Shown here: positions 1 to 64,000 of the stretch, piece by piece
How the letters are laid out: every line of letters starts with the position of its first letter
Numbering within the stretch: the stretch's first letter is position 1
Assembly (NCBI GenBank): GCA_009840625.1
Contig: VXNJ01000010.1
Coordinates: 124,001 to 188,000 of the forward strand
Reading direction: 5' to 3'
DNA length: 64,000 nucleotides
Source of the DNA: Chloroflexota bacterium
GTDB taxonomy: Bacteria; Chloroflexota; UBA11872; VXNJ01
The notes under the pieces: generated by a model
The model's database searches: none
The model's input: the letters and a program-made list of their open reading frames with translations, nothing else
Told to the model about the DNA's origin: nothing
Made by a program: the position numbers and the translations under genes

Positions 1-875
1 TCCAGGGCGGCCGGGAGCAGCAGGTCCACGTCCAGGGCCAGCAATTCGGCATTGCTGATGGCATCCGAACCGTCAAGGCCGGGCACCATTCCCGCCTCGG
101 CCATGTGCCGCTCCAGACGGTCCACGTCGATTCCGCGCGGATCGTAGATCCCGCCTTGCACATCGCTGATTGCCACCACCTTGAATCCGCCGGCCGAAAA
201 CTGCCGGGCAGCGCCGAACCCGACGTTGCCGGCGCCCTGGATGGCCACCGTCATCCCGTCGCCGCACTTTCCGTTGCTGGCCAGGTGCTCGCGGGTGCAG
301 TGCAGGATTCCCAGCGGGGTCGCCCCCGCCCGGCCGACCGACCCGCCCACTTCGACCGGTTTCCCGGTCACGACCGCCGGAACGGAGTAGCCACGGTGCA
401 TGGAGATCGTGTCCATGATCCAGGCCATCACCTGGGCGTCGGTCCCCACGTCGGGCGCCGGGATGTCCATTTCCGGCCCGATGAGCGGGATTATTTCGGT
501 AGCGTAACGGCGTGTCAGGTTTTCGAGCTCGACCTTCGAGAGCCGAGCCGGATCGACCGCCACGCCGCCCTTGGCGCCGCCGAAGGGCAAGCCCACGAGT
601 GCGCATTTCCAGGTCATCAGCATGGCCAGCGCCCGCACCTCGCCCGCGTCGGTCTCAGGGTGGTAGCGTAGTCCGCCCTTGGCCGGTCCGAGGAAGATGT
701 TGTGATGAACCCGATAACCGCGGAACACCTCTACGGTCCCGTCGTCCATCTCGACCGGGAAATTCACGGTCAGTTCGCGCTTAATCGCGCGCAACCTGCG
801 CCGCAGGTTCTCGTCCAAATCGATGCGGTCGGCCGCCGCATCAAACTGCGCCAGTGCAGATTCAAGCGGACCCAT
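1..875 (-). CDS. gdhA: Glu/Leu/Phe/Val dehydrogenase (glutamate dehydrogenase), 3' end cut by window edge
   Basis: Reads from ATG at 875 leftward without a stop to the window edge, giving about 291 of the usual 410-450 residues. It should interconvert glutamate and 2-oxoglutarate with NAD(P)H in the cytoplasm. The catalytic glycine-rich stretch PFGGAKGG (Lys about 102), the substrate-binding GGLRYHP, the PAPDVGT segment (Asp about 142) and the Rossmann motif GAGNVG (about 214-219) are all present. A strong Shine-Dalgarno (GGAGGTGG on the minus strand) sits about 6 nt before the ATG. It is divergent from glmS. The specificity for Glu over Leu/Phe/Val cannot be settled without the C-terminus. 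Confidence 0.9.
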
Positions 876-892
876 CGTCCACCTCCCCCTAA

Positions 893-935
893 CCCCGTTG
901 TTAGTTGGTAATACGAGTTTAGATTTTTAATGGGT
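893..935. promoter_or_regulatory. AT-rich divergent spacer, putative glmS promoter
   Basis: The spacer between gdhA and glmS is far more AT-rich than its surroundings. On the plus strand TTGTTA (898-903) lies 16 nt from TAGATT (920-925), a tolerable sigma-70-like pair for glmS. The gdhA promoter should lie here too, but I cannot pick it out. No glmS ribozyme-like structure is apparent, and the leader is too short for one. Confidence 0.3.
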
Positions 936-977
936 TTACCCGCGGTCTCCGCCAGCTTCGCAAGGACCTGATCCAGG

Positions 978-2807
978 GTGTGTGGAATAGTCGGTTACTG
1001 CGGCCCGCAGGCGGCTGCGCCGGTCGTGATAGAAGGCCTGCGGCGGCTCGAATACCGGGGCTACGATTCGGCCGGAGTGGCTTTTCCCAACGGATCCGAT
1101 CTGCAGGTAATTCGGCGGGTCGGCAAGCTGGCGAACCTGGTGGCGGCGGTACACGAACAGCCGATCGCCGCCAATTCCGGAATCGGGCATACCCGCTGGG
1201 CCACTCATGGACGGCCCAACATCCCCAACGCCCATCCGCACACCGACAGCAGCGGCCGGGTGGCGGTCGTGCACAACGGAATCATCGACAACTTCCGGCC
1301 GTTGCGCGCCGAGCTGGCCGAGGAAGGCGTAGTTTTTGCGTCCGAGACCGACACCGAGGTAATCGTCCACCTGATTGCGCGCGAGCTGCGGCAAGGAGCC
1401 GGATTCGCCAGGGCGGTGCAGCGCACCACCGCCCGCCTTTCGGGGAGCTTTGCGTTCATCGCACTCTGGGCCAGCGAGCCGGACGTGATCATGGCCGCGC
1501 GCCAGTACAGCCCGCTGGCGATCGGGGTCGGCGAGGGCGAGAACCTCATCGCCTCCGACGTTCCCGCGTTGATCCCCCACACCCGCCGAATAATGCACCT
1601 CGAAAACGGCGACGTCGCCCGGATTAGCCGCTCCGCGATCGAAGTCTGGGGGCCCGACGGGCCGGTCCGGCGTGAAATCTCCCACGCCCCCTGGACCCCG
1701 GCCCTGGCCGAGCGCGGCACATACCGGCACTTCATGCAGAAGGAGATTTTCGAGCAGCCGCGGGCCCTGGCCGACACGCTCCAGGGACGGATACTGGCCG
1801 GCCGGTCCCGTGTCGAGCTCGGCGGCCTGGCCGAACTCGCCGTGCCGCCGGCCGAGATCGAGCGGGTCCTGCTGCTGGCCTGCGGAACCTCGCTGCACGC
1901 CGCCCTGGTCGGCCGGCATTACCTGGAGAACATCGCCGGGGTGCCGGCCGAGATCGAAAACGCGGCCGAATTCCAGCACCGACCGGTCCCGCCCGGTTCC
2001 CGCACCCTGGTGGTGGCGGTTTCCCAGTCCGGCGAAACCTTCGACACCCTGCAGGCGGTTGCGGCGATTGATGGCGAGCCCGCCCTGCTGGCGTTGACCA
2101 ACGTTCCCGGGTCGTCGCTGGCCCGCGCCGCCCAGGCCACGATCAGCACCCGCGCCGGGCCGGAAATCGGGGTCGCCTCGACCAAGACCTACGTCGCTTC
2201 GATGGCGCTGCTGTACCTGCTGGCGGTCTCGCTTGGACAGGCCCGCGGCCATCTCGCCAAAGAAGACGCCGCCCGGCTCCTCCAGGACATCGCCGAACTC
2301 CCCAAGCAGCTTGACCGGCTGCTGGAGCTGGACCGCCAGGCCGAGCAGATCGCCCATCCCCTTGAGAGGGTCGAGCACGTTTTCTTCATCGGCCGCGGCA
2401 CCATGCACGCCACCGCCCTGGAGGGGGCCCTGAAACTCAAGGAGCTCAGTTACATCCATGCCGAGGGTTACCCCGCCGGCGAGCTCAAACACGGACCGAT
2501 CGCCCTCATCACCCATCGCGTGCCGACCGTGGTCCTGGCGCCTTCAAACGACATGCGATCCAAGATGATCTCCAACCTCGAGGAGGTCAAGAGCCGCGAC
2601 GGGCCGGTCCTCGCGCTTGGCACCGCGGGCGACGGCGAATTGGCCCGCCGTGCCGACTGGATGTTTGAGTTGCCGGAACTGCCGAGGTTGCTCAACCCCA
2701 TCGGTTACGTCCTGCCGCTCCAGCTCCTGGCCTATCACATTGCCGTGCGCCGCGGCTGCGACGTCGATCAGCCCCGCAACCTGGCCAAGACCGTAACGGT
2801 TGAGTAA
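978..2807 (+). CDS. glmS: Glutamine--fructose-6-phosphate aminotransferase (isomerizing)
   Basis: Makes glucosamine-6-phosphate from fructose-6-phosphate and glutamine, the first step toward UDP-GlcNAc for peptidoglycan. It has 609 residues, the normal family length. It starts at a GTG, so that Cys2 becomes the N-terminal nucleophile of the Ntn glutaminase domain (MCGIVGYCG, residues 1 to about 230). Two SIS sugar-isomerase domains follow (about 280-430 and 450-600); SQSGETFDT, the EGALKLKELSYIHAE region and GELKHGPIALI are typical. It ends in LAKTVTVE, the conserved C-terminal tail. Its stop overlaps the start of the next lipoprotein gene by 8 nt, so the two are probably co-transcribed. Confidence 0.98.
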   Translation: MCGIVGYCGPQAAAPVVIEGLRRLEYRGYDSAGVAFPNGSDLQVIRRVGKLANLVAAVHEQPIAANSGIGHTRWATHGRPNIPNAHPHTDSSGRVAVVHNGIIDNFRPLRAELAEEGVVFASETDTEVIVHLIARELRQGAGFARAVQRTTARLSGSFAFIALWASEPDVIMAARQYSPLAIGVGEGENLIASDVPALIPHTRRIMHLENGDVARISRSAIEVWGPDGPVRREISHAPWTPALAERGTYRHFMQKEIFEQPRALADTLQGRILAGRSRVELGGLAELAVPPAEIERVLLLACGTSLHAALVGRHYLENIAGVPAEIENAAEFQHRPVPPGSRTLVVAVSQSGETFDTLQAVAAIDGEPALLALTNVPGSSLARAAQATISTRAGPEIGVASTKTYVASMALLYLLAVSLGQARGHLAKEDAARLLQDIAELPKQLDRLLELDRQAEQIAHPLERVEHVFFIGRGTMHATALEGALKLKELSYIHAEGYPAGELKHGPIALITHRVPTVVLAPSNDMRSKMISNLEEVKSRDGPVLALGTAGDGELARRADWMFELPELPRLLNPIGYVLPLQLLAYHIAVRRGCDVDQPRNLAKTVTVE

Positions 2808-4461
2808 AGCCGAAGCCGGTCGCCGAATCCCGCCCGGGAGCGGCCGCAGACGCCTGCTCCGGGCCGCCGTCCTGCTATCGGTTTTTTGCCTGCTGACGGC
2901 CTGTGGCGAGCCGTCGCCGCCGCCGAGTCCGGACCCCGGACCGGCTGCCGCACCGGTCGCCCCGACGACCGCAGGCGGCGGCGATCCCAATCGACCCGGC
3001 GCCCAGCCGACTGTTCCGGCGACCACCCCCACCGCGCCCGCAACACCCGGTCCCGAGGCTGCCGACGAACCGTTGCCGGACGGCGCGGAGTCCGCGGAAG
3101 GCACGGCCCGGCAACCTCCGCAGGCAACATGCAGCACCCAGGTACCGACGCCGTGCGAATTTGCAATCCGGCAGGTGGAAGTCCGCAGCGCCGGCGGCCG
3201 GATCGTCGAACTCAGCGTCGAGATCGCCGATTCGCCCGAACTCCGGTCCCGCGGCCTGATGTTCCGCAGCACGCTCGGCGATGACGAGGGCATGCTGTTC
3301 GAATTTTCCAGCGACACCAGCGGCGGATTCTGGATGCGCAATACGTACCTGGGCCTCGATATCGCCTTCCTTGACGCCGACGGAGTCGTCCTGACGGTCC
3401 TGCCGGGCGAACCCGAGAGTCTCGAGTCCATCAACCCCGGGCAACCCTACCGGTACGCGCTCGAAGTCAACCGCGGCTGGTTCGCAAGCATGGGATTTGG
3501 CCCCGGCGACCGGGTGACGGTCGGTGGAGTGCCGCCGCCGGAACCGCCGCTGCCGACACCGGCACCGACTGCGATTCCGATTGAACCGGGTGCCGCCGCG
3601 CTGCTCAATGAGCTCGACGTTAAACCCGAACACGACGCCGAATACGACCGCGACGACTGGCCGCACTGGAGCGATCTCGACCGCGACGGCTGCAACACCC
3701 GCTGCGAGGTACTGGCGGCCGAACGTCTTCCCGACGGCAGCTGGTATTCGGTGTTTGACGGGCGCTCCACCACCGTCGCACGCGAATTCGACATCGACCA
3801 CCTGGTCCCGTTGGCCGAGGCGCACGAGTCAGGCGGCTGGGAGTGGGACCGCTCGACCAGTCAGCGTTTTGCCAACGACGAGACCTACGCCCACTCGCTG
3901 ATCGCGGTCTCGGCGTCATCCAACCGCTCCAAGGGCAAAAAGGACCCGGGCGAATGGTTGCCTCCCGATGCGGGCAGCCACTGCTTCTACGCCGATGCCT
4001 GGGTCCGGGTCAAGCACCGCTGGTCGCTGAGCGTGGACGTAAACGAGTTGATCGCGCTGGGGCGCATTCTGACTAATTGCCCGGAAACTGGCCCCACCCC
4101 GGAGACCCCGACTCAAGAAACGACCGCCACCCGGCCGCCGCCGGATGCCGAGCCGCCGGCTGTCGACAACGCCGGCGCGCTATCCCTGGCCAGCTGCGAC
4201 GCCGGCGGTGAATTGGTGGTCATCACCGGGCCGGCCGGGTTTGAGCTGGCGGGCTGGACTATTTCCGACGAGGGAAGGCGCAACGAACACACGTTTGCAC
4301 CCGGTACCCAGATCCCGGCTTCGGGGTCGCTGGTGGTCGCATCCGGCCGCGCCAGCGGCGACGTCAAACCCTGGGGAGGACGCAACGTCTGGAACAACGA
4401 CGGTGACACCGCAACCCTTGATGGCCCGGACGCCGCCCCGGTTTCGCTGCCCTGCACCTGA
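2800..4461 (+). CDS. Secreted lipoprotein with DUF192, HNH nuclease and lamin-tail domains
   Basis: 553 residues from a TTG start overlapping the glmS end. A basic n-region, a hydrophobic stretch and the lipobox LLTAC (Cys35) predict a lipoprotein; a Pro/Thr/Ala linker follows. Residues about 120-235 match DUF192 (GLMFRSTLGDDEGMLFEF, FWMRNT, ALEVNRGW). Residues about 265-430 match the secreted HNH/DUF1524-like nuclease family (YDRDDWPHWSDLDRDGCNTR, DIDHLVPLAEA, LIAVSASSNRSKGKKDP, EWLPPD), with the catalytic D-H pair visible. Residues about 460-550 look like a lamin-tail (LTD) beta-sandwich (LAGWTISDEG, NNDGDTATLDGP). A surface-anchored nuclease is the likely role, perhaps for DNA scavenging; substrate and partners are unknown. 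All three domains lie in one uninterrupted frame. Confidence 0.85.
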   Translation: MSKAEAGRRIPPGSGRRRLLRAAVLLSVFCLLTACGEPSPPPSPDPGPAAAPVAPTTAGGGDPNRPGAQPTVPATTPTAPATPGPEAADEPLPDGAESAEGTARQPPQATCSTQVPTPCEFAIRQVEVRSAGGRIVELSVEIADSPELRSRGLMFRSTLGDDEGMLFEFSSDTSGGFWMRNTYLGLDIAFLDADGVVLTVLPGEPESLESINPGQPYRYALEVNRGWFASMGFGPGDRVTVGGVPPPEPPLPTPAPTAIPIEPGAAALLNELDVKPEHDAEYDRDDWPHWSDLDRDGCNTRCEVLAAERLPDGSWYSVFDGRSTTVAREFDIDHLVPLAEAHESGGWEWDRSTSQRFANDETYAHSLIAVSASSNRSKGKKDPGEWLPPDAGSHCFYADAWVRVKHRWSLSVDVNELIALGRILTNCPETGPTPETPTQETTATRPPPDAEPPAVDNAGALSLASCDAGGELVVITGPAGFELAGWTISDEGRRNEHTFAPGTQIPASGSLVVASGRASGDVKPWGGRNVWNNDGDTATLDGPDAAPVSLPCT

Positions 4462-4463
4462 CC

Positions 4464-4477
4464 GCGGCCGGGGCCGC
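4464..4477. terminator. Inverted repeat between convergent genes
   Basis: GCGGCC and GGCCGC separated by two bases form a perfect palindrome in the 18-nt gap between the convergent lipoprotein and epimerase genes. No T-run follows on either strand, so a terminator role is only suggested by position. Confidence 0.3.
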
Positions 4478-4479
4478 AG

Positions 4480-5337
4480 CTATTTGAGGCGCGACCGCCA
4501 ATTCACGCCGGCCTGCCAGCCCAGCAGGTCCATCGCCCGCTGCGAGCTGATGACCGCCACGTTGGCCGGATGGGGTCCACCCCGAAGGGTTGCCTCGGGA
4601 TAGTGCTCCGCCATCAATTCGGCGGTCGGCTCGTCCATGTACGTATCCGGGGCCGTGGCGTACACCGCATGGGTCCCCCGGAGGGGCGCTTCGATCGCCG
4701 CGAGCAGGGCATCGGCAGCGTCTTCGACCGCAACGTAGGACCAGAGCTGGTGCGCCCCCAAACCGGTGGCGGGCCGCAGAGGGGCTACCACCTTTTCCCA
4801 GGCGTCGGCGTAGATGATGCGGCAAAAGCGAAAGCTGACCGAGTCAATCTCACAGCGACGCTGGTAGGCCTGGGCAATCTGTTCGGCGGCCAGCTTGCTT
4901 AGGCCGTAACCGTCCTGGGGGCGCAACGGATGGTCCTCGGTAATCGGGTACCAGTCCGGTCCGTGGCGCCGATAGGCAAAGCTGAACCCCAGGGTCGACT
5001 CGCTCGAAGCCTGCGCCACGCGCCCGATCCCGAGCAGGCGCGCCGCCTCGAAAACGTTCATCGTCATGCGCGTGTTCCGACCGTATACCTCGGGGGCGGA
5101 GTCCCACCGCGGGTGCGTTATCGCAGCCAGGTGAATCACGGCTTCGGCCCCGTCGAGTGCCGCGGTCACCTGTCCCAGGTCGCAAACGTCGGCGCGGCGC
5201 AATTCGGCGCCCGAACCGACCCGCAGCAGCCGCTGCAGGTCGCTGTCGACCGCGATCGGGGTGTGCCCGCGCGCGGCGGCGTGGGCGCAGACTACCTCGC
5301 CAACCCGGCCGGCGCCCCCCGTGACTGCGATATTCAT
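4480..5337 (-). CDS. NAD-dependent epimerase/dehydratase (extended SDR)
   Basis: 285 residues. The N-terminal Rossmann motif TGGAGRVG (about 6-13), the DVCDL acidic site, the HLAAITHP stretch and the active-site YGLSK (Tyr-x-x-x-Lys) place it in the extended short-chain dehydrogenase family acting on nucleotide sugars or similar substrates. A Ser upstream of the Tyr (QASSESTLG) completes the triad. The substrate cannot be read from sequence. It is the last gene of a leftward cluster that includes tsaC and the HAD phosphatase, 41 nt downstream of tsaC. Confidence 0.85.
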   Translation of the reverse strand: MNIAVTGGAGRVGEVVCAHAAARGHTPIAVDSDLQRLLRVGSGAELRRADVCDLGQVTAALDGAEAVIHLAAITHPRWDSAPEVYGRNTRMTMNVFEAARLLGIGRVAQASSESTLGFSFAYRRHGPDWYPITEDHPLRPQDGYGLSKLAAEQIAQAYQRRCEIDSVSFRFCRIIYADAWEKVVAPLRPATGLGAHQLWSYVAVEDAADALLAAIEAPLRGTHAVYATAPDTYMDEPTAELMAEHYPEATLRGGPHPANVAVISSQRAMDLLGWQAGVNWRSRLK

Positions 5338-5378
5338 TTCATGGTCCTCAAATTCCGAGCGGGCGTCCCGGCCTCAGA

Positions 5379-5987
5379 TTAGGGTTCGGCGGCTAGGGCC
5401 GGCCAGATTGCGCGCAGCTCGGCGCCGGCCAGCGCCCCGACCCGCCGGATCCGCGGCGGATCGACCGTCAGGTCAACCACGCTGGAGGGCTCCCCTAGCC
5501 GGCACCGGCCGGGCAGGATCCAGTCGACCACCGAACCCAGCTCGGCCCGCACCGCCGACGGCGAAGTCAGCGCCGGGCTGCCGCTGCGATTGGCGCTGGT
5601 GCCGATGATCCCGGTCGGGAGCCGATCGAGCAGGGCCAACAGGTCCCCGTGGTCTGGCACCCGCAGGCCGATCACGCCACCGGGGGCCACCACCGCATCG
5701 ATCGGGGATGCGGTCGGTAAGAGCAGAGTCAAGGGCCCCGGCCAGAACGCCCCCGCGAGCTCTGCGAATCCGGGGCGGGCCAGTCCGAGGGCAAGCGCTC
5801 GCCGGCGATCGGCCACCAGGACCGGCATGCCCCGGCCCGGATCGCGGCCCTTGATCTGCAGGATCCTCGCCACGCCTTCCGTCCGGTCGATGCGGGCCCC
5901 CAATCCGAAAACGGTATCGGTCGGGTAGGCGATCACGCCGCCGGCCTCCAGCAGGGCGACACCGCGGTCCAGGTCGGCACCCGGCAT
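5379..5987 (-). CDS. tsaC: L-threonylcarbamoyladenylate synthase (Sua5/YciO/YrdC family)
   Basis: 202 residues, a YrdC-type single domain without the Sua5 C-terminal extension. It condenses threonine, bicarbonate and ATP to threonylcarbamoyl-AMP for t6A37 modification of ANN-decoding tRNAs. Family signatures are GGVIAYPTDTVFGLGA near the N-terminus, KGRDPGRGMPVLV, PGPLTLLLP and GIIGTSANRSGSPA. The ATG at 5987 lies 5 nt after the stop of the upstream HAD gene, so they are co-transcribed. No sign of decay. Confidence 0.93.
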   Translation of the reverse strand: MPGADLDRGVALLEAGGVIAYPTDTVFGLGARIDRTEGVARILQIKGRDPGRGMPVLVADRRRALALGLARPGFAELAGAFWPGPLTLLLPTASPIDAVVAPGGVIGLRVPDHGDLLALLDRLPTGIIGTSANRSGSPALTSPSAVRAELGSVVDWILPGRCRLGEPSSVVDLTVDPPRIRRVGALAGAELRAIWPALAAEP

Positions 5988-5992
5988 CCCGT

Positions 5993-6802
5993 TCAGCCCA
6001 GTACGAAGCGCTCGATCGCCACCGCGACGCCGTCTTCCTCGTACGGCGCGGTAACGAAATCGGCCGCCGCTTTGGTCTCCGGCGCCCCGCTTCCCATCGC
6101 AACCCCGAACCCGGCCGCCTTGACCAGCGGCAGGTCGTTGAGGTTGTCACCGATCCCCATGATCTGGCTGATCGGGATGTCCATGATCTGGCTGAGTCTG
6201 GCGAGAGCATCGCCCTTGTCCACCTGCCCGTCGATTGCCTCGACCAAGCGAGGGTGCGAACGGGTGATGTTTATCTCTCGGGGAACGGCCTCGACGAGCC
6301 GTCCGACCAGCTGGCGCGAATCGCCGCTGTCGGTTACCAGGACCAGTTTGACCAGGTCCCGGTCCAGCCAGGCGCCAAGGTCGCCCACCAGCCGGGGTTC
6401 GATCCCGGAAAGCCGGCAATAAAAGCGACCCTCGGCGGTCAGTTCGGCCATGTAGAGTTCGTCGCCGGCAAACGCATTCACATGCACCCGATGCCGTCTG
6501 GCGAACTCGATCACCGCGGCGGCGTGCCGTTGACCCAGTAGCCGCTCGTGCAGGACCGCCCCCGACGCCGGGTCGCGGATCTGGGCCCCCTGATAGCAGA
6601 TCACTGGTGCGGTGAGTGAAAGCTCGTCGACGAATTTGAGCGCCGAGCGGAACATCCGCCCGGTCGCGATCACAACTTCCACCCCTTCGGCACGGGCCGC
6701 CTCGATGGCGCCTGCGACGCGCGGGGAGACTTCGTTGCGGTCGTCGACCAGGGTTCCGTCGAGATCTATCGCCACCAGGCGGATGGGATCTTGGGGTGAC
6801 AT
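5993..6802 (-). CDS. HAD-superfamily Cof-type phosphatase
   Basis: 269 residues from the ATG at 6802. The frame stays open for 42 more codons upstream, but these show no family similarity. Motif I DLDGTLVDDRN, motif II around VVIATGRMF, the Lys of motif III (KGDALARLSQ) and motif IV GDNLNDLPLVKAAG are all in order, with the large C2-type cap of Cof/YbiV proteins between. It should hydrolyse small phosphorylated metabolites (sugar phosphates, FMN or PLP in relatives). It is coupled to tsaC with a 5-nt gap. Confidence 0.9.
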   Translation of the reverse strand: MSPQDPIRLVAIDLDGTLVDDRNEVSPRVAGAIEAARAEGVEVVIATGRMFRSALKFVDELSLTAPVICYQGAQIRDPASGAVLHERLLGQRHAAAVIEFARRHRVHVNAFAGDELYMAELTAEGRFYCRLSGIEPRLVGDLGAWLDRDLVKLVLVTDSGDSRQLVGRLVEAVPREINITRSHPRLVEAIDGQVDKGDALARLSQIMDIPISQIMGIGDNLNDLPLVKAAGFGVAMGSGAPETKAAADFVTAPYEEDGVAVAIERFVLG

Positions 6803-6873
6803 GGGCAGGTTGCGGCTCCGGGGCTGGTTGCTGGGCGCGAAAGCGACCGGGAAATTTTGCCCGAGCCGGATCC

Positions 6874-8004
6874 CTAGCGGACCGGCCCCGGGTAGTGCAG
6901 TCCGCCGTCGCGGTACAGGCCGTTCCACCCTCGGGCCACCCCCAGACGGCCCAGATTCCGCTCGAAGATCTCGCCGTAGTTGCCGACCTGCGAAACCGCC
7001 TGGTAGAACGCGTCGTGCGGGATTCCCATCGCCGATTGCATCTCGGACGGGCCGACCCCGAACAGGCGCGCCAGATCAACGCCGGCATCGATCAGGGCCA
7101 GGTCCAGGTTCTGCGAGTTAATGCCATGCTCCTCGGCGATCAGCAGCGCGAACAGGGTCCAGCGCACCGCGTCGGCAAAGCGCGACTGGCCATCCTGAAC
7201 GGCCGCCGCCAGCGGCCGCACCGTGAGCGACCTGGTTGGGAACAGGGCCCAGTCGGCCCCCTCGGGGCTGGCCGCCATGGCCGCTATCAAGTCCGAGCTG
7301 TCGTTGGTGACGGCGTCGCAGTTGCCGGCCGCGAACTCGGCCAGCGCCGCCGCGGCCGTCAGCTGCGAGCTGAGCCGGATTCCCTCGGCGGCCGCCGCGA
7401 TCCGCCGCTCGGCGTCCGAGCCGGCATGCACGCAAACTACCGCTCCGGCCAGATCGGCCAGGTCGCTGGCCGCCGAGTAGCCACGCGCGGCGTGGCCCAG
7501 CAGCTGTTGGCCGTCGAAGTAGAGCGGGGCGGCGAAATCGAGCCCGGCCTGCACATCCGCGCCCTGGGTGAGCGCCGTACCGGCCAGGAGCACGTCGACC
7601 CGTCCCTCGGCGAGCGCGTCCAGCGCGTCGTCCCCGCCAAGCGGAACCAGGTCCAGTGCCCCGCGGTTGCCCAGCAGGGCGGCGGCCAGGGCGCGGCAGA
7701 AGTCCACCTCCAGCCCGTCGTATGCCCCGTCGTCCCCGGGGCTTGCGAAACCGGGCCGGGAATCGCTGACGCCGCAGCTGAGGCGACCGCGGTCAAGCAC
7801 CAGCTCCAGTCGCTCCGGCTTCGGGGCAACCGTCGGCGGCGGGGGCGAAGGCAGGGTCGCAACCCGCCGTACGGTCTCCGCCCCGCCCAGATCACAACCG
7901 GCCAGCAGCAGCACGGCCAGGATCGCCGCGCCGGCAGCGACCCGGCCCGGCCGCCCAACACTTGCCAAGCGCCGTTGCACCGGGCGTCGCATTGGCCCGA
8001 ACAT
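6874..8004 (-). CDS. Amino-acid ABC transporter substrate-binding lipoprotein (AapJ-like)
   Basis: 376 residues. The N-terminus is basic and hydrophobic and ends in the lipobox LLLAGC, followed by a Pro-rich spacer. The rest matches the polar amino-acid binding family 3: CGVSDSRPGFAS, DGLEVDFCRALAAALLG and the C-terminal LGVARGWNGLYRDGGLHYPG that is typical of AapJ. Start: ATG at 8004 or a second ATG at 7992. No permease or ATPase gene lies nearby, so its transporter must be encoded elsewhere, or the protein is a solute sensor. Confidence 0.88.
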   Translation of the reverse strand: MFGPMRRPVQRRLASVGRPGRVAAGAAILAVLLLAGCDLGGAETVRRVATLPSPPPPTVAPKPERLELVLDRGRLSCGVSDSRPGFASPGDDGAYDGLEVDFCRALAAALLGNRGALDLVPLGGDDALDALAEGRVDVLLAGTALTQGADVQAGLDFAAPLYFDGQQLLGHAARGYSAASDLADLAGAVVCVHAGSDAERRIAAAAEGIRLSSQLTAAAALAEFAAGNCDAVTNDSSDLIAAMAASPEGADWALFPTRSLTVRPLAAAVQDGQSRFADAVRWTLFALLIAEEHGINSQNLDLALIDAGVDLARLFGVGPSEMQSAMGIPHDAFYQAVSQVGNYGEIFERNLGRLGVARGWNGLYRDGGLHYPGPVR

Positions 8005-8014
8005 CAGCGGCCGG

Positions 8015-9835
8015 TCAGTCGTTGGCGGACACGCTGATAAGGCTCTCGGCCTCCTGGCCGAACCGCCGGCCGGCCAGAGTCAGGTCGTACGTGGCCACCC
8101 GACGCCGCGCCGGCGCGGCGTCGGCCGCGACCCTGAGGCGCAGCTGCAGGCGGACCGACTCGCCTTCCCGGAGACTGCCCTTGATGCGGTCCGGAGTGAA
8201 CGCCCAGCCTTCCGGCGGATTGGGGCGGATGTCGAATTCGGCCGCGTGCGCACAGTGGTTGGTCAGATGGACTTCCAGCTCCACTTCCTCGCCGGCGGAC
8301 GCGAACGCCCAGTAAGGACGGACGAAGAAAAACTGCGGATCGAGCGCGAAGTTGACCTCGTCGGGATCGACAACCAGGTCTTTGAATGCACGTTCGAGAT
8401 CGATGGTCTTTGCCATCAGCTCGTCCAGTTGCTCGTGATCGACCGACAATGCCCCGGAATGTCCGGTCAAAAGCAGCTGCGGCGAGTACTCTGACAGCGC
8501 CCGCAGGGTCGGCCGGAAGCTCCCGACGTTGTAGCGGTTGCGGTAGATCGGACCGCCCAGCCGCGGCCCGGTCTGCGAGCCCAGGATGTTATCGCCGGTG
8601 AGCGCGTAGCGGATATTGTCGGCGGAGAAAAACACTTGGCTGGCGTAGTGGGTGTGGCCGGGGGCGTGGAAGGCCTGCAGCCGGTAACCTTCCCACTCGA
8701 ATTCCTCGCCGTCTTCGAGCACGCGGTCGACCCGGATAGGTTCGCGCATAAGGCAGGGCAGGTTGTAGCGCAGGGGGTCGGAGATGATCGGGGCGAACAC
8801 CCGGTGCGCCCAGACCTCGACGCCGTAGCGCTCCTGCAGGAATGGGATTCCGGCCACGTGGTCGTCGTGGTAGTGGCTGGGGATCACGGCGTCGATTTTT
8901 TCGACTCCCGCGACCTCTTTCAACTGCTGCAAGGAGTGATCGCCAAAGCGGCTTAAGGGAAAGCCGTGGTCGGTGCTGGGAAATCCGTAGTCCAGCAGCA
9001 GCGCCCGCCCGTTGTCGGACACCAGTGCGTAGAAGTTGGATTCACTGTTGCGGTTGGCCCAAACATGCTCGGAAATCGGCCGCATATAGTGGCCGGTCGA
9101 GATCTGCGGCTCGCGCGGAACCTCGGGAGTGTGTTTGGCGACGTTGTAGAGCTGGGTCAGGTTGGTCCGCAGCAGTTCGATAGCTCCGGCCGGATCGTCC
9201 ATCGCCTCGCCGTGTGATGGAAGCAGCTGGTCGGGCCGGCCCCGGGCCAGCGTGCGCAGCGAGACCGCGGCCGCGTTTATCCCGTCAAGCTCGTTGTAGC
9301 CCCATTGCAGGTCATGGATCCGGTGCACTTTGCCGGGCGCGGCGATCAAATCGCCGCAGAAGGCCACCCGGCGACCGTCAATCTCGGCCAGCAAGCTGAT
9401 CGATCCCTTGGTGTGCCCGGGGCTGGGGAGGACCTCGAAAGAGTACTCGCGCCAGCGGAAGTATTCGAAATCGGGCAGCCGGGCGTGGGCCGGCAACGAT
9501 TCGGCCAGGGTCTGGAATTCCGACTGCATCTCGTAGTTGGATACGGTGCGCTTGTGGCGCCAGAAGCTCCCGGCGTAATTGAGAAATGAAATCTCGCGGC
9601 GCGGCACCGCGATCCGGGTGTCGGTGCCGTCCAGTCGCCAGTCGCCCTGACACTGGTCGCGGTGATGGTGCGTGTGCAGGACCCACTCCAACTGATCAAC
9701 CCCGGCCCCGGCCAATTCGCCGAGGATTTCACCGGACCCAAAATCGATCGCCAGGGCGGCACTTCCGCTAACGACCAAGTAGACGTTGCAAGTGTCGCGG
9801 TAGCGATAGAGGTGGGGCGAGAGTTGTTCGAGCAC
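8015..9835 (-). CDS. Tandem metallo-beta-lactamase-fold hydrolase with C-terminal beta domain
   Basis: 606 residues holding two MBL-fold units. The first (about 1-215) has HTHHHRDQ, in which the usual final His of HxHxDH is Gln61, plus the later SPGHTKGS. The second (about 235-470) has a canonical SHYHDDHVAG, plus APGHTHYASQ and LTGHSGAL. The last 120 residues resemble an Ig/NPCBM-like beta domain (EVELEVHLTNH, EGESVRLQLRLRV). Such enzymes hydrolyse thioesters, lactones or phosphoesters; the substrate is unknown. No signal peptide is visible. It lies directly upstream of the binding-protein gene on the same strand (10-nt gap). Confidence 0.85.
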   Translation of the reverse strand: MLEQLSPHLYRYRDTCNVYLVVSGSAALAIDFGSGEILGELAGAGVDQLEWVLHTHHHRDQCQGDWRLDGTDTRIAVPRREISFLNYAGSFWRHKRTVSNYEMQSEFQTLAESLPAHARLPDFEYFRWREYSFEVLPSPGHTKGSISLLAEIDGRRVAFCGDLIAAPGKVHRIHDLQWGYNELDGINAAAVSLRTLARGRPDQLLPSHGEAMDDPAGAIELLRTNLTQLYNVAKHTPEVPREPQISTGHYMRPISEHVWANRNSESNFYALVSDNGRALLLDYGFPSTDHGFPLSRFGDHSLQQLKEVAGVEKIDAVIPSHYHDDHVAGIPFLQERYGVEVWAHRVFAPIISDPLRYNLPCLMREPIRVDRVLEDGEEFEWEGYRLQAFHAPGHTHYASQVFFSADNIRYALTGDNILGSQTGPRLGGPIYRNRYNVGSFRPTLRALSEYSPQLLLTGHSGALSVDHEQLDELMAKTIDLERAFKDLVVDPDEVNFALDPQFFFVRPYWAFASAGEEVELEVHLTNHCAHAAEFDIRPNPPEGWAFTPDRIKGSLREGESVRLQLRLRVAADAAPARRRVATYDLTLAGRRFGQEAESLISVSAND

Positions 9836-9885
9836 GGTCTGGATAGGGGAGAGGGGTGATCGATTCAGGGGATCGATCCAATTCT

Positions 9886-11187
9886 CTATCGCGGGCTTTG
9901 CGCCACCGTCCGCTCGAACCGCCCCAGCAGTTCCTCTACCGGTTGAATTCCGAGCGCCAGCGCTCGGTGGGTCACGCCCGCCAGCGCCCCCAGCACCGGT
10001 CCCAAAGCCATGCGCCAGTCATAAAGTCGCAGCTGCGGGTCCAGCAGCGGGCCCAGATTGGCGTCTTCGCCGGCTAGGTCGGCCAACGCCGAAACATCAG
10101 TCGGCAGCAAGTTCCCGGCCTCCGCCACGGCGGCGCTGATCGCGTGCAGGTCCAGGTCGGCCAGGGCTTCGAGTCCGGCCCCGCCTGATCCCGCCGGCAC
10201 TGCCAGCCAGAGTTTCCCTCCCCCTTCGAGGGCGCCCAACCCATGCGGCGGCGGCGCGGTCGCCAGCCGCCCCTGCAGGGGCGTCCCGCGAATCAGCCGT
10301 CGGACCCGCCGCCAGTCTTCCAGCCCGCTGGCCGCCGCTCCGGCCGCCAGCGCGCTGAGCGGCCATTCAGTGCGTGGGTGGTCGCGCCGGAAGGCGATGC
10401 CCGGGTCGGCGAACAGCGATCGGAAAAACCCGGATCCGCGGCGCGAGTAGCAGCCATCCGGACCGCAATCGGGGCCGGCGAACAGCAGCCAGCGCGGATC
10501 ATGCACCGCCGGTGTCAGATCGATGCCGGCAAACCGCACGAAGCGCTCGTCGTGACGGGCAAGGTCCGCGGCCGCCGAGCGCCAAGCGGGCAGGTCCGCG
10601 GGCGGCGGGAGAAGGTCGTGCCGGTAGGTAAACAGCTTCGCCGACATCGCGAGCGGCAGCGCCGCGGTGCTCTGATCCGGTGCGTTGCCGGTCGCCAGCG
10701 CGGCGCGATGCCAGCTGGATCGTCCGGATCGGACCGTCCCCGGCGGCAGCACGGCCAGCGCGCCCGTGGCCGCCAGCGCGGCCGGATAGGTTGGGGAAAC
10801 CAGGTCGGCGGCCGCGGCCGCCCCGTGGAGCTGGTCGATCGCCGTCGCCGCGGTGGGGGTTATCGACGCCTGCCAGCGGGTCCCGTCGAGGCTCTCCGCC
10901 AAGGCCCCGAGCGGACGGGCGGGCCAGGATAGGGCGAGTTCCAGTTCCAGTACTACCGGCCGGGGTTCGGACACCTCGATTGCCAGCGGCGTTGGCGGCG
11001 GGCCCGGCGTCGCGGGCGGAGCCGGCGCTGGCCGGAGGATCGGTGGCGAAGGGGTCGGCGAGGGCGGTTCCGTGGCCGCTGCCGGGGCGGACCGACCCGG
11101 ACCGTCGCAGGCGGCCAACGCGACCGCCGCACTGGCTCCCAGCATCTGCAGCAGCCGGCGGCGGGCGAGCTTAATTTCGGTTGCCAC
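9886..11187 (-). CDS. Putative solute-binding-like lipoprotein
   Basis: 433 residues from GTG at 11187; the frame is open to ATG 11238, but that would overlap the CoA-transferase by 68 nt. The N-terminus has RRRLLQMLG, a hydrophobic stretch and LAAC, so it could be a Tat-type lipoprotein. A Pro/Thr/Ser-rich linker follows. The mature part (LPLAMSAKLFTYRHDLL, FRRDHPRTEWPLSALAAGAA, LWLAVPAGSGG) faintly recalls family 1 extracellular solute-binding proteins, but I find no decisive motif. Its start overlaps the stop of the CaiB-type gene by 17 nt, so translation is probably coupled. Confidence 0.65.
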   Translation of the reverse strand: MATEIKLARRRLLQMLGASAAVALAACDGPGRSAPAAATEPPSPTPSPPILRPAPAPPATPGPPPTPLAIEVSEPRPVVLELELALSWPARPLGALAESLDGTRWQASITPTAATAIDQLHGAAAAADLVSPTYPAALAATGALAVLPPGTVRSGRSSWHRAALATGNAPDQSTAALPLAMSAKLFTYRHDLLPPPADLPAWRSAAADLARHDERFVRFAGIDLTPAVHDPRWLLFAGPDCGPDGCYSRRGSGFFRSLFADPGIAFRRDHPRTEWPLSALAAGAAASGLEDWRRVRRLIRGTPLQGRLATAPPPHGLGALEGGGKLWLAVPAGSGGAGLEALADLDLHAISAAVAEAGNLLPTDVSALADLAGEDANLGPLLDPQLRLYDWRMALGPVLGALAGVTHRALALGIQPVEELLGRFERTVAQSPR

Positions 11188-12388
11188 CGCCGTCACCGGC
11201 CACGGCGCCGTCAAGTAGTTCGCGCAGCGCTCTGGCATCGAAGTCGGCCAGTTCGGACAGCACGCTCGCGGTGTGTTCGCCTAGTGTCGGCGCCCGTTCC
11301 GCCACCGCCCGGTCGAATCCCCTGGCTCGCAATGGCGTGCCCGGAATGGTGATCGCGTCGGCTTCTCCGTCTAAGTGCAATTGGGTCAGCATCCCGCGCT
11401 CGCGCAGGTGCTCGTCCGCCAGCAGGTCCGAGATCTGGTTCACCCGCGCTGCCGGAATCCCGGCGGCCAGCAGCCGTCTTTCCCAGTCCGCGGTCGTGCC
11501 GGTCGCCAGCCGCGATTCGATCGCCAGCGCCAGCTCGGCCTGATTGCGCGTCCGCAGGGCGTTGCTGGCAAAACGCGGATCTTCGGCGACCCGGCCGGCA
11601 TCCAGGGCTTGGCACAGGCGCTCGAACAGGGCGTTGTTTCCGCAGGCGATCGCGATCGGCCCGTCGGCCGCAGCGAAGGTGCTGAACGGGGTGATCGATG
11701 GGTGGCGGTTGCCGAGCGGGGAGGGGTTTTGGCCGCTGGCCTGGAAGCGCGCCAGGGCGTTTTCCAGCACCGCGAACACCGAGTCGAGCATGCCCAGGTC
11801 GATCCAGGTGCCGCGGCCGGAGGAGCGCCGCTGCAGCAGCGCCGCCAGGACCGCGATTACCCCGTAAAGGGCCGGAACTAGGTCCCCGAGCGACGCCCCC
11901 ACTCTGGTCGGCGGCCCGCCTTCCGGTCCGGTGATGCTCATTAGCCCGCTCAGCGCCTGCACGATTACGTCGTAGGCGCCGCGGTCCGCATACGGTCCGG
12001 TCTGCCCGAAGCCGGAGAGCGAAAGGTACACCAGGGCCGGATTCCGGGCCGCCAGGTGCTCGTACCCCAGACCCAGGCGCTGCATTGTCCCCGGCCGATA
12101 GTTTTCGACCAGGACGTCGGCCCGGCCGGCCAGCGTCTGGGCGGCGGCCCGGGCGCGCGGGTCCTTCAGGTCCAGGCTCACGCTTTCCTTGCCGCGGTTG
12201 ACGCTGGCAAAGTACAGGCTCTGTTCGTCCCGGAACGGACCCATGCCACGGGCCTCGTCGCCACCCAACGGTTCGACTTTGATTACCCGGGCGCCCAGAT
12301 CACCGAGCGTCATCGTGCAGAACGGCCCGGCCAGGACCCGTGAAAAGTCCAGCACCAGCACGCCGTCTAAGAACTTGTCGGCGCCCAC
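11171..12388 (-). CDS. CaiB/BaiF family (class III) CoA-transferase
   Basis: 405 residues, the normal family length. It moves CoA between acyl groups, with a covalent aspartyl-CoA intermediate. LVLDFSRVLAGPFCTMTLGD, VIKVEPLGGDEAR, NRGKESVSLDLK, LVENYRPGTMQRLGLGY and GRGTWIDLGMLDSV follow the family order; the catalytic Asp should lie after DRGAYDVIVQALSG. The acyl donor and acceptor are unknown; relatives are annotated for formyl-, carnitinyl- and succinyl-CoA. It precedes and overlaps the lipoprotein gene. Such genes are abundant in SAR202-type Chloroflexota. Confidence 0.92.
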   Translation of the reverse strand: MGADKFLDGVLVLDFSRVLAGPFCTMTLGDLGARVIKVEPLGGDEARGMGPFRDEQSLYFASVNRGKESVSLDLKDPRARAAAQTLAGRADVLVENYRPGTMQRLGLGYEHLAARNPALVYLSLSGFGQTGPYADRGAYDVIVQALSGLMSITGPEGGPPTRVGASLGDLVPALYGVIAVLAALLQRRSSGRGTWIDLGMLDSVFAVLENALARFQASGQNPSPLGNRHPSITPFSTFAAADGPIAIACGNNALFERLCQALDAGRVAEDPRFASNALRTRNQAELALAIESRLATGTTADWERRLLAAGIPAARVNQISDLLADEHLRERGMLTQLHLDGEADAITIPGTPLRARGFDRAVAERAPTLGEHTASVLSELADFDARALRELLDGAVAGDGGGNRN

Positions 12389-12439
12389 TCTGCTAGCCCC
12401 GTTCGGGGCGCCTAGCCGACTCGGTAGGGCGGGGAGTCC

Positions 12440-12703
12440 CTATTCGGACTTGAAGTAGTCGGCATTGACCTGCAGCCACTCGGCTTTGTCGTCGGGCAGA
12501 TCAAAGTCGGGGTAGATTGCCTCCACCGGGCACGCGGGCTCGCAGGCTCCGCAGTCGATGCACTCGATCGGATCAATGTAGAGCATTTCCGCCGATTCGA
12601 ATTCATCCTCGTCGGTCCGCGGATGAATGCAGTCGACCGGGCAAACATCGACGCAGGAGGCGTCTTTGGTGCCGATGCAGGCGTCGGTGATGATGTAGGT
12701 GAT
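12440..12703 (-). CDS. 7Fe/8Fe-type ferredoxin, start codon probably ATC
   Basis: 87 residues. The first cysteine set is C-x7-C-x3-C-x3-C (CIGTKDASCVDVCPVDC) and the second is CIDCGACEPACP, as in the [3Fe-4S][4Fe-4S] ferredoxins of Thermus and Mycobacterium. It carries electrons in the cytoplasm. The conserved N-terminus (xTYIITDACIG) begins at an ATC codon (12701-12703). In frame upstream there is no ATG, GTG or TTG before a TAA, while a strong Shine-Dalgarno, GAGGAG (12712-12717), sits 8 nt from this ATC. Either ATC initiates or the assembly has an error at one base. The only in-frame ATG lies in the middle of the protein. Confidence 0.88.
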   Translation of the reverse strand: MTYIITDACIGTKDASCVDVCPVDCIHPRTDEDEFESAEMLYIDPIECIDCGACEPACPVEAIYPDFDLPDDKAEWLQVNADYFKSE

Positions 12704-12777
12704 TCGGGGTGCTCCTCGCCGGCTTTTAAGCCGCCCTTGTGCGCCGCCCGGATTTTACAAGCGAAACAGGATTGCCG

Positions 12778-13065
12778 ATGCCCGACTTACTGACCCCTGA
12801 ACAACTGGCCGAGCGCCTAAAGGACGCCCCCGATTGGAGCGTTGCCGACGGGCAGATCGCGCGGGAATTTACCCTTGCGACATTCGTGGCCGCGATCGAA
12901 TTCGTCGGCGGAGTGGCCGCGATCGCCGAGCGCCTAAATCACCATCCGGATATCGACATCAGATACCGGCGGGTCCGGATCGCGGTCAGCACGCATAGCG
13001 CCGGCGGCTTGACTGAATTGGATTTCGAATTGGCCGCCCAGGTCGACCGGCTCCAAGACGATTGA
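12778..13065 (+). CDS. phhB: Pterin-4a-carbinolamine dehydratase
   Basis: 95 residues from ATG 12778 (the frame extends to 12739, but those codons do not fit the family). It dehydrates 4a-hydroxytetrahydropterin, the product of pterin-dependent hydroxylases, and acts in the cytoplasm. The active-site pattern LNHHPDIDIRY followed by THSAGGLTELDFELA is diagnostic. Bacterial members are also found without phenylalanine hydroxylase, where they may take part in molybdopterin or folate metabolism; moeA is 8 kb away. Divergent from the ferredoxin gene, which begins 74 nt upstream. Confidence 0.93.
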   Translation: MPDLLTPEQLAERLKDAPDWSVADGQIAREFTLATFVAAIEFVGGVAAIAERLNHHPDIDIRYRRVRIAVSTHSAGGLTELDFELAAQVDRLQDD

Positions 13066-13082
13066 GGTTCGCCGGCCTCCTG

Positions 13083-13120
13083 CCGGGCGTCCGCCCGGGA
13101 GCTTCCCTCCCGGACGCCGG
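13083..13120. terminator. Strong hairpin between convergent genes
   Basis: CCGGGAG (13095-13101) and CTCCCGG (13107-13113) form a 7-bp stem around a 5-nt loop. GGCGT (13086-13090) and ACGCC (13114-13118) extend it past a bulge, with CC/GG pairs beyond. It lies between the convergent phhB and small-protein genes, as expected of a bidirectional terminator, though neither side has a T-run. Confidence 0.5.
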
Positions 13121-13129
13121 CCGCGACGC

Positions 13130-13351
13130 TTAACGCTTCTTGCGCAGGATCGGCAGTCCGGTGCGGGCGTTTTCAGTCACTTCGTAGCCGGCGGGCAGGG
13201 CATCAATGGCGTTGGGGCGGGCATCGCCAGCGAAATAGTAGATGGTCTGCATCCGACCCCCGTTCAGCTCGACATCCCGCGAATGCAGGAAGTAGGTCTT
13301 GCCTGATTTGTTGCTGACGACGGAGTAGGCCACGTTATACCTCAATGCCAT
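13130..13351 (-). CDS. Small conserved protein of unknown function (73 aa)
   Basis: Starts at ATG 13351. The sequence has YSVVSNKSGKTYFLHSRDVE, MQTIYYFAGDARP and a C-terminal PAGYEVTENARTGLPILRK. I recognise this pattern as a small protein common in Dehalococcoidia-type Chloroflexota, but know no function. It has alternating aromatic and polar residues, suggesting a small beta-rich fold, and no signal peptide, cysteine or metal motif. The upstream codons up to 13486 run into the tRNA-Val and are not coding. It has its own leader downstream of the tRNA. Confidence 0.75.
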   Translation of the reverse strand: MALRYNVAYSVVSNKSGKTYFLHSRDVELNGGRMQTIYYFAGDARPNAIDALPAGYEVTENARTGLPILRKKR

Positions 13352-13452
13352 AGGCGGGTTAGAGACTGCACAGCAGAAAAGCTGTTGAAGTTTAGTTGGA
13401 AGACTGTTCCGATTCGCGTGTTTTCGCGAAAAGAATGTAGCAGCCTGCTCGG

Positions 13453-13526
13453 TGGGCGCAACAGGACTTGAACCTGTGACCTCCACGATGTCAACGTGGC
13501 GCTCTGGCCAGCTGAGCTATGCGCCC
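13453..13526 (-). tRNA. tRNA-Val (anticodon GAC)
   Basis: On the minus strand a full cloverleaf folds: acceptor GGGCGCA/TGCGCCC, D-arm GCTC...GAGC, anticodon stem CCACG/CGTGG with loop TTGACAT (GAC), and T-arm ACAGG-TTCAAGT-CCTGT, then discriminator A. CCA is not encoded (CCG follows). It differs from the Val-CAC tRNA at 23367 only around the anticodon arm and one D-loop base. Confidence 0.97.
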
Positions 13527-13545
13527 TTTGCAGTGCGGCAAAAGT

Positions 13546-14364
13546 CTACAAACCCGTAAGGGCGGAGTTGATCCGGTCGCGCATGCTCTGGGCGGCCGTC
13601 GCCGCCGCGGACGCAAAGTCGGGACCCGAACCCGCGTAGATGATGCTGCGGCTGGCGTTAATCAGCGTCGGCGGGGGACCAAGGTCTGCGGCCAATGCAT
13701 CGAGCGAGGCCGCCAGATCGCCGCCCTGGGCGCCGATTCCGGGCAAGAGGACCGATAGCCGGGGGGCCGCGCGGCGCGCATTGCGCAACGAGTCGACATC
13801 GGATGCGCCCAGCACCAGCCCGCAGTTGTCGTGCACGTTGGCGGCGGCGGCCTGGCGCGCCAGTTGCAGATAAATGGGTTCGGCCGTATCGCCGGCCAAC
13901 TGAACCGACCCGCCGCCCGGGTTGGAAGACCGGCAAACCATAAAGACTCCGCGCGCCGGGTCCAGGCCGAGGCCGGCTACCGCTTCCCAGCCCATGTAGG
14001 GGGAGGCGGTTACCGCGTCGAATCCAAATGCGTCGCGGGCGCGCGCGTAGCCGGCCATCGTGCTGCCGATGTCGCCCCACTTGGCATCGCCGATCAGGAG
14101 TCGGTCGGGCCCGACCCGCTCGCGCAGGCTTTCCAGCAGCCTCGCCCCTGCGGCGCCCATGGCCAAGTAGAAACCCAGATTCGGTTTAAATGCGCAGGCA
14201 AATCCGGCAGTGGCATCGATTACCGCTAAGACGAATCGCTCCACCCCGCCCGCGTCGGCCGGCAGGTCAGCCGGCAGGCGTTGCGGATCGGGGTCCAAGC
14301 CCACGCACACCAATGAATCGACGCTGCGGTTCAGAGCCGCCAGGCGCCGGTTAAACGGGCCCAT
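13546..14364 (-). CDS. pyrF: Orotidine 5'-phosphate decarboxylase (type 2)
   Basis: 272 residues, the length of the longer type 2 subgroup. It decarboxylates OMP to UMP, the last step of pyrimidine synthesis. CVGLDPDPQRLP at the N-terminus, FKPNLGFYLAMGAAG, the catalytic GDAKWGDIGSTM (Asp-x-Lys-x-x-Asp) and LLPGIGAQGGDL near the phosphate site are all present. No other pyr gene is near. It ends 19 nt upstream of the tRNA-Val gene on the same strand. Confidence 0.95.
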   Translation of the reverse strand: MGPFNRRLAALNRSVDSLVCVGLDPDPQRLPADLPADAGGVERFVLAVIDATAGFACAFKPNLGFYLAMGAAGARLLESLRERVGPDRLLIGDAKWGDIGSTMAGYARARDAFGFDAVTASPYMGWEAVAGLGLDPARGVFMVCRSSNPGGGSVQLAGDTAEPIYLQLARQAAAANVHDNCGLVLGASDVDSLRNARRAAPRLSVLLPGIGAQGGDLAASLDALAADLGPPPTLINASRSIIYAGSGPDFASAAATAAQSMRDRINSALTGL

Positions 14365-14607
14365 TGCGGCCCCCGTGGCACTTTTTCGTCACCACGTCCT
14401 CGAATCTCAATCGCCCGCAAATCCCTTTGCAATTGACCGCGGCCAAATTAAAGCCCGAATCGAGCGGCGCACTGGGCCTCAACCGGAGGCGGCGGGTCGC
14501 CGAGATTGCTGCCACCGACGGCAATGCGGCGCGCTTAGAATGCAAACCGTGTTCCAAATGTGGAGTGGCCGCAGACCGGTGTCGGGGCGCCGTCCAGGAG
14601 GTGGAAA

Positions 14608-14832
14608 TTGGGGTTTTTCGGAAGCAAAAAGTCGTCAGGTGATCTGCCAGTGCGCCACACCGTAAAGGTGATGCCGCGCGAGACGCTGCGTTCGATCTCC
14701 GAACGCGAATACGGCGACGAAACCAAGTGGGAAATCATTTTCCAGAAGAACAAGTGGCGCTTCGATGGTGCTGATCCGAACACCATCTATCCGGGGATGG
14801 ACCTGGATATTCCGGAGATCGACGCCCAGTAA
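14608..14832 (+). CDS. Small LysM-domain protein without signal peptide
   Basis: 74 residues from TTG 14608. An AGGAGG Shine-Dalgarno (14596-14601) sits 6 nt upstream, which decides this start over ATG 14560. After a short basic N-terminus (GFFGSKKSSG) the whole protein is one LysM unit: HTVKVMPRETLRSISEREYG, KWEIIFQKN, IYPGMDLDIPE. LysM binds GlcNAc-containing polymers, or serves as a structural module in tail-like assemblies. There is no signal peptide or membrane segment, so export is unproven. It converges on the two tRNA genes. Confidence 0.8.
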   Translation: MGFFGSKKSSGDLPVRHTVKVMPRETLRSISEREYGDETKWEIIFQKNKWRFDGADPNTIYPGMDLDIPEIDAQ

Positions 14833-14854
14833 ACAGCGTCCCGGCTAGTCGGGG

Positions 14855-14938
14855 TGCCGAAGGTCGGGTTCGAACCGACACGAGGTTGCCCTCACTGGTT
14901 TTTGAGACCAGCGCGTCTGCCAATTCCGCCACTTCGGC
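14855..14938 (-). tRNA. tRNA-Leu (anticodon CAA)
   Basis: A class II tRNA of 84 nt on the minus strand. Acceptor GCCGAAG/CTTCGGC with discriminator A, anticodon stem CTGGT/ACCAG with loop CTCAAAA (CAA), a variable arm GAGGGCAACCTC, and T-loop GGTTCGAACCC. CCA is not encoded. It is 2 nt downstream of the encoded CCA of tRNA-Trp, so the two share one transcript. Confidence 0.96.
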
Positions 14939-14940
14939 CT

Positions 14941-15016
14941 TGGCAGGAGTGGAGGGACTCGAACCCCCGACCGGCGGTTTTGGAGACCGCTGCTCTTCCA
15001 ACTGAGCTACACTCCT
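14941..15016 (-). tRNA. tRNA-Trp (anticodon CCA), with encoded CCA tail
   Basis: Minus strand: acceptor AGGAGTG/CACTCCT, discriminator G, then an encoded CCA (14941-14943). Anticodon stem GCGGT/ACCGC with loop CTCCAAA (CCA), T-arm GGGGG-TTCGAGT-CCCTC. It is the first gene of a two-tRNA transcript (Trp, then Leu) and the only one of the five tRNAs here with a templated CCA. Confidence 0.96.
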
Positions 15017-15130
15017 TCTCGCGCCAATGGTATACGCTGGCGCGCCATGCCGTGACCCAGACTCGCCGAGAATCATTCACCGAGTCTTTCCCCGTGCACC
15101 GTCCCAGCACCGCCTTACGGAGTCGCCGCA

Positions 15131-15964
15131 TTGGCTGTTAGCCCTGTTTCCGATCCCGACACCCTACCCGCGTGGCCCAAGGATTTCACCCACTTCTACG
15201 AAGCACTTACCGGTGATTTCCGCGGTGACGTGCCCATGTACATCAAGTTGGCCGAGGAGCGCGGCAGCCCGACAATCCTGGACGTTGCCTGCGGCACCGG
15301 ACGCGTAGCGATCCCGCTGGCCGAAGCCGGCTTCAGGGTCACCGGGGTCGATTTCGACCCTGAAATGGTCAAGCTGGCCAAAGCCAAGGCGGAGCATCTC
15401 GAACTGCAGAAGCGGGCGGTCTTTTTTCGCCGTCGAATGCAGGACATGAAACTACGGCGGCGCAACTTCGGGCTCATCCTCCTGGGCGCCGACTCATTGG
15501 CGCACCTGCTAAACCCCGCCGACATATTGCTGACGCTGCAAAGCTGTCGCGATCACCTCGATCCCGACGGGTCGCTGTACATCACCTACAAGCAGTCGCC
15601 CTATCTGGAGTGCACGGGCAAGTACCACGTCCAGAAAGAGCGCCCCCGGCACGTGTTCAACAAGCACCTGAATGAAACGCTGCAATACAAGGGAACCACG
15701 GTGGTCGACCCCAACTTCCAGCGGATCATGTTCCACCACGAGTTCGCCCCGCCGCGAACCGAACGCACGCGCGAGAACACCATCGTCTTCGAGTACAAAA
15801 CGCGTCCCGTGTTTCCGGGGGAACTATCCCTGCTGCTGGAACACGCCGGGCTGGAAATCACCGCCCGCTGCGGCGACTTCGCGCTCTCTCCGCTGATGCC
15901 GCAGAGCGAAAAGCTGATCCTGGAAGCCCGCCACCGCAACCCTCCGGCCAACAACTCCCAGTAA
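15131..15964 (+). CDS. Class I SAM-dependent methyltransferase
   Basis: 277 residues from TTG 15131, with GGAG 8 nt upstream. Motif I ILDVACGTGRVAIPLAEAGF, the acidic end of beta 2 (VTGVDFDPEMV) and motif IV-like NFGLILLGADSLAHLL define a class I methyltransferase of the Methyltransf_25 group. The second half (HHEFAPPRTERTRENTIVFE, RPVFPGELSLLLEHAGLEI) resembles small-molecule methyltransferases. The substrate is unknown. It converges with glpD, with a 4-nt gap. Confidence 0.88.
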   Translation: MAVSPVSDPDTLPAWPKDFTHFYEALTGDFRGDVPMYIKLAEERGSPTILDVACGTGRVAIPLAEAGFRVTGVDFDPEMVKLAKAKAEHLELQKRAVFFRRRMQDMKLRRRNFGLILLGADSLAHLLNPADILLTLQSCRDHLDPDGSLYITYKQSPYLECTGKYHVQKERPRHVFNKHLNETLQYKGTTVVDPNFQRIMFHHEFAPPRTERTRENTIVFEYKTRPVFPGELSLLLEHAGLEITARCGDFALSPLMPQSEKLILEARHRNPPANNSQ

Positions 15965-15968
15965 CCGT

Positions 15969-17651
15969 TCAGACCGCGCCGCGGTGCGCCCGGACGGTCG
16001 CCAAATAGCTCCCGGCGATCTCCTCGGCCCAGTCTCCGGATCTCCCCAGGAGGTCCGCCAACAAACTGGCCAGCGGCCCTGCCGCGGCCTCGCCGTTACC
16101 CTCCTCGACGAGGAAGGTCCGGCGCCGGCGCGCCAGCAGATCCTCGGGCGTCTGCGCCATCTCGTGGGCCACCGCGTAGCGCACTTCGGCCTCGGATAGG
16201 TCCGCGCCGGGAATCATCCGGCCGTGTCCGCGCGCGGCGATGCGCGCGATCTCACCCGCCCCTTCGCCGTAGGCGATCCGCAACACCTCGGACCGGCCGG
16301 GGTCGGCCACCGAAGCCAGGGCCGATCCGGACGGCTCGCCGATGCGCCGGTTGACCGGAATCCGACCGGTATCGGCCTGCACCGGCGGCGGCAAGCTCGC
16401 GCCGAGTTCGGCGGCCACCAGGTCGGCCAGGCGGCGTGCAATCTGGCGGTAGGTGGTGAGCTTGCCTCCGCCGACCGCGATGACCCCGCTGCGCCCCCGC
16501 AGGTACCGTTCCCGCCTTGACGTGTCTTCGAGATCGGCGCCTTCCTCGCGAATGAGCGGTCGTACGCCGGCCTGGGCCCCGATGATCGGGGCCTGGCCAA
16601 TCCCCAGCCCGGGCAGGCGGGCGTCGATCGATTCGATCAGATAGGCGGCCCCTTCCGGGTCCGGCAGCGGATCGGCCAACGGTCCCCGATAGGGAGTGTC
16701 GGTGGTACCGATCATCAGCCGGCCATACCAGGGAATGGCAAATATCAGCCTGCCGTCGGAAGGCGCCGAAAGCGTAAATGCGCAGTCGGGTCCGAGCGCG
16801 CCGCGCGGCATGAAAAGATGGATCCCCTTGGCCGGGGCTATCACCGGCTCCCAGCCGGGCTCGATCATCCCCATGAGTTCATCCAGCCAGACCCCGGCCG
16901 CCAGGACCACCCGGCGGGCGCGCAGGGTGTGCTCGTCCGCGCCGAGGCCGTCGCGCACGATCACCCGGTAATGGCCGGCGGCCGGTTCGATCGCCTGAAC
17001 CGGAAGGTAATTGGCCAGGCGCGCGCCCAGCGAGGCGGCGGTCTTGGCGACTTGGATTGTCAGCCGCGCATCGTCAGTCAGCGCATCAAAGTACTGATAG
17101 GCGCCGCGCGCCCCGCCATTTAGCAGCGGCGCAAAGCGGCTCCGCAGCCGTTCCTGTGAAACCCCCACATTGCGGGAATGACCGCCAAACCCGCCCATCA
17201 GGTCGTAGGTTGATAGTCCGACCCGCAACTGCGCGGCTGACCAGGAGCCGCCATAAAAGGGGAGCACAAACGGGAATTCGCTCACGAGTCCGGGGGCCAG
17301 CTGCCCCAACCGGCGTCTTTCGTGAGCTGCCTCCTGGACAAGGTCGAACTCGAAGTGGCGAAGGTAGCGCAGGCCCCCGTGGATCAGCTTCGTAGACCGC
17401 GAAGACGTGCCGCCCCCGAAGTCGCGCGCCTCAACCAACCCGGTGGACAGTCCGCGCGCGGCGCACTCCAAGGCCACGCCGCAGCCAGTGATCCCGCCGC
17501 CGATGATCAGCACGTCGAGCAAGCCCTGGGCCAGGCCCGCCAACGCCTCGCCGCGTTCGCCCAAGGACAGACGCCGTTGGCGGCGGGCGGGCGGTCCATC
17601 GGGCCGCGGTTGCGGCGTCAGAACCACAGCGCTTCTAACATTCGCTAGCAA
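15969..17651 (-). CDS. glpD: FAD-dependent glycerol-3-phosphate dehydrogenase
   Basis: 560 residues. It oxidises glycerol-3-phosphate to dihydroxyacetone phosphate and passes electrons to the quinone pool at the membrane. The FAD Rossmann motif LIIGGGITGCGVALE, the family signature GTSSRSTKLIHGGLRYL, IGTTDTPYRG and GGGKLTTYRQIARRLAD are all present, with the C-terminal DAO_C domain after about residue 400. The first 40 residues are poorly conserved, so the true start may be an internal codon. No glpK or glpF is adjacent. Divergent from the Gfo/Idh gene. Confidence 0.93.
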   Translation of the reverse strand: MLANVRSAVVLTPQPRPDGPPARRQRRLSLGERGEALAGLAQGLLDVLIIGGGITGCGVALECAARGLSTGLVEARDFGGGTSSRSTKLIHGGLRYLRHFEFDLVQEAAHERRRLGQLAPGLVSEFPFVLPFYGGSWSAAQLRVGLSTYDLMGGFGGHSRNVGVSQERLRSRFAPLLNGGARGAYQYFDALTDDARLTIQVAKTAASLGARLANYLPVQAIEPAAGHYRVIVRDGLGADEHTLRARRVVLAAGVWLDELMGMIEPGWEPVIAPAKGIHLFMPRGALGPDCAFTLSAPSDGRLIFAIPWYGRLMIGTTDTPYRGPLADPLPDPEGAAYLIESIDARLPGLGIGQAPIIGAQAGVRPLIREEGADLEDTSRRERYLRGRSGVIAVGGGKLTTYRQIARRLADLVAAELGASLPPPVQADTGRIPVNRRIGEPSGSALASVADPGRSEVLRIAYGEGAGEIARIAARGHGRMIPGADLSEAEVRYAVAHEMAQTPEDLLARRRRTFLVEEGNGEAAAGPLASLLADLLGRSGDWAEEIAGSYLATVRAHRGAV

Positions 17652-17679
17652 TCATGCGGTCAAATTCTGGGCGAAGCTA

Positions 17680-18726
17680 TTGATTCAAACGGCGCCATTA
17701 CCCCTTGTCGTCGCCGGCCTGGGCGGCATCTCGGGCGATTGGCTTGAAGCATTGGCCGACAACCCTGACTGGGAGCTGGTGGCCGCGTGCGACCCCGATG
17801 CGGGGGCCCGGCAGCGCCTGCTGGCAGCGGGCCAGCTACCAGTGGAACGTGTTTATTCCGATCTCGAGATCGCTTTGCGCAACTTCCCGGAGGCGGCGGT
17901 CTTGATGCTCACGCCGGCCGAGAATCGATTCTCCGCGGCCCGGCTTTGCCTGGAGCGCGGGCACCCGCTGCTGACCGAAAAACCGATGTCCCTGGACCCG
18001 GATCAAGCCCTGGCCCTGGCGGAGACCGCTCGCCGTAGCCAGGTCCCCTTCGCAGTGAATCAGAACTATCGGTACAGCTCCTTCGCCCGGGCGGTGCGGC
18101 GGCTGCTGGAGGAAGATGCGGTCGGCCCGATCGCCTTCGTGGAATGCTCGGCCCACCGGATGCTGCCCGCTTACGGTTACCGGGCCCGCGAACGCGACGT
18201 AATGCTCTTTGAAATCGGCGTCCACTACATCGATCTGCTTCGTTACTGGTTCGGGTGCGACGTGGCCGCGGTACAGGCGCTGGCGCCCGGCGTGCCGTTC
18301 AATTCCCACAGTTCGGCGGCGGTATTCTTCGCCCTGATCGAAATGGAAGGCGGCCAGTCGGCATCGATGTTCGCAAGTCGCGAGAGCCGCGGGCACACCG
18401 ATACCTACGAAGGCCGGTGGCGACTCTGCGGGCCAGAGGGATCTATCCACGTCAACGACCTGGGTCGCGGATTCGGCGTTTACGTTGACCGCGATCCGGA
18501 CGGTGTCCCACATCTGGTTCAGGCCAGCGGCGGGACCGAAGACGGTTTCCGGCCACAACTGCAAGACTTCGCCCGCCAGGTGCGCGAGGGTCGGCCGTGT
18601 CAGACGCACTGCCTTGATAACCTGCGCACCCTCGCCGCCTGCTTTGCTATTGCCGACGCCTACCGTCTACGGCAGCGGGTGCGCGTTGCCGATCCATTCG
18701 AACTACTTGCAGAACCGGCTCCTTGA
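17680..18726 (+). CDS. Gfo/Idh/MocA family oxidoreductase
   Basis: 348 residues from TTG 17680. The frame is open far into glpD on the other strand, but the family begins at PLPLVVAGLGGISGDWLEAL. The NAD(P)-binding GLGGISG is followed by the Gfo/Idh signature EKPMSLDPDQALALA and, in the second domain, NQNYRYSSFARAVRRLL and EIGVHYIDLLRYWFG, which carry the active-site Lys and His region. It probably oxidises or reduces a sugar or inositol derivative. Followed after 12 nt by the EEP-family gene, so the two likely form an operon. Confidence 0.88.
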   Translation: MIQTAPLPLVVAGLGGISGDWLEALADNPDWELVAACDPDAGARQRLLAAGQLPVERVYSDLEIALRNFPEAAVLMLTPAENRFSAARLCLERGHPLLTEKPMSLDPDQALALAETARRSQVPFAVNQNYRYSSFARAVRRLLEEDAVGPIAFVECSAHRMLPAYGYRARERDVMLFEIGVHYIDLLRYWFGCDVAAVQALAPGVPFNSHSSAAVFFALIEMEGGQSASMFASRESRGHTDTYEGRWRLCGPEGSIHVNDLGRGFGVYVDRDPDGVPHLVQASGGTEDGFRPQLQDFARQVREGRPCQTHCLDNLRTLAACFAIADAYRLRQRVRVADPFELLAEPAP

Positions 18727-18738
18727 CCGGCGATAGCG

Positions 18739-19521
18739 ATGCGCATCGCGACGTACAACACCTTCGAGGGGGGACGTGCCCAACTGGGGCCGATCCGGGG
18801 CCGGGACCGCCTCCTCCTGGACGTTGTCAAGGGAATCAACCCGGACCTTATCGCGATGCAGGAACTGGTCGACTGGCAGGACCACGGTCGCGAACGCTTC
18901 GAGAGTTTTGCCAACGCGGCCGGTATGGCCGGGGAGATATTCGTCGGTGAAGGGTTTCCCATCGGCGTTCTCACCCGCCGCCCCTGGCGGATCGCCCGAT
19001 CGCGGTTCCTGCGCGCGGGCTTCTGGCACGGTCTGGCGCTCGTGGAGCTCGAGGATGGGAAGGGCAGTCTGATTCAGGCCCTGGCCGCGCATCTCTCCCC
19101 GCTGGGGCCACGTCAGCGACACGCCGAGGTCGCGGCCGCACTGGACCTTATCGATCCTGCAGCCCCGGCCATCCTGCTTGGCGATCTGAACCTGATCAGC
19201 CATTTCGACCACGTTCCGGTGCGGGGACTAACGCTGCCGACATTCGTCCGTCACGCGGCCGGCGGAGCACTCGATCAGCGTGTTTCCCGGATGATCGCCG
19301 GTGCAGGATTTGTCGACGCCTACGCGCGATTGCACCCGGAACGCGAGGGACACACAATACCCACCCCAGCCGCTTTCGAATCGCCGTTCTCGCCAGCCCG
19401 ATTGGACTACATACACGTCTCGCCGGGTCTGGCCGCACGCCTGAGCTCGGCCAGAATCTACCGTCGGCCACCCGCGGCCGAGGCCTCGGACCACTTTCCG
19501 CTCGTGGTCGATCTCGATTAG
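18739..19521 (+). CDS. Endonuclease/exonuclease/phosphatase family protein
   Basis: 260 residues, a single EEP domain. Metal and catalytic motifs appear in order: RIATYNTFEG (Asn), LIAMQELVDW (Glu), LLGDLNLIS (Asp-x-Asn), RLDYIHVSPGL (Asp) and ASDHFPLVVDLD (Asp-His). Members hydrolyse phosphodiester or phosphomonoester bonds in nucleic acids, inositol phosphates or lipids. No signal peptide is seen. The sugar-type oxidoreductase just upstream is compatible with a sugar- or inositol-phosphate substrate, which is only an inference. Confidence 0.88.
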   Translation: MRIATYNTFEGGRAQLGPIRGRDRLLLDVVKGINPDLIAMQELVDWQDHGRERFESFANAAGMAGEIFVGEGFPIGVLTRRPWRIARSRFLRAGFWHGLALVELEDGKGSLIQALAAHLSPLGPRQRHAEVAAALDLIDPAAPAILLGDLNLISHFDHVPVRGLTLPTFVRHAAGGALDQRVSRMIAGAGFVDAYARLHPEREGHTIPTPAAFESPFSPARLDYIHVSPGLAARLSSARIYRRPPAAEASDHFPLVVDLD

Positions 19522-19534
19522 CGAACCGCGCAGG

Positions 19535-19562
19535 ACCCCCAGGAGGCATTACCGCCGGGGGT
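19535..19562 (+). terminator. Possible terminator hairpin after the EEP gene
   Basis: ACCCCC (19535-19540) pairs with GGGGGT (19557-19562), followed by TT and G-rich sequence. The loop of 16 nt can form inner pairs. It lies 14 nt after the stop codon. The T-run is very short, so support is weak. Confidence 0.3.
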
Positions 19563-19599
19563 TTGGGAGTCGTGGTTCGAGCCCGCCGTTTGATTCCCG

Positions 19600-20331
19600 C
19601 TAGCGGGGTTCGCTCATTGCGGGACCGTGGGTGGGAGTTCCCGCCAAGCTTTTTTCCATGCCCCGCCAACCGGCTGCCCGTTCCCGGGCCGATTGCTGCG
19701 CGGCCTCGGGATGAATCGTGTGTTGCCCAAAGCAAAGCATCGCCAGGATGTGGGCCGGTCGTTGATGCCAACTTGCCCAGGAAAGCGGCGAATCACCATT
19801 CATGTCGCGGGCGTCAACCGCCGCCCCGGCGTCGAGCAGCATTCGGATCGCGTTTTCGCCCCCGTAAGCCGCCGCGCGGCGCAAGGGCGTCTCTGCCTTG
19901 GTCCTGCAGTCGCGCATGAAGCTACCGGTTGGAACCGCCGGCGCCGTGGTCGAGTTTGGGTCCGCCCCTGCCGCGAGTAGGACATCGGCAACCAAGTCAA
20001 AAACCGGTTGGTCTGATTTGCAGAAAGCTGCGTGCAATGGTGTTTCCAATGTGCCGGGCAGCGGCCGATTGACGTCCGCTCCTTGTTCGATCAGGAATTG
20101 ACAGAGTTGCCAGTGCCCGTGAAAGGAGGCTCCGTTGAGGTCGAAATTCGCCCCCAGTGCGTCGAGCGACTCTCCGTTGGCCAACAGAAACTTGATCGCG
20201 CTGACGTCGCCGTAATAAGCACACCAGCGGATAAGCGACACTCCGGCAGCATCGGTCGAATCAACCGGATTTCCGGAACCCAGATATTCAAATACTGCGT
20301 CGGTCCGTCCGCCTGCGATTTGATCAAACAT
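19600..20331 (-). CDS. Ankyrin-repeat protein
   Basis: 243 residues from ATG 20331, which has GAGGGA about 9 nt upstream; the frame is open to GTG 20439. Four to five ankyrin repeats can be aligned: DAAGVSLIRWCAYYGDVSAI, FLIEQGADVNRPLPGTLETP, DVLLAAGADPNS, AETPLRRAAAYGGENAIRML and AAVDARDMNGDSPLSWASW. Ankyrin repeats bind proteins; there is no enzymatic or secretion motif. Isolated between the EEP gene and tRNA-Asn. The sequence between 20332 and 20579 shows no further gene. Confidence 0.85.
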   Translation of the reverse strand: MFDQIAGGRTDAVFEYLGSGNPVDSTDAAGVSLIRWCAYYGDVSAIKFLLANGESLDALGANFDLNGASFHGHWQLCQFLIEQGADVNRPLPGTLETPLHAAFCKSDQPVFDLVADVLLAAGADPNSTTAPAVPTGSFMRDCRTKAETPLRRAAAYGGENAIRMLLDAGAAVDARDMNGDSPLSWASWHQRPAHILAMLCFGQHTIHPEAAQQSARERAAGWRGMEKSLAGTPTHGPAMSEPR

Positions 20332-20579
20332 GTCCCGGATTCCCTCGCCCGAAGTTGGCCTTGATTCTGCGATCGATATCAATCGTCGGGCCGAGCGGGT
20401 GCAATGCGCAATGCTCTTTTCTTGAGGCACGTACGACACCTGCGCCTGGACGGAATGTCACCACACCCGCCAGGGTGGAAACCCGCCCGGGCGTTGCCAT
20501 GCCCCGGCAATGCACATGCGCGCGACGGGGGCGGTGGGTAGCAGATTGGCGTTTCCGGGTCGCCCGGACGTGGAGAGGG

Positions 20580-20652
20580 CTCCTCTGGAAGGACTCGAAC
20601 CTTCAACCTAGCGGTTAACAGCCGCCCGCTCTACCAATTGAGCTACAGAGGA
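20580..20652 (-). tRNA. tRNA-Asn (anticodon GTT)
   Basis: Minus strand: acceptor TCCTCTG/CAGAGGA with discriminator G, D-arm GCTCAATTGGTAGAGC, anticodon loop CTGTTAA (GTT), T-arm GAAGG-TTCGAGT-CCTTC. CCA is not encoded. It lies 38 nt downstream of ribB on the same strand. Confidence 0.97.
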
Positions 20653-20690
20653 AAGCGGTCTTGCCGAGCACCGGTGCTCGGCAGCAAATA

Positions 20691-21350
20691 TTAAGCGCTG
20701 ATTTGTCCCGTCGGCAGCGCCGTCCCGGCTTCCGCGGGGGATTGACTGACCTCCGCGAGGTGTTCGGCGATGCACTGAACCCGGACCATCGGCATTTCGA
20801 AGCGGTGCGCGAATTCGATCAGCTCATCCTTGTCCAGCATCTTTCCGTGCCGACCCTGGACTTCGGATATCGCGGCGGCCGGGTAGAGTCCGGCCAGTTT
20901 CATCAATTCGATCGCGCCCTCCGTGTGGCCGCGGCGCGCCCCAAGGCCGTCTGGGTGGGCGCGCAGCGGAAAAACGTGGCCGGGGGAGGCGAAGTCGCTG
21001 GGCTTGGCCGTCTCGTCAACCAGCGCCCGAATCGTTTTGGCGCGATCCACCGCCGAGCTGCCGGTGGTCGTGCCGTGGCGGTAATCGACGGAGACTGTGA
21101 ACGCAGTGTGCTCCGGCCCGCTGTTGGCCTTGACCATCAGGTCGATTCCCAGCCGGGCCAATCGGGCCGCAGTCATCGGGATCGTGATCATCGTGCGACA
21201 GTGCTCGGCCATGAACGTAATTGCATTGGCGGTGATGAATTCCGCCGCCACTACCACATCGCCCTCGTTCTCGCGGTTGCGGTCGTCGACCAGGATCGCA
21301 AGCCCGCCGCGGCGCAGCGACTCGATGGCCTTGGCAAGTTGATCAGACAC
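20691..21350 (-). CDS. ribB: 3,4-dihydroxy-2-butanone 4-phosphate synthase
   Basis: 219 residues, a stand-alone RibB without the GTP cyclohydrolase II part found in RibBA. It converts ribulose-5-phosphate to the four-carbon unit of riboflavin. The acidic metal loop DDRNRENEGDVVVAAE, TFMAEHCR, the TGSSAVDRAKTIRAL segment and HVFPLRAHPDGLGARRGHTE with the catalytic His are all intact. No other rib gene and no FMN riboswitch is visible around it. The last 15 residues are unconserved. Confidence 0.95.
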   Translation of the reverse strand: MSDQLAKAIESLRRGGLAILVDDRNRENEGDVVVAAEFITANAITFMAEHCRTMITIPMTAARLARLGIDLMVKANSGPEHTAFTVSVDYRHGTTTGSSAVDRAKTIRALVDETAKPSDFASPGHVFPLRAHPDGLGARRGHTEGAIELMKLAGLYPAAAISEVQGRHGKMLDKDELIEFAHRFEMPMVRVQCIAEHLAEVSQSPAEAGTALPTGQISA

Positions 21351-21502
21351 GCAAAGCCGTTCCGGCTATTTGATTCCGCGAATAGGTGGCATTATATGAA
21401 TTCGAAGGTCGATCCCCTTCTTGGAGACCCCCTCGGATACGGTCAAAATCGGACTGTCGGCTCACCCCCAATCCGCTTGATTACCCCTATGAAAGGCTCC
21501 GT

Positions 21503-22801
21503 ATGGACGACCTGCTGAGCGTCGAGGACGCACTCGGCCGAGTGCTGTCCCTGGCGCGGCCGCTCGGCTCGGAAGAGGTCGCTTTGGAGGCCGCCGCCGG
21601 GATGGTCCTGGCCGAGGACATTCGGGCGCGCGCGCCCGTTCCGCCGCACGACAATTCGGCGCTCGACGGGTACGCCCTGCGCGTAGCCGACGTGGCCACG
21701 GCCGGCTCGGCATCCCCGGTCCGGCTGGAGGTCATCTACGAGCAGCCGGCGGGCAGCAGCGACCCGCGTCCGGTCGGCCCCGGACAGGCGGTGCGCATCA
21801 TGACCGGTGCGCCCATTCCGGTCGGCGCCGACGCCGTGGTCGGGTTCGAGGACACCGACCGGGTCGACTGGGGGCGGGCCGGCGAGCAACCGGGCGGCCA
21901 GGACCGCTCCACAGTCGCGGTCCTCTGTCCCGCCGAACCCGGCGAAGCGATCCGCCGGGCCGGTGAGGACCTTGCCCCCGGAAGCACCGCGCTGTCCGCC
22001 GGCACGGTTGTCACGCCGGGCGCGGTCGGGGTAGCGGCGTCGCTGGGCCGGACCAGGGTGCCGGTGCGGTGCAAGCCCCGCGTGGCGATAGTCCCGACCG
22101 GCGATGAAGTCGTCGAAATCGACACCGAGCCGCGCGCCGGCCAGATCCGCAACAACCACGCCTGGGCCCTGGCAGCGCTCGTCGCCCAGCACGGCGGGCG
22201 GCCACAACGGCGGCCGATAGTCGCCGACCGGCTCGACGCCGTCCGCGCCGCCCTGCTCGGGGCGGCGGCCGAATCCGACCTGGTGCTCACGATCGGCGGC
22301 GTCTCGGTCGGCGATCACGACCTGGTAAAGCACGTCATCGGCCAGCACCACATCGATTTCTGGCGGATCCGGATGAAACCGGGCAAGCCGTTGGCGGCCG
22401 GCCGGATCGCCGGGACCCCGGTGCTGGGCCTGCCTGGCAACCCAGTCTCCGGGCTGGTCGTTTTCGAATTGTTCGGGCGCCCGCTGCTGCTGGCCATGCA
22501 AGGGCGCACCGACCATCAGCGACCGCTGGTCCGGGCCCGCGCTATCGACGCCATTCCGGGAGACCTGCGGCGCCGGACCTACGCCCGCGTGCTGGTCTGG
22601 CAGCGCGACGGCGAATTCCAATGCCGCCCCACCGGCGCCCAGGGCTCGGGGATCATGTCCTCGCTGGCCCGGGCCGACGCGCTGGCGGTGATCCCCGAGG
22701 GTTGCGCTCGGGTTGGGCGCGGCGAAGAAGTCGAGATTCAGATGCTCAACTGGCCGGGCATCGCCGCCGGCCCCGGAGAGTCGGCGGCGGCGGACTCCTA
22801 G
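21503..22801 (+). CDS. moeA: Molybdopterin molybdenumtransferase
   Basis: 432 residues from ATG 21503, preceded by AAAGG; an in-frame extension to 21386 does not fit the family. It inserts molybdate into adenylylated molybdopterin, completing Moco. PVPPHDNSALDGYALR, GQAVRIMTGAPIPVGADAVV, TGDEVVEID, TIGGVSVGDHDLVKHV and GLPGNPVSGLVVFELF are in canonical order. The small molybdopterin oxidoreductase at 27879 is a likely client. Its stop overlaps the convergent RDD gene by 4 nt. Confidence 0.96.
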   Translation: MDDLLSVEDALGRVLSLARPLGSEEVALEAAAGMVLAEDIRARAPVPPHDNSALDGYALRVADVATAGSASPVRLEVIYEQPAGSSDPRPVGPGQAVRIMTGAPIPVGADAVVGFEDTDRVDWGRAGEQPGGQDRSTVAVLCPAEPGEAIRRAGEDLAPGSTALSAGTVVTPGAVGVAASLGRTRVPVRCKPRVAIVPTGDEVVEIDTEPRAGQIRNNHAWALAALVAQHGGRPQRRPIVADRLDAVRAALLGAAAESDLVLTIGGVSVGDHDLVKHVIGQHHIDFWRIRMKPGKPLAAGRIAGTPVLGLPGNPVSGLVVFELFGRPLLLAMQGRTDHQRPLVRARAIDAIPGDLRRRTYARVLVWQRDGEFQCRPTGAQGSGIMSSLARADALAVIPEGCARVGRGEEVEIQMLNWPGIAAGPGESAAADS

Positions 22802-23223
22802 CCCATCACCACCTTGGTCGAGGCCAGATGGTCGTGCCAGCCGCGGGCATCGTCGTCGACCGCCAGCATGATGTAGAAGATCAGATTAACGATTGAAATC
22901 GAGCTGAACACTACGTAGAGCAGTTCGCGCCCGATGATGGCGCCGGCGCCGGCTTCCGACCCGTCGGCCGCCACGATCCGGATGCCCAGGATCTTCTTCC
23001 CGAAGGTGGCCCGCCACGGCGTCAGTTCCAGGATGAACTTGTAGGCGAAAACCAGCACCAGCACCAACAGTCCGCCGATCAGGAAAATCGCCACCGAGGC
23101 CTCGTCGCTGTCGGCGCCGTAGGCCAACACGAACAAAACGACCGCCAACAGGCCGGTGGCAATCGACAGCAGCACGGAGTCGATCAAGAACGCGCCCAGC
23201 CGTCGGCCCTTCGATGCAACCAT
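22798..23223 (-). CDS. RDD-family membrane protein
   Basis: 141 residues with three hydrophobic segments (about 10-35, 42-65 and 100-122). GRRLGAFLIDSVLLS at the N-terminus carries the Arg and Asp of the RDD motif, and TPWRATFGKKILGIRIVAADG is the typical middle signature. The function of RDD proteins is mostly unknown; some act in ion transport. A second RDD gene lies at 31054. Tail-to-tail with moeA. Confidence 0.85.
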   Translation of the reverse strand: MVASKGRRLGAFLIDSVLLSIATGLLAVVLFVLAYGADSDEASVAIFLIGGLLVLVLVFAYKFILELTPWRATFGKKILGIRIVAADGSEAGAGAIIGRELLYVVFSSISIVNLIFYIMLAVDDDARGWHDHLASTKVVMG

Positions 23224-23366
23224 CGCCTAAATCTCCTTCGTCATCACGCCCATGCAAATCAAATTTTGCCGTGCCGCTCTCCGGCCGCCAGCAAGCTTCG
23301 GCAGAACCTTTGGCGCAGCCCGGGAAAGGGCACTAGACTCGCACGCTGTGGATCAAATTGCGGCGC

Positions 23367-23440
23367 GGGCGCATAGCTCAGTTGGCCAGAGCGCACGGTT
23401 CACATCCGTGAGGTCACAGGTTCAAGTCCTGTTGCGCCCA
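23367..23440 (+). tRNA. tRNA-Val (anticodon CAC)
   Basis: Acceptor GGGCGCA/TGCGCCC with discriminator A, D-arm GCTC...GAGC, anticodon stem CACGG/CCGTG with loop TTCACAT (CAC), T-arm ACAGG-TTCAAGT-CCTGT. CCA is not encoded. Apart from the anticodon arm it is almost identical to tRNA-Val(GAC) at 13453. Confidence 0.97.
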
Positions 23441-23533
23441 CCGATACCAGCGGCGGCCGGCCGCCGCTGGCGCAGGGTCGCGGTTGCCCCCAGAATTCCC
23501 TAGAAGCCCGTCCGCCCTGCGAACGCGAATCCT

Positions 23534-26338
23534 ATGCTGAACCGCGGCTTGAATCTCCAGCCGGACCGGAGCCGGCGACCCCTGGCGCTGGCGCTGGCGT
23601 CGGTCGCGGCGATCGGGCTGGGGCTGGCGGGCGCTTTCGCCGTATTCGTGGCGGGGGCCCTGGTGGGGGCGCTGTTGCTGTCGGCACCCTTCGTCAATTC
23701 CATCTTCGAGGACCTGCCGGATGTCGGCGCGGTCGCCGATTTTTCGGATGAACTGTTCGAAAGCACGGTGATCTACTCGGCCGACGGGGTCGAACTAGGC
23801 GAACTGATCGACGAAGGCCGCCGCACCCTGCTGGCCCCCGACCAGATCCCGCAGCTGATCAAGGACGCGGTCGTGGCTTCCGAGGACGCCAGCTTCTATG
23901 ACAACCCGGGGTTCGATCTGCGCGCCGTGGTGCGCGCCGCCTGGCTAAACCTGCGCGCCCAGGACATAGTGTCGGGCTTTTCGACCATTACCCAGCAGGT
24001 GGTCAAGAACTCGCTGCTCTCGCCCGAACAGACGTTGGAGCGCAAGCTCCGCGAGGTGGTCCTGGCCTACCGACTCTCCCAGGACCTGGCCAAGGACGAA
24101 ATCCTGGCCCTGTATCTGAACCAGAACAACTACGGCAACCTCGCCTACGGAATCGCGGCCGCCGCCGATACCTATTTCGGCAAGAGCGTTAACGAACTCA
24201 GCCTGGCCGAGGCAGCAATGCTGGTCGGCATACCGCGCGCGCCGACGGCGCTGAACCCCTTCGCCGACCTGGCTTCGGCTACCAGGGTCCAGCACAACGT
24301 CCTCGACCTGATGGAGCGCAACCGCTTTGTCACCGCCGACGACGTCCGCGACGCCAAGGCCGAAACCCTGGTGTTTGCGTCGCCGGACCCCGATTTCGGT
24401 CCGGCCCCGCACTTCTTCCGCTACGTGGCCGAATACCTGCAGGAGCGATATGGTCCCGACGTGGCCACCCAGGGTTGGCGGGTCAGGACCACGCTGCGGC
24501 TCGACGTTCAACGCGAAGTCGAAGCGGTCGTCCGCGAGCACGTCGCCACCCTATTGGCGGGCGGGCACAACGCCCACAATGCCGCGGTGGTGGTGCTCGA
24601 CCCGGGCAACGGCGACATCCTCATGATGATCGGAAGCGTCGATTTCGGAAACGAAGACATCGACGGCCAGGTAAACATGGCCCTGGCGCCGCGCCAGCCC
24701 GGTTCGGCCTTCAAGCCGTTCACCTACGCGACCCTGCTTGAACAGGGCCAGACCCCGGCCACCCTCTTCTACGACGTGCCGGTCTCGATCCCGCAATTCG
24801 GAAACGATGAACCCTACGAACCGGGCAATTACGACCTGCGGTTCCGGGGGCCGGTACTGATGCGCTTCGCCCTGGCCAACTCGCTCAACATTCCCGCCGT
24901 CAAGGCCCAGCAGCTGGCCGGCGTGGAGGCGACACTGGACACCGCCCGCGCCCTCGGACTGACGGTCGCCGGGGGGCCGGCCGACTACGGGCCGGCGCTC
25001 GCGCTCGGCTCGGCAGCGGTTCCGCTGCTTGATCTGGCCAGCGCCTACGGGGCTTTCGGCCAGGGCGGGCTGTACCGTCCGCCGAACCCGATCCTGGAAA
25101 TAACCGACAGCCGCGGAATCGAAGTCTCGGGGCCACAGCGCCAGGCGCCGCAACCGGCCGTCGACGAACGGGTCGCCTTCCTGATTACCGACATCCTGTC
25201 GGACGCCGTATCCCGCCAGGCGGTTTTTGGACCGAACGCAAACATGCTCGTCACCGGGCACCAGGCTGCGGTCAAGACCGGGACCACCAACGATTTCCGC
25301 GATGCCGCCACCGCCGGTTATTCGACCCAGCTCGCCGCCGCGATCTGGGTGGGCAATGCCGACAACACCCCGATGACCGACGTTCCCGGCTCGCGGGGGG
25401 CATTGCCGATCTGGCACGCGGCCATGGAAATCGCCCACTCTCGGCTGGCCCCCGAGCCGGTACCCTTCGAGCGCCCGCCGGGTCTGATCGACGTTGAGAT
25501 CGACCCCCTTTCCGGCCTGCTCCCGGGCCCTTTTTCGCCGAACCCGATCAGCGAGGTTTTCATTGCCGGAACCGAGCCTTTCGGCAGCGACGACCTGCAT
25601 GTGCCGCTGTTGATCCACGGGCCATCCGGCAAACTCGCCGGCCCCGACGCCCCTGCCGCCGAAATCGAAGAAACGATAGCGGTCGCGCTGCCACCCGAAG
25701 CCTGGTCGTGGCAGCAGGAACAGGCCAGCGACGATCCGCTCGCGCCGGCACCGCGCGAATACGCTGACGAGCTTGATTTCCTGCGCCCGCCGGCGGGCCT
25801 GATCCTGGCCTCCCCGCCGGCCGGGGCGGTGCTCTCCAGCGAGACCGCGGTGCGCGGCCGCGGTGCCGGCGCGACCCTGAGCTACGGACTCGGTCGCCGG
25901 CCGTCGGAGTGGCTGCCCCTCCCGGGGCCGGGGCCGGAGGAATCCGACCCGGACGTCCTGGGGCGGTTGCCGGTCGCTGACCTCCCCGACGGCCCCCTCA
26001 TGCTGCGGGCCCGGATCGAATTCCCCGACGGCAGCAGCGACGAAATCGTGCGCGCGCTGGTCATCGACCGCCAAATGCCGCAAGTCCAATTGGCGGTGTC
26101 TGAGCCCGGGCCGCTGATTTCGGCCGGCCCCAATCGGCTGACCGCCCTGGCCAGCGATAACGCCGCGGTCGCGCGGGTCGACTTCTATGTCGACGGGCTG
26201 CGCATCGCCAGCGACGCGCTGGCGCCCTACAGCGTCAGCTGGCGAGCTTTCGCCGGCCCGCACACCCTCTCGGCGCGGGCCATCGACACCGCCGGCAATG
26301 CGTCCGACTCGGCCATCCTGAGCGTGGTGGCCGCCTGA
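23534..26338 (+). CDS. Class A penicillin-binding protein (PBP1A-type)
   Basis: 934 residues. One membrane anchor (about 16-52), a GT51 glycan polymerase domain (about 85-270; catalytic Glu in VASEDASFYDNPGFD, STITQQVVKNSLLSPEQT) and a transpeptidase domain with SxxK in GSAFKPF (Ser about 391), SLN (about 448) and KTGTT (about 580). It polymerises and cross-links peptidoglycan outside the cell membrane. The last 300 residues are an unusual extension: an acidic linker, then one or two beta-sandwich modules (AVARVDFYVDGLRIA, AIDTAGNASDSAILSV) like Ig-type wall-binding domains. The stop overlaps the next start (TGATG). Confidence 0.96.
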   Translation: MLNRGLNLQPDRSRRPLALALASVAAIGLGLAGAFAVFVAGALVGALLLSAPFVNSIFEDLPDVGAVADFSDELFESTVIYSADGVELGELIDEGRRTLLAPDQIPQLIKDAVVASEDASFYDNPGFDLRAVVRAAWLNLRAQDIVSGFSTITQQVVKNSLLSPEQTLERKLREVVLAYRLSQDLAKDEILALYLNQNNYGNLAYGIAAAADTYFGKSVNELSLAEAAMLVGIPRAPTALNPFADLASATRVQHNVLDLMERNRFVTADDVRDAKAETLVFASPDPDFGPAPHFFRYVAEYLQERYGPDVATQGWRVRTTLRLDVQREVEAVVREHVATLLAGGHNAHNAAVVVLDPGNGDILMMIGSVDFGNEDIDGQVNMALAPRQPGSAFKPFTYATLLEQGQTPATLFYDVPVSIPQFGNDEPYEPGNYDLRFRGPVLMRFALANSLNIPAVKAQQLAGVEATLDTARALGLTVAGGPADYGPALALGSAAVPLLDLASAYGAFGQGGLYRPPNPILEITDSRGIEVSGPQRQAPQPAVDERVAFLITDILSDAVSRQAVFGPNANMLVTGHQAAVKTGTTNDFRDAATAGYSTQLAAAIWVGNADNTPMTDVPGSRGALPIWHAAMEIAHSRLAPEPVPFERPPGLIDVEIDPLSGLLPGPFSPNPISEVFIAGTEPFGSDDLHVPLLIHGPSGKLAGPDAPAAEIEETIAVALPPEAWSWQQEQASDDPLAPAPREYADELDFLRPPAGLILASPPAGAVLSSETAVRGRGAGATLSYGLGRRPSEWLPLPGPGPEESDPDVLGRLPVADLPDGPLMLRARIEFPDGSSDEIVRALVIDRQMPQVQLAVSEPGPLISAGPNRLTALASDNAAVARVDFYVDGLRIASDALAPYSVSWRAFAGPHTLSARAIDTAGNASDSAILSVVAA

Positions 26339-27018
26339 TGCGCATTGACGGTTTCGCCAGCGTCTTTTCGCTCAATCTCTACCGGTACCCGCAGGCCGGC
26401 GAACCGCCCGCGGCGGCGCCGGTTGAACAACTCCTGATCACGATGGGAGTCAACGGCGTGGACGCGGCAGTTATCGTCCAGCCCCCGCAGTACGGACTCG
26501 ACCACTCCTATCTGAGCGCCGCGCTGGAGATGTACCCGGACAAAGTGCGCGCGATCTGCGCCGCCGGCTCGCCGGCGATTGGCCAGGCCGGGGTAATCGG
26601 GGCACGATTCGACTCCGCCACCCTATCCGCGGACGCTGAAGCCGCCCAGCGGGTCCTGGACGCCGGCAAGCTGATCTACCTGACCGAGCCGGCCGATGTG
26701 AGCGGCTTGGAAGGTGGGCGGTTCTTCCTGGAGGTGCCGCGCTCGGCCGTTACCCGCAGCTCGGTCGGCCGGCTGCTGACCGCCGCCCGCGACCCCCGGA
26801 TCGGAATCCTGGTCGTCGGCGACAGCCCGGCGGCGGCGGATTTTGCCGAGGCGCTGGCAGGCCTTGAGGATTCGCTGGGTGGCCGGCGCCTGGCCTGGGG
26901 ATCCGGTTTCCCGGGCAGCGGGGCCTCCGAAGGGTACGCAGCGGCAATTGCCGGCCTGGCCGGTCTAAACGGCGGTCTCTGCTTCGATCCAGCCGATCCG
27001 GCCAAGGAACCGGAGTAG
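26338..27018 (+). CDS. Degenerate amidohydrolase-2-like protein
   Basis: 226 residues; its ATG overlaps the PBP stop. The stretch GVNGVDAAVIVQPPQYGLDH followed by SYLSAALEMYPDKVRAIC is the classic Amidohydrolase_2 (TIM-barrel) pattern. However, the N-terminal metal-binding HxH motif is replaced (MRIDGFASVFS), the later His ligands are absent, and the protein is about 50 residues shorter than relatives. It is therefore probably not a metal-dependent hydrolase, although fold and position are kept. Its 3' end overlaps the convergent esterase gene by 54 nt. Confidence 0.72.
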   Translation: MRIDGFASVFSLNLYRYPQAGEPPAAAPVEQLLITMGVNGVDAAVIVQPPQYGLDHSYLSAALEMYPDKVRAICAAGSPAIGQAGVIGARFDSATLSADAEAAQRVLDAGKLIYLTEPADVSGLEGGRFFLEVPRSAVTRSSVGRLLTAARDPRIGILVVGDSPAAADFAEALAGLEDSLGGRRLAWGSGFPGSGASEGYAAAIAGLAGLNGGLCFDPADPAKEPE

Positions 27019-27831
27019 TTCCCGGGTCGTATCGCGCAGGCGCGAGTTGCCCTGACTGGCGCCGGCATTGAAGAAGCCGTGATCGGCCCCCGGGTAGGTG
27101 ATCAGCCGACAGTCCAGGCCGAGCCGGCCGGCCAATCGGTCGAACGCCGACGCCGACGCGCAGGGAATCAGGGCGTCGTCCTCCCCGTGCATGATCAGGG
27201 TCGGCGGCAGGTCCGGGCCGAGATGGTGGGCTGCCGAAATCGACTTTGCCGGCCACCCTATCGCCTTTTCGAAAAACTCCACCCGTTCCGGGTCCAGCTC
27301 GAAGATCCCGGGCAGCGGCGCCGTGACCAGCAGGGGGTTGTACAGTGCCAGGGCACTGGGCCCCGGGCCGGATTGGGGGCGGGCAAACGTCGACAGACCG
27401 GCCGCCAGGTGTCCGCCGGCCGAGCCTCCCGCGGCCGCGATTCGGGCCGCATCCAGGCCCAGCCGCTCCGCGCTGGTGCGCACCAGCGCGAACGCCGCCC
27501 GCGCATCTTCGACGCAGTCGGCCGGGGTGACGCCGTCGCGGCTGGCGACGCGGTAATCGGCCAAGATTCCAACCACGCCCGCCGCGGCCAGGGCCCGCGC
27601 CTGATAGTCGAACTGGGTCGGCGTGCCGATCCTGTACCCGCCCCCGAAAAAGAACAGGACCGCCGGATGGGCCCGGTCCGCGGCCTTTTCCGGATAGCGG
27701 AACCAAAGCCGCAGCAGCCTGTCGCCGACACGCCGGTAGACCACCCACGGCAGCCCCGGCAGATCGGGCGGGTAGGCGTCAACCCGGTATGCGGGTTCAG
27801 TCGCCGAAGGGGGCAAAAATTGATCCATCAA
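26965..27831 (-). CDS. Alpha/beta hydrolase (HSL-like carboxylesterase)
   Basis: 288 residues. The oxyanion-hole sequence is FFFGGGYRIG (HGGG-type with Phe in place of His), the nucleophile elbow GGSAGGH carries Ser in GxSxG, the acid is in HGEDDALIP and the catalytic His in PGADHGFF. These match the alpha/beta hydrolase-3 group that cleaves short-chain esters. No signal peptide. Convergent with the amidohydrolase-like gene and divergent from the molybdopterin oxidoreductase. Confidence 0.88.
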   Translation of the reverse strand: MMDQFLPPSATEPAYRVDAYPPDLPGLPWVVYRRVGDRLLRLWFRYPEKAADRAHPAVLFFFGGGYRIGTPTQFDYQARALAAAGVVGILADYRVASRDGVTPADCVEDARAAFALVRTSAERLGLDAARIAAAGGSAGGHLAAGLSTFARPQSGPGPSALALYNPLLVTAPLPGIFELDPERVEFFEKAIGWPAKSISAAHHLGPDLPPTLIMHGEDDALIPCASASAFDRLAGRLGLDCRLITYPGADHGFFNAGASQGNSRLRDTTRELLRFLGRIGWIEAETAV

Positions 27832-27878
27832 ATAACCTAGTAATTGGGCCCGCTGCTGATTATCGGGAGGGCGGTTAC

Positions 27879-28493
27879 TTGGACTTGTTCGGCACCAAGT
27901 CGCGGGCGGAGCGCCGCGCCGCGCAATTGGCTGCCTACGGCGATCGCGTCCCGCCCGGACAGCACCTGGTCGACAACTGGCCGGTCCTTACCTACGGCCC
28001 CACGCCGGACATTCCAATCAGCGCCTGGCAACTAAGCGTCCAGGGCCTGGTGGAAGAGGAATTGACCTTCGACGCCGAGCAGTTCAAGTCACTTGGATAC
28101 GAGACCTTCCACGCCGATTTCCACTGTGTGACCAGGTTCTCGATGATGGACAACGACTGGTCGGGGGTTCCGGTGAAGCGGCTCATGGAGCGGGTAAATC
28201 TGCTGCCGGAAGCCAGTGCGATCATGCTGCACTGCTACGGCGGTTACACCACCAACCTGCTGCTCGAGGACTTCGACCGGCCCGAGAACATATTCGCGTT
28301 CGAGCGCAACGGCGAGCCGATCGACCGTGATCACGGGGCGCCGGTGCGGTTGATCGTACCCCATCTGTACGCCTGGAAGAGCGCCAAGTGGCTGGCCGCG
28401 ATCGAGTTCATCGCCGCCGACCGGCCCGGTTTTTGGGAACTGAACGGCTACCACATGCGCGGCGACCCGTTTGCCGAGGAGCGGTTTGGCTAG
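27879..28493 (+). CDS. Small sulfite-oxidase-fold molybdopterin oxidoreductase
   Basis: 204 residues from TTG 27879, which has GGGAGGG ending 8 nt upstream. The reading frame continues to 27789, but only inside the divergent esterase start. It is a minimal sulfite-oxidase/MsrP-type domain: DNWPVLTYGPTPDIPISAW, FHADFHCVTRFSMMDNDW with Cys83 as the probable molybdenum ligand, LMERVNLLPEASAIMLHCYGG-type middle and RLIVPHLYAWKSAKWLAAIEF. There is no signal peptide and no heme domain, so it is probably cytoplasmic. The substrate is unknown. Followed by the LysM gene after 3 nt. Confidence 0.9.
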   Translation: MDLFGTKSRAERRAAQLAAYGDRVPPGQHLVDNWPVLTYGPTPDIPISAWQLSVQGLVEEELTFDAEQFKSLGYETFHADFHCVTRFSMMDNDWSGVPVKRLMERVNLLPEASAIMLHCYGGYTTNLLLEDFDRPENIFAFERNGEPIDRDHGAPVRLIVPHLYAWKSAKWLAAIEFIAADRPGFWELNGYHMRGDPFAEERFG

Positions 28494-28496
28494 AAA

Positions 28497-29195
28497 ATGA
28501 TGCGCGAATTACGCCGTTACCGGCTGTTTCTGACTTTCTTGCTGGTACCGCTTTTCATCGTCGCCCTGATCGTGATTCTCATTGTGAACGCCTTCTTCGG
28601 TGGCGATGCCGGAGAGGTTGATGTGGCGGTGGCGACGCCGACGCCCGCGGTCACCGCCGCACCGGTGGCCACGATCGCACCCGACCCGGACCCGGCAACG
28701 GTGGCGCCCGCGCCGGCCACCCCGGCCCCCACGCCGCTGCCCACTGCAATTCCGCCGGTCGTGCAGACCCCGGCGCCTGCTCCGGCGCCGGAGCCCGCGC
28801 CGACGCAACCGCCGGCCGGGGTGTACACGGTGCAGTCGGGCGACACCCTTTTCGACATCGCCAGCCGCCTTGGCGTGACCGTCGCCGATCTTGCCGAATA
28901 CAACGATCTCTCGGATCCCGGCCAGATCTTCGCCGGCCAGGAATTGCAGATTCCGCCCGAAGGCAGCGCCGCGCCTGAACCCGCCGACACCTCGGTCGTG
29001 GCCACCGTTTCAACCGGCGGCGCGCAACTCAATGTCCGCGATGCCCCTAGCCTGACCAATTCCCAGGTGGTTACCCAGTTGGCTGACGGCGATCAGGTCC
29101 AGCTGACCGGCCAGACCCAGCAGGTCGACGGGGTCACCTGGTACGAAACCGCAAACGGCAACTGGCTGCACGGCGACTTCCTGATCCTCCCCTAG
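28497..29195 (+). CDS. Membrane-anchored LysM-SH3 protein
   Basis: 232 residues: a short cytoplasmic basic head, one membrane helix (about 9-34), an 70-residue linker rich in Pro, Ala and Thr, a LysM domain (about 109-152; YTVQSGDTLFDIASRLGVT, IFAGQELQIPP) and a bacterial SH3 domain (about 168-232; LNVRDAPSLTNSQVV, GVTWYETANGNWLHGDFL). Both domains bind peptidoglycan, so it should sit outside the membrane on the wall. It starts 3 nt after the molybdopterin gene; ATG 28500 is an alternative. Confidence 0.9.
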   Translation: MMRELRRYRLFLTFLLVPLFIVALIVILIVNAFFGGDAGEVDVAVATPTPAVTAAPVATIAPDPDPATVAPAPATPAPTPLPTAIPPVVQTPAPAPAPEPAPTQPPAGVYTVQSGDTLFDIASRLGVTVADLAEYNDLSDPGQIFAGQELQIPPEGSAAPEPADTSVVATVSTGGAQLNVRDAPSLTNSQVVTQLADGDQVQLTGQTQQVDGVTWYETANGNWLHGDFLILP

Positions 29196-29202
29196 GGATG
29201 GG

Positions 29203-30408
29203 ATGGTCGCCGGGCCGGGGTGCTGGGAACCGGCGGACATGACCGATCCGCTCCGGCCGGCCACGGCTGCGGCTGCCGAGTACGCCGCGCATTGCGGCGC
29301 CCGCCTGTTTTTCGGCCTGGCGGCGGTCAGCGACTACCCGACGGTGCGCGAGCTGGCCTTCCTCGGCGGGCACGCTGCGTCGCTGGTGGTCGCGTACATA
29401 CAGGAGGGGCCCGATCCCGATCTGCGGCTGGCCAACCGCGAGCTCGATGCAATCATGCGCGACCTGTTGCCGCTGACCGACGGTCGCCGCAGCCAGCATT
29501 CGCACTCCGAATTGCTCGGCCCGGTGAGCGCGGCCGTGGACAGATCATTTCCCGGCTCCCTGGTCGTCCTCCGCGCAGGCGCCGGGGGAAGCGGTTTCCT
29601 GCGAATCAGCAGGCTGTTGGACGGCCTGATTGACCGGCTGACCGGGGGCGATCGCGAGTTTGCCGGGCGCCTGCGCGAGTTGGCTCCCGGCGAGTACCTA
29701 TCCCACCGCGACGTGATCGTCCTGTCCTATCCGGCCGCCCGCGCCGGTGACCCCGGCGTACTCTGCCAGCTGCTCGGTCACTCCATCCCGGAGTTGGAGC
29801 TAGACGCCGCCGCAACCGAGTCACCGGCTGGCGGCACGCACGTCGCCGACGCTATCGGGGCACGCCGGCTGGGTTTTTCCTATCTGGACGAACTACTCTT
29901 CGCCGCGGCATCCGACGCCGGGGCCTTCAGCGACCGGATCGTCGTGGTGCGGCACGCCCTTGCCGAGCTTGGCTACGGACCGGATCTGCCGGGCCTGCTG
30001 GGGCGGGCCTGGACGCGGGCCGCCCCGGATCCGGCCAACGCGGCCGCGATCCCGCCGCACGAGCTAGAGTCCGTGCTTGCGACCGCCCGCCGCCTCGAAC
30101 CCGAGCCGTACCGGGCCGCCGACTGCGCGGCCGAGACCGCCGCGCTCCTCGACTTGCTCGGCAACGGCATTCCGCCGGCCCAGATTATCGGCGCGCCCGA
30201 GACCGAACAATGGCCGAGCGCCCGTGCGATCTTGGCCACTTCGGCGGTGTTCAATCACGTCGGACTCGATCGCCTGCGCCGCTTCGTACGGCTGCCCGGT
30301 CCACCCGGCGCCGACCGCCTGCTGCTGCGGCAGCGCAAAGACGAACTGGTGACCAAGGCGCTCGAACTTCTTTCCTTCGGCGCCGCGTTCGAGGGGGCTC
30401 CGGTTTGA
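29203..30408 (+). CDS. Protein of unknown function, coupled to dCTP deaminase-like gene
   Basis: 401 residues from ATG 29203; ATG 29239 is an equally good start with GGCGGA upstream. I do not recognise a domain. It is rich in Ala, Leu, Asp and Arg, apparently all-helical, with no membrane segment, signal peptide or cysteine pairs. Notable stretches are FFGLAAVSDYPTVRELAFLG, LPGSLVVLRAGAGGSGF-like Gly-rich sequence, and RIVVVRHALAELGYGPDL. The C-terminal part (TEQWPSARAILATSAVFNHV) is also helical. The stop overlaps the next start in TTGA, so the two proteins are made in coupled fashion. Confidence 0.65.
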   Translation: MVAGPGCWEPADMTDPLRPATAAAAEYAAHCGARLFFGLAAVSDYPTVRELAFLGGHAASLVVAYIQEGPDPDLRLANRELDAIMRDLLPLTDGRRSQHSHSELLGPVSAAVDRSFPGSLVVLRAGAGGSGFLRISRLLDGLIDRLTGGDREFAGRLRELAPGEYLSHRDVIVLSYPAARAGDPGVLCQLLGHSIPELELDAAATESPAGGTHVADAIGARRLGFSYLDELLFAAASDAGAFSDRIVVVRHALAELGYGPDLPGLLGRAWTRAAPDPANAAAIPPHELESVLATARRLEPEPYRAADCAAETAALLDLLGNGIPPAQIIGAPETEQWPSARAILATSAVFNHVGLDRLRRFVRLPGPPGADRLLLRQRKDELVTKALELLSFGAAFEGAPV

Positions 30409-31046
30409 CCGATAAACCGCTGCCGCTGCCGGCGGTCTCCGACGAGGAGCTCAATCGCCGTCTGCTCAGCCCCGACAAGTCCGAAGACCTCGCGATCGTG
30501 CCACTCGGCTCCTCACGGGTGACCGGTTCGGCAATTGACGTACGCCTGGGTACCCGGTTCGTCAGCATGCGGCGCACTGCCACCGCCGCCATCGACCTGA
30601 TCGACTCCGATCCGACCGGGGTGGCACGTTTGCTCGAAGAGCGCCAGCTCGCCTTTGGCGAGAGCTATAACCTGCACCCCGGCGAACTCATCCTGGCCGC
30701 GACCCTCGAATACATCGCCCTGCCGGGCGACCTGGCCGCCACGGTGGCCTCGCGATCCTCCTACGGCCGGGTCGGCCTGGTGATCGCCACCGCTCCATAC
30801 GTCCATCCACACTACCGCGGTTGCCTGACCCTTGAGTTGGCCAACCTGGGCAGCACTCCGCTGATCCTTTACGCGGGCCTCCCTGTCGCCCAGCTCTCCT
30901 TCATGCGCGCCAACGCCGCCGTTTTCCGACCATCCCGCTATAACCTGGCCACCGGCCCGCTCTTCCCCACCGCCGCTTCCGACGACCGAGCACACCTACG
31001 CCAGATCAAGCGCTCCTTCCAGCAACGGTCCCGGTTGGTCGATTGA
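30405..31046 (+). CDS. dCTP deaminase / dUTPase-family protein
   Basis: 213 residues from TTG 30405, with GAGGGGG upstream and the TTGA overlap to the previous gene. The trimeric dUTPase fold of Dcd is clear: GSAIDVRLGTRFV, YNLHPGELILAATLEYIALP, VASRSSYGRVGLVIATA, HPHYRGCLTLELANLGSTPL (the Glu is the catalytic position in Dcd) and AGLPVAQLSFM. It could deaminate dCTP to dUTP. A C-terminal tail ending KRSFQQRSRLVD may close the site. Dcd relatives that act as dCTPases exist, so exact activity is open. Confidence 0.85.
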   Translation: MTDKPLPLPAVSDEELNRRLLSPDKSEDLAIVPLGSSRVTGSAIDVRLGTRFVSMRRTATAAIDLIDSDPTGVARLLEERQLAFGESYNLHPGELILAATLEYIALPGDLAATVASRSSYGRVGLVIATAPYVHPHYRGCLTLELANLGSTPLILYAGLPVAQLSFMRANAAVFRPSRYNLATGPLFPTAASDDRAHLRQIKRSFQQRSRLVD

Positions 31047-31053
31047 CCGCCGG

Positions 31054-31569
31054 CTAGCGGCGAATCCCCAGTGCCGCCAGCAGGTCGCGCCGCATCCGCA
31101 GCAGGGGGCTGTCGGCCGGGTTGGTCACCACCAGGACCTTGGTCTGGGTCACCCGGTCGTGCACCGTCAATCCATCGCTGTCCAGGTACTTCCACCAGTA
31201 AATGGCGCCGACGAAGACCGGGGACAGAAACGCCTGCATCAATCCGCGGATCACCATCGTCTCGTTGGCCGCCGGTTTAGAGGTCTTCCGATCAACGATC
31301 CGCAGTCCCATTACCGCCTTCCCCGGGCTCGCACCATACACCGCGTAGAACAGCGGCCAATATCCGATTCCGATGACCGCGTTCGCCGTCAGCGCGATGA
31401 ATATCACCCCGCCTCCGATCACCGGAATCTGGCTCAGCGTCGCGGCCATCACGTAGACCACGCTGATCGTTCCGCCGGCGAACAGGAAATCGATCAAAAG
31501 CGCCATAAGGCGGGCCAGGTCCTCGGCCTCGTAGCCCTCGATCGGTTCCGCGTTCACCCTCGCCCCCAA
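31054..31569 (-). CDS. RDD-family membrane protein
   Basis: 171 residues with hydrophobic segments near 20-45, 50-80 and 112-130. LARLMALLIDFLFAG gives the N-terminal Arg/Asp pair, and YGASPGKAVMGLRIVDRKT the middle RDD signature. The C-terminus (HDRVTQTKVLVV) fits the family. Function unknown. It is divergent from dnaA across the 394-bp spacer and convergent with the dcd-like gene (7-nt gap). Confidence 0.85.
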   Translation of the reverse strand: MGARVNAEPIEGYEAEDLARLMALLIDFLFAGGTISVVYVMAATLSQIPVIGGGVIFIALTANAVIGIGYWPLFYAVYGASPGKAVMGLRIVDRKTSKPAANETMVIRGLMQAFLSPVFVGAIYWWKYLDSDGLTVHDRVTQTKVLVVTNPADSPLLRMRRDLLAALGIRR

Positions 31570-31963
31570 TCTCTCGCCGTTCGCCCCGCTGGGCCGCGAC
31601 CGCCAAATTCTCCGCGCGCTTTTGTTATGACAAATCTAAATGTCGGTCGGCCGTCGCAATTTCTTGACAAACGTTCAACATTGCACCGCCGCGACGCTTG
31701 CGAGCGCCCGACATTTACTTTCACACGCACCGCCCGGCTCAATTGTTCAAACCTTGTCGACAGGAAATTTTGCGGTTCTCCCATCCCTTTCAAATCGCGA
31801 GCCGAGCCTTATCCGACCCACAACCCGGCGGATGGTCTCAATCGACAAACCCATACATTCCCACGCATGCCTGAAGCGTTGCGGAAATCACACAACTAAC
31901 GCAAATTTGACCTTGCGCCCACAACGCCCCCCAGCCGCGCCGCCGGACATTTAAGGGAGCTCT
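31570..31963. other. 394-bp non-coding spacer upstream of dnaA, possible origin region
   Basis: No gene fits here. It is richer in A and T than its surroundings. It holds the inverted repeat TTTGT-TATG-ACAAA (31621-31634), a TTGACA hexamer (31664-31669) without a good -10, and two CCACAA-containing nonamers (GACCCACAA at 31815, CGCCCACAA at 31916); a third (CGATCCACA at 31970) is inside the dnaA start. These resemble the 3' half of DnaA boxes. The placement beside dnaA is suggestive, but no perfect TTATCCACA exists and dnaN is absent. Confidence 0.3.
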
Positions 31964-33271
31964 TTGCTTCGATCCACAAATTGGCCCCAGGTCGCCGACA
32001 AGCTCGCCGACGCTATTGGTCAGCATGAGTATTCGACCTGGTTTTCGGGATCGGCGTTGCTCTCCAGTGATTCCGAATCCATCACCATCGGGCTACCCAA
32101 CGCATTCGTCCTCGCCGCCGCCCAGCGCAAGCATGGTGCCGAGGTCGAGCGCGTCGTAGCGGCGGCCGCCGGCCGACAGTTGCAGATCAATTACCAAACT
32201 CTCGCCGCCGGCAGCACCAACGGCCGAACCTCCCACCCAACCAAACCACGCGCCCAGCCCGCGCCGCCAATCCTGCGCGCCCCGTACAGCATAGATGGTT
32301 TCGTCGTCGGCCCCGAGAACCAGCTCGCCCACGCCGCCGCCCAATCGATCGCCGACGGCAATAACTCGTTCAGCCCGTTGTTCTTGCACGGACCCTGCGG
32401 AGTCGGCAAGACCCACCTCCTGCGCGCCATCGCCGCCGCCGCCGGCCGGGACCGCCGGTCCCTTTACTGCACGCTTGAGCAGTTTACCAACCAGCTGGTG
32501 AGCGCGCTGCGCAACAATTCACCCGAATCGCTGCGCAAACGCTATCGATCGGCTGACATCGTGCTTTTCGATGACGTCTACTTCGTAGCCGGCAAGCGGG
32601 CCACCCAGGAGGAGTTGTTCCACACCTTCGATACCGTCGCCGCCAACGGCGGCGCGGTGGTGCTGGCCAGCGACCGCAGCCCAGCCGAGATGGATGAGCT
32701 CCCCGCCCGTCTGCGCTCCCGATTCGCCGCCGGTATCGTCGTCGACATCCAGCCGCCGGGTTTCGAGTTGCGGCTCGCCTTTGTCGAACACCTGGTCAAG
32801 CGGGCCAACGTCGAACTCCCGACCGGCGTCCGCACCGCATTGGCATCATCCAACATCGCCGACTTTCGCAAGCTGACCGGGATTTTCAACCGCCTGGTTG
32901 CCGAATCCCGACTGCGCTCCGAGTCGATCACCACGGATCAAGCACGCCGGCTGCTGGCGCATTACGACGATGCCGCCCACGCGCCGGTCAACCCTGACGC
33001 GGTGATAGCCGCGGTCGCGCGCCTCTGTCAGGTAGAAATCAAGCTGCTCGCCGGCACCAGTCGCTCCCGCTCGGTCATCGAAGCCCGCAACCTGTGCGCG
33101 TTCGCGCTCCGCCAATTTACCGATCAACCATTGGCCGCGATCGGACAGTACCTTGGCGGGCGGACGCACTCAACAATCCTGAACGCCATCCGCCGCGCCG
33201 ACGTGCGAATCTCCCAGGACCGGAAAACTCGCGTCCTGTTCGAGGAGCTCGAAAAACAGTTCGCAACCTGA
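31964..33271 (+). CDS. dnaA: Chromosomal replication initiator DnaA, divergent
   Basis: 435 residues from TTG 31964 with AAGGGAG just upstream. All four domains are present: domain I (1-75, EYSTWFSGS), a short linker, the AAA+ domain with Walker A GPCGVGKTHLL (about 142), Walker B VLFDDVYF, sensor 1 ASDRSPAEM, Arg finger RLRSRF and sensor 2 FRKLTGIFNRL, and domain IV (RSRSVIEARNLCAFALRQFT). The DNA-contact signature, usually GGRDHTTV or similar, reads GGRTHSTILNA: the base-reading Asp is Thr. It lies next to folC, not dnaN. It could be a diverged initiator or a second copy. Confidence 0.9.
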   Translation: MLRSTNWPQVADKLADAIGQHEYSTWFSGSALLSSDSESITIGLPNAFVLAAAQRKHGAEVERVVAAAAGRQLQINYQTLAAGSTNGRTSHPTKPRAQPAPPILRAPYSIDGFVVGPENQLAHAAAQSIADGNNSFSPLFLHGPCGVGKTHLLRAIAAAAGRDRRSLYCTLEQFTNQLVSALRNNSPESLRKRYRSADIVLFDDVYFVAGKRATQEELFHTFDTVAANGGAVVLASDRSPAEMDELPARLRSRFAAGIVVDIQPPGFELRLAFVEHLVKRANVELPTGVRTALASSNIADFRKLTGIFNRLVAESRLRSESITTDQARRLLAHYDDAAHAPVNPDAVIAAVARLCQVEIKLLAGTSRSRSVIEARNLCAFALRQFTDQPLAAIGQYLGGRTHSTILNAIRRADVRISQDRKTRVLFEELEKQFAT

Positions 33272-33602
33272 TCCGGGACCGACCCGATAGGAGCGCCGTC
33301 GACCGCGTTCAGAGCCTGTTTAAAGACCTCGCTAAGTTCGCCGGCTGGCTTTGATCCCCGCAGTGCGGTGGCCGCACTGAAAACGAACCGACAGGCATTT
33401 GGACAACCCTTGAGCGGGATATCCGCTCCCTGCCCGGAAGGTGGGTTTGAACAATCGACAGCGCCTACTATGGACTCTTACGGCTCAATAATTCATCTAC
33501 TTTGATTCGTTCTATTGGTCGCTGGGTTGCAGCCAGCGTCAATTTGGCCGGGATAATCGTTCGGCAGCGATTGCAAACCCACCCCAAAGGGAGTAGTTCG
33601 AG
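33272..33602. other. 331-bp spacer between dnaA and a small membrane protein gene
   Basis: I see no convincing gene. It contains the hairpin at 33361 and a more AT-rich part at 33470-33570. Short reading frames on both strands here lack Shine-Dalgarno sites or domain patterns. A structured RNA is possible but I cannot assign one. Confidence 0.5.
33361..33379 (+). terminator. Perfect 8-bp hairpin downstream of dnaA
   Basis: CAGTGCGG and CCGCACTG flank the loop TGG, 90 nt after the dnaA stop. It is followed by AAAACG rather than T residues, so it is at best an unusual terminator. Confidence 0.35.
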
Positions 33603-33743
33603 TTGGCCAGAGGCAGTCCGCGGCGCGCGCCGAAGCATGATCTTCCTCGGCTCGATCACGTACGGACCGACATCCTACGCATTGCGATCACCGCCCTGGT
33701 CGTGTTCGCGCTTCTGCTTCCGGCGTACTTCCTAGTCGGGTAA
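33603..33743 (+). CDS. Tiny single-pass membrane protein (46 aa)
   Basis: Starts at TTG 33603, with AAAGGGAG about 10 nt upstream. A basic, Pro-rich head (RGSPRRAPKHDLPRLDHV) is followed by one hydrophobic helix (about 27-45, LRIAITALVVFALLLPAY). Small proteins of this shape are common upstream of other genes in Chloroflexota genomes, but I know no function. Its stop (33741-33743) lies 53 nt before the folC start proposed here, suggesting one transcript. Confidence 0.6.
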   Translation: MARGSPRRAPKHDLPRLDHVRTDILRIAITALVVFALLLPAYFLVG

Positions 33744-33796
33744 CCCAGCTGCCCGCAGCCGACCAGCTGGCGCTGGTAACCGCCACTGAGGCGCGG

Positions 33797-35146
33797 CTGC
33801 TCAGACTGATCCGCTCCGGGTACGGAGACGCATCAACGCCTCGTTACTCGCGCTCCGCGGCAATAGAGCGTGGCGAGGCAAGGCTCGGGCGGATGCGCGC
33901 GCTGTTGAGAGCTGCCGGCAACCCGCAGCTGCAATACCCGGTGATCCAGGTGGCGGGCACCTCCGGAAAGGGTTCGACGGCGCAGCTGATCGGATCGCTG
34001 CTGAAGGCTTGCGGTCTCAAGGTGGGTCTTCACCAGACGCCGTACCTACAGTCCCCCACCGAAAAACTGGTGCTCGGCGAAAAACTGGCCTCGGCGGAGG
34101 AATTTGCCGCCTCGACCGACTGGCTGTTTACCGCCGCCGAGAAGATGTGCCAGCGCGACCCGGGATTCGAATTACGTTACGGGTCGGCCTGGGTCACCCT
34201 GACCTTCGGGCACTTCGCACGGGCAGAACCCGACTTTCTCGTGCTCGAGTGTGGCGCCGGCGCCCGCTATGACCTGACCAACGTCACCGAACCGGAAGTC
34301 AGCGTGATCACCAGGGTCGGACTGGATCACCAGGCAACGCTTGGCGGAAGCGTTGCCGAAATCGCCTGGCACAAGGCCGGTATTGCCCGGGCCGGCAGAC
34401 CGCTGGTGACCATTGCCCAGGGAGAACAAATCGATGCCGCGATCGATGATGAGTGCGCCCGGGTCGGCGCCCGGTTGAAGCGGTTGCGTGAAGGTACTGA
34501 CTGGGTGGTCAACCGCGGCGGCGGCCGAACCAGCTTCACATACCGCGGCAAGACGCTGAGATTGGGACCGGTCGAGCTGGGGGACGGCGCTTGGCAGGCC
34601 GAGAATGCGGCGCTGGCCTGCGGAGCGGTGGAGGAAATACTGGCCGGGGTGTCGGTTCCTGACATTGACGCGATGGCCCGCTCGCTGGCCCGGACGCGCC
34701 TGCAGGGCCGCCTGGAGCTGGCGTCGAAAAGGCCGCTGGTGATCCTCGACGGGGCGCATAACCCTCAGAAATCGGCAGCACTGGCCAGGACCCTGCCGGG
34801 AATCGTTGGGCGGCGCAAGCTGGTGGCGGTGCTAGGGGTGATGGGTTACAAGAAAGCCAAGGAAGTTCTTGAGCCGATCGCCGCCGCCGCCGATGAGGTC
34901 GTTTTCACCCAGGCCGACGTTTACGTCAAACGCGCTTATCCGGCGCGGGATCTCATGGAATTGGTCGGGGTGGAAAACGCGCGGGCGATCGCCGATCCAA
35001 ATGAAGCGCTACGGTCGGCAATCGGGATGGCCGGACCGCACGGCGCGGTTTGTGTTACCGGTTCGTTATATCTCGTCGGCCGGGTGCGCGAGCGCTGGTG
35101 GCCGACCGACCGGATCGTCAGCCAGCGAACGCCGTGGCCCGACTAA
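33797..35146 (+). CDS. folC: Folylpolyglutamate synthase/dihydrofolate synthase, start probably CTG
   Basis: 449 residues from CTG 33797. It adds glutamate to folates (and perhaps to dihydropteroate). Signatures: VAGTSGKGSTAQLIGSLL (P-loop), GLHQTPYLQSPTEKL, LVLECGAGARYDLTNV, RVGLDHQATLGGSVAEIAWHK-type Mur ligase pattern and ILDGAHNPQKSAAL. The first standard start (ATG 33893) begins inside the conserved helix ARLGRMRALLRAAGNPQ, so translation must begin earlier. Upstream in frame I find no ATG, GTG or TTG, but CTG 33797 has GAGG (33788-33791) 5 nt before it and gives a normal N-terminal length. Confidence 0.9.
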   Translation: MLRLIRSGYGDASTPRYSRSAAIERGEARLGRMRALLRAAGNPQLQYPVIQVAGTSGKGSTAQLIGSLLKACGLKVGLHQTPYLQSPTEKLVLGEKLASAEEFAASTDWLFTAAEKMCQRDPGFELRYGSAWVTLTFGHFARAEPDFLVLECGAGARYDLTNVTEPEVSVITRVGLDHQATLGGSVAEIAWHKAGIARAGRPLVTIAQGEQIDAAIDDECARVGARLKRLREGTDWVVNRGGGRTSFTYRGKTLRLGPVELGDGAWQAENAALACGAVEEILAGVSVPDIDAMARSLARTRLQGRLELASKRPLVILDGAHNPQKSAALARTLPGIVGRRKLVAVLGVMGYKKAKEVLEPIAAAADEVVFTQADVYVKRAYPARDLMELVGVENARAIADPNEALRSAIGMAGPHGAVCVTGSLYLVGRVRERWWPTDRIVSQRTPWPD

Positions 35147-36972
35147 ACCAGGGCGGGAATTACGGCAACCGCCAGTAGGTCTTCATCGAGCAGGCCATTG
35201 GCGGAATTCCAGACCTCCCACGAATCGGAGGCCGGATCGTATCGGGCCGCCCCGGCGTCGGTGGCGATGAGGATTGCACCGGTCGAATCCTCGGCCAGGC
35301 CGCGGATGTCGTCACCGGGAAGTTGACTCGAGTCAGCGTCAAAAAAGCTGAAGTCGAACTCACCGGGAGAGATCACGGCCAGCCCGGAATCGGTTCCCAC
35401 CCAAACCGAACCGTCGCTGGCGGCCAGGATTTGCCGGATGGCAAGACTCGGCAGACCGTCGGCCAGGCCGTAGCCGGTAAACGGGCCGGCCAGACCGGTC
35501 AGCGAGGCGGCCAGACCGGCGGCGGCGGTACCCACCCAGAGCTCGGACCCGGCTACTGCGACCGAGGTGATATCACTGCTGGGAAGCCCGGCGCGGCTGT
35601 CAATCGTGGCCCAAACGCGGCCGTCGAAATGGGCCAGTCCGGCGTCGGTGGCCACCCACATTTGGGGTGGCCGGTCGCTGGCCAGGACGGCGGACCGCAC
35701 GTTCCGGCTGGGCAGGCCGGCGGGGCCGACGGGGACGTCCGATAAGGAGCCGCGGGTGGATCCGAACACGGGCTGAATGTACTGGGCCAGACCGGCATCC
35801 TGGAGTGCCAGCAGGACGATCTGCCCCGAATCCGTGCTTACGTCGAGCACGGTGTTGGCGGCCAGGCCGGAGCCGGCCGCATCGATCAAGACGTTGCCGC
35901 CCGGGTCAAAGTAGGGGAAATAGTAGGCCCCGCCGTCGGTGCCCAACCAGAGGCCGCGCCGGCGGTCGGTGGTAACCGATCGGACGGTGTCGGACAGCAG
36001 TTCGGAATTTGCAACCTCGACGGATCGCCACCCCTCGCCGTCGAACACCAGCAGACCGGCGGTGCGCGAACCGAACGCGTAGAGTTCCCCGGGCGGCAGG
36101 GTATTGGCCGGGGAGGGTGTCGACGACGGGGGAACGACCTCCAGCAGTTCATAGGGGTCGCCTTTGGCGAGCGGCGGGGCCCCGCGGAACGGCACCAGCG
36201 AATACCAGTACTGGTCGGGGTAGGAAATGTTGCGCAGCACGTCGCCGAGCAGCGAGAGCTTCACCGGAGCCCGAGGGTCGGACGGGTGGTGTTCGAACAC
36301 CGCGGCCTGGAAGTACTGACGAACGAAACCGGTCGTGGATCCCGGGGCAAGCAACGTGCCCGGCGAACCGGTATCGATGCGGGCGTCCGTCTTGGGGAGC
36401 CCGAAGCTGGCCACGCCGCCGAGCTCGTCGAAGAACCGGCGGAATCCGATCTCGTTGCCGTTCAAGTCGAAATCGGAAACCCGGTGGCCCCATGGGCCAA
36501 GCTCTCTTCCGGGATGCGGGTTCCGGATGTCGGGCTCGGTCCCCTGATCGACTGAATTGGCGCGGCCCCCGCCGACGTAGTCCCAGGCAAGCCGGCGTTC
36601 CAGGACCCAGGCGTTGCCCAGATCGGGGCGTCGGTGATAGTCGACCACCCCGCGCTGGTAGTACTGGGTGAGCGATCCAGCCTCCTCGACCAGGACCTCG
36701 GAGGTGGCCAGCCCCCAGCGCGCCTCGGCGCCGGTGGCCAGAAAGTGGTCGCGAAAAGTTGCCCGGTGCTCGACACCGTCGATCGTGAGCAGGAGATTGG
36801 GGATGTTGTGGCTCAGGATCGGGTTGTTGCCGATTTCATCGCGCAGGTAGATTGTTTCCTCGACCTGCGGCGTGGCGGCCCCGGCAACAGGGGCGCCGGC
36901 AACTGCGGTCGCCAGCAGGAGAAGGGCCGCCACCAGGCGGACGACCGGGGTCAGTTCTCGGCGGCGGTCCAA
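35143..36972 (-). CDS. Secreted beta-propeller protein (Reg_prop-type repeats)
   Basis: 609 residues from TTG 36972 (CTG 36954, overlapping the upstream TGA, is an alternative). A Sec signal peptide (LVAALLLLATAVAGAPVAGA) is followed by a beta-rich domain (about 35-235: FFDELGGVASFGLPKTDARI, VRQYFQAAVFEHHP), then six or seven repeats of the pattern LWLGTDGGAYYF, MWVATDAGLAHFDGRVWATI, LWVGTAAAGL, VWVGTDSGLAVI, ILIATDAGAARYDP, as in two-component-regulator propellers. There is no kinase or membrane part. It may be a secreted ligand-binding scaffold. Its 3' end overlaps folC by 4 nt on the other strand. Confidence 0.82.
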   Translation of the reverse strand: MDRRRELTPVVRLVAALLLLATAVAGAPVAGAATPQVEETIYLRDEIGNNPILSHNIPNLLLTIDGVEHRATFRDHFLATGAEARWGLATSEVLVEEAGSLTQYYQRGVVDYHRRPDLGNAWVLERRLAWDYVGGGRANSVDQGTEPDIRNPHPGRELGPWGHRVSDFDLNGNEIGFRRFFDELGGVASFGLPKTDARIDTGSPGTLLAPGSTTGFVRQYFQAAVFEHHPSDPRAPVKLSLLGDVLRNISYPDQYWYSLVPFRGAPPLAKGDPYELLEVVPPSSTPSPANTLPPGELYAFGSRTAGLLVFDGEGWRSVEVANSELLSDTVRSVTTDRRRGLWLGTDGGAYYFPYFDPGGNVLIDAAGSGLAANTVLDVSTDSGQIVLLALQDAGLAQYIQPVFGSTRGSLSDVPVGPAGLPSRNVRSAVLASDRPPQMWVATDAGLAHFDGRVWATIDSRAGLPSSDITSVAVAGSELWVGTAAAGLAASLTGLAGPFTGYGLADGLPSLAIRQILAASDGSVWVGTDSGLAVISPGEFDFSFFDADSSQLPGDDIRGLAEDSTGAILIATDAGAARYDPASDSWEVWNSANGLLDEDLLAVAVIPALV

Positions 36973-37163
36973 AACGACTTGAGGCTTTCCTCGATGTCGG
37001 TGCGCCGGTCGCAGGCCGCCCGCAGCTGGGCGATGTCGAAACTGGATCCGGTCCAGCCGGCCCCGCCCAGCAATCGATCGACATCCTGCGATGCCGAGCG
37101 CCACTGCCGCAGGAGGCTGAGGAGCTGGTTTTTCTGGGCGCGCGATAGCTGCCTGGAAGACAC
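36951..37163 (-). CDS. Small helical protein of unknown function (70 aa)
   Basis: Reads SSRQLSRAQKNQLLSLLRQW near the N-terminus, then QDVDRLLGGAGW and a helix rich in Arg, Asp and Glu up to KSFWTAAEN. It is a soluble, apparently all-helical protein without cysteine or signal peptide. I recognise no family. It overlaps the start of the propeller gene downstream, so translation of the two is probably coupled. No other evidence supports it than an open frame and position. Confidence 0.5.
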   Translation of the reverse strand: MSSRQLSRAQKNQLLSLLRQWRSASQDVDRLLGGAGWTGSSFDIAQLRAACDRRTDIEESLKSFWTAAEN

Positions 37164-37239
37164 TGCCGATGGACCTAACTAAGGGGTCGAACCCAGATCA
37201 ACTATAGAATTTCCCGCCCTTGCCACCCCCACCCTTGCC

Positions 37240-37728
37240 ATGATCGATTCGCCCGCGCCCGCCAGCGACCGTCTGCAGACCCTGCGGACTCGCTTGGCGC
37301 CGCTCAAAGAAGACCCGGGTTCGGTGATGGAGGCCCTGTACGTGGCCCAGGAACTCTTCGGGTACGTGAGCCCCGAATCGATCGAAGTGATAGCCGAGGA
37401 ACTCGGCTATCCCGAGGCCCACGTCTTTGGGGTCGTCACGTTCTACACGATGTTCTATACCGAACCGCAGGCCGGCAGCATCGTGCGGGTGTGCCGGGAC
37501 CTCTCCTGCCACATCGCCGGAGCGCCCGGGATTGCGGCCGCAATCGAGGCGCGGGCCGGGATCCGCAACGGCCAGAGCACTGCGGACGGCAAGTTGAAGC
37601 TGGAGCTCGTCTCCTGCCTGGGCCAGTGCGACCGCCAGCCGGCGCTGCTGGTCGGGCTGGACGTGCACGGCCCGATCGACGAGGCCGGCGCGGTCCGGCT
37701 CGTCGATCAGATCCTGGGCACCGAATAG
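37240..37728 (+). CDS. nuoE: NADH-quinone oxidoreductase subunit E (24 kDa-type, [2Fe-2S])
   Basis: 162 residues. Carries the N1a-type [2Fe-2S] cluster that works with NuoF in the NADH-oxidising module. The four ligands are visible: C85-x4-C90 (CRDLSC) and C126-x3-C130 (CLGQC). The thioredoxin-like fold patterns GSVMEALYVAQELFGYVSPE and GVVTFYTMFYTEP are typical. NuoF follows after about 10 nt. No NuoG or membrane subunits are adjacent, so this may be a split complex I or an NADH module for a formate dehydrogenase or hydrogenase. Confidence 0.95.
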   Translation: MIDSPAPASDRLQTLRTRLAPLKEDPGSVMEALYVAQELFGYVSPESIEVIAEELGYPEAHVFGVVTFYTMFYTEPQAGSIVRVCRDLSCHIAGAPGIAAAIEARAGIRNGQSTADGKLKLELVSCLGQCDRQPALLVGLDVHGPIDEAGAVRLVDQILGTE

Positions 37729-37738
37729 GCGGGTGGCA

Positions 37739-39004
37739 ATGGAAGAAATCCGGGTCGTAAACCGCAATCTGGGCAAGCCCGACTCGCACACCCTGGCGTC
37801 TTTTCAGGCCAGCGGCGGGTACGTGCAGGCTCGCCGCGCGCTCAATGAAATGGAGCCGACGGCAATCATCTCGCTGATGGAGGAATCCGAACTCAAGGGC
37901 CGCGGCGGGGCCTTCTTCCCGACCGGTCTGAAGTGGAAGTTCGTGCGCTCGGATCCGAACCTGCCGCGCTACGTCGTGGCCAACGGCGACGAGAGCGAAC
38001 CGGGCACCTACTGCAACCGCGCCATCCTGGAAGAGGACCCGCACAACTTCATCGAAGGCATGATCATCGCCGCGTACGCGGTGGGGGCCCACACCGGCTA
38101 TATCTACATCCGAGGCGAGTACGGACTGGCGATTGAACGCGTCCAGGCGGCCCTCGATGAGTGCTTTGCGGCCGGAATCCTGGGCGAGAACGCGCTCGGC
38201 TCCGGCTACGCCGTGAACCTGATCCTGCGGCGCGGCGCCGGTGCCTACATCTGCGGCGAGGAAACGGCCCTTTTCAATTCACTAGAGGGCAAGCGCGGCA
38301 ATCCGCGCTTCAAGCCCCCATTTCCGACCAACTCCGGCGTCTGGTCAAAGCCGACCGCGATCAACAACATCGAGACCTTCTGCAACATCGCCCCGATCCT
38401 GGAGAACGGCGCGCAATGGTTCAAGGACCTGGGGATTGGCGACGAGAACGCCGGAACCAAGGTCTACTGCCTGTCCGGAACGATTCAGCGCACCGGGCTT
38501 TTCGAACTCCCGCTGGGAGTCACCGCGCGCGAGCTCATCTACGATTTCGGCGGCGGACCGCCGGAGGGGCGCGAGCTCAAGGGCTTCAAACCGGGCGGCG
38601 CCTCGGCCGGGGTGCTGACCGCCGACGAGCTGGATGCTCGGATGGACGCCAGCATCGCCCAGTACGACACCATCCTGGGGACCGGTGGCTGCATCGTGAT
38701 GGACGAAACCGTCTCAATGGTCGATGCCGCGCTGCGCGACGCGCTGTTCTTCGAGGAAGAAAGCTGCGGCTTCTGCATCCCCTGCCGGGAAGGCACCCCC
38801 AACCTGGTGCAGATCCTGGAAAAGATGCTGGAAGGCGAAGGCGAGCCGGCCGACCTGGAGCTGCTTGAGGAGATCGGCGAGTCGATGGCCTCCTCGTTCT
38901 GCGGGCTGGGCCAGTTCGCCTACCGGCCGGTGGTCGGGGCACTGCGCAAGTTCCGGAGCGAATTCGAGGACCTGGTCAATGTTGAGGCTCCGCTAGCCGG
39001 CTAG
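37739..39004 (+). CDS. nuoF: NADH-quinone oxidoreductase subunit F (51 kDa-type, FMN, [4Fe-4S])
   Basis: 421 residues from ATG 37739; GTG 37733 two codons earlier is also possible. It binds NADH and FMN and a [4Fe-4S] cluster. The FMN loop GAGAYICGEETALFNSLEG and the cluster ligands CGFCIPCREG plus a later Cys (SSFCGLGQF) are intact. The NADH loop reads GRGGAFFPTGLKW; the family normally has GRGGAGFPTG, so a Gly is Phe59 here. The N-terminal thioredoxin-like extension of fusion forms is absent. Pairs with nuoE just upstream. Confidence 0.95.
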   Translation: MEEIRVVNRNLGKPDSHTLASFQASGGYVQARRALNEMEPTAIISLMEESELKGRGGAFFPTGLKWKFVRSDPNLPRYVVANGDESEPGTYCNRAILEEDPHNFIEGMIIAAYAVGAHTGYIYIRGEYGLAIERVQAALDECFAAGILGENALGSGYAVNLILRRGAGAYICGEETALFNSLEGKRGNPRFKPPFPTNSGVWSKPTAINNIETFCNIAPILENGAQWFKDLGIGDENAGTKVYCLSGTIQRTGLFELPLGVTARELIYDFGGGPPEGRELKGFKPGGASAGVLTADELDARMDASIAQYDTILGTGGCIVMDETVSMVDAALRDALFFEEESCGFCIPCREGTPNLVQILEKMLEGEGEPADLELLEEIGESMASSFCGLGQFAYRPVVGALRKFRSEFEDLVNVEAPLAG

Positions 39005-39140
39005 GCCGGCCCAGCAGCCTGGCAGCTGCATCAGAGCAGAGCGAGAAACGCGGACAGCTCTTTAAGCGTCGTATTCAACAGCCTCGACGCGCGCGCGGCG
39101 TTGAACCCCGGGTGCGCCCGCTGCTAATCAGGCATTCCGG
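39005..39140. other. 136-bp convergent spacer
   Basis: Between the nuoF stop and the end of the convergent nuclease gene. I see no gene or clear terminator; several short G/C-rich inverted repeats occur around 39090-39120. Confidence 0.4.
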
Positions 39141-39920
39141 TCAAGGCGCGGCGCGATTAGCCCTTTGCCAACTGCGTCCCGGTTCGCAGACCCGGAAGAA
39201 ATCGCAGTTCGGGCAGTGCGGCCCCTGGCGCGGTTCGAAGTCGGCCCGGGCGATGCCCCGGCCAAGGTCGCGGGCCCATTGCTCGGTAGCCGCAAGCGAA
39301 TCGGCGGTGGGCTCGCGCTCGAGCACGACGCCGTCGCCCAAGAAGTGGTAAGCGACTGCGTCCGGCTGTCGACCCAAGGACCGGTCCGCGGCTAGCGCAT
39401 AAAACTCAAGTTGGCGGAAATCGTGGTCGCTGCCGGCGGACCGGCCGGACTTGTAGTCGACGATTCGGGTCCGGCCCGGCCGGATTTCGATGCGGTCGAT
39501 AACGCCGCTGACGTCGAACCCGCCTATCTGTGCCCGGAAGCGCTCCTCAACCAGGTCGCCGTGGCCGACCGCGGGGCGGTGTTCGCGCCAGAAGCGTCCA
39601 AGGATCTCCAACCCGCGGGCTCGGAAATCGGCCGCGTCGGAGGAAACCAGGAATCCGTAACTGCCCTCGAGGCGTTCCTCGAAGCGGTCGCGCAGCCACT
39701 CCCAAGAGGCTGCCCGGTCGCGAGTCCGACCGAACAGGTCTTCGAGGACCTTGTGAATGAGCGACCCGAAGAACGGCCATGCGCTGAACGCCGGGCGATG
39801 CCGTTCAACGTATCCGAGATAGTACGCGTGCGGGCAATGTTGGTAGCGGGCAAGCTTTGAAAAACTCAGCCGGAGTGCCCGGCCGGATTTAGGGCCGCTG
39901 GATGCGGATCGACTCGACAA
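39141..39920 (-). CDS. PD-(D/E)XK nuclease, RecB/Cas4/AddB-type with likely Fe-S cluster
   Basis: 259 residues from TTG 39920 (no other start is available), overlapping the cyclophilin gene by 32 nt. LRLSFSKLARYQHCPHAYY gives the N-terminal Cys, and CPNCDFFRVC near the end supplies three more, the 1+3 arrangement of the Fe-S cluster in Cas4 and AddB. The nuclease core shows GSLIHKVLEDLFG (His), GVIDRIEI (Asp), RIVDYKSGRSAG (Asp-x-Lys) and RQLEFYALA (Gln). It likely degrades or processes DNA ends. No CRISPR or helicase gene is near. Confidence 0.88.
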   Translation of the reverse strand: MSSRSASSGPKSGRALRLSFSKLARYQHCPHAYYLGYVERHRPAFSAWPFFGSLIHKVLEDLFGRTRDRAASWEWLRDRFEERLEGSYGFLVSSDAADFRARGLEILGRFWREHRPAVGHGDLVEERFRAQIGGFDVSGVIDRIEIRPGRTRIVDYKSGRSAGSDHDFRQLEFYALAADRSLGRQPDAVAYHFLGDGVVLEREPTADSLAATEQWARDLGRGIARADFEPRQGPHCPNCDFFRVCEPGRSWQRANRAAP

Positions 39921-40521
39921 TGACCGACTCGGTCGGCTTGGAGAGTTCGTTGGTGGCCGGGTTGCGGGTCAGACCGACCCCGGCCAGCGCATCGAGCGTT
40001 TCCAGGCCTTCGTCGATCTGGCCAAAGATGGTGTAGTTGCGGGGCAAACGCTGGCTCAGGTCGGCCAGACAGATGAAGAACTGGCTGCCGTTGGTGTTGG
40101 GTCCGCTGTTGGCCATCGCCAGGGTGCCGCGCTGGTAGCTCAGGTTTGCGGGAATCGGCTCGTCGGGGAACTGATATCCGGGGCCGCCGGCGCCGGTGCC
40201 GGTCGGGTCGCCGGTCTGGACGACGAACCCGGGCAGGATGCGGTGGAAGATCACCCCGTCGAAATATTCCTGCTCGGCCAGGTGCACGAAGCTGGCCACC
40301 GCCAATGGGGCGACGTCGGGATAGAGCTCGCCGGCCAGTGAACCCTTGTTGGTCGTGATTTCGACCCGGATCGGCCCGGACAGGTCGGCATCCAGCGAGG
40401 GCGTGCCGACGGGCTCCGGCGCGGCCTCCTCGCCGCATCCGGCCAATACGCCAAGCAGCAGCGCCACCGCACCGGCGACGGTCGGCAGAGCGCGGGCCCA
40501 GCGAGGAGTTGGAAGCATCAT
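39889..40521 (-). CDS. Cyclophilin-type peptidyl-prolyl isomerase lipoprotein
   Basis: 210 residues from ATG 40521 (ATG 40518 follows; the frame is open to 40593). The N-terminal hydrophobic stretch ends in LLGVLAGC, so it is a lipoprotein on the outer face of the membrane. The cyclophilin core has FHRILPGFVVQTGDPTGTG, GTLAMANSGPNTNGSQFFI and YTIFGQIDEGLE; the catalytic Arg in FHRI and the Phe in SQFFI are kept. It assists folding of exported proteins. Divergent from the M20 hydrolase. Confidence 0.93.
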   Translation of the reverse strand: MMLPTPRWARALPTVAGAVALLLGVLAGCGEEAAPEPVGTPSLDADLSGPIRVEITTNKGSLAGELYPDVAPLAVASFVHLAEQEYFDGVIFHRILPGFVVQTGDPTGTGAGGPGYQFPDEPIPANLSYQRGTLAMANSGPNTNGSQFFICLADLSQRLPRNYTIFGQIDEGLETLDALAGVGLTRNPATNELSKPTESVIVESIRIQRP

Positions 40522-40592
40522 TGTCAAGATTAAGGGGCGGCCCCGGTCGGGGCGCCAGTAATACGGAAAAAAGCAGCAATCAGGTGCTGGCA

Positions 40593-41927
40593 ATGGCCAG
40601 AAGCAAGCAGGCGGCCAAGGATGCGGCGACGGCGCGGATCACCGGCGCCCGCGAATCGATCATCGCTTTCGGCGAAGCGGTGATGGACGACCCCGAACTG
40701 GGATTCAAGGAGTTCCATACCTCGGAACGGACATATGAACAGCTGTCCGGAATCGGCCTCGACGTCCGCACCGGACTGGGAATAACCGGGCTGAAAGCCG
40801 TGGTCGATACCGGGCGCCCCGGACCGACCGTGGCGGTGATGGGCGAACTGGACGCGATCGGGGTGCCCGGGCACCCGCGCGCCAACCCGGAAACCGGCGC
40901 CGCCCACGCCTGTGGGCACAACGCCCAACTGGCCACGATGACCGCCGCCGCGCGCGCCCTGACCAGCTCCGAGCTGCTGGCCGGTCTCAGCGGACGAATC
41001 GTCTTCATGGCGGTGCCGGCTGAGGAGTACGTCGAGATCGGCTGGCGCAAGCGACAGGTTGATGCGGGACGGATGCGGTTTCTGGGCGGCAAGCCGGAAA
41101 TGATCGCCGACGGCGCCTTCGACGACATCGATATGGCAGTGCTGGTGCACTCCTCCTCCAAGCCGGCCAAGGTCATGCTGTGCGAATCGGAAAACGGGTG
41201 CGCGGTAAAGCAGATCACGTTCTTCGGTCGCGCCGCCCACGCCGGGGCGGCGCCCCACCTTGGCACCAACGCTTTATATGCGGCCCAGGTCGCGCTGGCC
41301 GCGATCAACGCGCTGCGCGAGACCTTCCCGGATGCCGACTGCACCCGCGTACACCCCATCATCACGCGGGGCGGCGACATCGTAAACGTGATACCGCACG
41401 AGGTGACGATGGAGACGTTCGTGCGCGGGGCGAACCTGGAGGCGATCGCTCGCGCCGAGGCCAAGGTGGACAGGGCCGTGCGGGCCGGGGCGATGGCGCT
41501 CGGCGCCGGCGTCGAGATCGCCAACCTGCCCGGTTACATGCCGCTGACCAACTGCCGGGCCCTGGCCGATCTTTGCGCCCGCAACGCGCATCCACTTTTC
41601 GGCGAAGGCAGCGTCGTGTATGAAGGTCACAGACCGGGCAGCACCGACATGGGGGACCTCTCGCGCATCATGCCGGTCCTGCAGCCCCAGATGGCCGGCA
41701 TGGTGGGCTCGAATCACGCCGAGGACTGGGCGGTGGCCGATCTGGACGGGGCCTACATCGACCCCGGAATCCTGATGTCGCACATGGTCATCGATTTGCT
41801 CTGGGATGACGCGGCGGTCGGGGCCAAAATCGTAGACGAATACCAACCCGAGTTGACGCGCGCCGGGTACCTAGCGGCCCAAGATTCCAAATTTGCGGCC
41901 GAGCGCTGGGACTATGCAGAAGCCTGA
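40593..41927 (+). CDS. M20-family amidohydrolase (M20D-like)
   Basis: 444 residues from ATG 40593, which has AGGTG upstream; codons back to 40509 overlap the cyclophilin start. The di-metal site is visible: GELDAIG (Asp), ACGHNAQLATM (His), the catalytic VPAEEYVEI (Glu-Glu), and the C-terminal GSNHAEDWA (His). The dimerisation lid carries FGRAAHAGAAPHLGTNALYA. Relatives cleave N-acyl amino acids or p-aminobenzoyl-glutamate; the substrate is unknown here. The metal-loop sequence ACGHNAQ, rather than ACGHDAH, belongs to a distinct subgroup. Confidence 0.9.
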   Translation: MARSKQAAKDAATARITGARESIIAFGEAVMDDPELGFKEFHTSERTYEQLSGIGLDVRTGLGITGLKAVVDTGRPGPTVAVMGELDAIGVPGHPRANPETGAAHACGHNAQLATMTAAARALTSSELLAGLSGRIVFMAVPAEEYVEIGWRKRQVDAGRMRFLGGKPEMIADGAFDDIDMAVLVHSSSKPAKVMLCESENGCAVKQITFFGRAAHAGAAPHLGTNALYAAQVALAAINALRETFPDADCTRVHPIITRGGDIVNVIPHEVTMETFVRGANLEAIARAEAKVDRAVRAGAMALGAGVEIANLPGYMPLTNCRALADLCARNAHPLFGEGSVVYEGHRPGSTDMGDLSRIMPVLQPQMAGMVGSNHAEDWAVADLDGAYIDPGILMSHMVIDLLWDDAAVGAKIVDEYQPELTRAGYLAAQDSKFAAERWDYAEA

Positions 41928-41958
41928 AGGCGCCGTCCGCAGCTGAGAGGGCGCACCC

Positions 41959-42780
41959 ATGGCGGAGTGGATGCTCGAAGACGAGTTTGGCGACGTGATC
42001 GGCAAAGCGCGCCGCGGCAACGGCTTGAGCGTCGAGGAGTTGGCCGAAGCCAGCGACGTCGAGGCAGCCGTCGTCGCGGCGTTCGAGGGATACCGGCGCG
42101 ACCCTTCCGAATCGGAATCCGGCGCCCTGGCCGAGGCGCTCGGCCTAAGGGCGGCCCAGCTCTGGGAACTGGCCCAGGAAGGCTGGCTGCCGCAGCGGCC
42201 GGACCCCGACCTCGGTGACGGGACGGTTGTAGAGAGCCTCTACTTTGCCCCCGACCGGGTCTGGGCCTATCTGCTGGGTGACGGCGAATCCTGCGTGGCG
42301 ATCGACTGCGGCGCGCCCCTGGAGGACATGCTGACGGCGATCGGCGACCGGCAGCTCCTGGGCATCGTGTTGACCCACGCCGACGCCGATCACATCTATT
42401 CGCTCGAGGGCCTGCTAGCGCGCGGGGCTGTGCCGGTTTACGTGCACAGCTCCGAAGTGGACCGGGTTTCAGCGCCGCAGGTAATCGGGTTCGACGACGG
42501 CGACCTGATCGAGCTCGGCCGGTACCGGTTCTCGGTCCTGCACGCGCCCGGGCATACGTCCGGCTGCTGCGGACTGCACGTGCCGGGAGCCGTCTTTACC
42601 GGCGATACGATCTTTGCCGGCTCGGTCGGCGGAACCCGAATGGGGGCCTCGTACTACCGCGGCCACCTGGGCGCGGTCCGGGCCAAGATCCTCTCCCTGC
42701 CCAGGGAGACAAAGCTCTTTCACGGGCACGGCGCCCACTCAAGCGTGGCCGACGAGCTGGCCCACAACTGCTTTTTCTGA
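41959..42780 (+). CDS. HTH domain fused to metallo-beta-lactamase-fold hydrolase
   Basis: 273 residues. The first 75 form a helix-turn-helix of XRE type (IGKARRGNGLSVEELAEASD, AALGLRAAQLWELAQ-like helices). From about residue 88 an MBL domain starts: AYLLGDGESCVAIDCG, THADADHIYSLEGL (HxDxDH in place of HxHxDH), APGHTSGCCGLHVPGAVFTG and FHGHGAHSS. This combination suggests either a DNA-binding sensor that uses the MBL fold to bind a metabolite or an enzyme with a DNA-tethering head. It follows the M20 gene by 31 nt. Confidence 0.85.
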   Translation: MAEWMLEDEFGDVIGKARRGNGLSVEELAEASDVEAAVVAAFEGYRRDPSESESGALAEALGLRAAQLWELAQEGWLPQRPDPDLGDGTVVESLYFAPDRVWAYLLGDGESCVAIDCGAPLEDMLTAIGDRQLLGIVLTHADADHIYSLEGLLARGAVPVYVHSSEVDRVSAPQVIGFDDGDLIELGRYRFSVLHAPGHTSGCCGLHVPGAVFTGDTIFAGSVGGTRMGASYYRGHLGAVRAKILSLPRETKLFHGHGAHSSVADELAHNCFF

Positions 42781-42787
42781 AAGCCCC

Positions 42788-43339
42788 CTAGCAGGCCGGC
42801 GATTCGGGCGGGATCTGGAGGACCTGCCCGATCAGGAGGCTCTGGTCCTCGCTGAGTCCGTTGATCTCGCGGAGGGACTCGATCGAAACGGAATAGTCGG
42901 TGGCGATTCCCCATAGCGTGTCGCCGGAGTCCACCCGAAAACGGCAGCCGGGCAGCTCGCCGGTGGCCAGCTCGAGCGGGACGTCCGCTTCGGGCAGACT
43001 CAGAAGCTGGCCGGTCCGGATCTGGTTGATGTCCTCAATGCCGTTGGCAATCGCGATCGCTTCCGGTGTCAGGCGGTACTGTTCGGCAATCGACGCCAGG
43101 GTCTCGCCGGCAACTACCCGGTGGGTGAGAGGGATCGCGGTGGGTTCGGGCGTGGGCGCCGCGGTCGGTGCCGGCGGCAGGGTCGGTGCGGGCACCTGGG
43201 GCTGATCGACCATCGGGCCCAGCACGGCGGCCGGCGGTTCCTGCTGGGCACCGGTACGGGTCACCACCAGCCAGATAACCAACAGGAGGATCAAAACCCC
43301 GGCTGTGCCCAGAGCGCGTTCGCGGCGGGTCGAGTCCAT
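42788..43339 (-). CDS. Membrane-anchored protein with two LysM domains
   Basis: 183 residues: short basic head (DSTRRERALG), one membrane helix (about 12-27), a linker rich in Pro/Ala/Thr (about 35-72), then two LysM domains (about 73-117 HRVVAGETLASIAEQYRLTP and about 132-178 RVDSGDTLWGIATDYSVS). It should anchor to the membrane and bind peptidoglycan. It resembles the LysM-SH3 protein at 28497 in plan. Convergent with the HTH-MBL gene (7-nt gap). Confidence 0.9.
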   Translation of the reverse strand: MDSTRRERALGTAGVLILLLVIWLVVTRTGAQQEPPAAVLGPMVDQPQVPAPTLPPAPTAAPTPEPTAIPLTHRVVAGETLASIAEQYRLTPEAIAIANGIEDINQIRTGQLLSLPEADVPLELATGELPGCRFRVDSGDTLWGIATDYSVSIESLREINGLSEDQSLLIGQVLQIPPESPAC

Positions 43340-43463
43340 TCACGCCCGGGCTTCCGGGCCGCCCCTCTCGTGCAATTGGCGGTTGCGATCTCAGGATCGG
43401 GAGCGATTCTATGAGGCGCCGTGGGATCATTGATCCGGTGACGTTCTAGCTGCGAGGGGGCCG

Positions 43464-44201
43464 GTGCAGGCGCTGATTCTGGCCGGAGGTTACGGGACCC
43501 GGTTGGGTGAGCTGACCCGCGACTGCTCCAAGGTGCTCCTGCCGGTGGCCGGGCGCCCGATGATCGAGTGGGTACTGGAACGGGCGTTCGCTCTCACCCG
43601 GGTCGATCGGGCCGTGATCGTGACCAACGACCGCTTCTTCGCCGATTTCCGGGACTGGCGGTCGGGCTACCGCGGAGACCGCGCGGTCACGGTGTTAAAC
43701 GACGGCACCACCACCAACGAGAACCGCCTCGGCGCGGTCGGCGACGTTCTTTTTGCGATCGAGCACGAAACCATCGACGACGACCTGCTGATCATGGCCG
43801 GCGACAACATCTTTGATTTCGACCTGCAGCCAATGGCCGACCTGCTGACCGCCCGCGGATCATGCGCCGCCCTGTACGACGTGGGGTCGCTCGAGACCGC
43901 CAAGCGCTACTCGAACGCGACCCTGGACGATCAGGCCCGGATCACCGCGTTCGTGGAAAAACCGCCGAACCCGTCCTCCAGCGCCGTAGTGGTGGCCCTC
44001 TACATGTACCGGGCCGCCGATCTTGCGCTTTTCAAGCGTTTCTCGGATGAGGGCCACAACCTGGACCTGATCGGCGGGTTCCTGCAGTGGGCGCACCGCC
44101 AGACGCCGGTGTACGGCTGCACCTTCGGCGGGCGCTGGTGGGATATCGGCGACCGGGCCGAATACGACGCGGTTAACGAGTACTTTGCCAGATCGGGTTA
44201 G
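43464..44201 (+). CDS. Sugar-phosphate nucleotidyltransferase
   Basis: 245 residues from GTG 43464, with GAGGGGG 4-5 nt upstream. ALILAGGYGTRLGELT is the nucleotide-binding signature, then CSKVLLPVAGRPMIEWVL (PLxxKPM-like) and LLIMAGDNIFDFDL (Gly-Asp-Asn). VEKPPNPSSS is the EKP motif. It should form an NDP-sugar from NTP and a sugar-1-phosphate. With galK immediately downstream (17-nt overlap), the substrate may be galactose-1-phosphate or glucose-1-phosphate, which is an inference from position. Confidence 0.9.
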   Translation: MQALILAGGYGTRLGELTRDCSKVLLPVAGRPMIEWVLERAFALTRVDRAVIVTNDRFFADFRDWRSGYRGDRAVTVLNDGTTTNENRLGAVGDVLFAIEHETIDDDLLIMAGDNIFDFDLQPMADLLTARGSCAALYDVGSLETAKRYSNATLDDQARITAFVEKPPNPSSSAVVVALYMYRAADLALFKRFSDEGHNLDLIGGFLQWAHRQTPVYGCTFGGRWWDIGDRAEYDAVNEYFARSG

Positions 44202-45366
44202 CCCGCCCGCCTGGGCGGCGGACCTGGCCGAGAAGGCCGGCGGCGCGGAATTCTGGGTGCGCGCGCCGGGCCGGGTGAACCTCATCGGCGAACACACCGA
44301 CTACACCGGAGGCTTGGTCCTGCCGGTGGCGCTTGACTTGGAGATCCGGGGCGTGGTCCGGGTGCGCGGCGACGCAATGGTCCGGGTGCGATCGCTCTCG
44401 CTAGGTTCCGCCGACGAGTTCGGCATCGGCTCCGAGGATGAGGGCCGAGGGCCCGAATTCGGCCGCTACGTGCGGGGGGTCCTGGCCGCGCTCGCGCGCC
44501 CGCCGGTGCCCGATCGGCCGTGGGCTGGGTTTGACTTGACCCTCGATTCGACCCTGCCGGTGGCGGCGGGCCTTTCCTCTTCGGCCGCCCTGGAGGGGGC
44601 GACGGCCATGGCCGCGACCGCGGTCAACGGGATCGATCCGTCCCCCGAGCAGCTGGTCGCGGCCTGTCACTGGGCCGAGAACGAATTCGTGGGCCTGGCC
44701 TGCGGGGTGATGGACCAGTCGATCTGCATTCACGGACAACCCGGCCACGCGATGCTGCTGGACTGCGGCGACGGATCCCGTCGGCACATTCCGCTGGGGG
44801 ACCTGGCCATAGTGGTGGCCGACACCGGCTCCGAGCGCCGGCTTTCGGCGTCTGCCTACAACGAGCGGCGCTCGCAATGCGAGCAGGGGCTGGCCAGGCT
44901 GGCCGAAAAATCGCCGGACCTGGAAAGCCTGCGCCAAGTCGATCTGGCCATGCTGGAGCACCGCCGCGCCGAGCTATCGCCGCTCATTTACCGGCGCCTG
45001 CGCCACGTGGTCGGCGAAAACCGCCGCGTGGAGGTAATGACCGAGGCACTCGCAGGGGGCGAGCGCTCGGTAATGGGCGAGACCATGGCCGCCTCGCACC
45101 GATCGTTGCGCGACGACTTCGAGGTATCGTCCGCCGAGCTCGACGCGATGGTCGAGTCGGCCCACGATGCGCCCGGTCTGATCGGATCACGGCTTACCGG
45201 GGCCGGATTCGGCGGCTGCACGGTCTCGCTCGTTGAGCCGGACCGAACCGCCGAGTTCAGCGCCGCGCTGGCCGAAGGGTACCGGCGTCGCAGCGGCCGG
45301 GAAGCTCGGGTCTACGCCTGCCGCAGCGCCGGCGGCGCGGCGTGGGGACGATTGCGTGGGGATTGA
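44185..45366 (+). CDS. galK: Galactokinase (GHMP kinase)
   Basis: 393 residues from TTG 44185, overlapping the nucleotidyltransferase. Galactokinase signature VRAPGRVNLIGEHTDYTGG near the N-terminus, the ATP loop LPVAAGLSSSAALEGATAMA, ACGVMDQSICIHGQPGHAM (catalytic Asp region) and the C-terminal SRLTGAGFGGCTVSLVE are all present. It phosphorylates galactose, or a related sugar, at C1. The next gene (DUF4126) starts inside its last codons. Confidence 0.93.
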   Translation: MPDRVSPPAWAADLAEKAGGAEFWVRAPGRVNLIGEHTDYTGGLVLPVALDLEIRGVVRVRGDAMVRVRSLSLGSADEFGIGSEDEGRGPEFGRYVRGVLAALARPPVPDRPWAGFDLTLDSTLPVAAGLSSSAALEGATAMAATAVNGIDPSPEQLVAACHWAENEFVGLACGVMDQSICIHGQPGHAMLLDCGDGSRRHIPLGDLAIVVADTGSERRLSASAYNERRSQCEQGLARLAEKSPDLESLRQVDLAMLEHRRAELSPLIYRRLRHVVGENRRVEVMTEALAGGERSVMGETMAASHRSLRDDFEVSSAELDAMVESAHDAPGLIGSRLTGAGFGGCTVSLVEPDRTAEFSAALAEGYRRRSGREARVYACRSAGGAAWGRLRGD

Positions 45367-45916
45367 AGACCTGAGCCTGGCCGCGGGGCTCGCCGCCGCC
45401 GCCGGCATGTCTCCGTTCATCGCCCTGGCCATCCTGGGAATGGCGCTGGGGATCGGATTCGGAACAGATGATTTCGCCGCCCGGGAAACGCTGTCCAGCC
45501 TGGCCGGGCTGCTGGCGATCCTGGCCCTGCTGGCCGTGGACCTGGTGCTGGACAAGCTGCCGGCCCTGCGGTTCTTCTGGACTCCGGTCGGCTGGGTGGC
45601 GCGGGCCCTGGTGGGTGCGGCCTGCGGCTGGGCCCTCCTGGGCGAAGGGATCCTGGCCCCCCTGGCCGGAGCGCTGTTGGCGCTGGCGATCAACTGGCTG
45701 CGCCTGGAACTGGCCGACATGGCCCAGGCGCGGGTACCGGCGCTGGGCCGATTCGGCGCCCTGGCGGGAGCCGATTTTGCGGCTGCGGTCGGCGGCGCCC
45801 TGTCGCTGGCGGCCCCGCTGCTGGGATTGGCGCTGGCGGCGATCGGGCTGGCCGGCGCCGGCCAGTTGGCGCCGCGCCGCTGGCGGAGGCGCGGGGTGGG
45901 CGATACTAGCGATTGA
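45356..45916 (+). CDS. DUF4126 membrane protein
   Basis: 186 residues from GTG 45356, 11 nt before the end of galK, with GGGGA upstream. Hydrophobic segments occur at about 10-30, 40-62, 80-105, 108-125 and 145-170. AAGLAAAAGMSPFIALAILG, LAVDLVLDKLPALRFFWTP and VGAACGWALLGEG match DUF4126. Function unknown. Its position inside the galK run suggests co-expression rather than a known role. Confidence 0.82.
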   Translation: MGIEDLSLAAGLAAAAGMSPFIALAILGMALGIGFGTDDFAARETLSSLAGLLAILALLAVDLVLDKLPALRFFWTPVGWVARALVGAACGWALLGEGILAPLAGALLALAINWLRLELADMAQARVPALGRFGALAGADFAAAVGGALSLAAPLLGLALAAIGLAGAGQLAPRRWRRRGVGDTSD

Positions 45917-45963
45917 TTGCCCACCTTGATTTCCCAATAATCCGCAGCCCGTTCGCCCCGACC

Positions 45964-47019
<1,056 letters not shown>

Positions 47020-47024
47020 CCGGC

Positions 47025-48071
47025 ATGCCAACTCTGATCACCGGGGCCACCGGAACCATCGGGCGCCGGCTGGCGGGCCGACTGGCCGAGCGCGGCGACG
47101 AGCTGGTCGCCCTGGTGCGGCCGGGCAGCGACGAGGACGCGCTCGGCGACCTGGAATTGGACCTGGTGGAGGGCGACATTACCGATCCGGAGGACGTGCG
47201 CGAGGCATTGGCGGGATGCAGCCGCGTTTTCCACCTAGCGGGGGCGTTCAGCGAATGGCTGGCCGACGAGCGCGAGTATTTCGACGTGAACACCGGCGGC
47301 ACGGTCAATGTGCTCAACGCCGCCTCGGCGGCTGGGATCGAAAAGATGGTTCACGTTTCCTCGGCTTCGGCGATCGGGCAGCCGCAATTTGAGATCGGCG
47401 ACGAGGACACAGTGCACCGCGGGAGTTTTCTGACCACCTACGAGCGCTCCAAGTGGGAGGCCGAACAGTTCGTGCTGGAAGAGGCCGAGGGAGGCCTGCC
47501 GGTCACGATCGTCTGCCCGGCGATGGTTTATGGGCCGGGCGACCTGCGCCACAACGGGCGACGCTTGGTTTCGTTGCTCAGCGGGCGCCCGGTGGCGACG
47601 CTGGCGACCGATTCGGCTTACGTGTTCATCGACGATGTGGTCGAGGGAATAATCGCCGCCGACGAGCGCGGACGCCCCGGCGAGCGCTACATCCTCAGCG
47701 GTGGCAACATGACGCGCGAGGAATTCCTGATCGCCGCGCTGGACGTGGCGGGCGTGAAGGGCAACCTGCAGCGGGTCTCGGCGTGGCAGCTGCGCCTGCT
47801 CCAGCACATGGACTCGATTCGCCGCATCTTCCGGCCGCGAGAGGCCCCGGTGGTGACCAAGCAGGGCATCGACTTTGCCCTGTTCGGACACAGCTTCGAC
47901 GCCACCAAGGCGCGCCAGGAGCTGGGCCTGGAATTCACCGACGTCGAAGACGGCCTCGACGAGACGATCGAATGGCTATACCAGGAAGGCTTGATCGACC
48001 TGCCCGACGATGTCCTGCCTGACGATGAAAGCGACCCGGACGACAGCCCAAACGGGGAATCGATTGTCTGA
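47025..48071 (+). CDS. NAD-dependent epimerase/dehydratase (dihydroflavonol-reductase-like)
   Basis: 348 residues, 5 nt after the aldolase gene. The Rossmann motif is ITGATGTIGRRLAGRL; VFHLAGAFSEW, VHVSSASAIG and the active site YERSKWEAE (Tyr-x-x-x-Lys) follow. The arrangement resembles dihydroflavonol-4-reductase-type extended SDRs. The C-terminus ends in an acidic tail (DDVLPDDESDPDDSPNG). The substrate is unknown. Its stop overlaps the hom start by 8 nt. Confidence 0.9.
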   Translation: MPTLITGATGTIGRRLAGRLAERGDELVALVRPGSDEDALGDLELDLVEGDITDPEDVREALAGCSRVFHLAGAFSEWLADEREYFDVNTGGTVNVLNAASAAGIEKMVHVSSASAIGQPQFEIGDEDTVHRGSFLTTYERSKWEAEQFVLEEAEGGLPVTIVCPAMVYGPGDLRHNGRRLVSLLSGRPVATLATDSAYVFIDDVVEGIIAADERGRPGERYILSGGNMTREEFLIAALDVAGVKGNLQRVSAWQLRLLQHMDSIRRIFRPREAPVVTKQGIDFALFGHSFDATKARQELGLEFTDVEDGLDETIEWLYQEGLIDLPDDVLPDDESDPDDSPNGESIV

Positions 48072-49368
48072 TTCGGGCCCCATACGGGTCGGCATGCTCG
48101 GTCTGGGCAACGTCGGCGCGGGCGTGGCGGCGGTGCTGTTCAACAAGAGCGAGCAGCTGGCCGCCTCCGTCGGCCGCGGGCTAAAGCTGCAGCGGGCCCT
48201 GGTGCGCGACCCGAATCGGCCGCGCCCGATTGCCCCGCCGTCGGGCGTTCTGACCACCGACCCGCAGCGGATCGTGGCGGCCGACGACATCGACGTGGTG
48301 ATCGAACTCCTCGGCGGGCTGGACCCGGCGCGCGAGCTCATCGAAGCCTCGATTTCCAACGGCAAGCACGTTGTAACTGCCAACAAGGAAGTCATGGCCC
48401 ACCACGGCGCCGAGCTCCTCGCCCATGCCGCCGAACGCGGCGTCGACCTTTACTTCGAGGCCAGCGTCGGGGCGGGAATTCCGCTGATCGGCCCGTTTCG
48501 CCAGAACCTGACCGCCAACCAGTTTTCGGCGGTCGAGGCAATCATCAACGGCACCACCAACTACATCCTCACGCGGATGGCGGCGGAAGGGTCCGACTTC
48601 GGCGCGGTACTGGCGGACGCGCAGCGACTCGGTTACGCCGAGCCCGATCCGGCCAACGATATCGAGGGACACGACGCCGCCTACAAACTGGCGGTGCTCG
48701 CGACCCTGGCGTTCGGGATCGAAGTCCGGCCGGAGAGCATCTTTCGCGAGGGGATAGCCGGTCTGGCTGCCGCCGACTTCAGGGCCGCGGCCGATCTCGG
48801 CTACGGGATCAAGCTGCTGGCCATCGCCCGTCTCAACGACGGTGCGGTCGAGGCCCGCGTTCATCCGACGATGATCCCGCGCGAGTGCCTCCTGTGCCAG
48901 GTCGGCGGCGTTGAGAACGCGGTTCGGATCCAGGGCGACCTGATTGGCAACGCGACTTTCGTCGGCCGCGGTGCCGGGCCCGAACCGACCGCCAGCGCAA
49001 TCGTGGCCGACCTGATCGACCTGGCCCACAACCTGGCCCTTGGGGCCCATGCGCGGGTGCCGCTGCGGGTGGGCGCAAGCTGCTCGTTCAGGCCGATCGA
49101 GCGGGTGCGCTCGCGCTACTATCTGCGCCTCTGGGTCAAGGACCAGCCGGGCGTACTGGCCCAGATCGGGAGCGTGTTCGGCGCCCACGAAGTATCGATC
49201 GCCGCCGTCACCCAGAAAGAGACCGACGACGACGCCTCGTTGGCCGAGCTCGTGATCGTTACCCATCAAGCGGTCGAAAAGGACATGCAGGCAGCGGTGG
49301 CTGAGGCCGGCGGACTGGAAATCACCGACCGGATCGCGACCCTGATTCGGATCGAGGACATCTCCTGA
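48064..49368 (+). CDS. hom: Homoserine dehydrogenase
   Basis: 434 residues from TTG 48064, with GGGGAA upstream and inside the end of the previous gene. Reduces aspartate semialdehyde to homoserine. GMLGLGNVGAGVAAVL (NAD(P)), TANKEVMAHHGAELL, FEASVGAGIPLIGPF, IINGTTNYILTRM and DPANDIEGHDAAYKLAVLA are the family blocks, with the catalytic Lys and Asp included. An ACT domain follows after about 350 (LRLWVKDQPGVLAQIGSVFG), which usually gives feedback control by threonine. The thrC gene overlaps its stop. Confidence 0.96.
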   Translation: MSDSGPIRVGMLGLGNVGAGVAAVLFNKSEQLAASVGRGLKLQRALVRDPNRPRPIAPPSGVLTTDPQRIVAADDIDVVIELLGGLDPARELIEASISNGKHVVTANKEVMAHHGAELLAHAAERGVDLYFEASVGAGIPLIGPFRQNLTANQFSAVEAIINGTTNYILTRMAAEGSDFGAVLADAQRLGYAEPDPANDIEGHDAAYKLAVLATLAFGIEVRPESIFREGIAGLAAADFRAAADLGYGIKLLAIARLNDGAVEARVHPTMIPRECLLCQVGGVENAVRIQGDLIGNATFVGRGAGPEPTASAIVADLIDLAHNLALGAHARVPLRVGASCSFRPIERVRSRYYLRLWVKDQPGVLAQIGSVFGAHEVSIAAVTQKETDDDASLAELVIVTHQAVEKDMQAAVAEAGGLEITDRIATLIRIEDIS

Positions 49369-50429
49369 AGCCGGAGCCGCTGCGCCCCGGAGTCGTCGAG
49401 CGCTGGCAGCGCTTCTGGCCGGTCGGCGACTCCACCCCCAGGGTTTCGCTGGGCGAGGGCGATACGCCGCTGGTGCGCCTACCGGCCCTGGAACGGGACA
49501 CCGGAGCCGGCCAGGTTTGGGCCAAGTACGACGGCTGCAACCCGACCGGATCGTTCAAGGACCGCGGCATGGCGCTGGCGATCAGCAAGGCCCTGGAAGG
49601 CGGCGCCCACACGGTCATCTGCGCCTCGACCGGCAACACCTCGGCAGCGGCAGCGGCCTACGCCGGCCGGGCCGGGCTGCGCTGCGTGGTGCTGGTCTCG
49701 GATGCAATCGCCCGCGGAAAACTGGCCCAGGCGCAGGTCTACGGCTCGGACGTGGTAGTAATGGACGCGAATTTCGATGTCCGCCTGGAGGTCGCCAAGG
49801 AGATCTGCGCGCGGGTGCCGGGAGTGGTGCACGTGAATTCCGTCAACCCGTACCGGCTGCAGGGCCAGCAATCGGCGGCGTTTGAAATCTGCAGCGAGCT
49901 GGGGTCGGCGCCGGACGAGCTCTACATTCCGGTCGGCAACGCCGGCAACATCCACGCCTACTGGCGCGGCTTTGCAAAGTTCGCCGATGCCGGCCTGATC
50001 GATGAGCTGCCGGTCCTGCGCGGTTTCCAGGCCGCCGGCGCCGCACCGATAGTCAGCGGGCGGCCGGTCGCCAATCCCTCCACCGTGGCCAGTGCCCTCG
50101 AAATTGGGAACCCCGAAAACTGGGAAAAGGCAATTCGGGCCCGCGACGAGGCCGGCGGATCGATCGAGGCCATTGAAGATGCCAAGATTCTCGAGGCTTA
50201 CGGCCAGCTGGCCCGCTGGGGATTGTTCTGCGAACCGGCCTCGGCAGTCTCGGTGGCCGGACTCAAGGACCGCGCCGAGCGCGGGCTGCTCCAAGCCGGG
50301 TCCCGGGTGGTTTGCGTGCTGACCGGATCCGGCCTGAAGGACCCGGAGGTTGCCCTGGGACGCTCCGATCCGCCGCTCCGGATCCAGAGCGCCGACCCCG
50401 AGGAGCTGCGGCAGGCGCTCTCCCTGTAA
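49365..50429 (+). CDS. thrC: Threonine synthase, CTG start overlapping hom stop
   Basis: 354 residues from CTG 49365. Converts O-phosphohomoserine to threonine with PLP. VSLGEGDTPLVRLPAL, then GCNPTGSFKDRGMALAI (Schiff-base Lys about 65), ASTGNTSAAAAAYAGRAGLR and PVGNAGNIHAYWRGF are typical. The nearest standard start (GTG 49473) would remove the conserved GEGDTPL block. CTG 49365 overlaps the hom stop as CTGA, and GAGGA (49354-49358) sits 6 nt before it, an ideal arrangement for coupled initiation. No other start exists in frame between the two. Confidence 0.95.
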   Translation: MKPEPLRPGVVERWQRFWPVGDSTPRVSLGEGDTPLVRLPALERDTGAGQVWAKYDGCNPTGSFKDRGMALAISKALEGGAHTVICASTGNTSAAAAAYAGRAGLRCVVLVSDAIARGKLAQAQVYGSDVVVMDANFDVRLEVAKEICARVPGVVHVNSVNPYRLQGQQSAAFEICSELGSAPDELYIPVGNAGNIHAYWRGFAKFADAGLIDELPVLRGFQAAGAAPIVSGRPVANPSTVASALEIGNPENWEKAIRARDEAGGSIEAIEDAKILEAYGQLARWGLFCEPASAVSVAGLKDRAERGLLQAGSRVVCVLTGSGLKDPEVALGRSDPPLRIQSADPEELRQALSL

Positions 50430-50459
50430 ACGCCGGCGCGGGCGGTTCGAGAGGCAAAC

Positions 50460-51803
50460 CTACTGGTCGGCGCCGGCCAGGCGATACAGTTCGTCGGCGC
50501 AGTCCGACAACGCCTCGCGGAGCAGCGGGTAGGGTTCGCCGAATCCGTCGATGAGCCCGGAATGCTGACGGCCGCGCTTGCGGGCGATTCGATTGGGGGC
50601 GTCGACCAGGCCGCAGTAGTGCCAGCCGACGAATTCGGGCCGGGCGAACGCCGCGCGGAAGAATTCCACCGTCCAGTCGCGGCGCTGGCCCAGATCGTCG
50701 GCCACCGGACCGTACGGGCGGGGCATGTCGGCGGTGATCATCGTGTATGCCGAATCGCCGTTGACTACCGGCAGGTCTACTTTCTCAGCCCACCGTTCAA
50801 GGCCTGGTTGCTGGGCCGCGTAGCGTCCGTACATCTGGTAGAAGAGCACGTCAGTGTGACGGGCGGTCACCGGCAGCACGGTGTCGAGTGAGTCGGTGTT
50901 TGCGTTGAGCTTGTCGCCGAAGAAGAGGTGGTTGGGGTCGTGACGGGTGATCGCATCGCGCGCGGTGCGGTAGTAGCGGTCCACGACCCGCTGCAGGAAA
51001 ACCGTGTTGTCGCGCGTCTCGTCCGGATTGGCCGGGTCGCTGCCCGGCCGCCAGTCGGCGGTCCGCGCAAGGGCCGCGAATGAGTCGAACCGGGTACCGT
51101 AGGTTCGATTGAAGTCCGCGATGTCGTCGCGGTACAGCCCGCGGACGGTCTCCACGTAGGCGGATTTGCCGGCCGCGCGCTGGCCCAGGTTGCGCAACCG
51201 TTGCGGCCAGCCGACCCGGGACCCGCGCGCGGCGCCGCCGATCGTGTCGGGACGCTCGCGGCAGTCTTCCTCGGTAAGCAACGGGCAATCGGTCATCGCG
51301 TAACCGAGCAGATAAGGGTCTTGGCGGGCCGGGCCGGCGATTTCGGCCGCCAGCCGGTCGCAGCGGCGCTCGAATTCCGGAGCGAACACGTCGACGAAGC
51401 TCTCATCGGGAACATCGTCCTGCCAGTGCGGGATATCGACGAACTGGATCGGCAGCATGTAGGCCATCGCCGGGCGGGGAAGGTTGGCTATCGCCAGATC
51501 CGCGTGGACTCCGACGGTATTGAACCCGTACCCGCGGCAGGTTTCGAGGAACCACCGCCTTAGTGCGACCGCAAAACCCGGCCCGTCCAGATCGTCCAAC
51601 CCCAGGCGGTCCCGCCAGGCGGCGCGGTTGTAGGCCTGGTTCCAGAACTCCGGGTGCAGGTGGTTGATGCCGAAGCTGAGAAAGCCGTTGCCCTCGGGGC
51701 TGACCAGCCACCAGCGACCGTCCTTCTCGGTCCGAAAGTAACCGCTGGGTGAGAACTTCTTGCCGGTCCAGCCCCCGTACCGATCGAGCCGTGCGTTATT
51801 CAC
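50460..51803 (-). CDS. Glycoside-hydrolase-like TIM-barrel protein (agarase-like)
   Basis: 447 residues. KKFSPSGYFRTEKDGRWWLV, then SPEGNGFLSFGINHLHPEFW, DPYLLGYAMTDCPLL, DVLFYQMYGRYA and FVGWHYCGLVDAP recall proteins annotated as agarase or GH50/GH2-like glycosidases, where the second acid would lie around VNGDSAY. I cannot identify two catalytic Glu residues with certainty. No signal peptide is seen. A role in polysaccharide breakdown is possible. Leftward cluster with the TlpA and transporter genes is loose (75-nt gap). Confidence 0.7.
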   Translation of the reverse strand: MNNARLDRYGGWTGKKFSPSGYFRTEKDGRWWLVSPEGNGFLSFGINHLHPEFWNQAYNRAAWRDRLGLDDLDGPGFAVALRRWFLETCRGYGFNTVGVHADLAIANLPRPAMAYMLPIQFVDIPHWQDDVPDESFVDVFAPEFERRCDRLAAEIAGPARQDPYLLGYAMTDCPLLTEEDCRERPDTIGGAARGSRVGWPQRLRNLGQRAAGKSAYVETVRGLYRDDIADFNRTYGTRFDSFAALARTADWRPGSDPANPDETRDNTVFLQRVVDRYYRTARDAITRHDPNHLFFGDKLNANTDSLDTVLPVTARHTDVLFYQMYGRYAAQQPGLERWAEKVDLPVVNGDSAYTMITADMPRPYGPVADDLGQRRDWTVEFFRAAFARPEFVGWHYCGLVDAPNRIARKRGRQHSGLIDGFGEPYPLLREALSDCADELYRLAGADQ

Positions 51804-51878
51804 GGTCTTCCTCAGCGCTCACGCAGTGCGGCCGAAGCGAAGTGGCCGGGGCCGGTCTGGGCCAGACTCCGCAGGGCA

Positions 51879-52403
51879 TCAGGCTTGCGCGGCCTCGATC
51901 TGCTCGCGCAGGATTGCCTCGTTCAAGACCCCGAAGCGAATGTGGCGGACTACCTGGTCGGAATCGGCAAAGACCGTCACCGGCAGGCTGGCGGTCCCCA
52001 GCAGCCGGGCGGCCACGGCGCGATCGGCCAGCGCCACCGGGATCTGCAGCGCCAATTCATCGGCGAACTGGCTGGCCACGAACGACCCCTCGGCCACGTT
52101 GATTGCCAACAGTCCGAGCTCGGGGTATTCGCCGGACCGCCAGATCCGGTCGAATTCGGGCATTTCCAGGCGGCAGGGGCCGCACCAGCTAGCCCAGAAA
52201 TTGATAACGATCGGGTTTCCCGCCAGGGCGGCGAGTTCGACCGGCGTCCCGTCCAGATCTTCCAGGGCGGCGGATGGCAATAGCTTGCCGACCTCGAGTC
52301 GCTCGGCCCGCCCGACCCGGCCCGCCGGGGCCTGATCGCAGGCGGCCAAGGCCAGCGAACCGGCGAGCAGGCGCAAGGCGCCGCGCCGGGTCACCGGGTT
52401 CAC
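51879..52403 (-). CDS. TlpA/ResA-like thioredoxin-fold lipoprotein
   Basis: 174 residues. The N-terminus RRGALRLLAGSLALAAC is a lipobox with a Tat-like double Arg. The thioredoxin fold (FWASWCGPCRLEMPEFDRIW) has the redox motif CGPC; GNPIVINFWASW and FADSDQVVRHIRFG flank it. It reduces disulfides outside the membrane, for example in cytochrome c maturation. It starts in the last codons of the downstream-lying transporter gene (4-nt overlap at 52400-52403). Confidence 0.9.
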   Translation of the reverse strand: MNPVTRRGALRLLAGSLALAACDQAPAGRVGRAERLEVGKLLPSAALEDLDGTPVELAALAGNPIVINFWASWCGPCRLEMPEFDRIWRSGEYPELGLLAINVAEGSFVASQFADELALQIPVALADRAVAARLLGTASLPVTVFADSDQVVRHIRFGVLNEAILREQIEAAQA

Positions 52404-53341
52404 GAAAACACCTCGGCAAAGCCCAGGTTGAGATTGATCAGGACCACCCCGACCCCGGCCACGACCAGGCCGGTAATCGTGGCCTTCGAGAACCGCTGTC
52501 CCCAGAAGACGTAGTCGATGACTGAAATCAGGACCAGCATGCTGGCGGTGGCGAACGGGAAAACAAACGAGGCGTCAAAGACCGTGAGGGCGGAGATCAG
52601 GGCGACCACCTGGCCCCAGTTGGCTGTCCCCAGGGCCATCCCGAACCCTATCGAGCGCGGGTTGACCTGGACCTTGAACGGCGTCGGGGCCTGGCCCGGG
52701 CGCTGGTTGCGCTCCCACTCGCGGCGGGCCATCCGGTTGGCCAGGGGCCAAGTCAATAGCGAACATACGCTGGCGGCGGCAAACAGCCAGAAGGCGTAGT
52801 CGGCCGGGTCGGACGCGCCGCGGGCCTCGACGAACCACTTGGCGCCGATCTCGGATCCCCCCAGCAGGCCGAAGGAAATGAGGATCATGGCCGGCAGGAG
52901 CCAGCCGCCCTGCTTGGTGCGGACCGCGTAGCGCTGGGCGTCGAGTCCCAGCAGCGGCGTGGCCAGGACGATGGCGGCAATTCCCAGGTAGCGCTCCGGA
53001 GTCGGCTGTTCGCCCCAGACCAGGATCGCGTAAATGGTGGGAACCAGGATCGCCATGCGGTTGATGGTGGTGCTGATGGCCAGCCCGCCGAGACCCATGA
53101 GGACGAATAGGACCAGGTACATGACCTGGTAGGTGAATCCTTGGAAGGCGCCGAAAATGACCGCCGCCGGCTCGAGCGAAATTCCGCCGCGGGTCGCCAG
53201 CGCCCAGGCGGCGGCGACCAGCATGGCGAACGAGTAGTTGGTGGCACCGGTTACGAAGAATCCGCGCGGGTCGTTGCGCGCGTAGCGGGCGATGTTGACA
53301 AAGGTCAGCACCCCGACCAGATGCAAAAGTAGGTAAAGCAA
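52400..53341 (-). CDS. EamA/DMT-type ten-helix transporter, copy 2
   Basis: 313 residues from TTG 53341, chosen because it aligns exactly with the start of the neighbouring paralogue; GTG 53410 is possible. Ten hydrophobic segments in two halves. VNIARYARNDPRGFFVTGA, INRMAILVPTIYAILVWGEQ and PTPERYLGIAAIVLATPLLG, then ALTVFDASFVFPFATASML, show the DMT pattern; the Gly-rich GLLGGSEIGAKWFVEARG starts the second half. The solute is unknown. It is a tandem duplicate of the gene at 53426 and precedes the TlpA gene with a 4-nt overlap. Confidence 0.87.
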   Translation of the reverse strand: MLYLLLHLVGVLTFVNIARYARNDPRGFFVTGATNYSFAMLVAAAWALATRGGISLEPAAVIFGAFQGFTYQVMYLVLFVLMGLGGLAISTTINRMAILVPTIYAILVWGEQPTPERYLGIAAIVLATPLLGLDAQRYAVRTKQGGWLLPAMILISFGLLGGSEIGAKWFVEARGASDPADYAFWLFAAASVCSLLTWPLANRMARREWERNQRPGQAPTPFKVQVNPRSIGFGMALGTANWGQVVALISALTVFDASFVFPFATASMLVLISVIDYVFWGQRFSKATITGLVVAGVGVVLINLNLGFAEVFS

Positions 53342-53425
53342 GGAGCGCCCGCCAGGCAGGGTGTTGATTGGCCGAAGCGTAGTCGGGAAGGCAATTTTCG
53401 CCGCCGCCACGGCCCGGCCGGACCC

Positions 53426-54367
53426 CTATCCGAACACTCCGGACAGGCCCAGGTCCAGATTGACCAGCACAACCCCGGTGGCGGCGATCGCCAGGCCCAG
53501 AACGGTCAGCGGTGCAAACCGCTGACGCCAGAACACGAAGTCGATTGCCGAGACCAGGATCACGAAACTGGCCGAAGCCAGCGGGAAAACGAAAGAGGCA
53601 TCGAAAACCGTCAGGGCCGTAACCAGCGCGGTCGCCTGCCCCCAGTTGGCCGCTCCCAGGCCGAGGCCGAACCCGATGGAGCGCGGGCTCACCTGCAGCT
53701 GGAAGGGTGCCGGAGTAACGCCCGCCCGCGTGGTGCGGTCCCATTCGCGACGCGCCATCCGGTTGGCCAGCGGCCAGGTTATCAGCGAACTCGCGCCGGC
53801 GGCCAGGAAGAGCCAGAAGGTGTAGTCGGAGGGGGAGGCCGCAACGCGCGCTTCGACGAACCACTTGGCGCCGAGCTCGGCGCCGCCCAGCAGGAAGAAG
53901 GAAGCCAGCACGAGCAGCGGCATCAACCAGCTGCCCATCTTGGCCTGGACCGCCCGGCGCTGGGCCTGGAGGCCCAGCAGCGGCAGGGCCAGGAAGATGG
54001 CCGCGATGCCCAGGTAGCGCTCCGGGGTCGGCTGCTCGGCCCAGATCAGGATCGCCCCCACGGTCGGCACCAGTATCGTCATGCGATTGATCGTGGAGGT
54101 GACCGCCATGCCGCCGAGGCCGACCATGATGAAGACCACCAGGTACATGAACTGGAAGGCAAATCCCTGGAATGCCCCGAAGAGGACCGCCGGCAGCTCG
54201 AGTGAAATGCCGCCGTGGAGCGTCAACGACCAGATCGCGGCGATTACCGCGGCCGAGCAATAACCGACGGCCCCGGTTACGAAGAATCCGCGCGGATCGT
54301 TGCGCGCGTAGCGGGCGATGTTGACGAACGCGACCATGCCGGCCAGGTGCAATATGAGGTAAAGCAA
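53426..54367 (-). CDS. EamA/DMT-type ten-helix transporter, copy 1
   Basis: 313 residues from TTG 54367. The two copies keep the same order of signatures: VNIARYARNDPRGFFVTGA, INRMTILVPTVGAILIWAEQ, PTPERYLGIAAIFLALPLLG, WPLANRMARREWDR and ALTVFDASFVFPLASASF. Most differences are in the hydrophobic segments. Tandem duplication with independent drift is likely. Its leader shares an 82-bp spacer with thrS, which is divergent. Confidence 0.87.
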   Translation of the reverse strand: MLYLILHLAGMVAFVNIARYARNDPRGFFVTGAVGYCSAAVIAAIWSLTLHGGISLELPAVLFGAFQGFAFQFMYLVVFIMVGLGGMAVTSTINRMTILVPTVGAILIWAEQPTPERYLGIAAIFLALPLLGLQAQRRAVQAKMGSWLMPLLVLASFFLLGGAELGAKWFVEARVAASPSDYTFWLFLAAGASSLITWPLANRMARREWDRTTRAGVTPAPFQLQVSPRSIGFGLGLGAANWGQATALVTALTVFDASFVFPLASASFVILVSAIDFVFWRQRFAPLTVLGLAIAATGVVLVNLDLGLSGVFG

Positions 54368-54449
54368 GGGGTCCCAGCCGGGCTATTCGGGGCTCGCGTA
54401 TTCGGATAATCGGGGGCTAAATTTTGCCCCGCCCCGGCCCGCTCCCCCG

Positions 54450-56210
54450 ATGAACGACCTGCAGCGCATGCGTCATTCCTGTGCCCACGTGATGGCGGCG
54501 GCGGTTCAGGAGATGTTCCCCGAAGCCAAGTTCGGCTTCGGCCCTCCGATCGAAGACGGCTTCTACTACGACTTCGAATTGCCGCGCCCGCTGAGCTCCG
54601 AGGACTTTGCCGAGATCGAACAACGAATGGCCAAATTGGCCAAGGCGGCCCACCCGTTCGAATACGAGGTAATCGCCGGCGACGAGGCCGCCGAATCCTT
54701 TGCGGAGATGGGGCAGGACTACAAAGTCGAGGCGATAAGGGACCTGATCGAGGCCGGCGAGGAGATTTCGCTCTATCGCTGCGGGCCGTTCGTGGATCTT
54801 TGCCGCGGCCCCCACGTTGCCAGCACCGCCGGAGTGGGCCACTTCCGGCTGCTTTCGGTGGCCGGCGCCTACTGGAAGGGTTCGGAGAACAACCCCCAGC
54901 TGCAGCGGCTGTACGCGACCAGCTTTCCGACCCGGGGCGAGCTCAAGGCCTACCTGAAACGCCTGGAGGAGGCGGCGCGCCGCGATCACCGTCGCCTGGC
55001 GCGCGAACTGGACCTTTTTTCGATCAACCAGGAAGTCGGCGCCGGGCTGGTGCTCTGGCATCCGCGCGGCGGGATGCTGCGCGAGCTCATGGAGGACTAC
55101 TGGCGCGCCGAGCACCGCGACCGCGGCTACGACATCGTCTATACGCCGCACATCGGGCGCAAGGGTCTCTGGGAAACCAGCGGCCACACCCACTGGTACA
55201 GCGACGGGCTGTTCCCGGAGATGGAGCTGGAGAACCAGTCTTTCATCAACAAGCCGATGAACTGCCCCTTCCACGTGAAGATCTACGCCTCGCGCACGCG
55301 CAGCTACCGCGATCTGCCGCTGCGGTATGCCGAACTGGGAACCGTCTATCGCTACGAGCAATCGGGGGTCCTGCACGGCGCGCTGCGGGTCCGGGGCTTC
55401 ACCCAGGACGATGCCCACATCTTCTGTCGCCGCGACCAGTTCGCCGACGAGATCGAGGCGGCGCTCACGATCGCCCGCGACATGCTCGCGGTGTTCGGCT
55501 TCACCGACCTTCAGGTGGCCCTGAGCGTCCGCGACGAGGAAGGTAAGGACAAGTACGTCGGCGATGACGATCTCTGGCAGCTGGCCGAATCGGGCCTGGT
55601 CGAGGCGCTGACGCGGTCGGGTCTGGAATATGAACGGGTTCCCGGGGAAGCCGCGTTCTACGGACCCAAGATCGACGTCCACATTCGCGACGCGATCGGG
55701 CGGCTCTGGCAGCTCTCGACCGTCCAGGTCGACTTCAACCTGCCGGAGCGGTTCGGAATCGAATACGAGGCCGAGGACGGCTCGCGGCAGCGTCCGGTGA
55801 TGGTGCACCGGGCGCTCTGGGGTTCCATCGAGCGCTTCGCGGCAATCCTCACCGAGCACTACGGCGGCGCCTTCCCGCTCTGGCTGGCCCCGGTGCAGGT
55901 TCAGGTCATTCCGATCGCCGACCGTCACCTGGCCTATTGCCAGCAGGTTGCCGTTCGGCTGAGCGAAGCCGGTCTGCGGGCCGAAGTCGACGCCCGCTCC
56001 GAGCGCATGAACCGCAAGATTCGCCATGCCCAGAACCAGAAGATTCCCTACATGCTCATCGCCGGCGACCGGGACGTTGCCGCCGGCAAGGTATCGTTAC
56101 GGCTGCGGGCCGGCGGCCAGGTCGGCGCGATCACGGTTGATGAATTGATCAGCACCGCCAACGCCCTGGTCGCAGATCGCTCCGATGGGTACGGTTTCAC
56201 GGGCGACTGA
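54450..56210 (+). CDS. thrS: Threonine--tRNA ligase
   Basis: 586 residues, about 50-60 shorter than the E. coli-type enzyme because the N-terminal TGS domain is missing; it begins at the editing domain (MRHSCAHVMAAAVQEMFP with the HxxxH-like metal site, then YRCGPFVDLCRGPHV). The class II core follows: NKPMNCPFHVKIYAS (zinc Cys), TQDDAHIFC (zinc His), FYGPKIDVHIRD and RPVMVHRALWGSIERF (zinc His), then the anticodon-binding domain (LWLAPVQVQVIPI). It joins threonine to tRNA-Thr. The glycosylase gene starts inside its last codons. Confidence 0.97.
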   Translation: MNDLQRMRHSCAHVMAAAVQEMFPEAKFGFGPPIEDGFYYDFELPRPLSSEDFAEIEQRMAKLAKAAHPFEYEVIAGDEAAESFAEMGQDYKVEAIRDLIEAGEEISLYRCGPFVDLCRGPHVASTAGVGHFRLLSVAGAYWKGSENNPQLQRLYATSFPTRGELKAYLKRLEEAARRDHRRLARELDLFSINQEVGAGLVLWHPRGGMLRELMEDYWRAEHRDRGYDIVYTPHIGRKGLWETSGHTHWYSDGLFPEMELENQSFINKPMNCPFHVKIYASRTRSYRDLPLRYAELGTVYRYEQSGVLHGALRVRGFTQDDAHIFCRRDQFADEIEAALTIARDMLAVFGFTDLQVALSVRDEEGKDKYVGDDDLWQLAESGLVEALTRSGLEYERVPGEAAFYGPKIDVHIRDAIGRLWQLSTVQVDFNLPERFGIEYEAEDGSRQRPVMVHRALWGSIERFAAILTEHYGGAFPLWLAPVQVQVIPIADRHLAYCQQVAVRLSEAGLRAEVDARSERMNRKIRHAQNQKIPYMLIAGDRDVAAGKVSLRLRAGGQVGAITVDELISTANALVADRSDGYGFTGD

Positions 56211-56928
56211 TCCGGGCGGCCCGACCACGAGCGGGCTGCTGGACGTCTACGACCGCCTGGTCTCGGCCTACGGCCCGCAGCGCTGGTGGCCGGAATCCTG
56301 GCCCGGCCGGGCCGACTACATCTGCGCCGGGGCGATCCTCTGCCAGAACACCAACTGGAGCAACGCTGCACGGGCGCTGGAGCGCCTGGCCGACGCCGAT
56401 CTGACCCGGATCGAGGACCTGGCGGCGGTGCCGGCGCCCGAGCTGGCCGAACTGGTCCGGCCGGCCGGCTACTTCCGCCAGAAAGCCCGCAAACTGGAGC
56501 AATTCGCCAGGCTGTGCCTGGAGCACGGGTCGCTGGCCAATCTGCTCGCCCTACCCGCCCCGCAGCTGCGGGAGGCGTTGCTTTCCTGCTGGGGAATCGG
56601 TCCGGAGACCGCCGACGCAATCATGTTGTTCGCGGCCCGGCGGCCGACCTTCGTCGTGGATACCTATGCCGTCCGCATCTGGTCCCGGCTGGGCTTGATC
56701 GGCCCCGACCCAGATCGTGGCCACCTGCGCGAAAAAGTGCTATCGGCGATCACTCCGAGCGCCGAACTGGCCGGCGAATACCATGCCCTGCTCATCCAGC
56801 ACGGCAAGAACTTCTGCCGCAAGCGCCCGCTTTGCGGCGACTGCCCGCTGCGGGATGGATGCGCCTATGCGGCCGCCAACCCCGGCCGGCCGGAACTGGG
56901 CCGGCGCCGCGACGGTTGGACAGGCTAG
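56185..56928 (+). CDS. HhH-GPD DNA glycosylase (endonuclease III/MagIII-like)
   Basis: 247 residues, overlapping the thrS end by 26 nt. An endonuclease III fold: ICAGAILCQNTNWSNAARAL, helix-hairpin-helix WGIGPETADAIMLFAARRP, VVDTYAVRIWSRLG with the catalytic Asp, and a [4Fe-4S] loop C-x6-C-x2-C-x5-C (CRKRPLCGDCPLRDGC). The HhH position that is Lys in bifunctional endonuclease III is Glu (GPETAD), as in the monofunctional MagIII 3-methyladenine glycosylase group. It excises damaged bases in the cytoplasm. Confidence 0.9.
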   Translation: MGTVSRATDPGGPTTSGLLDVYDRLVSAYGPQRWWPESWPGRADYICAGAILCQNTNWSNAARALERLADADLTRIEDLAAVPAPELAELVRPAGYFRQKARKLEQFARLCLEHGSLANLLALPAPQLREALLSCWGIGPETADAIMLFAARRPTFVVDTYAVRIWSRLGLIGPDPDRGHLREKVLSAITPSAELAGEYHALLIQHGKNFCRKRPLCGDCPLRDGCAYAAANPGRPELGRRRDGWTG

Positions 56929-57054
56929 GACGCCTACCGCACACTCCGGTACCCAAAATGGTCGCGGATCAAATTGCGGAATCGCCGCCGCGGCGTGTTC
57001 TGGCATTCGCTGCCGGGCAGTCCGCGCGGCAGCTATTGAGAGCGGGCCAGAACA

Positions 57055-57984
57055 ATGGAATATCGCCGACTTGGCAAGACCGGCTGGGACGTTTCGCCGG
57101 TTAGCGTGGGCGCCTGGGCGCTGGGCAACCAGTGGGGCGACCTGAGCAACGATACTGCCCGCGACACCGTGCGAGCGGCGCTGGATTGCGGGATCAACCT
57201 ATTCGACGTCGCCGACGGCTACGGACCGCTGCTGGCCGAGGAGCGATTGGGCAAAGCGCTCGGTTCGGAGCGGTCAAGCGTGTTCATTGCAACAAAGGTC
57301 GGCAACCTGGGCAACCGCCAGGGACATGCCCAGGCTTATACCCACCCGCTGCACATAGTCAGCGCCTGTCACGCCAGCCTGCACCGACTGGGCACCGACT
57401 ACATCGACCTTTACCAGTGCCACCAGGCCGACCCGGACAACGTGGAGGTGTTTTTGGAGGGATTTGGGATCCTGCGCGAACAGGGCAAGATCCGTCACTT
57501 CGGAGTCTCCTCGGGCAATGCTGACGTGATTGCCAAATTCGACGCCGATGGCGAATGCGCGATCGCCCAGATCGACTACTCGATCGTGCGCCGCGGGGCC
57601 GAGCGGGCGGCGCTGCCCTTGTGCCTGGAGCGGGATATCGGAACCCTGATCCGGGGCTCGCTGGGCCAGGGGGTCCTGACCGGCAAATACGACGCGGAGA
57701 CTCGCTTTGGCGACTCGGTCCGCTCGGGCTGGAATGACGGGGAACGGCGCGAGTTGTTTCTCAAGGAACTGGCGGTCGCCGCAGCGGTTGGCGAGCTGAG
57801 TCGGCCCGGTCGCGGCCTGGTCGAACTGGCGCTGGGGTTCGTGCTCGCGCACCCGGCCGTAACCTGCGCCATCACCGGTGCCAAGTCACCCGGGCAGATC
57901 CGCGCCAATGCCGCAGCGGGAGCCGTCAGTCTGACTTCTGAAGAACTGGAAACAATCCGCGAATGCAGCGCCGATATGACCTGA
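57055..57984 (+). CDS. Aldo/keto reductase, copy 1
   Basis: 309 residues. (beta/alpha)8 NAD(P)H-dependent reductase of the YajO/Tas type: EYRRLGKTGWDVSPVSVGAW, INLFDVADGYGPLLAEERLG (Asp and Tyr of the tetrad), FIATKVGNLG (Lys), IDLYQCHQAD (His) and VLTGKYDAETRFGDSVR near the cofactor site. The substrate is unknown. About 1 kb further on the same strand is a close paralogue of equal length. The middle of the gene shares 151 identical bases with that copy. Confidence 0.92.
   Translation: MEYRRLGKTGWDVSPVSVGAWALGNQWGDLSNDTARDTVRAALDCGINLFDVADGYGPLLAEERLGKALGSERSSVFIATKVGNLGNRQGHAQAYTHPLHIVSACHASLHRLGTDYIDLYQCHQADPDNVEVFLEGFGILREQGKIRHFGVSSGNADVIAKFDADGECAIAQIDYSIVRRGAERAALPLCLERDIGTLIRGSLGQGVLTGKYDAETRFGDSVRSGWNDGERRELFLKELAVAAAVGELSRPGRGLVELALGFVLAHPAVTCAITGAKSPGQIRANAAAGAVSLTSEELETIRECSADMT
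57467..57617 (+). repeat. 151-bp tract identical to 58504-58654
   Basis: Within aldo/keto reductase copy 1. Compared base by base with the second copy, no difference occurs over 151 bp, including all synonymous positions, while flanking parts of the two genes differ at many positions. Confidence 0.9.
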
Positions 57985-58091
57985 CCGCTCGCCGCAGGAG
58001 CGTCCCCGCAGCGGACTTGAGGGCGCAGGCCGGGCCCACAATGGAGCCTGAATCAAAGGGCGATCGCCCGATCCGCGCATGGGGAATTTGA
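57985..58091. other. 107-bp spacer between aldo/keto reductase copies
   Basis: No gene fits. It has no obvious similarity to the 5' flank of copy 1, so the second copy may have its own leader. The second start (GTG 58092) follows GGAATTTGA, a weak Shine-Dalgarno. Confidence 0.4.
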
Positions 58092-59021
58092 GTGAATTAC
58101 CGCCGCCTGGGCAAGACCGGCTGGGAAGTGTCGGCAGTCAGTTTCGGCACCTGGGCGCTTGGCAACCAGTGGGGCGAGTTGTCCGACGCGACTGCAACCG
58201 GCACCGTCCGCGCGGCGCTCGACGCCGGGATCAACCTATTTGACACCGCCGACAATTACGGCCCGCTGCTGGGCGAAGAGCGGCTTGGCAAGGCCCTAGG
58301 TGCCGATCGCCAGAGGGTTTTCATTGCCTCGAAAGTGGGGCACCTGCTATACCGCCAGGGCCATCCCCAGCGCTACACCCACCCGCTGCACATCGTAAAC
58401 GCCTGCCACGCCAGCCTGCACCGACTGGGCACCGACTACATTGATCTTTTCCAGTGCCACGACGAGGATCCTCCAGACCCGGCGATCTACCTCGAGGGAT
58501 TTAGGATCCTGCGCGAACAGGGCAAGATCCGTCACTTCGGAGTCTCCTCGGGCAATGCTGACGTGATTGCCAAATTCGACGCCGATGGCGAATGCGCGAT
58601 CGCCCAGATCGACTACTCGATCGTGCGCCGCGGGGCCGAGCGGGCGGCGCTGCCTTTGTGCCAGGAGCGGGATATCGGCACCCTGATCCGGGGCTCGTTG
58701 GGCCAGGGGGTCCTGACCGGCAAATACGACGCCCGGTCCAAGTTCGCAGATTTCGTCCGCGCTGGCTGGAATGGTGGCCAGCGGCGCGAACTGTACCTGA
58801 AAGAGCTGGCAGTCGCCGACGCGGTCGGCGATTTGGACGAATCGGGCCGTAGCATCGTCGATAAGGCGGTCGGGTTCGTGCTTGCGCATGCCGCAGTCAC
58901 CTGCGCCATTACCGGCGCTAAATCGCCCGACCAGATCAGGGCCAACGCGGCGGCGGCAAGCACCCCGCTGGACGGGGATGAATTGGCAAAGATCCGCGCC
59001 GCCAGCGCGGCCATGGCCTAG
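58092..59021 (+). CDS. Aldo/keto reductase, copy 2
   Basis: 309 residues from GTG 58092. Same domain order as copy 1: NYRRLGKTGWEVSAVSFGTW, INLFDTADNYGPLLGEERLG, FIASKVGHLLYRQGHPQRYT, IDLFQCHDEDPPDP, and VLTGKYDARSKFADFVR. The Asp-Tyr-Lys-His tetrad is kept. Copy 2 differs at many surface positions outside the shared 151-bp tract, so it may have a different substrate preference. Confidence 0.92.
   Translation: MNYRRLGKTGWEVSAVSFGTWALGNQWGELSDATATGTVRAALDAGINLFDTADNYGPLLGEERLGKALGADRQRVFIASKVGHLLYRQGHPQRYTHPLHIVNACHASLHRLGTDYIDLFQCHDEDPPDPAIYLEGFRILREQGKIRHFGVSSGNADVIAKFDADGECAIAQIDYSIVRRGAERAALPLCQERDIGTLIRGSLGQGVLTGKYDARSKFADFVRAGWNGGQRRELYLKELAVADAVGDLDESGRSIVDKAVGFVLAHAAVTCAITGAKSPDQIRANAAAASTPLDGDELAKIRAASAAMA
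58504..58654 (+). repeat. 151-bp tract identical to 57467-57617
   Basis: Second member of the identical pair, in aldo/keto reductase copy 2. See the first member for the comparison. Confidence 0.9.
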
Positions 59022-59165
59022 ATGTACGCCGCCGTCTACTTCCGACCCGCCCGGCGATCGCAATCTCGCCGAATCCGGTAACGCGGCAATGGGCGGCAAC
59101 CGACCCGCCTCGGGCCTTATTGCGACGGCGCGACCGCGCAACTGCGGTCCGGCTTTTGCTTCCCC
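59022..59165. other. 144-bp convergent spacer
   Basis: Between the second aldo/keto reductase and the end of the convergent membrane protein gene. I see no gene, RNA or clear terminator. Confidence 0.4.
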
Positions 59166-59975
59166 CTAGGCCATCAGCGCGAGGGCTGATCCCGACAGTG
59201 CGGCGATGGCGGCGCCGACCAAAGCGATGCGGAGGCCGTGACGCTTCTGGGTCCGTTCGGCGAACGGCCAGAATACCGCTCGGAAGGCACGTGTCAGCCG
59301 TGCCAGGGCCAGTCCGATACCCAGCCACCAGATCCCGTTAAACAACACGGCCAGCAGGGCCGCCGCCAGCCAGCCCGGCAGGTCGATCCACTCCGAAACG
59401 ACTCCGCGGATGCCGTAAAGATCGGGCGGCAGGCTGGGGTCCGCCGCCATGCCCACGGTGACCGCGAGCGGGAATATCACGGCGATGATCGCGATGACCA
59501 GATAGATGAACACCAGCGGCGGGTAGAAGAACCACTTGCGGGCGCCGGCGGGTTCGCCGCGTTCCTCGAGCAGCCGCAATCCGGCCCGGGCGACCAGGAA
59601 GCTGGCGAATATGAGCAGCGGGGCAACCGGTGCCAGTATCCAGCTTGCTACGAACAGGCCGAGCGAGAGATAGGCAAGCCGCCAGTCTTCGGGCCCGGTA
59701 CTGACGCGGAGCAGCAGTTTCCGCCAGGCCGGCAGGTCGTCCTCCGGGACCCAGTCGTTGGGGCTGCCGAGCCGGTCAAGGACGCCGTGCAGGCGCTCGG
59801 CCGTGACCGGTTCGGGCTCGCCTGCCAGCTCGGCCTCGATGTGCCCCTTGATTTCGAGCTCCACCTCGTCGGCGTCGACGGATGGGTGCGGCCGCAGCGC
59901 GTGCCTGACGCGCCGCAGGTAACGTTTCAGATCGCTGCGCGCGGTTTCGGTGAACGTAGGTTGCGCCGCCATCAT
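59166..59975 (-). CDS. HAAS-type multi-pass membrane protein, PadR partner
   Basis: 269 residues. The first 80 (RSDLKRYLRRVRHALRPHPS, ADEVELEIKGHIEAELAG, LDRLGSPNDWV) form the HAAS-type helical domain that in many bacteria is encoded just after a PadR regulator. Five to six membrane segments follow (about 105-135, 138-155, 170-195, 215-240, 248-269). The start overlaps the PadR stop by 4 nt. It probably answers envelope stress or regulates PadR; the exact role is unknown. Confidence 0.85.
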   Translation of the reverse strand: MMAAQPTFTETARSDLKRYLRRVRHALRPHPSVDADEVELEIKGHIEAELAGEPEPVTAERLHGVLDRLGSPNDWVPEDDLPAWRKLLLRVSTGPEDWRLAYLSLGLFVASWILAPVAPLLIFASFLVARAGLRLLEERGEPAGARKWFFYPPLVFIYLVIAIIAVIFPLAVTVGMAADPSLPPDLYGIRGVVSEWIDLPGWLAAALLAVLFNGIWWLGIGLALARLTRAFRAVFWPFAERTQKRHGLRIALVGAAIAALSGSALALMA

Positions 59976-60313
59976 TCCGGACCCTCCGTGTTGAGCGCGT
60001 CCATTCCCTTTTTGAGGACTACCCAGTAACGGTTCATCTCCTGGCGCAATCGCTTGCCGCGCGGCGTCAACTCGTAATACTTGCGGGCCGGTCCTTCCGG
60101 CGATTCCCGGAGCGTGGTGCTCACCAATCCTTCGCGCCGCAGACGGCTGAGGATGGGGTAAACGGTCCCCTCACGGATCACAAGAGCCTCGACGCCGCGC
60201 AGGCGTTTGACGATCTCGTATCCGTAAACCGGTTCTTGGCCCACGATGTTGAGCATGCACAGCTCCAGGGCGCCTTTTCTTAACTGGGTCGTCCAGTTGT
60301 CCGTAAAGTCCAT
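59972..60313 (-). CDS. PadR-family transcriptional regulator
   Basis: 113 residues from ATG 60313 (frame open to 60337). Winged helix: LRKGALELCMLNIVGQEPVY, GYEIVKRLRGVEALVIREGT and VYPILSRLRREGLVSTTLRE, then the dimerisation helix (LTPRGKRLRQEMNRYWVVLK). PadR proteins repress their own operon and dissociate on binding a ligand. The partner membrane gene overlaps its stop by 4 nt. The -10-like TATAGT only 6 nt from the ATG suggests that the transcript is leaderless. Confidence 0.92.
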   Translation of the reverse strand: MDFTDNWTTQLRKGALELCMLNIVGQEPVYGYEIVKRLRGVEALVIREGTVYPILSRLRREGLVSTTLRESPEGPARKYYELTPRGKRLRQEMNRYWVVLKKGMDALNTEGPE

Positions 60314-60314
60314 G

Positions 60315-60361
60315 ATCCCACTATACGGTATTACCAAGTAGCTGTCTGAAACAAGTAGCTG
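60315..60361 (-). promoter_or_regulatory. Putative padR promoter and operator
   Basis: On the minus strand TATAGT lies 6 nt before the padR ATG, with CAGACA 17 nt further upstream. The spacer contains the dyad GGTA-A-TACC overlapping the -10. On the plus strand CAAGTAGCTG occurs twice (60335-60344 and 60352-60361), 17 bp apart, a possible operator pair. Autorepression by PadR here is plausible, not shown. Confidence 0.45.
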
Positions 60362-60646
60362 ACCGCGGACATACTTTCACCCAACGCCGGGATCGCGTGC
60401 CGCGTTTACCGCCGCCGCTCTTGAATCGGGCCGAGACCGGATTGGACGCCGGCCCCGAACCGCCATCCCGATGGAGACGGGAACGATCAGCGGGTGGAGG
60501 TGTTGGCCAGCAGGGTGGGCCATTTGCCGATTCCAGTCCCTCCGGGCCAGCCGCCGGCCTATTGGATTTGTCACCGGCCGGTGCGGCAACGCCCTAACCG
60601 TTCGCGCTGGCGCCCTGCTGACTGCGGGTTGCGGGGCGCGCAGGGG
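60362..60646. other. Spacer between padR and the deoxyribosyltransferase-like genes
   Basis: Roughly 285 bp without a supportable gene. Short frames on the plus strand (for example from 60397) lack ribosome-binding sites and domain patterns. I see nothing else in it. Confidence 0.4.
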
Positions 60647-61330
60647 TCAACCCAACAGGCCCTTGTCGATCTTGCGCGCAACGATTTGCGCGATGACATC
60701 GTCCAAACGTTGATCGCTCGCCAGCAACCGGGCCAGGCCCCCGCCGGCGAACTGCACCGCCCAGCGGTAAACGCCGGCCGCAGATTCGCGCCCTCTCTCC
60801 AATACCGGTTCATCCCCGCGAACCTCGTCGAGCATCTCTATGACTGCGTTGGCGATCCGCCGGTGGTAACGGGCCGAAACCGTCGCCGCGTCGCCGCCTT
60901 CGCCAAGCGATTGCTGATACCAGCTCATCCCGTCCAAGTGCCTTACGCGAGTGCGGGGGTAAAACGAGACCATCAGGTTCCAGGGGTCCATGTCCGGCCG
61001 CTGGTCGCCGCCGTGCCGGAAATCGGTCCGCAGGATAACCGCCGGGATGTCCAGCATCTTGGCGTACATGTACTCGACTACCGCGCCCGAACCCAGCTCC
61101 GACCCGTCGAAATTAAAGAGCGCCAGGTCGCACTCCATTACCGCTTTCAGGTCCTGGTCGCGGATTCCCATCGGGCCGATGCCGCGCTGCTCAAGGTCCT
61201 GGGGCAGGATGCACTGGTAGCGGCCCGCGGACTGCTCGTCGATGTGGGATCCGAGCAGGGCGTTGCCGGCCAGGTCCTTGTGATCGAAAAGGTGGCCGGC
61301 GAAATAGATTGTGAAGGGCGTTAGCTTCAT
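60647..61330 (-). CDS. Nucleoside 2-deoxyribosyltransferase-like protein, copy 2
   Basis: 227 residues from ATG 61330. The frame is open for over 100 further codons, but the neighbour's end lies there. IYFAGHLFDHKDLAGNALLG begins the fold (the family's AGP is AGH here), CDLALFNFDGSELGSGAVVE carries the acidic sites with the possible nucleophile Glu in VVEYMYAKML, and YQCILPQDLEQRGIGPMG is shared with the neighbour. Relatives move deoxyribose between bases or hydrolyse nucleosides. The extra C-terminal helices (about 160-227) are unlike classic 150-residue enzymes. Activity unproven. Confidence 0.8.
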   Translation of the reverse strand: MKLTPFTIYFAGHLFDHKDLAGNALLGSHIDEQSAGRYQCILPQDLEQRGIGPMGIRDQDLKAVMECDLALFNFDGSELGSGAVVEYMYAKMLDIPAVILRTDFRHGGDQRPDMDPWNLMVSFYPRTRVRHLDGMSWYQQSLGEGGDAATVSARYHRRIANAVIEMLDEVRGDEPVLERGRESAAGVYRWAVQFAGGGLARLLASDQRLDDVIAQIVARKIDKGLLG

Positions 61331-61421
61331 CGGATCAGTTCCAGATTCAATATTCCGAGCTGCCTGCAAGTTGGAACAAATTCGGCTGCGGGCACGAGCG
61401 TCGGGCTCCGGGTGGGCGCAC

Positions 61422-62108
61422 TCAATGCAGCAGCCCCCGGGCGGACTTTCGCGAGACGATGCCTTGGACGGCCGCGTCGAGGGATCCGTCTCCGGAAACT
61501 GCGGCAGGCAGGCCGCCGCCGGCGAGGAGCACCGCCCAGCGGTAGGCGCATTCGGCGCCCGCAGGTCCGCCCTCCATGACCGGGGTGTCGCCGCGAACCT
61601 CGTCGAGCAGCTTGACCACCTCGCCAGCGATTCGCCGATGGTAGCGGGCCGCGACCGCCGCGGCGTCCCCGCCTTCGCCAAGCGATTGCTGGTACCAACT
61701 CATCCCGTTCAGGTGCCTGATCCGGGTGCGCGGAAAAAACGAGACCATCAGGTTCCAGGGGTCCATGTCCGGCCGCTGGTCGCCGCCATGCCGGAAATCG
61801 GTCCGCAGGATCACCGCCGGGATGTCCAGCATCTTGGCGTAAACGTATTCGACCACCGTCCCAGAATCGAGCTCCGAACCGTCGAAATTAAAGAGCGCCA
61901 GGTCGCACTCCATGACCGCCTTCAGGTCCTGGTCGCGGATTCCCATCGGGCCGATGCCGCGCTGCTCGAGGTCCTGGGGCAGGATGCACTGGTAGCGGCC
62001 GCCGGACTGCTCGTGAATTTGGGATCCGAGCAGGGCGTTGCCGGCCAGGTCCTTTTGATCGAAAAGGGGGCCGGCGAAATAGACGGTGTACGAAGGGTCG
62101 TCGCTCAT
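61422..62108 (-). CDS. Nucleoside 2-deoxyribosyltransferase-like protein, copy 1
   Basis: 228 residues. Family motifs: YTVYFAGPLFDQKDLAGNA (intact AGPLF), RYQCILPQDLEQRGIGPMGI, ECDLALFNFDGSELDSGTVV with EYVYAKMLDIPAVILRTDFR behind it. The tandem copy at 60647 is almost identical through residues 30-170 and differs more at the C-terminus, where family enzymes do not extend. Both probably bind a nucleoside or nucleotide in the cytoplasm. The sulfatase gene ends up to 43 nt upstream on the same strand. Confidence 0.82.
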   Translation of the reverse strand: MSDDPSYTVYFAGPLFDQKDLAGNALLGSQIHEQSGGRYQCILPQDLEQRGIGPMGIRDQDLKAVMECDLALFNFDGSELDSGTVVEYVYAKMLDIPAVILRTDFRHGGDQRPDMDPWNLMVSFFPRTRIRHLNGMSWYQQSLGEGGDAAAVAARYHRRIAGEVVKLLDEVRGDTPVMEGGPAGAECAYRWAVLLAGGGLPAAVSGDGSLDAAVQGIVSRKSARGLLH

Positions 62109-62151
62109 TGCTTCGCGGTCGGATCCCAGCCCGGCGGGCGCCGGGTCGGGG

Positions 62152-63576
62152 TCAGGGGTTTCCCGGCTTCCAGTATCCCGCCGGGGTGTGGCCCTGGCCG
62201 GCGTCGATCAAACGGCGCTTTTGTTGCGAGCGGAGGACCCGGGCGCAGATCCGGTCGGGATCGTAGTCGCGCATGGCCCGGGCGCGCAGTTCGGCGAGCG
62301 CTGCGGCGAATTCGGGGTTGCGGACCTGGTCTACAAGCTCGCGGGGGTCGCTGGCCAAGTCAAACAATTCCTCGGAATCGTTGCCGTGGCCGTGATAGTA
62401 GTTGTATTTGAGCTCGCCGACGCGCACCATCCGGCAGGGGCCCTTGGCGGCGACCGCGGTGTAGTCGGCGATCACTTCGCCGGCCGTCTCCGGGGCTCCG
62501 TCGGCCAACGGCAGCAGGCTCTCGCCCGCCCAGAAGTCGGGCGAATCGGCGCCGGCCGCGTCAAGGATCGTGCGCGTCAAATCGACCAGCGAAACCGGCT
62601 GCTTTATGCGTAGCCCGGATCGAGCCCTGCCCGGCCAGCGGATATGCAGGGGAACCCGAACCGAATCCTCGAAAAACGTTTGCTTGGTCCACATGCCGTG
62701 CTCGCCGGCGCTGTCGCCGTGGTCGGACGTGTAGACGACCAGAGTCTCGTCGAGTTGTCCGGATTCCTCGAGGGCGTCAAGCACCTGCCCGAGACGGAAG
62801 TCGCAGTAATCGATCAGTCCGTAGTAGGCGGCCCGCGAGCGAGCGGTCAGATCCGGGTCGACGCCGATGTAGGAGAACCACTCGGCCATGCGCCGGTTAT
62901 GGGGGTGCATGCTTTCAAAATGCGCCGGAATTTCCGGCTGGTCGGCGTGCTCGGGGTAGTACTTGTTCCAGTAGGGGCGGCGCACCACGAACGGGAAATG
63001 CGGGGTTATGAATCCGACCAGCATGGCCCAGGGGTGATCGCTGTCGGCCCGGCCCCGAATGTACCCGCTGGCCCGGGCGGCGGCGGCCTCGTCGTAGGCC
63101 GAGAAATCGTCTTCGCCGGGACCGGCCACGGTGAAGAGGTTCTTGCCGAACGCGGCGTTTTCGGGGCGCCACTCCGACCAGTTGGCGGTCAGCCGCAGAT
63201 CCCAGTCGCCGTGGCAATCCGAGAGGATGCGGCGCTTGAATCCGTGCGATTGATCGGGGCCCTGAAAGTGCATCTTGCCGCACAGAACGGTCTCGTAGCC
63301 CGCGGCATTTAGCAAATGCGCCCAGGTGGCCTCATCGCTGCTCAGGGAGGCGGCGTTATCCCACACCCCGACGCTCGGCAACAGCTGGCCGGCCATGAAC
63401 GAAGCCCTGGACGGTGCGCATACGGGGGAATTGCAGTAGGCATTCTCGAAGGTGACTCCCTCGTCGGCCAGGCGTTGCATGTTCGGCGTATCGATGAACG
63501 GATGGCCATAGGCGCCGCTGAAGCGCGGTGAATGCTCATCGCTCATCACGATCAGGATGTTGGGCTGCTTTGGCAT
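62152..63576 (-). CDS. Sulfatase (alkaline phosphatase superfamily)
   Basis: 474 residues from ATG 63576, with AGAGGTGG upstream; GTG 63582 is less likely. NILIVMSDEHSPRFSGAYG with the metal Asp, NSPVCAPSRASFMAGQLLPS with the C-x-P-x-R formylglycine site, GKMHFQG, VGFITPHFPF and YTSDHGDSAGEHGMWTK (Asp-His) are the expected motifs. The length and order resemble choline-sulfatase-like enzymes; the C-terminal RRLIDAGQGHTPAGYW segment also fits. No signal peptide is visible, so it may act in the cytoplasm. Needs a formylglycine-generating enzyme, not in this window. Confidence 0.93.
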   Translation of the reverse strand: MPKQPNILIVMSDEHSPRFSGAYGHPFIDTPNMQRLADEGVTFENAYCNSPVCAPSRASFMAGQLLPSVGVWDNAASLSSDEATWAHLLNAAGYETVLCGKMHFQGPDQSHGFKRRILSDCHGDWDLRLTANWSEWRPENAAFGKNLFTVAGPGEDDFSAYDEAAAARASGYIRGRADSDHPWAMLVGFITPHFPFVVRRPYWNKYYPEHADQPEIPAHFESMHPHNRRMAEWFSYIGVDPDLTARSRAAYYGLIDYCDFRLGQVLDALEESGQLDETLVVYTSDHGDSAGEHGMWTKQTFFEDSVRVPLHIRWPGRARSGLRIKQPVSLVDLTRTILDAAGADSPDFWAGESLLPLADGAPETAGEVIADYTAVAAKGPCRMVRVGELKYNYYHGHGNDSEELFDLASDPRELVDQVRNPEFAAALAELRARAMRDYDPDRICARVLRSQQKRRLIDAGQGHTPAGYWKPGNP

Positions 63577-63724
63577 GACCACCTCTTGGCCGAGGAATTG
63601 GTTGGCGGTGGGCGTTGCGACGCGCCGATTCGCATCGGCCGGCGCCCCGTTGACGGGTTACCGGTCCGGTGCACCGAAGGGCAAGGTAGCTAGACGAATG
63701 TCTGAGCCGGACCTCGCCTCCTTA
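63577..63724. other. 148-bp spacer between PPK2 and sulfatase genes
   Basis: Presumably holds the sulfatase leader. I see no gene; a promoter cannot be pointed out with confidence. Confidence 0.35.
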
Positions 63725-64000
63725 CTACCAGACTTCGCCCTTGGCGTAGAGTTTTTTTGCGGCGCCGATTAGTTTGGGGTCGGGCTTGGCCACGCGTTGA
63801 GCCACGTCCGGCTGGTATTCGAAGCTGCGCAGGACGTAGCGCATGCAATTGAGGCGCGCGCGCTTCTTGTCGTCGGACTTGATGACGACCCAAGGCGAGG
63901 CCTTGGTATCGGTGGCTGCAAACATTGCCTTCTTGGCCTCGGTGTACTCATCCCAGAGGGGCAGAGATCGAAGATCGACGTCGCTGACCTTCCACTGCTT
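63725..64000 (-). CDS. ppk2: Polyphosphate kinase 2, 5' part cut by window edge
   Basis: 91 C-terminal residues, open to the right edge in frame. KQWKVSDVDLRSLPLWDEYT, then AMFAATDTKASPWVVIKSDD and KKRARLNCMRYVLRSFEYQP are the conserved C-terminal blocks of PPK2, with the lid region residues Lys-Arg-Arg-Asn. The enzyme transfers phosphate between polyphosphate and nucleotides. The N-terminal Walker motifs are outside the window, so the subclass (GDP/ADP or AMP preference) is not determinable. Confidence 0.92.
   Translation of the reverse strand, partial: KQWKVSDVDLRSLPLWDEYTEAKKAMFAATDTKASPWVVIKSDDKKRARLNCMRYVLRSFEYQPDVAQRVAKPDPKLIGAAKKLYAKGEVW

Follow-up and report, generated by a model that had tools for sequence, protein, structure and literature searches.

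Four-base overlaps of the ATGA, GTGA or TTGA type are known sites of termination-reinitiation, in which the stop codon of one gene and the start codon of the next share bases and the Shine-Dalgarno sequence lies in the upstream gene. In E. coli, a GAGG located 9 nt upstream of the start increases re-initiation at close junctions about threefold (PMC2268962). CUG makes up 0.024% of annotated bacterial starts and initiates weakly in E. coli, at 0.86% of AUG (PMC11497404), and switches from AUG to CUG amount to 3.2×10−5 per start (PMC5622118). In a reporter selection in mycobacteria, CTG was not recovered as a start and ATT initiated well (PMC4633059). Extended Shine-Dalgarno sequences go with AUU and AUA starts in S. 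aureus (PMC13009471).

Here we describe the junction of hom and thrC in the genome of an uncultured Chloroflexota bacterium (2.27 Mb in 20 contigs); Chloroflexi assemblies rank among the best matches to its thrC. The window, i.e. the whole stretch of 64,000 nucleotides that was analysed, is G000:C10:124001-188000. The junction resembles the overlaps described above in its four-base overlap of stop and start and in the position of its Shine-Dalgarno sequence within the upstream gene; the gene order hom-thrC is conserved, and relatives carry ATGA at that junction. It differs in the first base of the start codon, which here is C.

Layout of the hom-thrC junction and the start of thrC

The following features of the window are relevant.

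47025-48071, plus strand: NAD-dependent epimerase-like gene (from the list of open reading frames; family judged by eye from the translation), whose TGA falls within the opening codons of hom
48064-49368, plus strand: hom (homoserine dehydrogenase; identity from the translation), probable start TTG 48064, stop TGA 49366-49368
49354-49358, plus strand: GAGGA, Shine-Dalgarno sequence of thrC, inside hom and followed by 6 nt (CATCTC) and then CTG
49365-49367, plus strand: CTG, predicted start codon of thrC, sharing bases with the hom stop as CTGA
49365-50429, plus strand: thrC (threonine synthase), 354 aa, TIGR00260 and PALP, orthologs 52-60% identical
49473-49475, plus strand: GTG, first canonical in-frame codon of thrC, too deep in the conserved protein for a start

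The original prediction had placed the thrC start at CTG 49365, overlapping the hom TGA and preceded by GAGGA with 6-nt spacing, and direct reading of the sequence showed these coordinates to be exact. The open thrC frame spans 49305-50429 and is preceded by the in-frame stop TGA 49302-49304. Between this stop and GTG 49473, direct reading found no ATG, GTG or TTG in the thrC frame. ATT, ATC and ATA are also missing from the frame before GTG 49473, and the only near-cognates there are CTG 49365, 49380 and 49449 and ACG 49464. The overlap of the start with the upstream stop and the Shine-Dalgarno sequence within hom place hom/thrC among the four-base overlaps. GAGGA matches the anti-Shine-Dalgarno sequence in just 4 contiguous bases. 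The mRNA fold at the hom-thrC junction was no more stable than that of shuffled sequences and gave no structure signal.

The thrC product scored 269.5 bits (E=4×10−80) against TIGR00260, exceeding the curated cut-off of 167.1 bits. Profile position 1 corresponds to residue 31 of the translation of window:49305-50426, 10 residues past CTG 49365, and the first canonical codon to residue 57, 26 residues past profile position 1. A start at GTG 49473 would cost about 26 TIGR00260 positions, including GEGDTPL, which agrees with the earlier expectation that the next standard start would remove this region; the PALP domain would also lose its first ~10 positions. With a codon-usage gene caller blind to start codons, the coding onset was found at 49362, one codon off CTG 49365, and the alignment with thrC orthologs begins at query residue 4-10. 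Among the relatives' matches listed, 29 of 29 other thrC orthologs have a canonical start that lies either at the conserved region or upstream of it. In the DNA alignment, order-level relatives carry ATGA (GTGA in G006) in the column where CTGA stands here. In the two closest family relatives, G002 and G004, hom is slightly longer and ends in CTGAAG-TTG, where TTG is the likely thrC start.

Thus, thrC has no ATG, GTG or TTG that keeps the conserved N-terminus. Given this lack of a canonical start together with the Shine-Dalgarno sequence, the ATGA of the relatives and the conserved N-terminus, we accept CTG initiation and conclude that translation of thrC very probably starts at CTG 49365. The CTG appears to have taken the place of a regular start codon at an otherwise normal coupled junction. 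That an essential enzyme would rely on CTG is surprising, CUG being a poor start in E. coli and absent from the starts recovered in the mycobacterial reporter selection (PMC4633059). In an 864-kb sample, CTGA accounted for 16 of the 89 NTGA four-base overlaps; since most of these are only a few codons from a canonical start, CTGA overlaps per se were dropped as evidence for CTG starts.

We propose that CTG 49365 of thrC, the last gene of the hom-thrC pair, is decoded by the usual fMet initiator tRNA, so that methionine would be inserted. A ribosome finishing hom at the overlapping TGA would be held by pairing of GAGGA with the 16S anti-Shine-Dalgarno sequence and would restart on CTG, and the high local supply of ribosomes from hom may offset the weakness of the codon. 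Because order-level relatives carry ATGA at that place, the CTG would be no special signal but a start codon that drifted and was retained where the two genes are coupled. A comparison of IF3, which had been suggested as a check of relaxed initiation, revealed an ordinary IF3 without a hint of it: the alignment with bacterial IF3 structures covers almost all of the protein, and ATG is available as the start of its gene. The initiator tRNA has the standard anticodon stem GGG/CCC (arm GGGCTCATAACCC, in two copies), and the 16S 3′ end, GGATCACCTCCTTTCT, carries the standard anti-Shine-Dalgarno sequence. Signs of relaxed initiation were thus sought in IF3, the initiator tRNA and the 16S 3′ end of this genome, and no departure from the norm was found.

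Other readings of the thrC start

A start of thrC at GTG 49473, with the upstream part remaining untranslated, would use the first canonical start codon in the frame. It would, however, sacrifice the ~26 profile positions with GEGDTPL, and the coding bias from 49362 and the ortholog alignments from query residue 4-10 argue against it as well; we regard this start as extremely improbable. We give just as little credence to a single Hom-ThrC protein produced through −1 frameshifting at the stop codon of hom. While the thrC frame is −1 with respect to hom and −1 slips can be stimulated by a Shine-Dalgarno-like element, a slippery heptamer is absent at ATCTCCTGA, strong structure downstream was not found, and order-level relatives have a plain ATGA start at that place. 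Post-termination ribosomes can move by a few bases, and initiation might therefore occur at another codon near the junction, either at CTG 49380, which is also in frame, or at any codon beneath such a ribosome. But a properly spaced Shine-Dalgarno sequence is present only at CTG 49365, which alone occupies the ATG column of the relatives, and initiation at another codon is highly improbable.

An assembly or sequencing error, with ATG, GTG or TTG as the true codon at 49365, has a somewhat better standing but is still improbable. The assembly is of metagenome type, without reads or a second strain, and one substitution would suffice for a canonical start, so that a single-base error is possible for thrC alone. 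Moreover, at least one gene, nrdR (L317), looks frameshifted, which indicates that errors or pseudogenes do occur in the assembly. On the other hand, at least seven independent genes would need errors precisely at the start codon, with the frames around them intact. Every one of the substituted codons is a near-cognate, seven of the nine cases considered below have a Shine-Dalgarno sequence of at least 4 bases, and random substitution errors would not pick out start codons. CTG 49365 remains our preferred start for thrC.

Probable near-cognate starts in the genome and its relatives

The original prediction suggested that this genome tolerates non-standard initiation and called for a genome-wide scan. 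We sampled 1.264 Mb in stretches (56% of 2.27 Mb; 1006 genes) for genes whose coding region extends upstream of every canonical start, and checked the candidates against profiles and relatives. In the caller model, only canonical start probabilities were learned; an unsupervised EM in which all 61 start codons were free drifted towards arbitrary codons at gene boundaries and was not used. The orthologs of RuvC, NifS, the FAD oxidoreductase and the hydrolase were compared by alignment range only. Per 1006 genes sampled, there were seven strong cases (0.7%), and up to 11 with the weaker ones. Apart from thrC, these are the following.

Window 12440-12703, minus strand: FdxA-type ferredoxin gene, predicted ATC start at 12701-12703; strong case, the second independent one in the window
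Window 12712-12717, minus strand: GAGGAG, Shine-Dalgarno sequence of the ferredoxin gene, 8 nt before ATC
C1:346092 (L162:6092): ATA of murJ, strong case; AGAGG-6-ATA, overlapping the upstream TAG as ATAG
C10:271643: CTG of a family-4 uracil-DNA glycosylase (UDG), strong case
C1:125049, minus strand: ATT of an alpha/beta hydrolase, strong case; AGGAG-7-ATT
C1:254343, minus strand: CTG of an amidohydrolase, strong case
C1:775381: CTG of an FAD oxidoreductase, strong case; next canonical codon inside the first strand of the FAD fold
C1:755160: CTG of ruvC, weaker case; no Shine-Dalgarno sequence, 4 nt past the upstream stop
nifS: CTGA overlap, weaker case; no Shine-Dalgarno sequence
Esterase: ATC, weaker case
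L331:15364-16659: GTA of a sugar kinase, weaker case; GTAG overlap after AAGGA

The non-standard start of the ferredoxin gene had been predicted too, and this claim held: position 1 of the FdxA_Actino profile coincides with the ATC codon, and the start codon in the 28 relatives checked is ATG (27) or GTG (one, G003). The UDG codon is GTG in several relatives, and the next canonical codon would remove the ECTSC cysteines. In the amidohydrolase, four family members have ATG or TTG at the same codon, and the DAHTH motif would be lost with a start at the next canonical codon. CTG starts were counted for thrC, UDG, the amidohydrolase and the FAD oxidoreductase. We infer that at least seven of the sampled genes start at CTG, ATC, ATT or ATA with a Shine-Dalgarno sequence, in each case where the conserved N-terminus begins.

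Two other predicted cases were unproven. In folC (window 33683-35146), the coding signal reaches ~50 codons further upstream than the first canonical start, a codon just 3 residues into the FolC profile; a near-cognate with a clear Shine-Dalgarno sequence was not found. For the CTGA overlap at 36952-36954 (window 36930-36980, minus strand; LTPVVRLVAALLLLATAVAGA), which lies ahead of a signal-peptide gene, an alternative start is possible at a GTG seven codons further on. CpaF, RNase Y and a sugar transferase of this genome were also flagged, yet a canonical start is usable in each. In nrdR (L317:12390-12848), the zinc-ribbon beginning is missing from the ATP-cone frame, and a frameshift or an assembly indel is likely.

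That non-standard starts occur mainly at coupled junctions was borne out, on small numbers. Six of nine cases (the seven strong ones, ruvC and nifS) have an upstream stop no more than 10 nt away, versus 25% of 871 confidently placed canonical starts with a same-strand upstream stop within 20 nt (binomial p=0.011). The distances to the upstream stop are −4 (thrC), −4 (murJ), +2 (UDG), +10 (hydrolase), +4 (ruvC) and −4 (nifS); the ferredoxin, amidohydrolase and FAD oxidoreductase genes are away from junctions. A preference of near-cognate starts for gene junctions is suggested by these small numbers from a set partly chosen by coding signal. Shine-Dalgarno sequences of at least 4 bases were found in 7/9 cases, compared with 13% in the background and 38% at ordinary starts, with a scoring that somewhat favoured Shine-Dalgarno sites. 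The simplest account is start-codon drift, which would be tolerable through the Shine-Dalgarno sequence and, often, an upstream terminating ribosome.

A matched search covered G002, G005 and G006 at 400 kb per genome (920 genes), with the gene caller for G006 seeded from this genome. After profile checks, about 3-4 putative cases per 920 genes remained from the following candidates.

G005: CTG of a permease
G005, L340:11515-12090: ispF, GTAG after GGAGG
G002: ATC of a peptidase
G006: CTGA of a methyltransferase

A trigger factor, a GNAT protein, a phosphoesterase and an APH kinase were flagged in the relatives, but a canonical start is usable; prfB of G006 (L136:6128-7243) has the usual in-frame stop of the known programmed frameshift of release factor 2. 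Among ~138 orthologs of five genes in the relatives, one was without a canonical start, namely murJ of G002 (sister genus; L226), in which ATC or ATA is the nearest choice of start.

With 7-9 cases per 1006 genes in this genome and 1-4 per 920 in the relatives, Fisher's test gave p=0.07 (7 vs 1) and p=0.27 (9 vs 4). The predicted tolerance of non-standard initiation is supported by several further near-cognate genes; the difference from the relatives is not significant in these samples. Since the relatives show such cases too, near-cognate starts are a rare and already known habit, not a new system.

Three overlaps with a TAG stop, those of murJ, the sugar kinase and ispF of G005, lack a good canonical start and have a good Shine-Dalgarno sequence before ATA or GTA. 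They form a possible class of NTAG starts. A wider reading would be that, in this Chloroflexota order, the terminating ribosome restarts on whatever triplet the stop dictates (CUG at CUGA, AUA or GUA at AUAG or GUAG), the start being defined by Shine-Dalgarno sequence and termination and not by the codon; we think it unlikely to be true.

Gene callers limited to ATG, GTG and TTG would mis-start or drop about 1% of the genes here, including those for threonine synthase, ferredoxin, MurJ and probably RuvC, and mis-started calls can lose metal-binding or Fe-S residues. If the predicted thrC start is true, termination-reinitiation and a Shine-Dalgarno sequence can together sustain an essential biosynthetic enzyme on a start codon whose efficiency in E. 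coli is <1% of that of AUG.

Comparison with described near-cognate starts

Several genes of one genome, that of Deinococcus deserti, reportedly have non-canonical starts, as described by Baudet and colleagues in 2010 (cited in PMC3305630). The starts in that genome were reportedly proven by N-terminal peptides; those proposed here are from a Chloroflexota genome and derive from its sequence.

The AUU or AUA starts of infC, pcnB, ccpN and cvfC1 are likewise near-cognates after a strong Shine-Dalgarno sequence (PMC13009471). Those codons, however, are regulatory and conserved, whereas the thrC codon varies even among members of the family, and for this reason drift is likelier here than regulation. 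The rare CUG starts annotated in bacteria (PMC11497404) have the same codon as thrC; here, we count at least four per ~1,000 genes. This rate is high relative to PMC11497404 and PMC5622118 in a comparison that is biased, as those annotations do not seek such starts. Taken together, start-codon drift supported by Shine-Dalgarno sequences would fit the Shine-Dalgarno-assisted near-cognate starts of PMC13009471, the re-initiation data of PMC2268962 and the reporter selection of PMC4633059.
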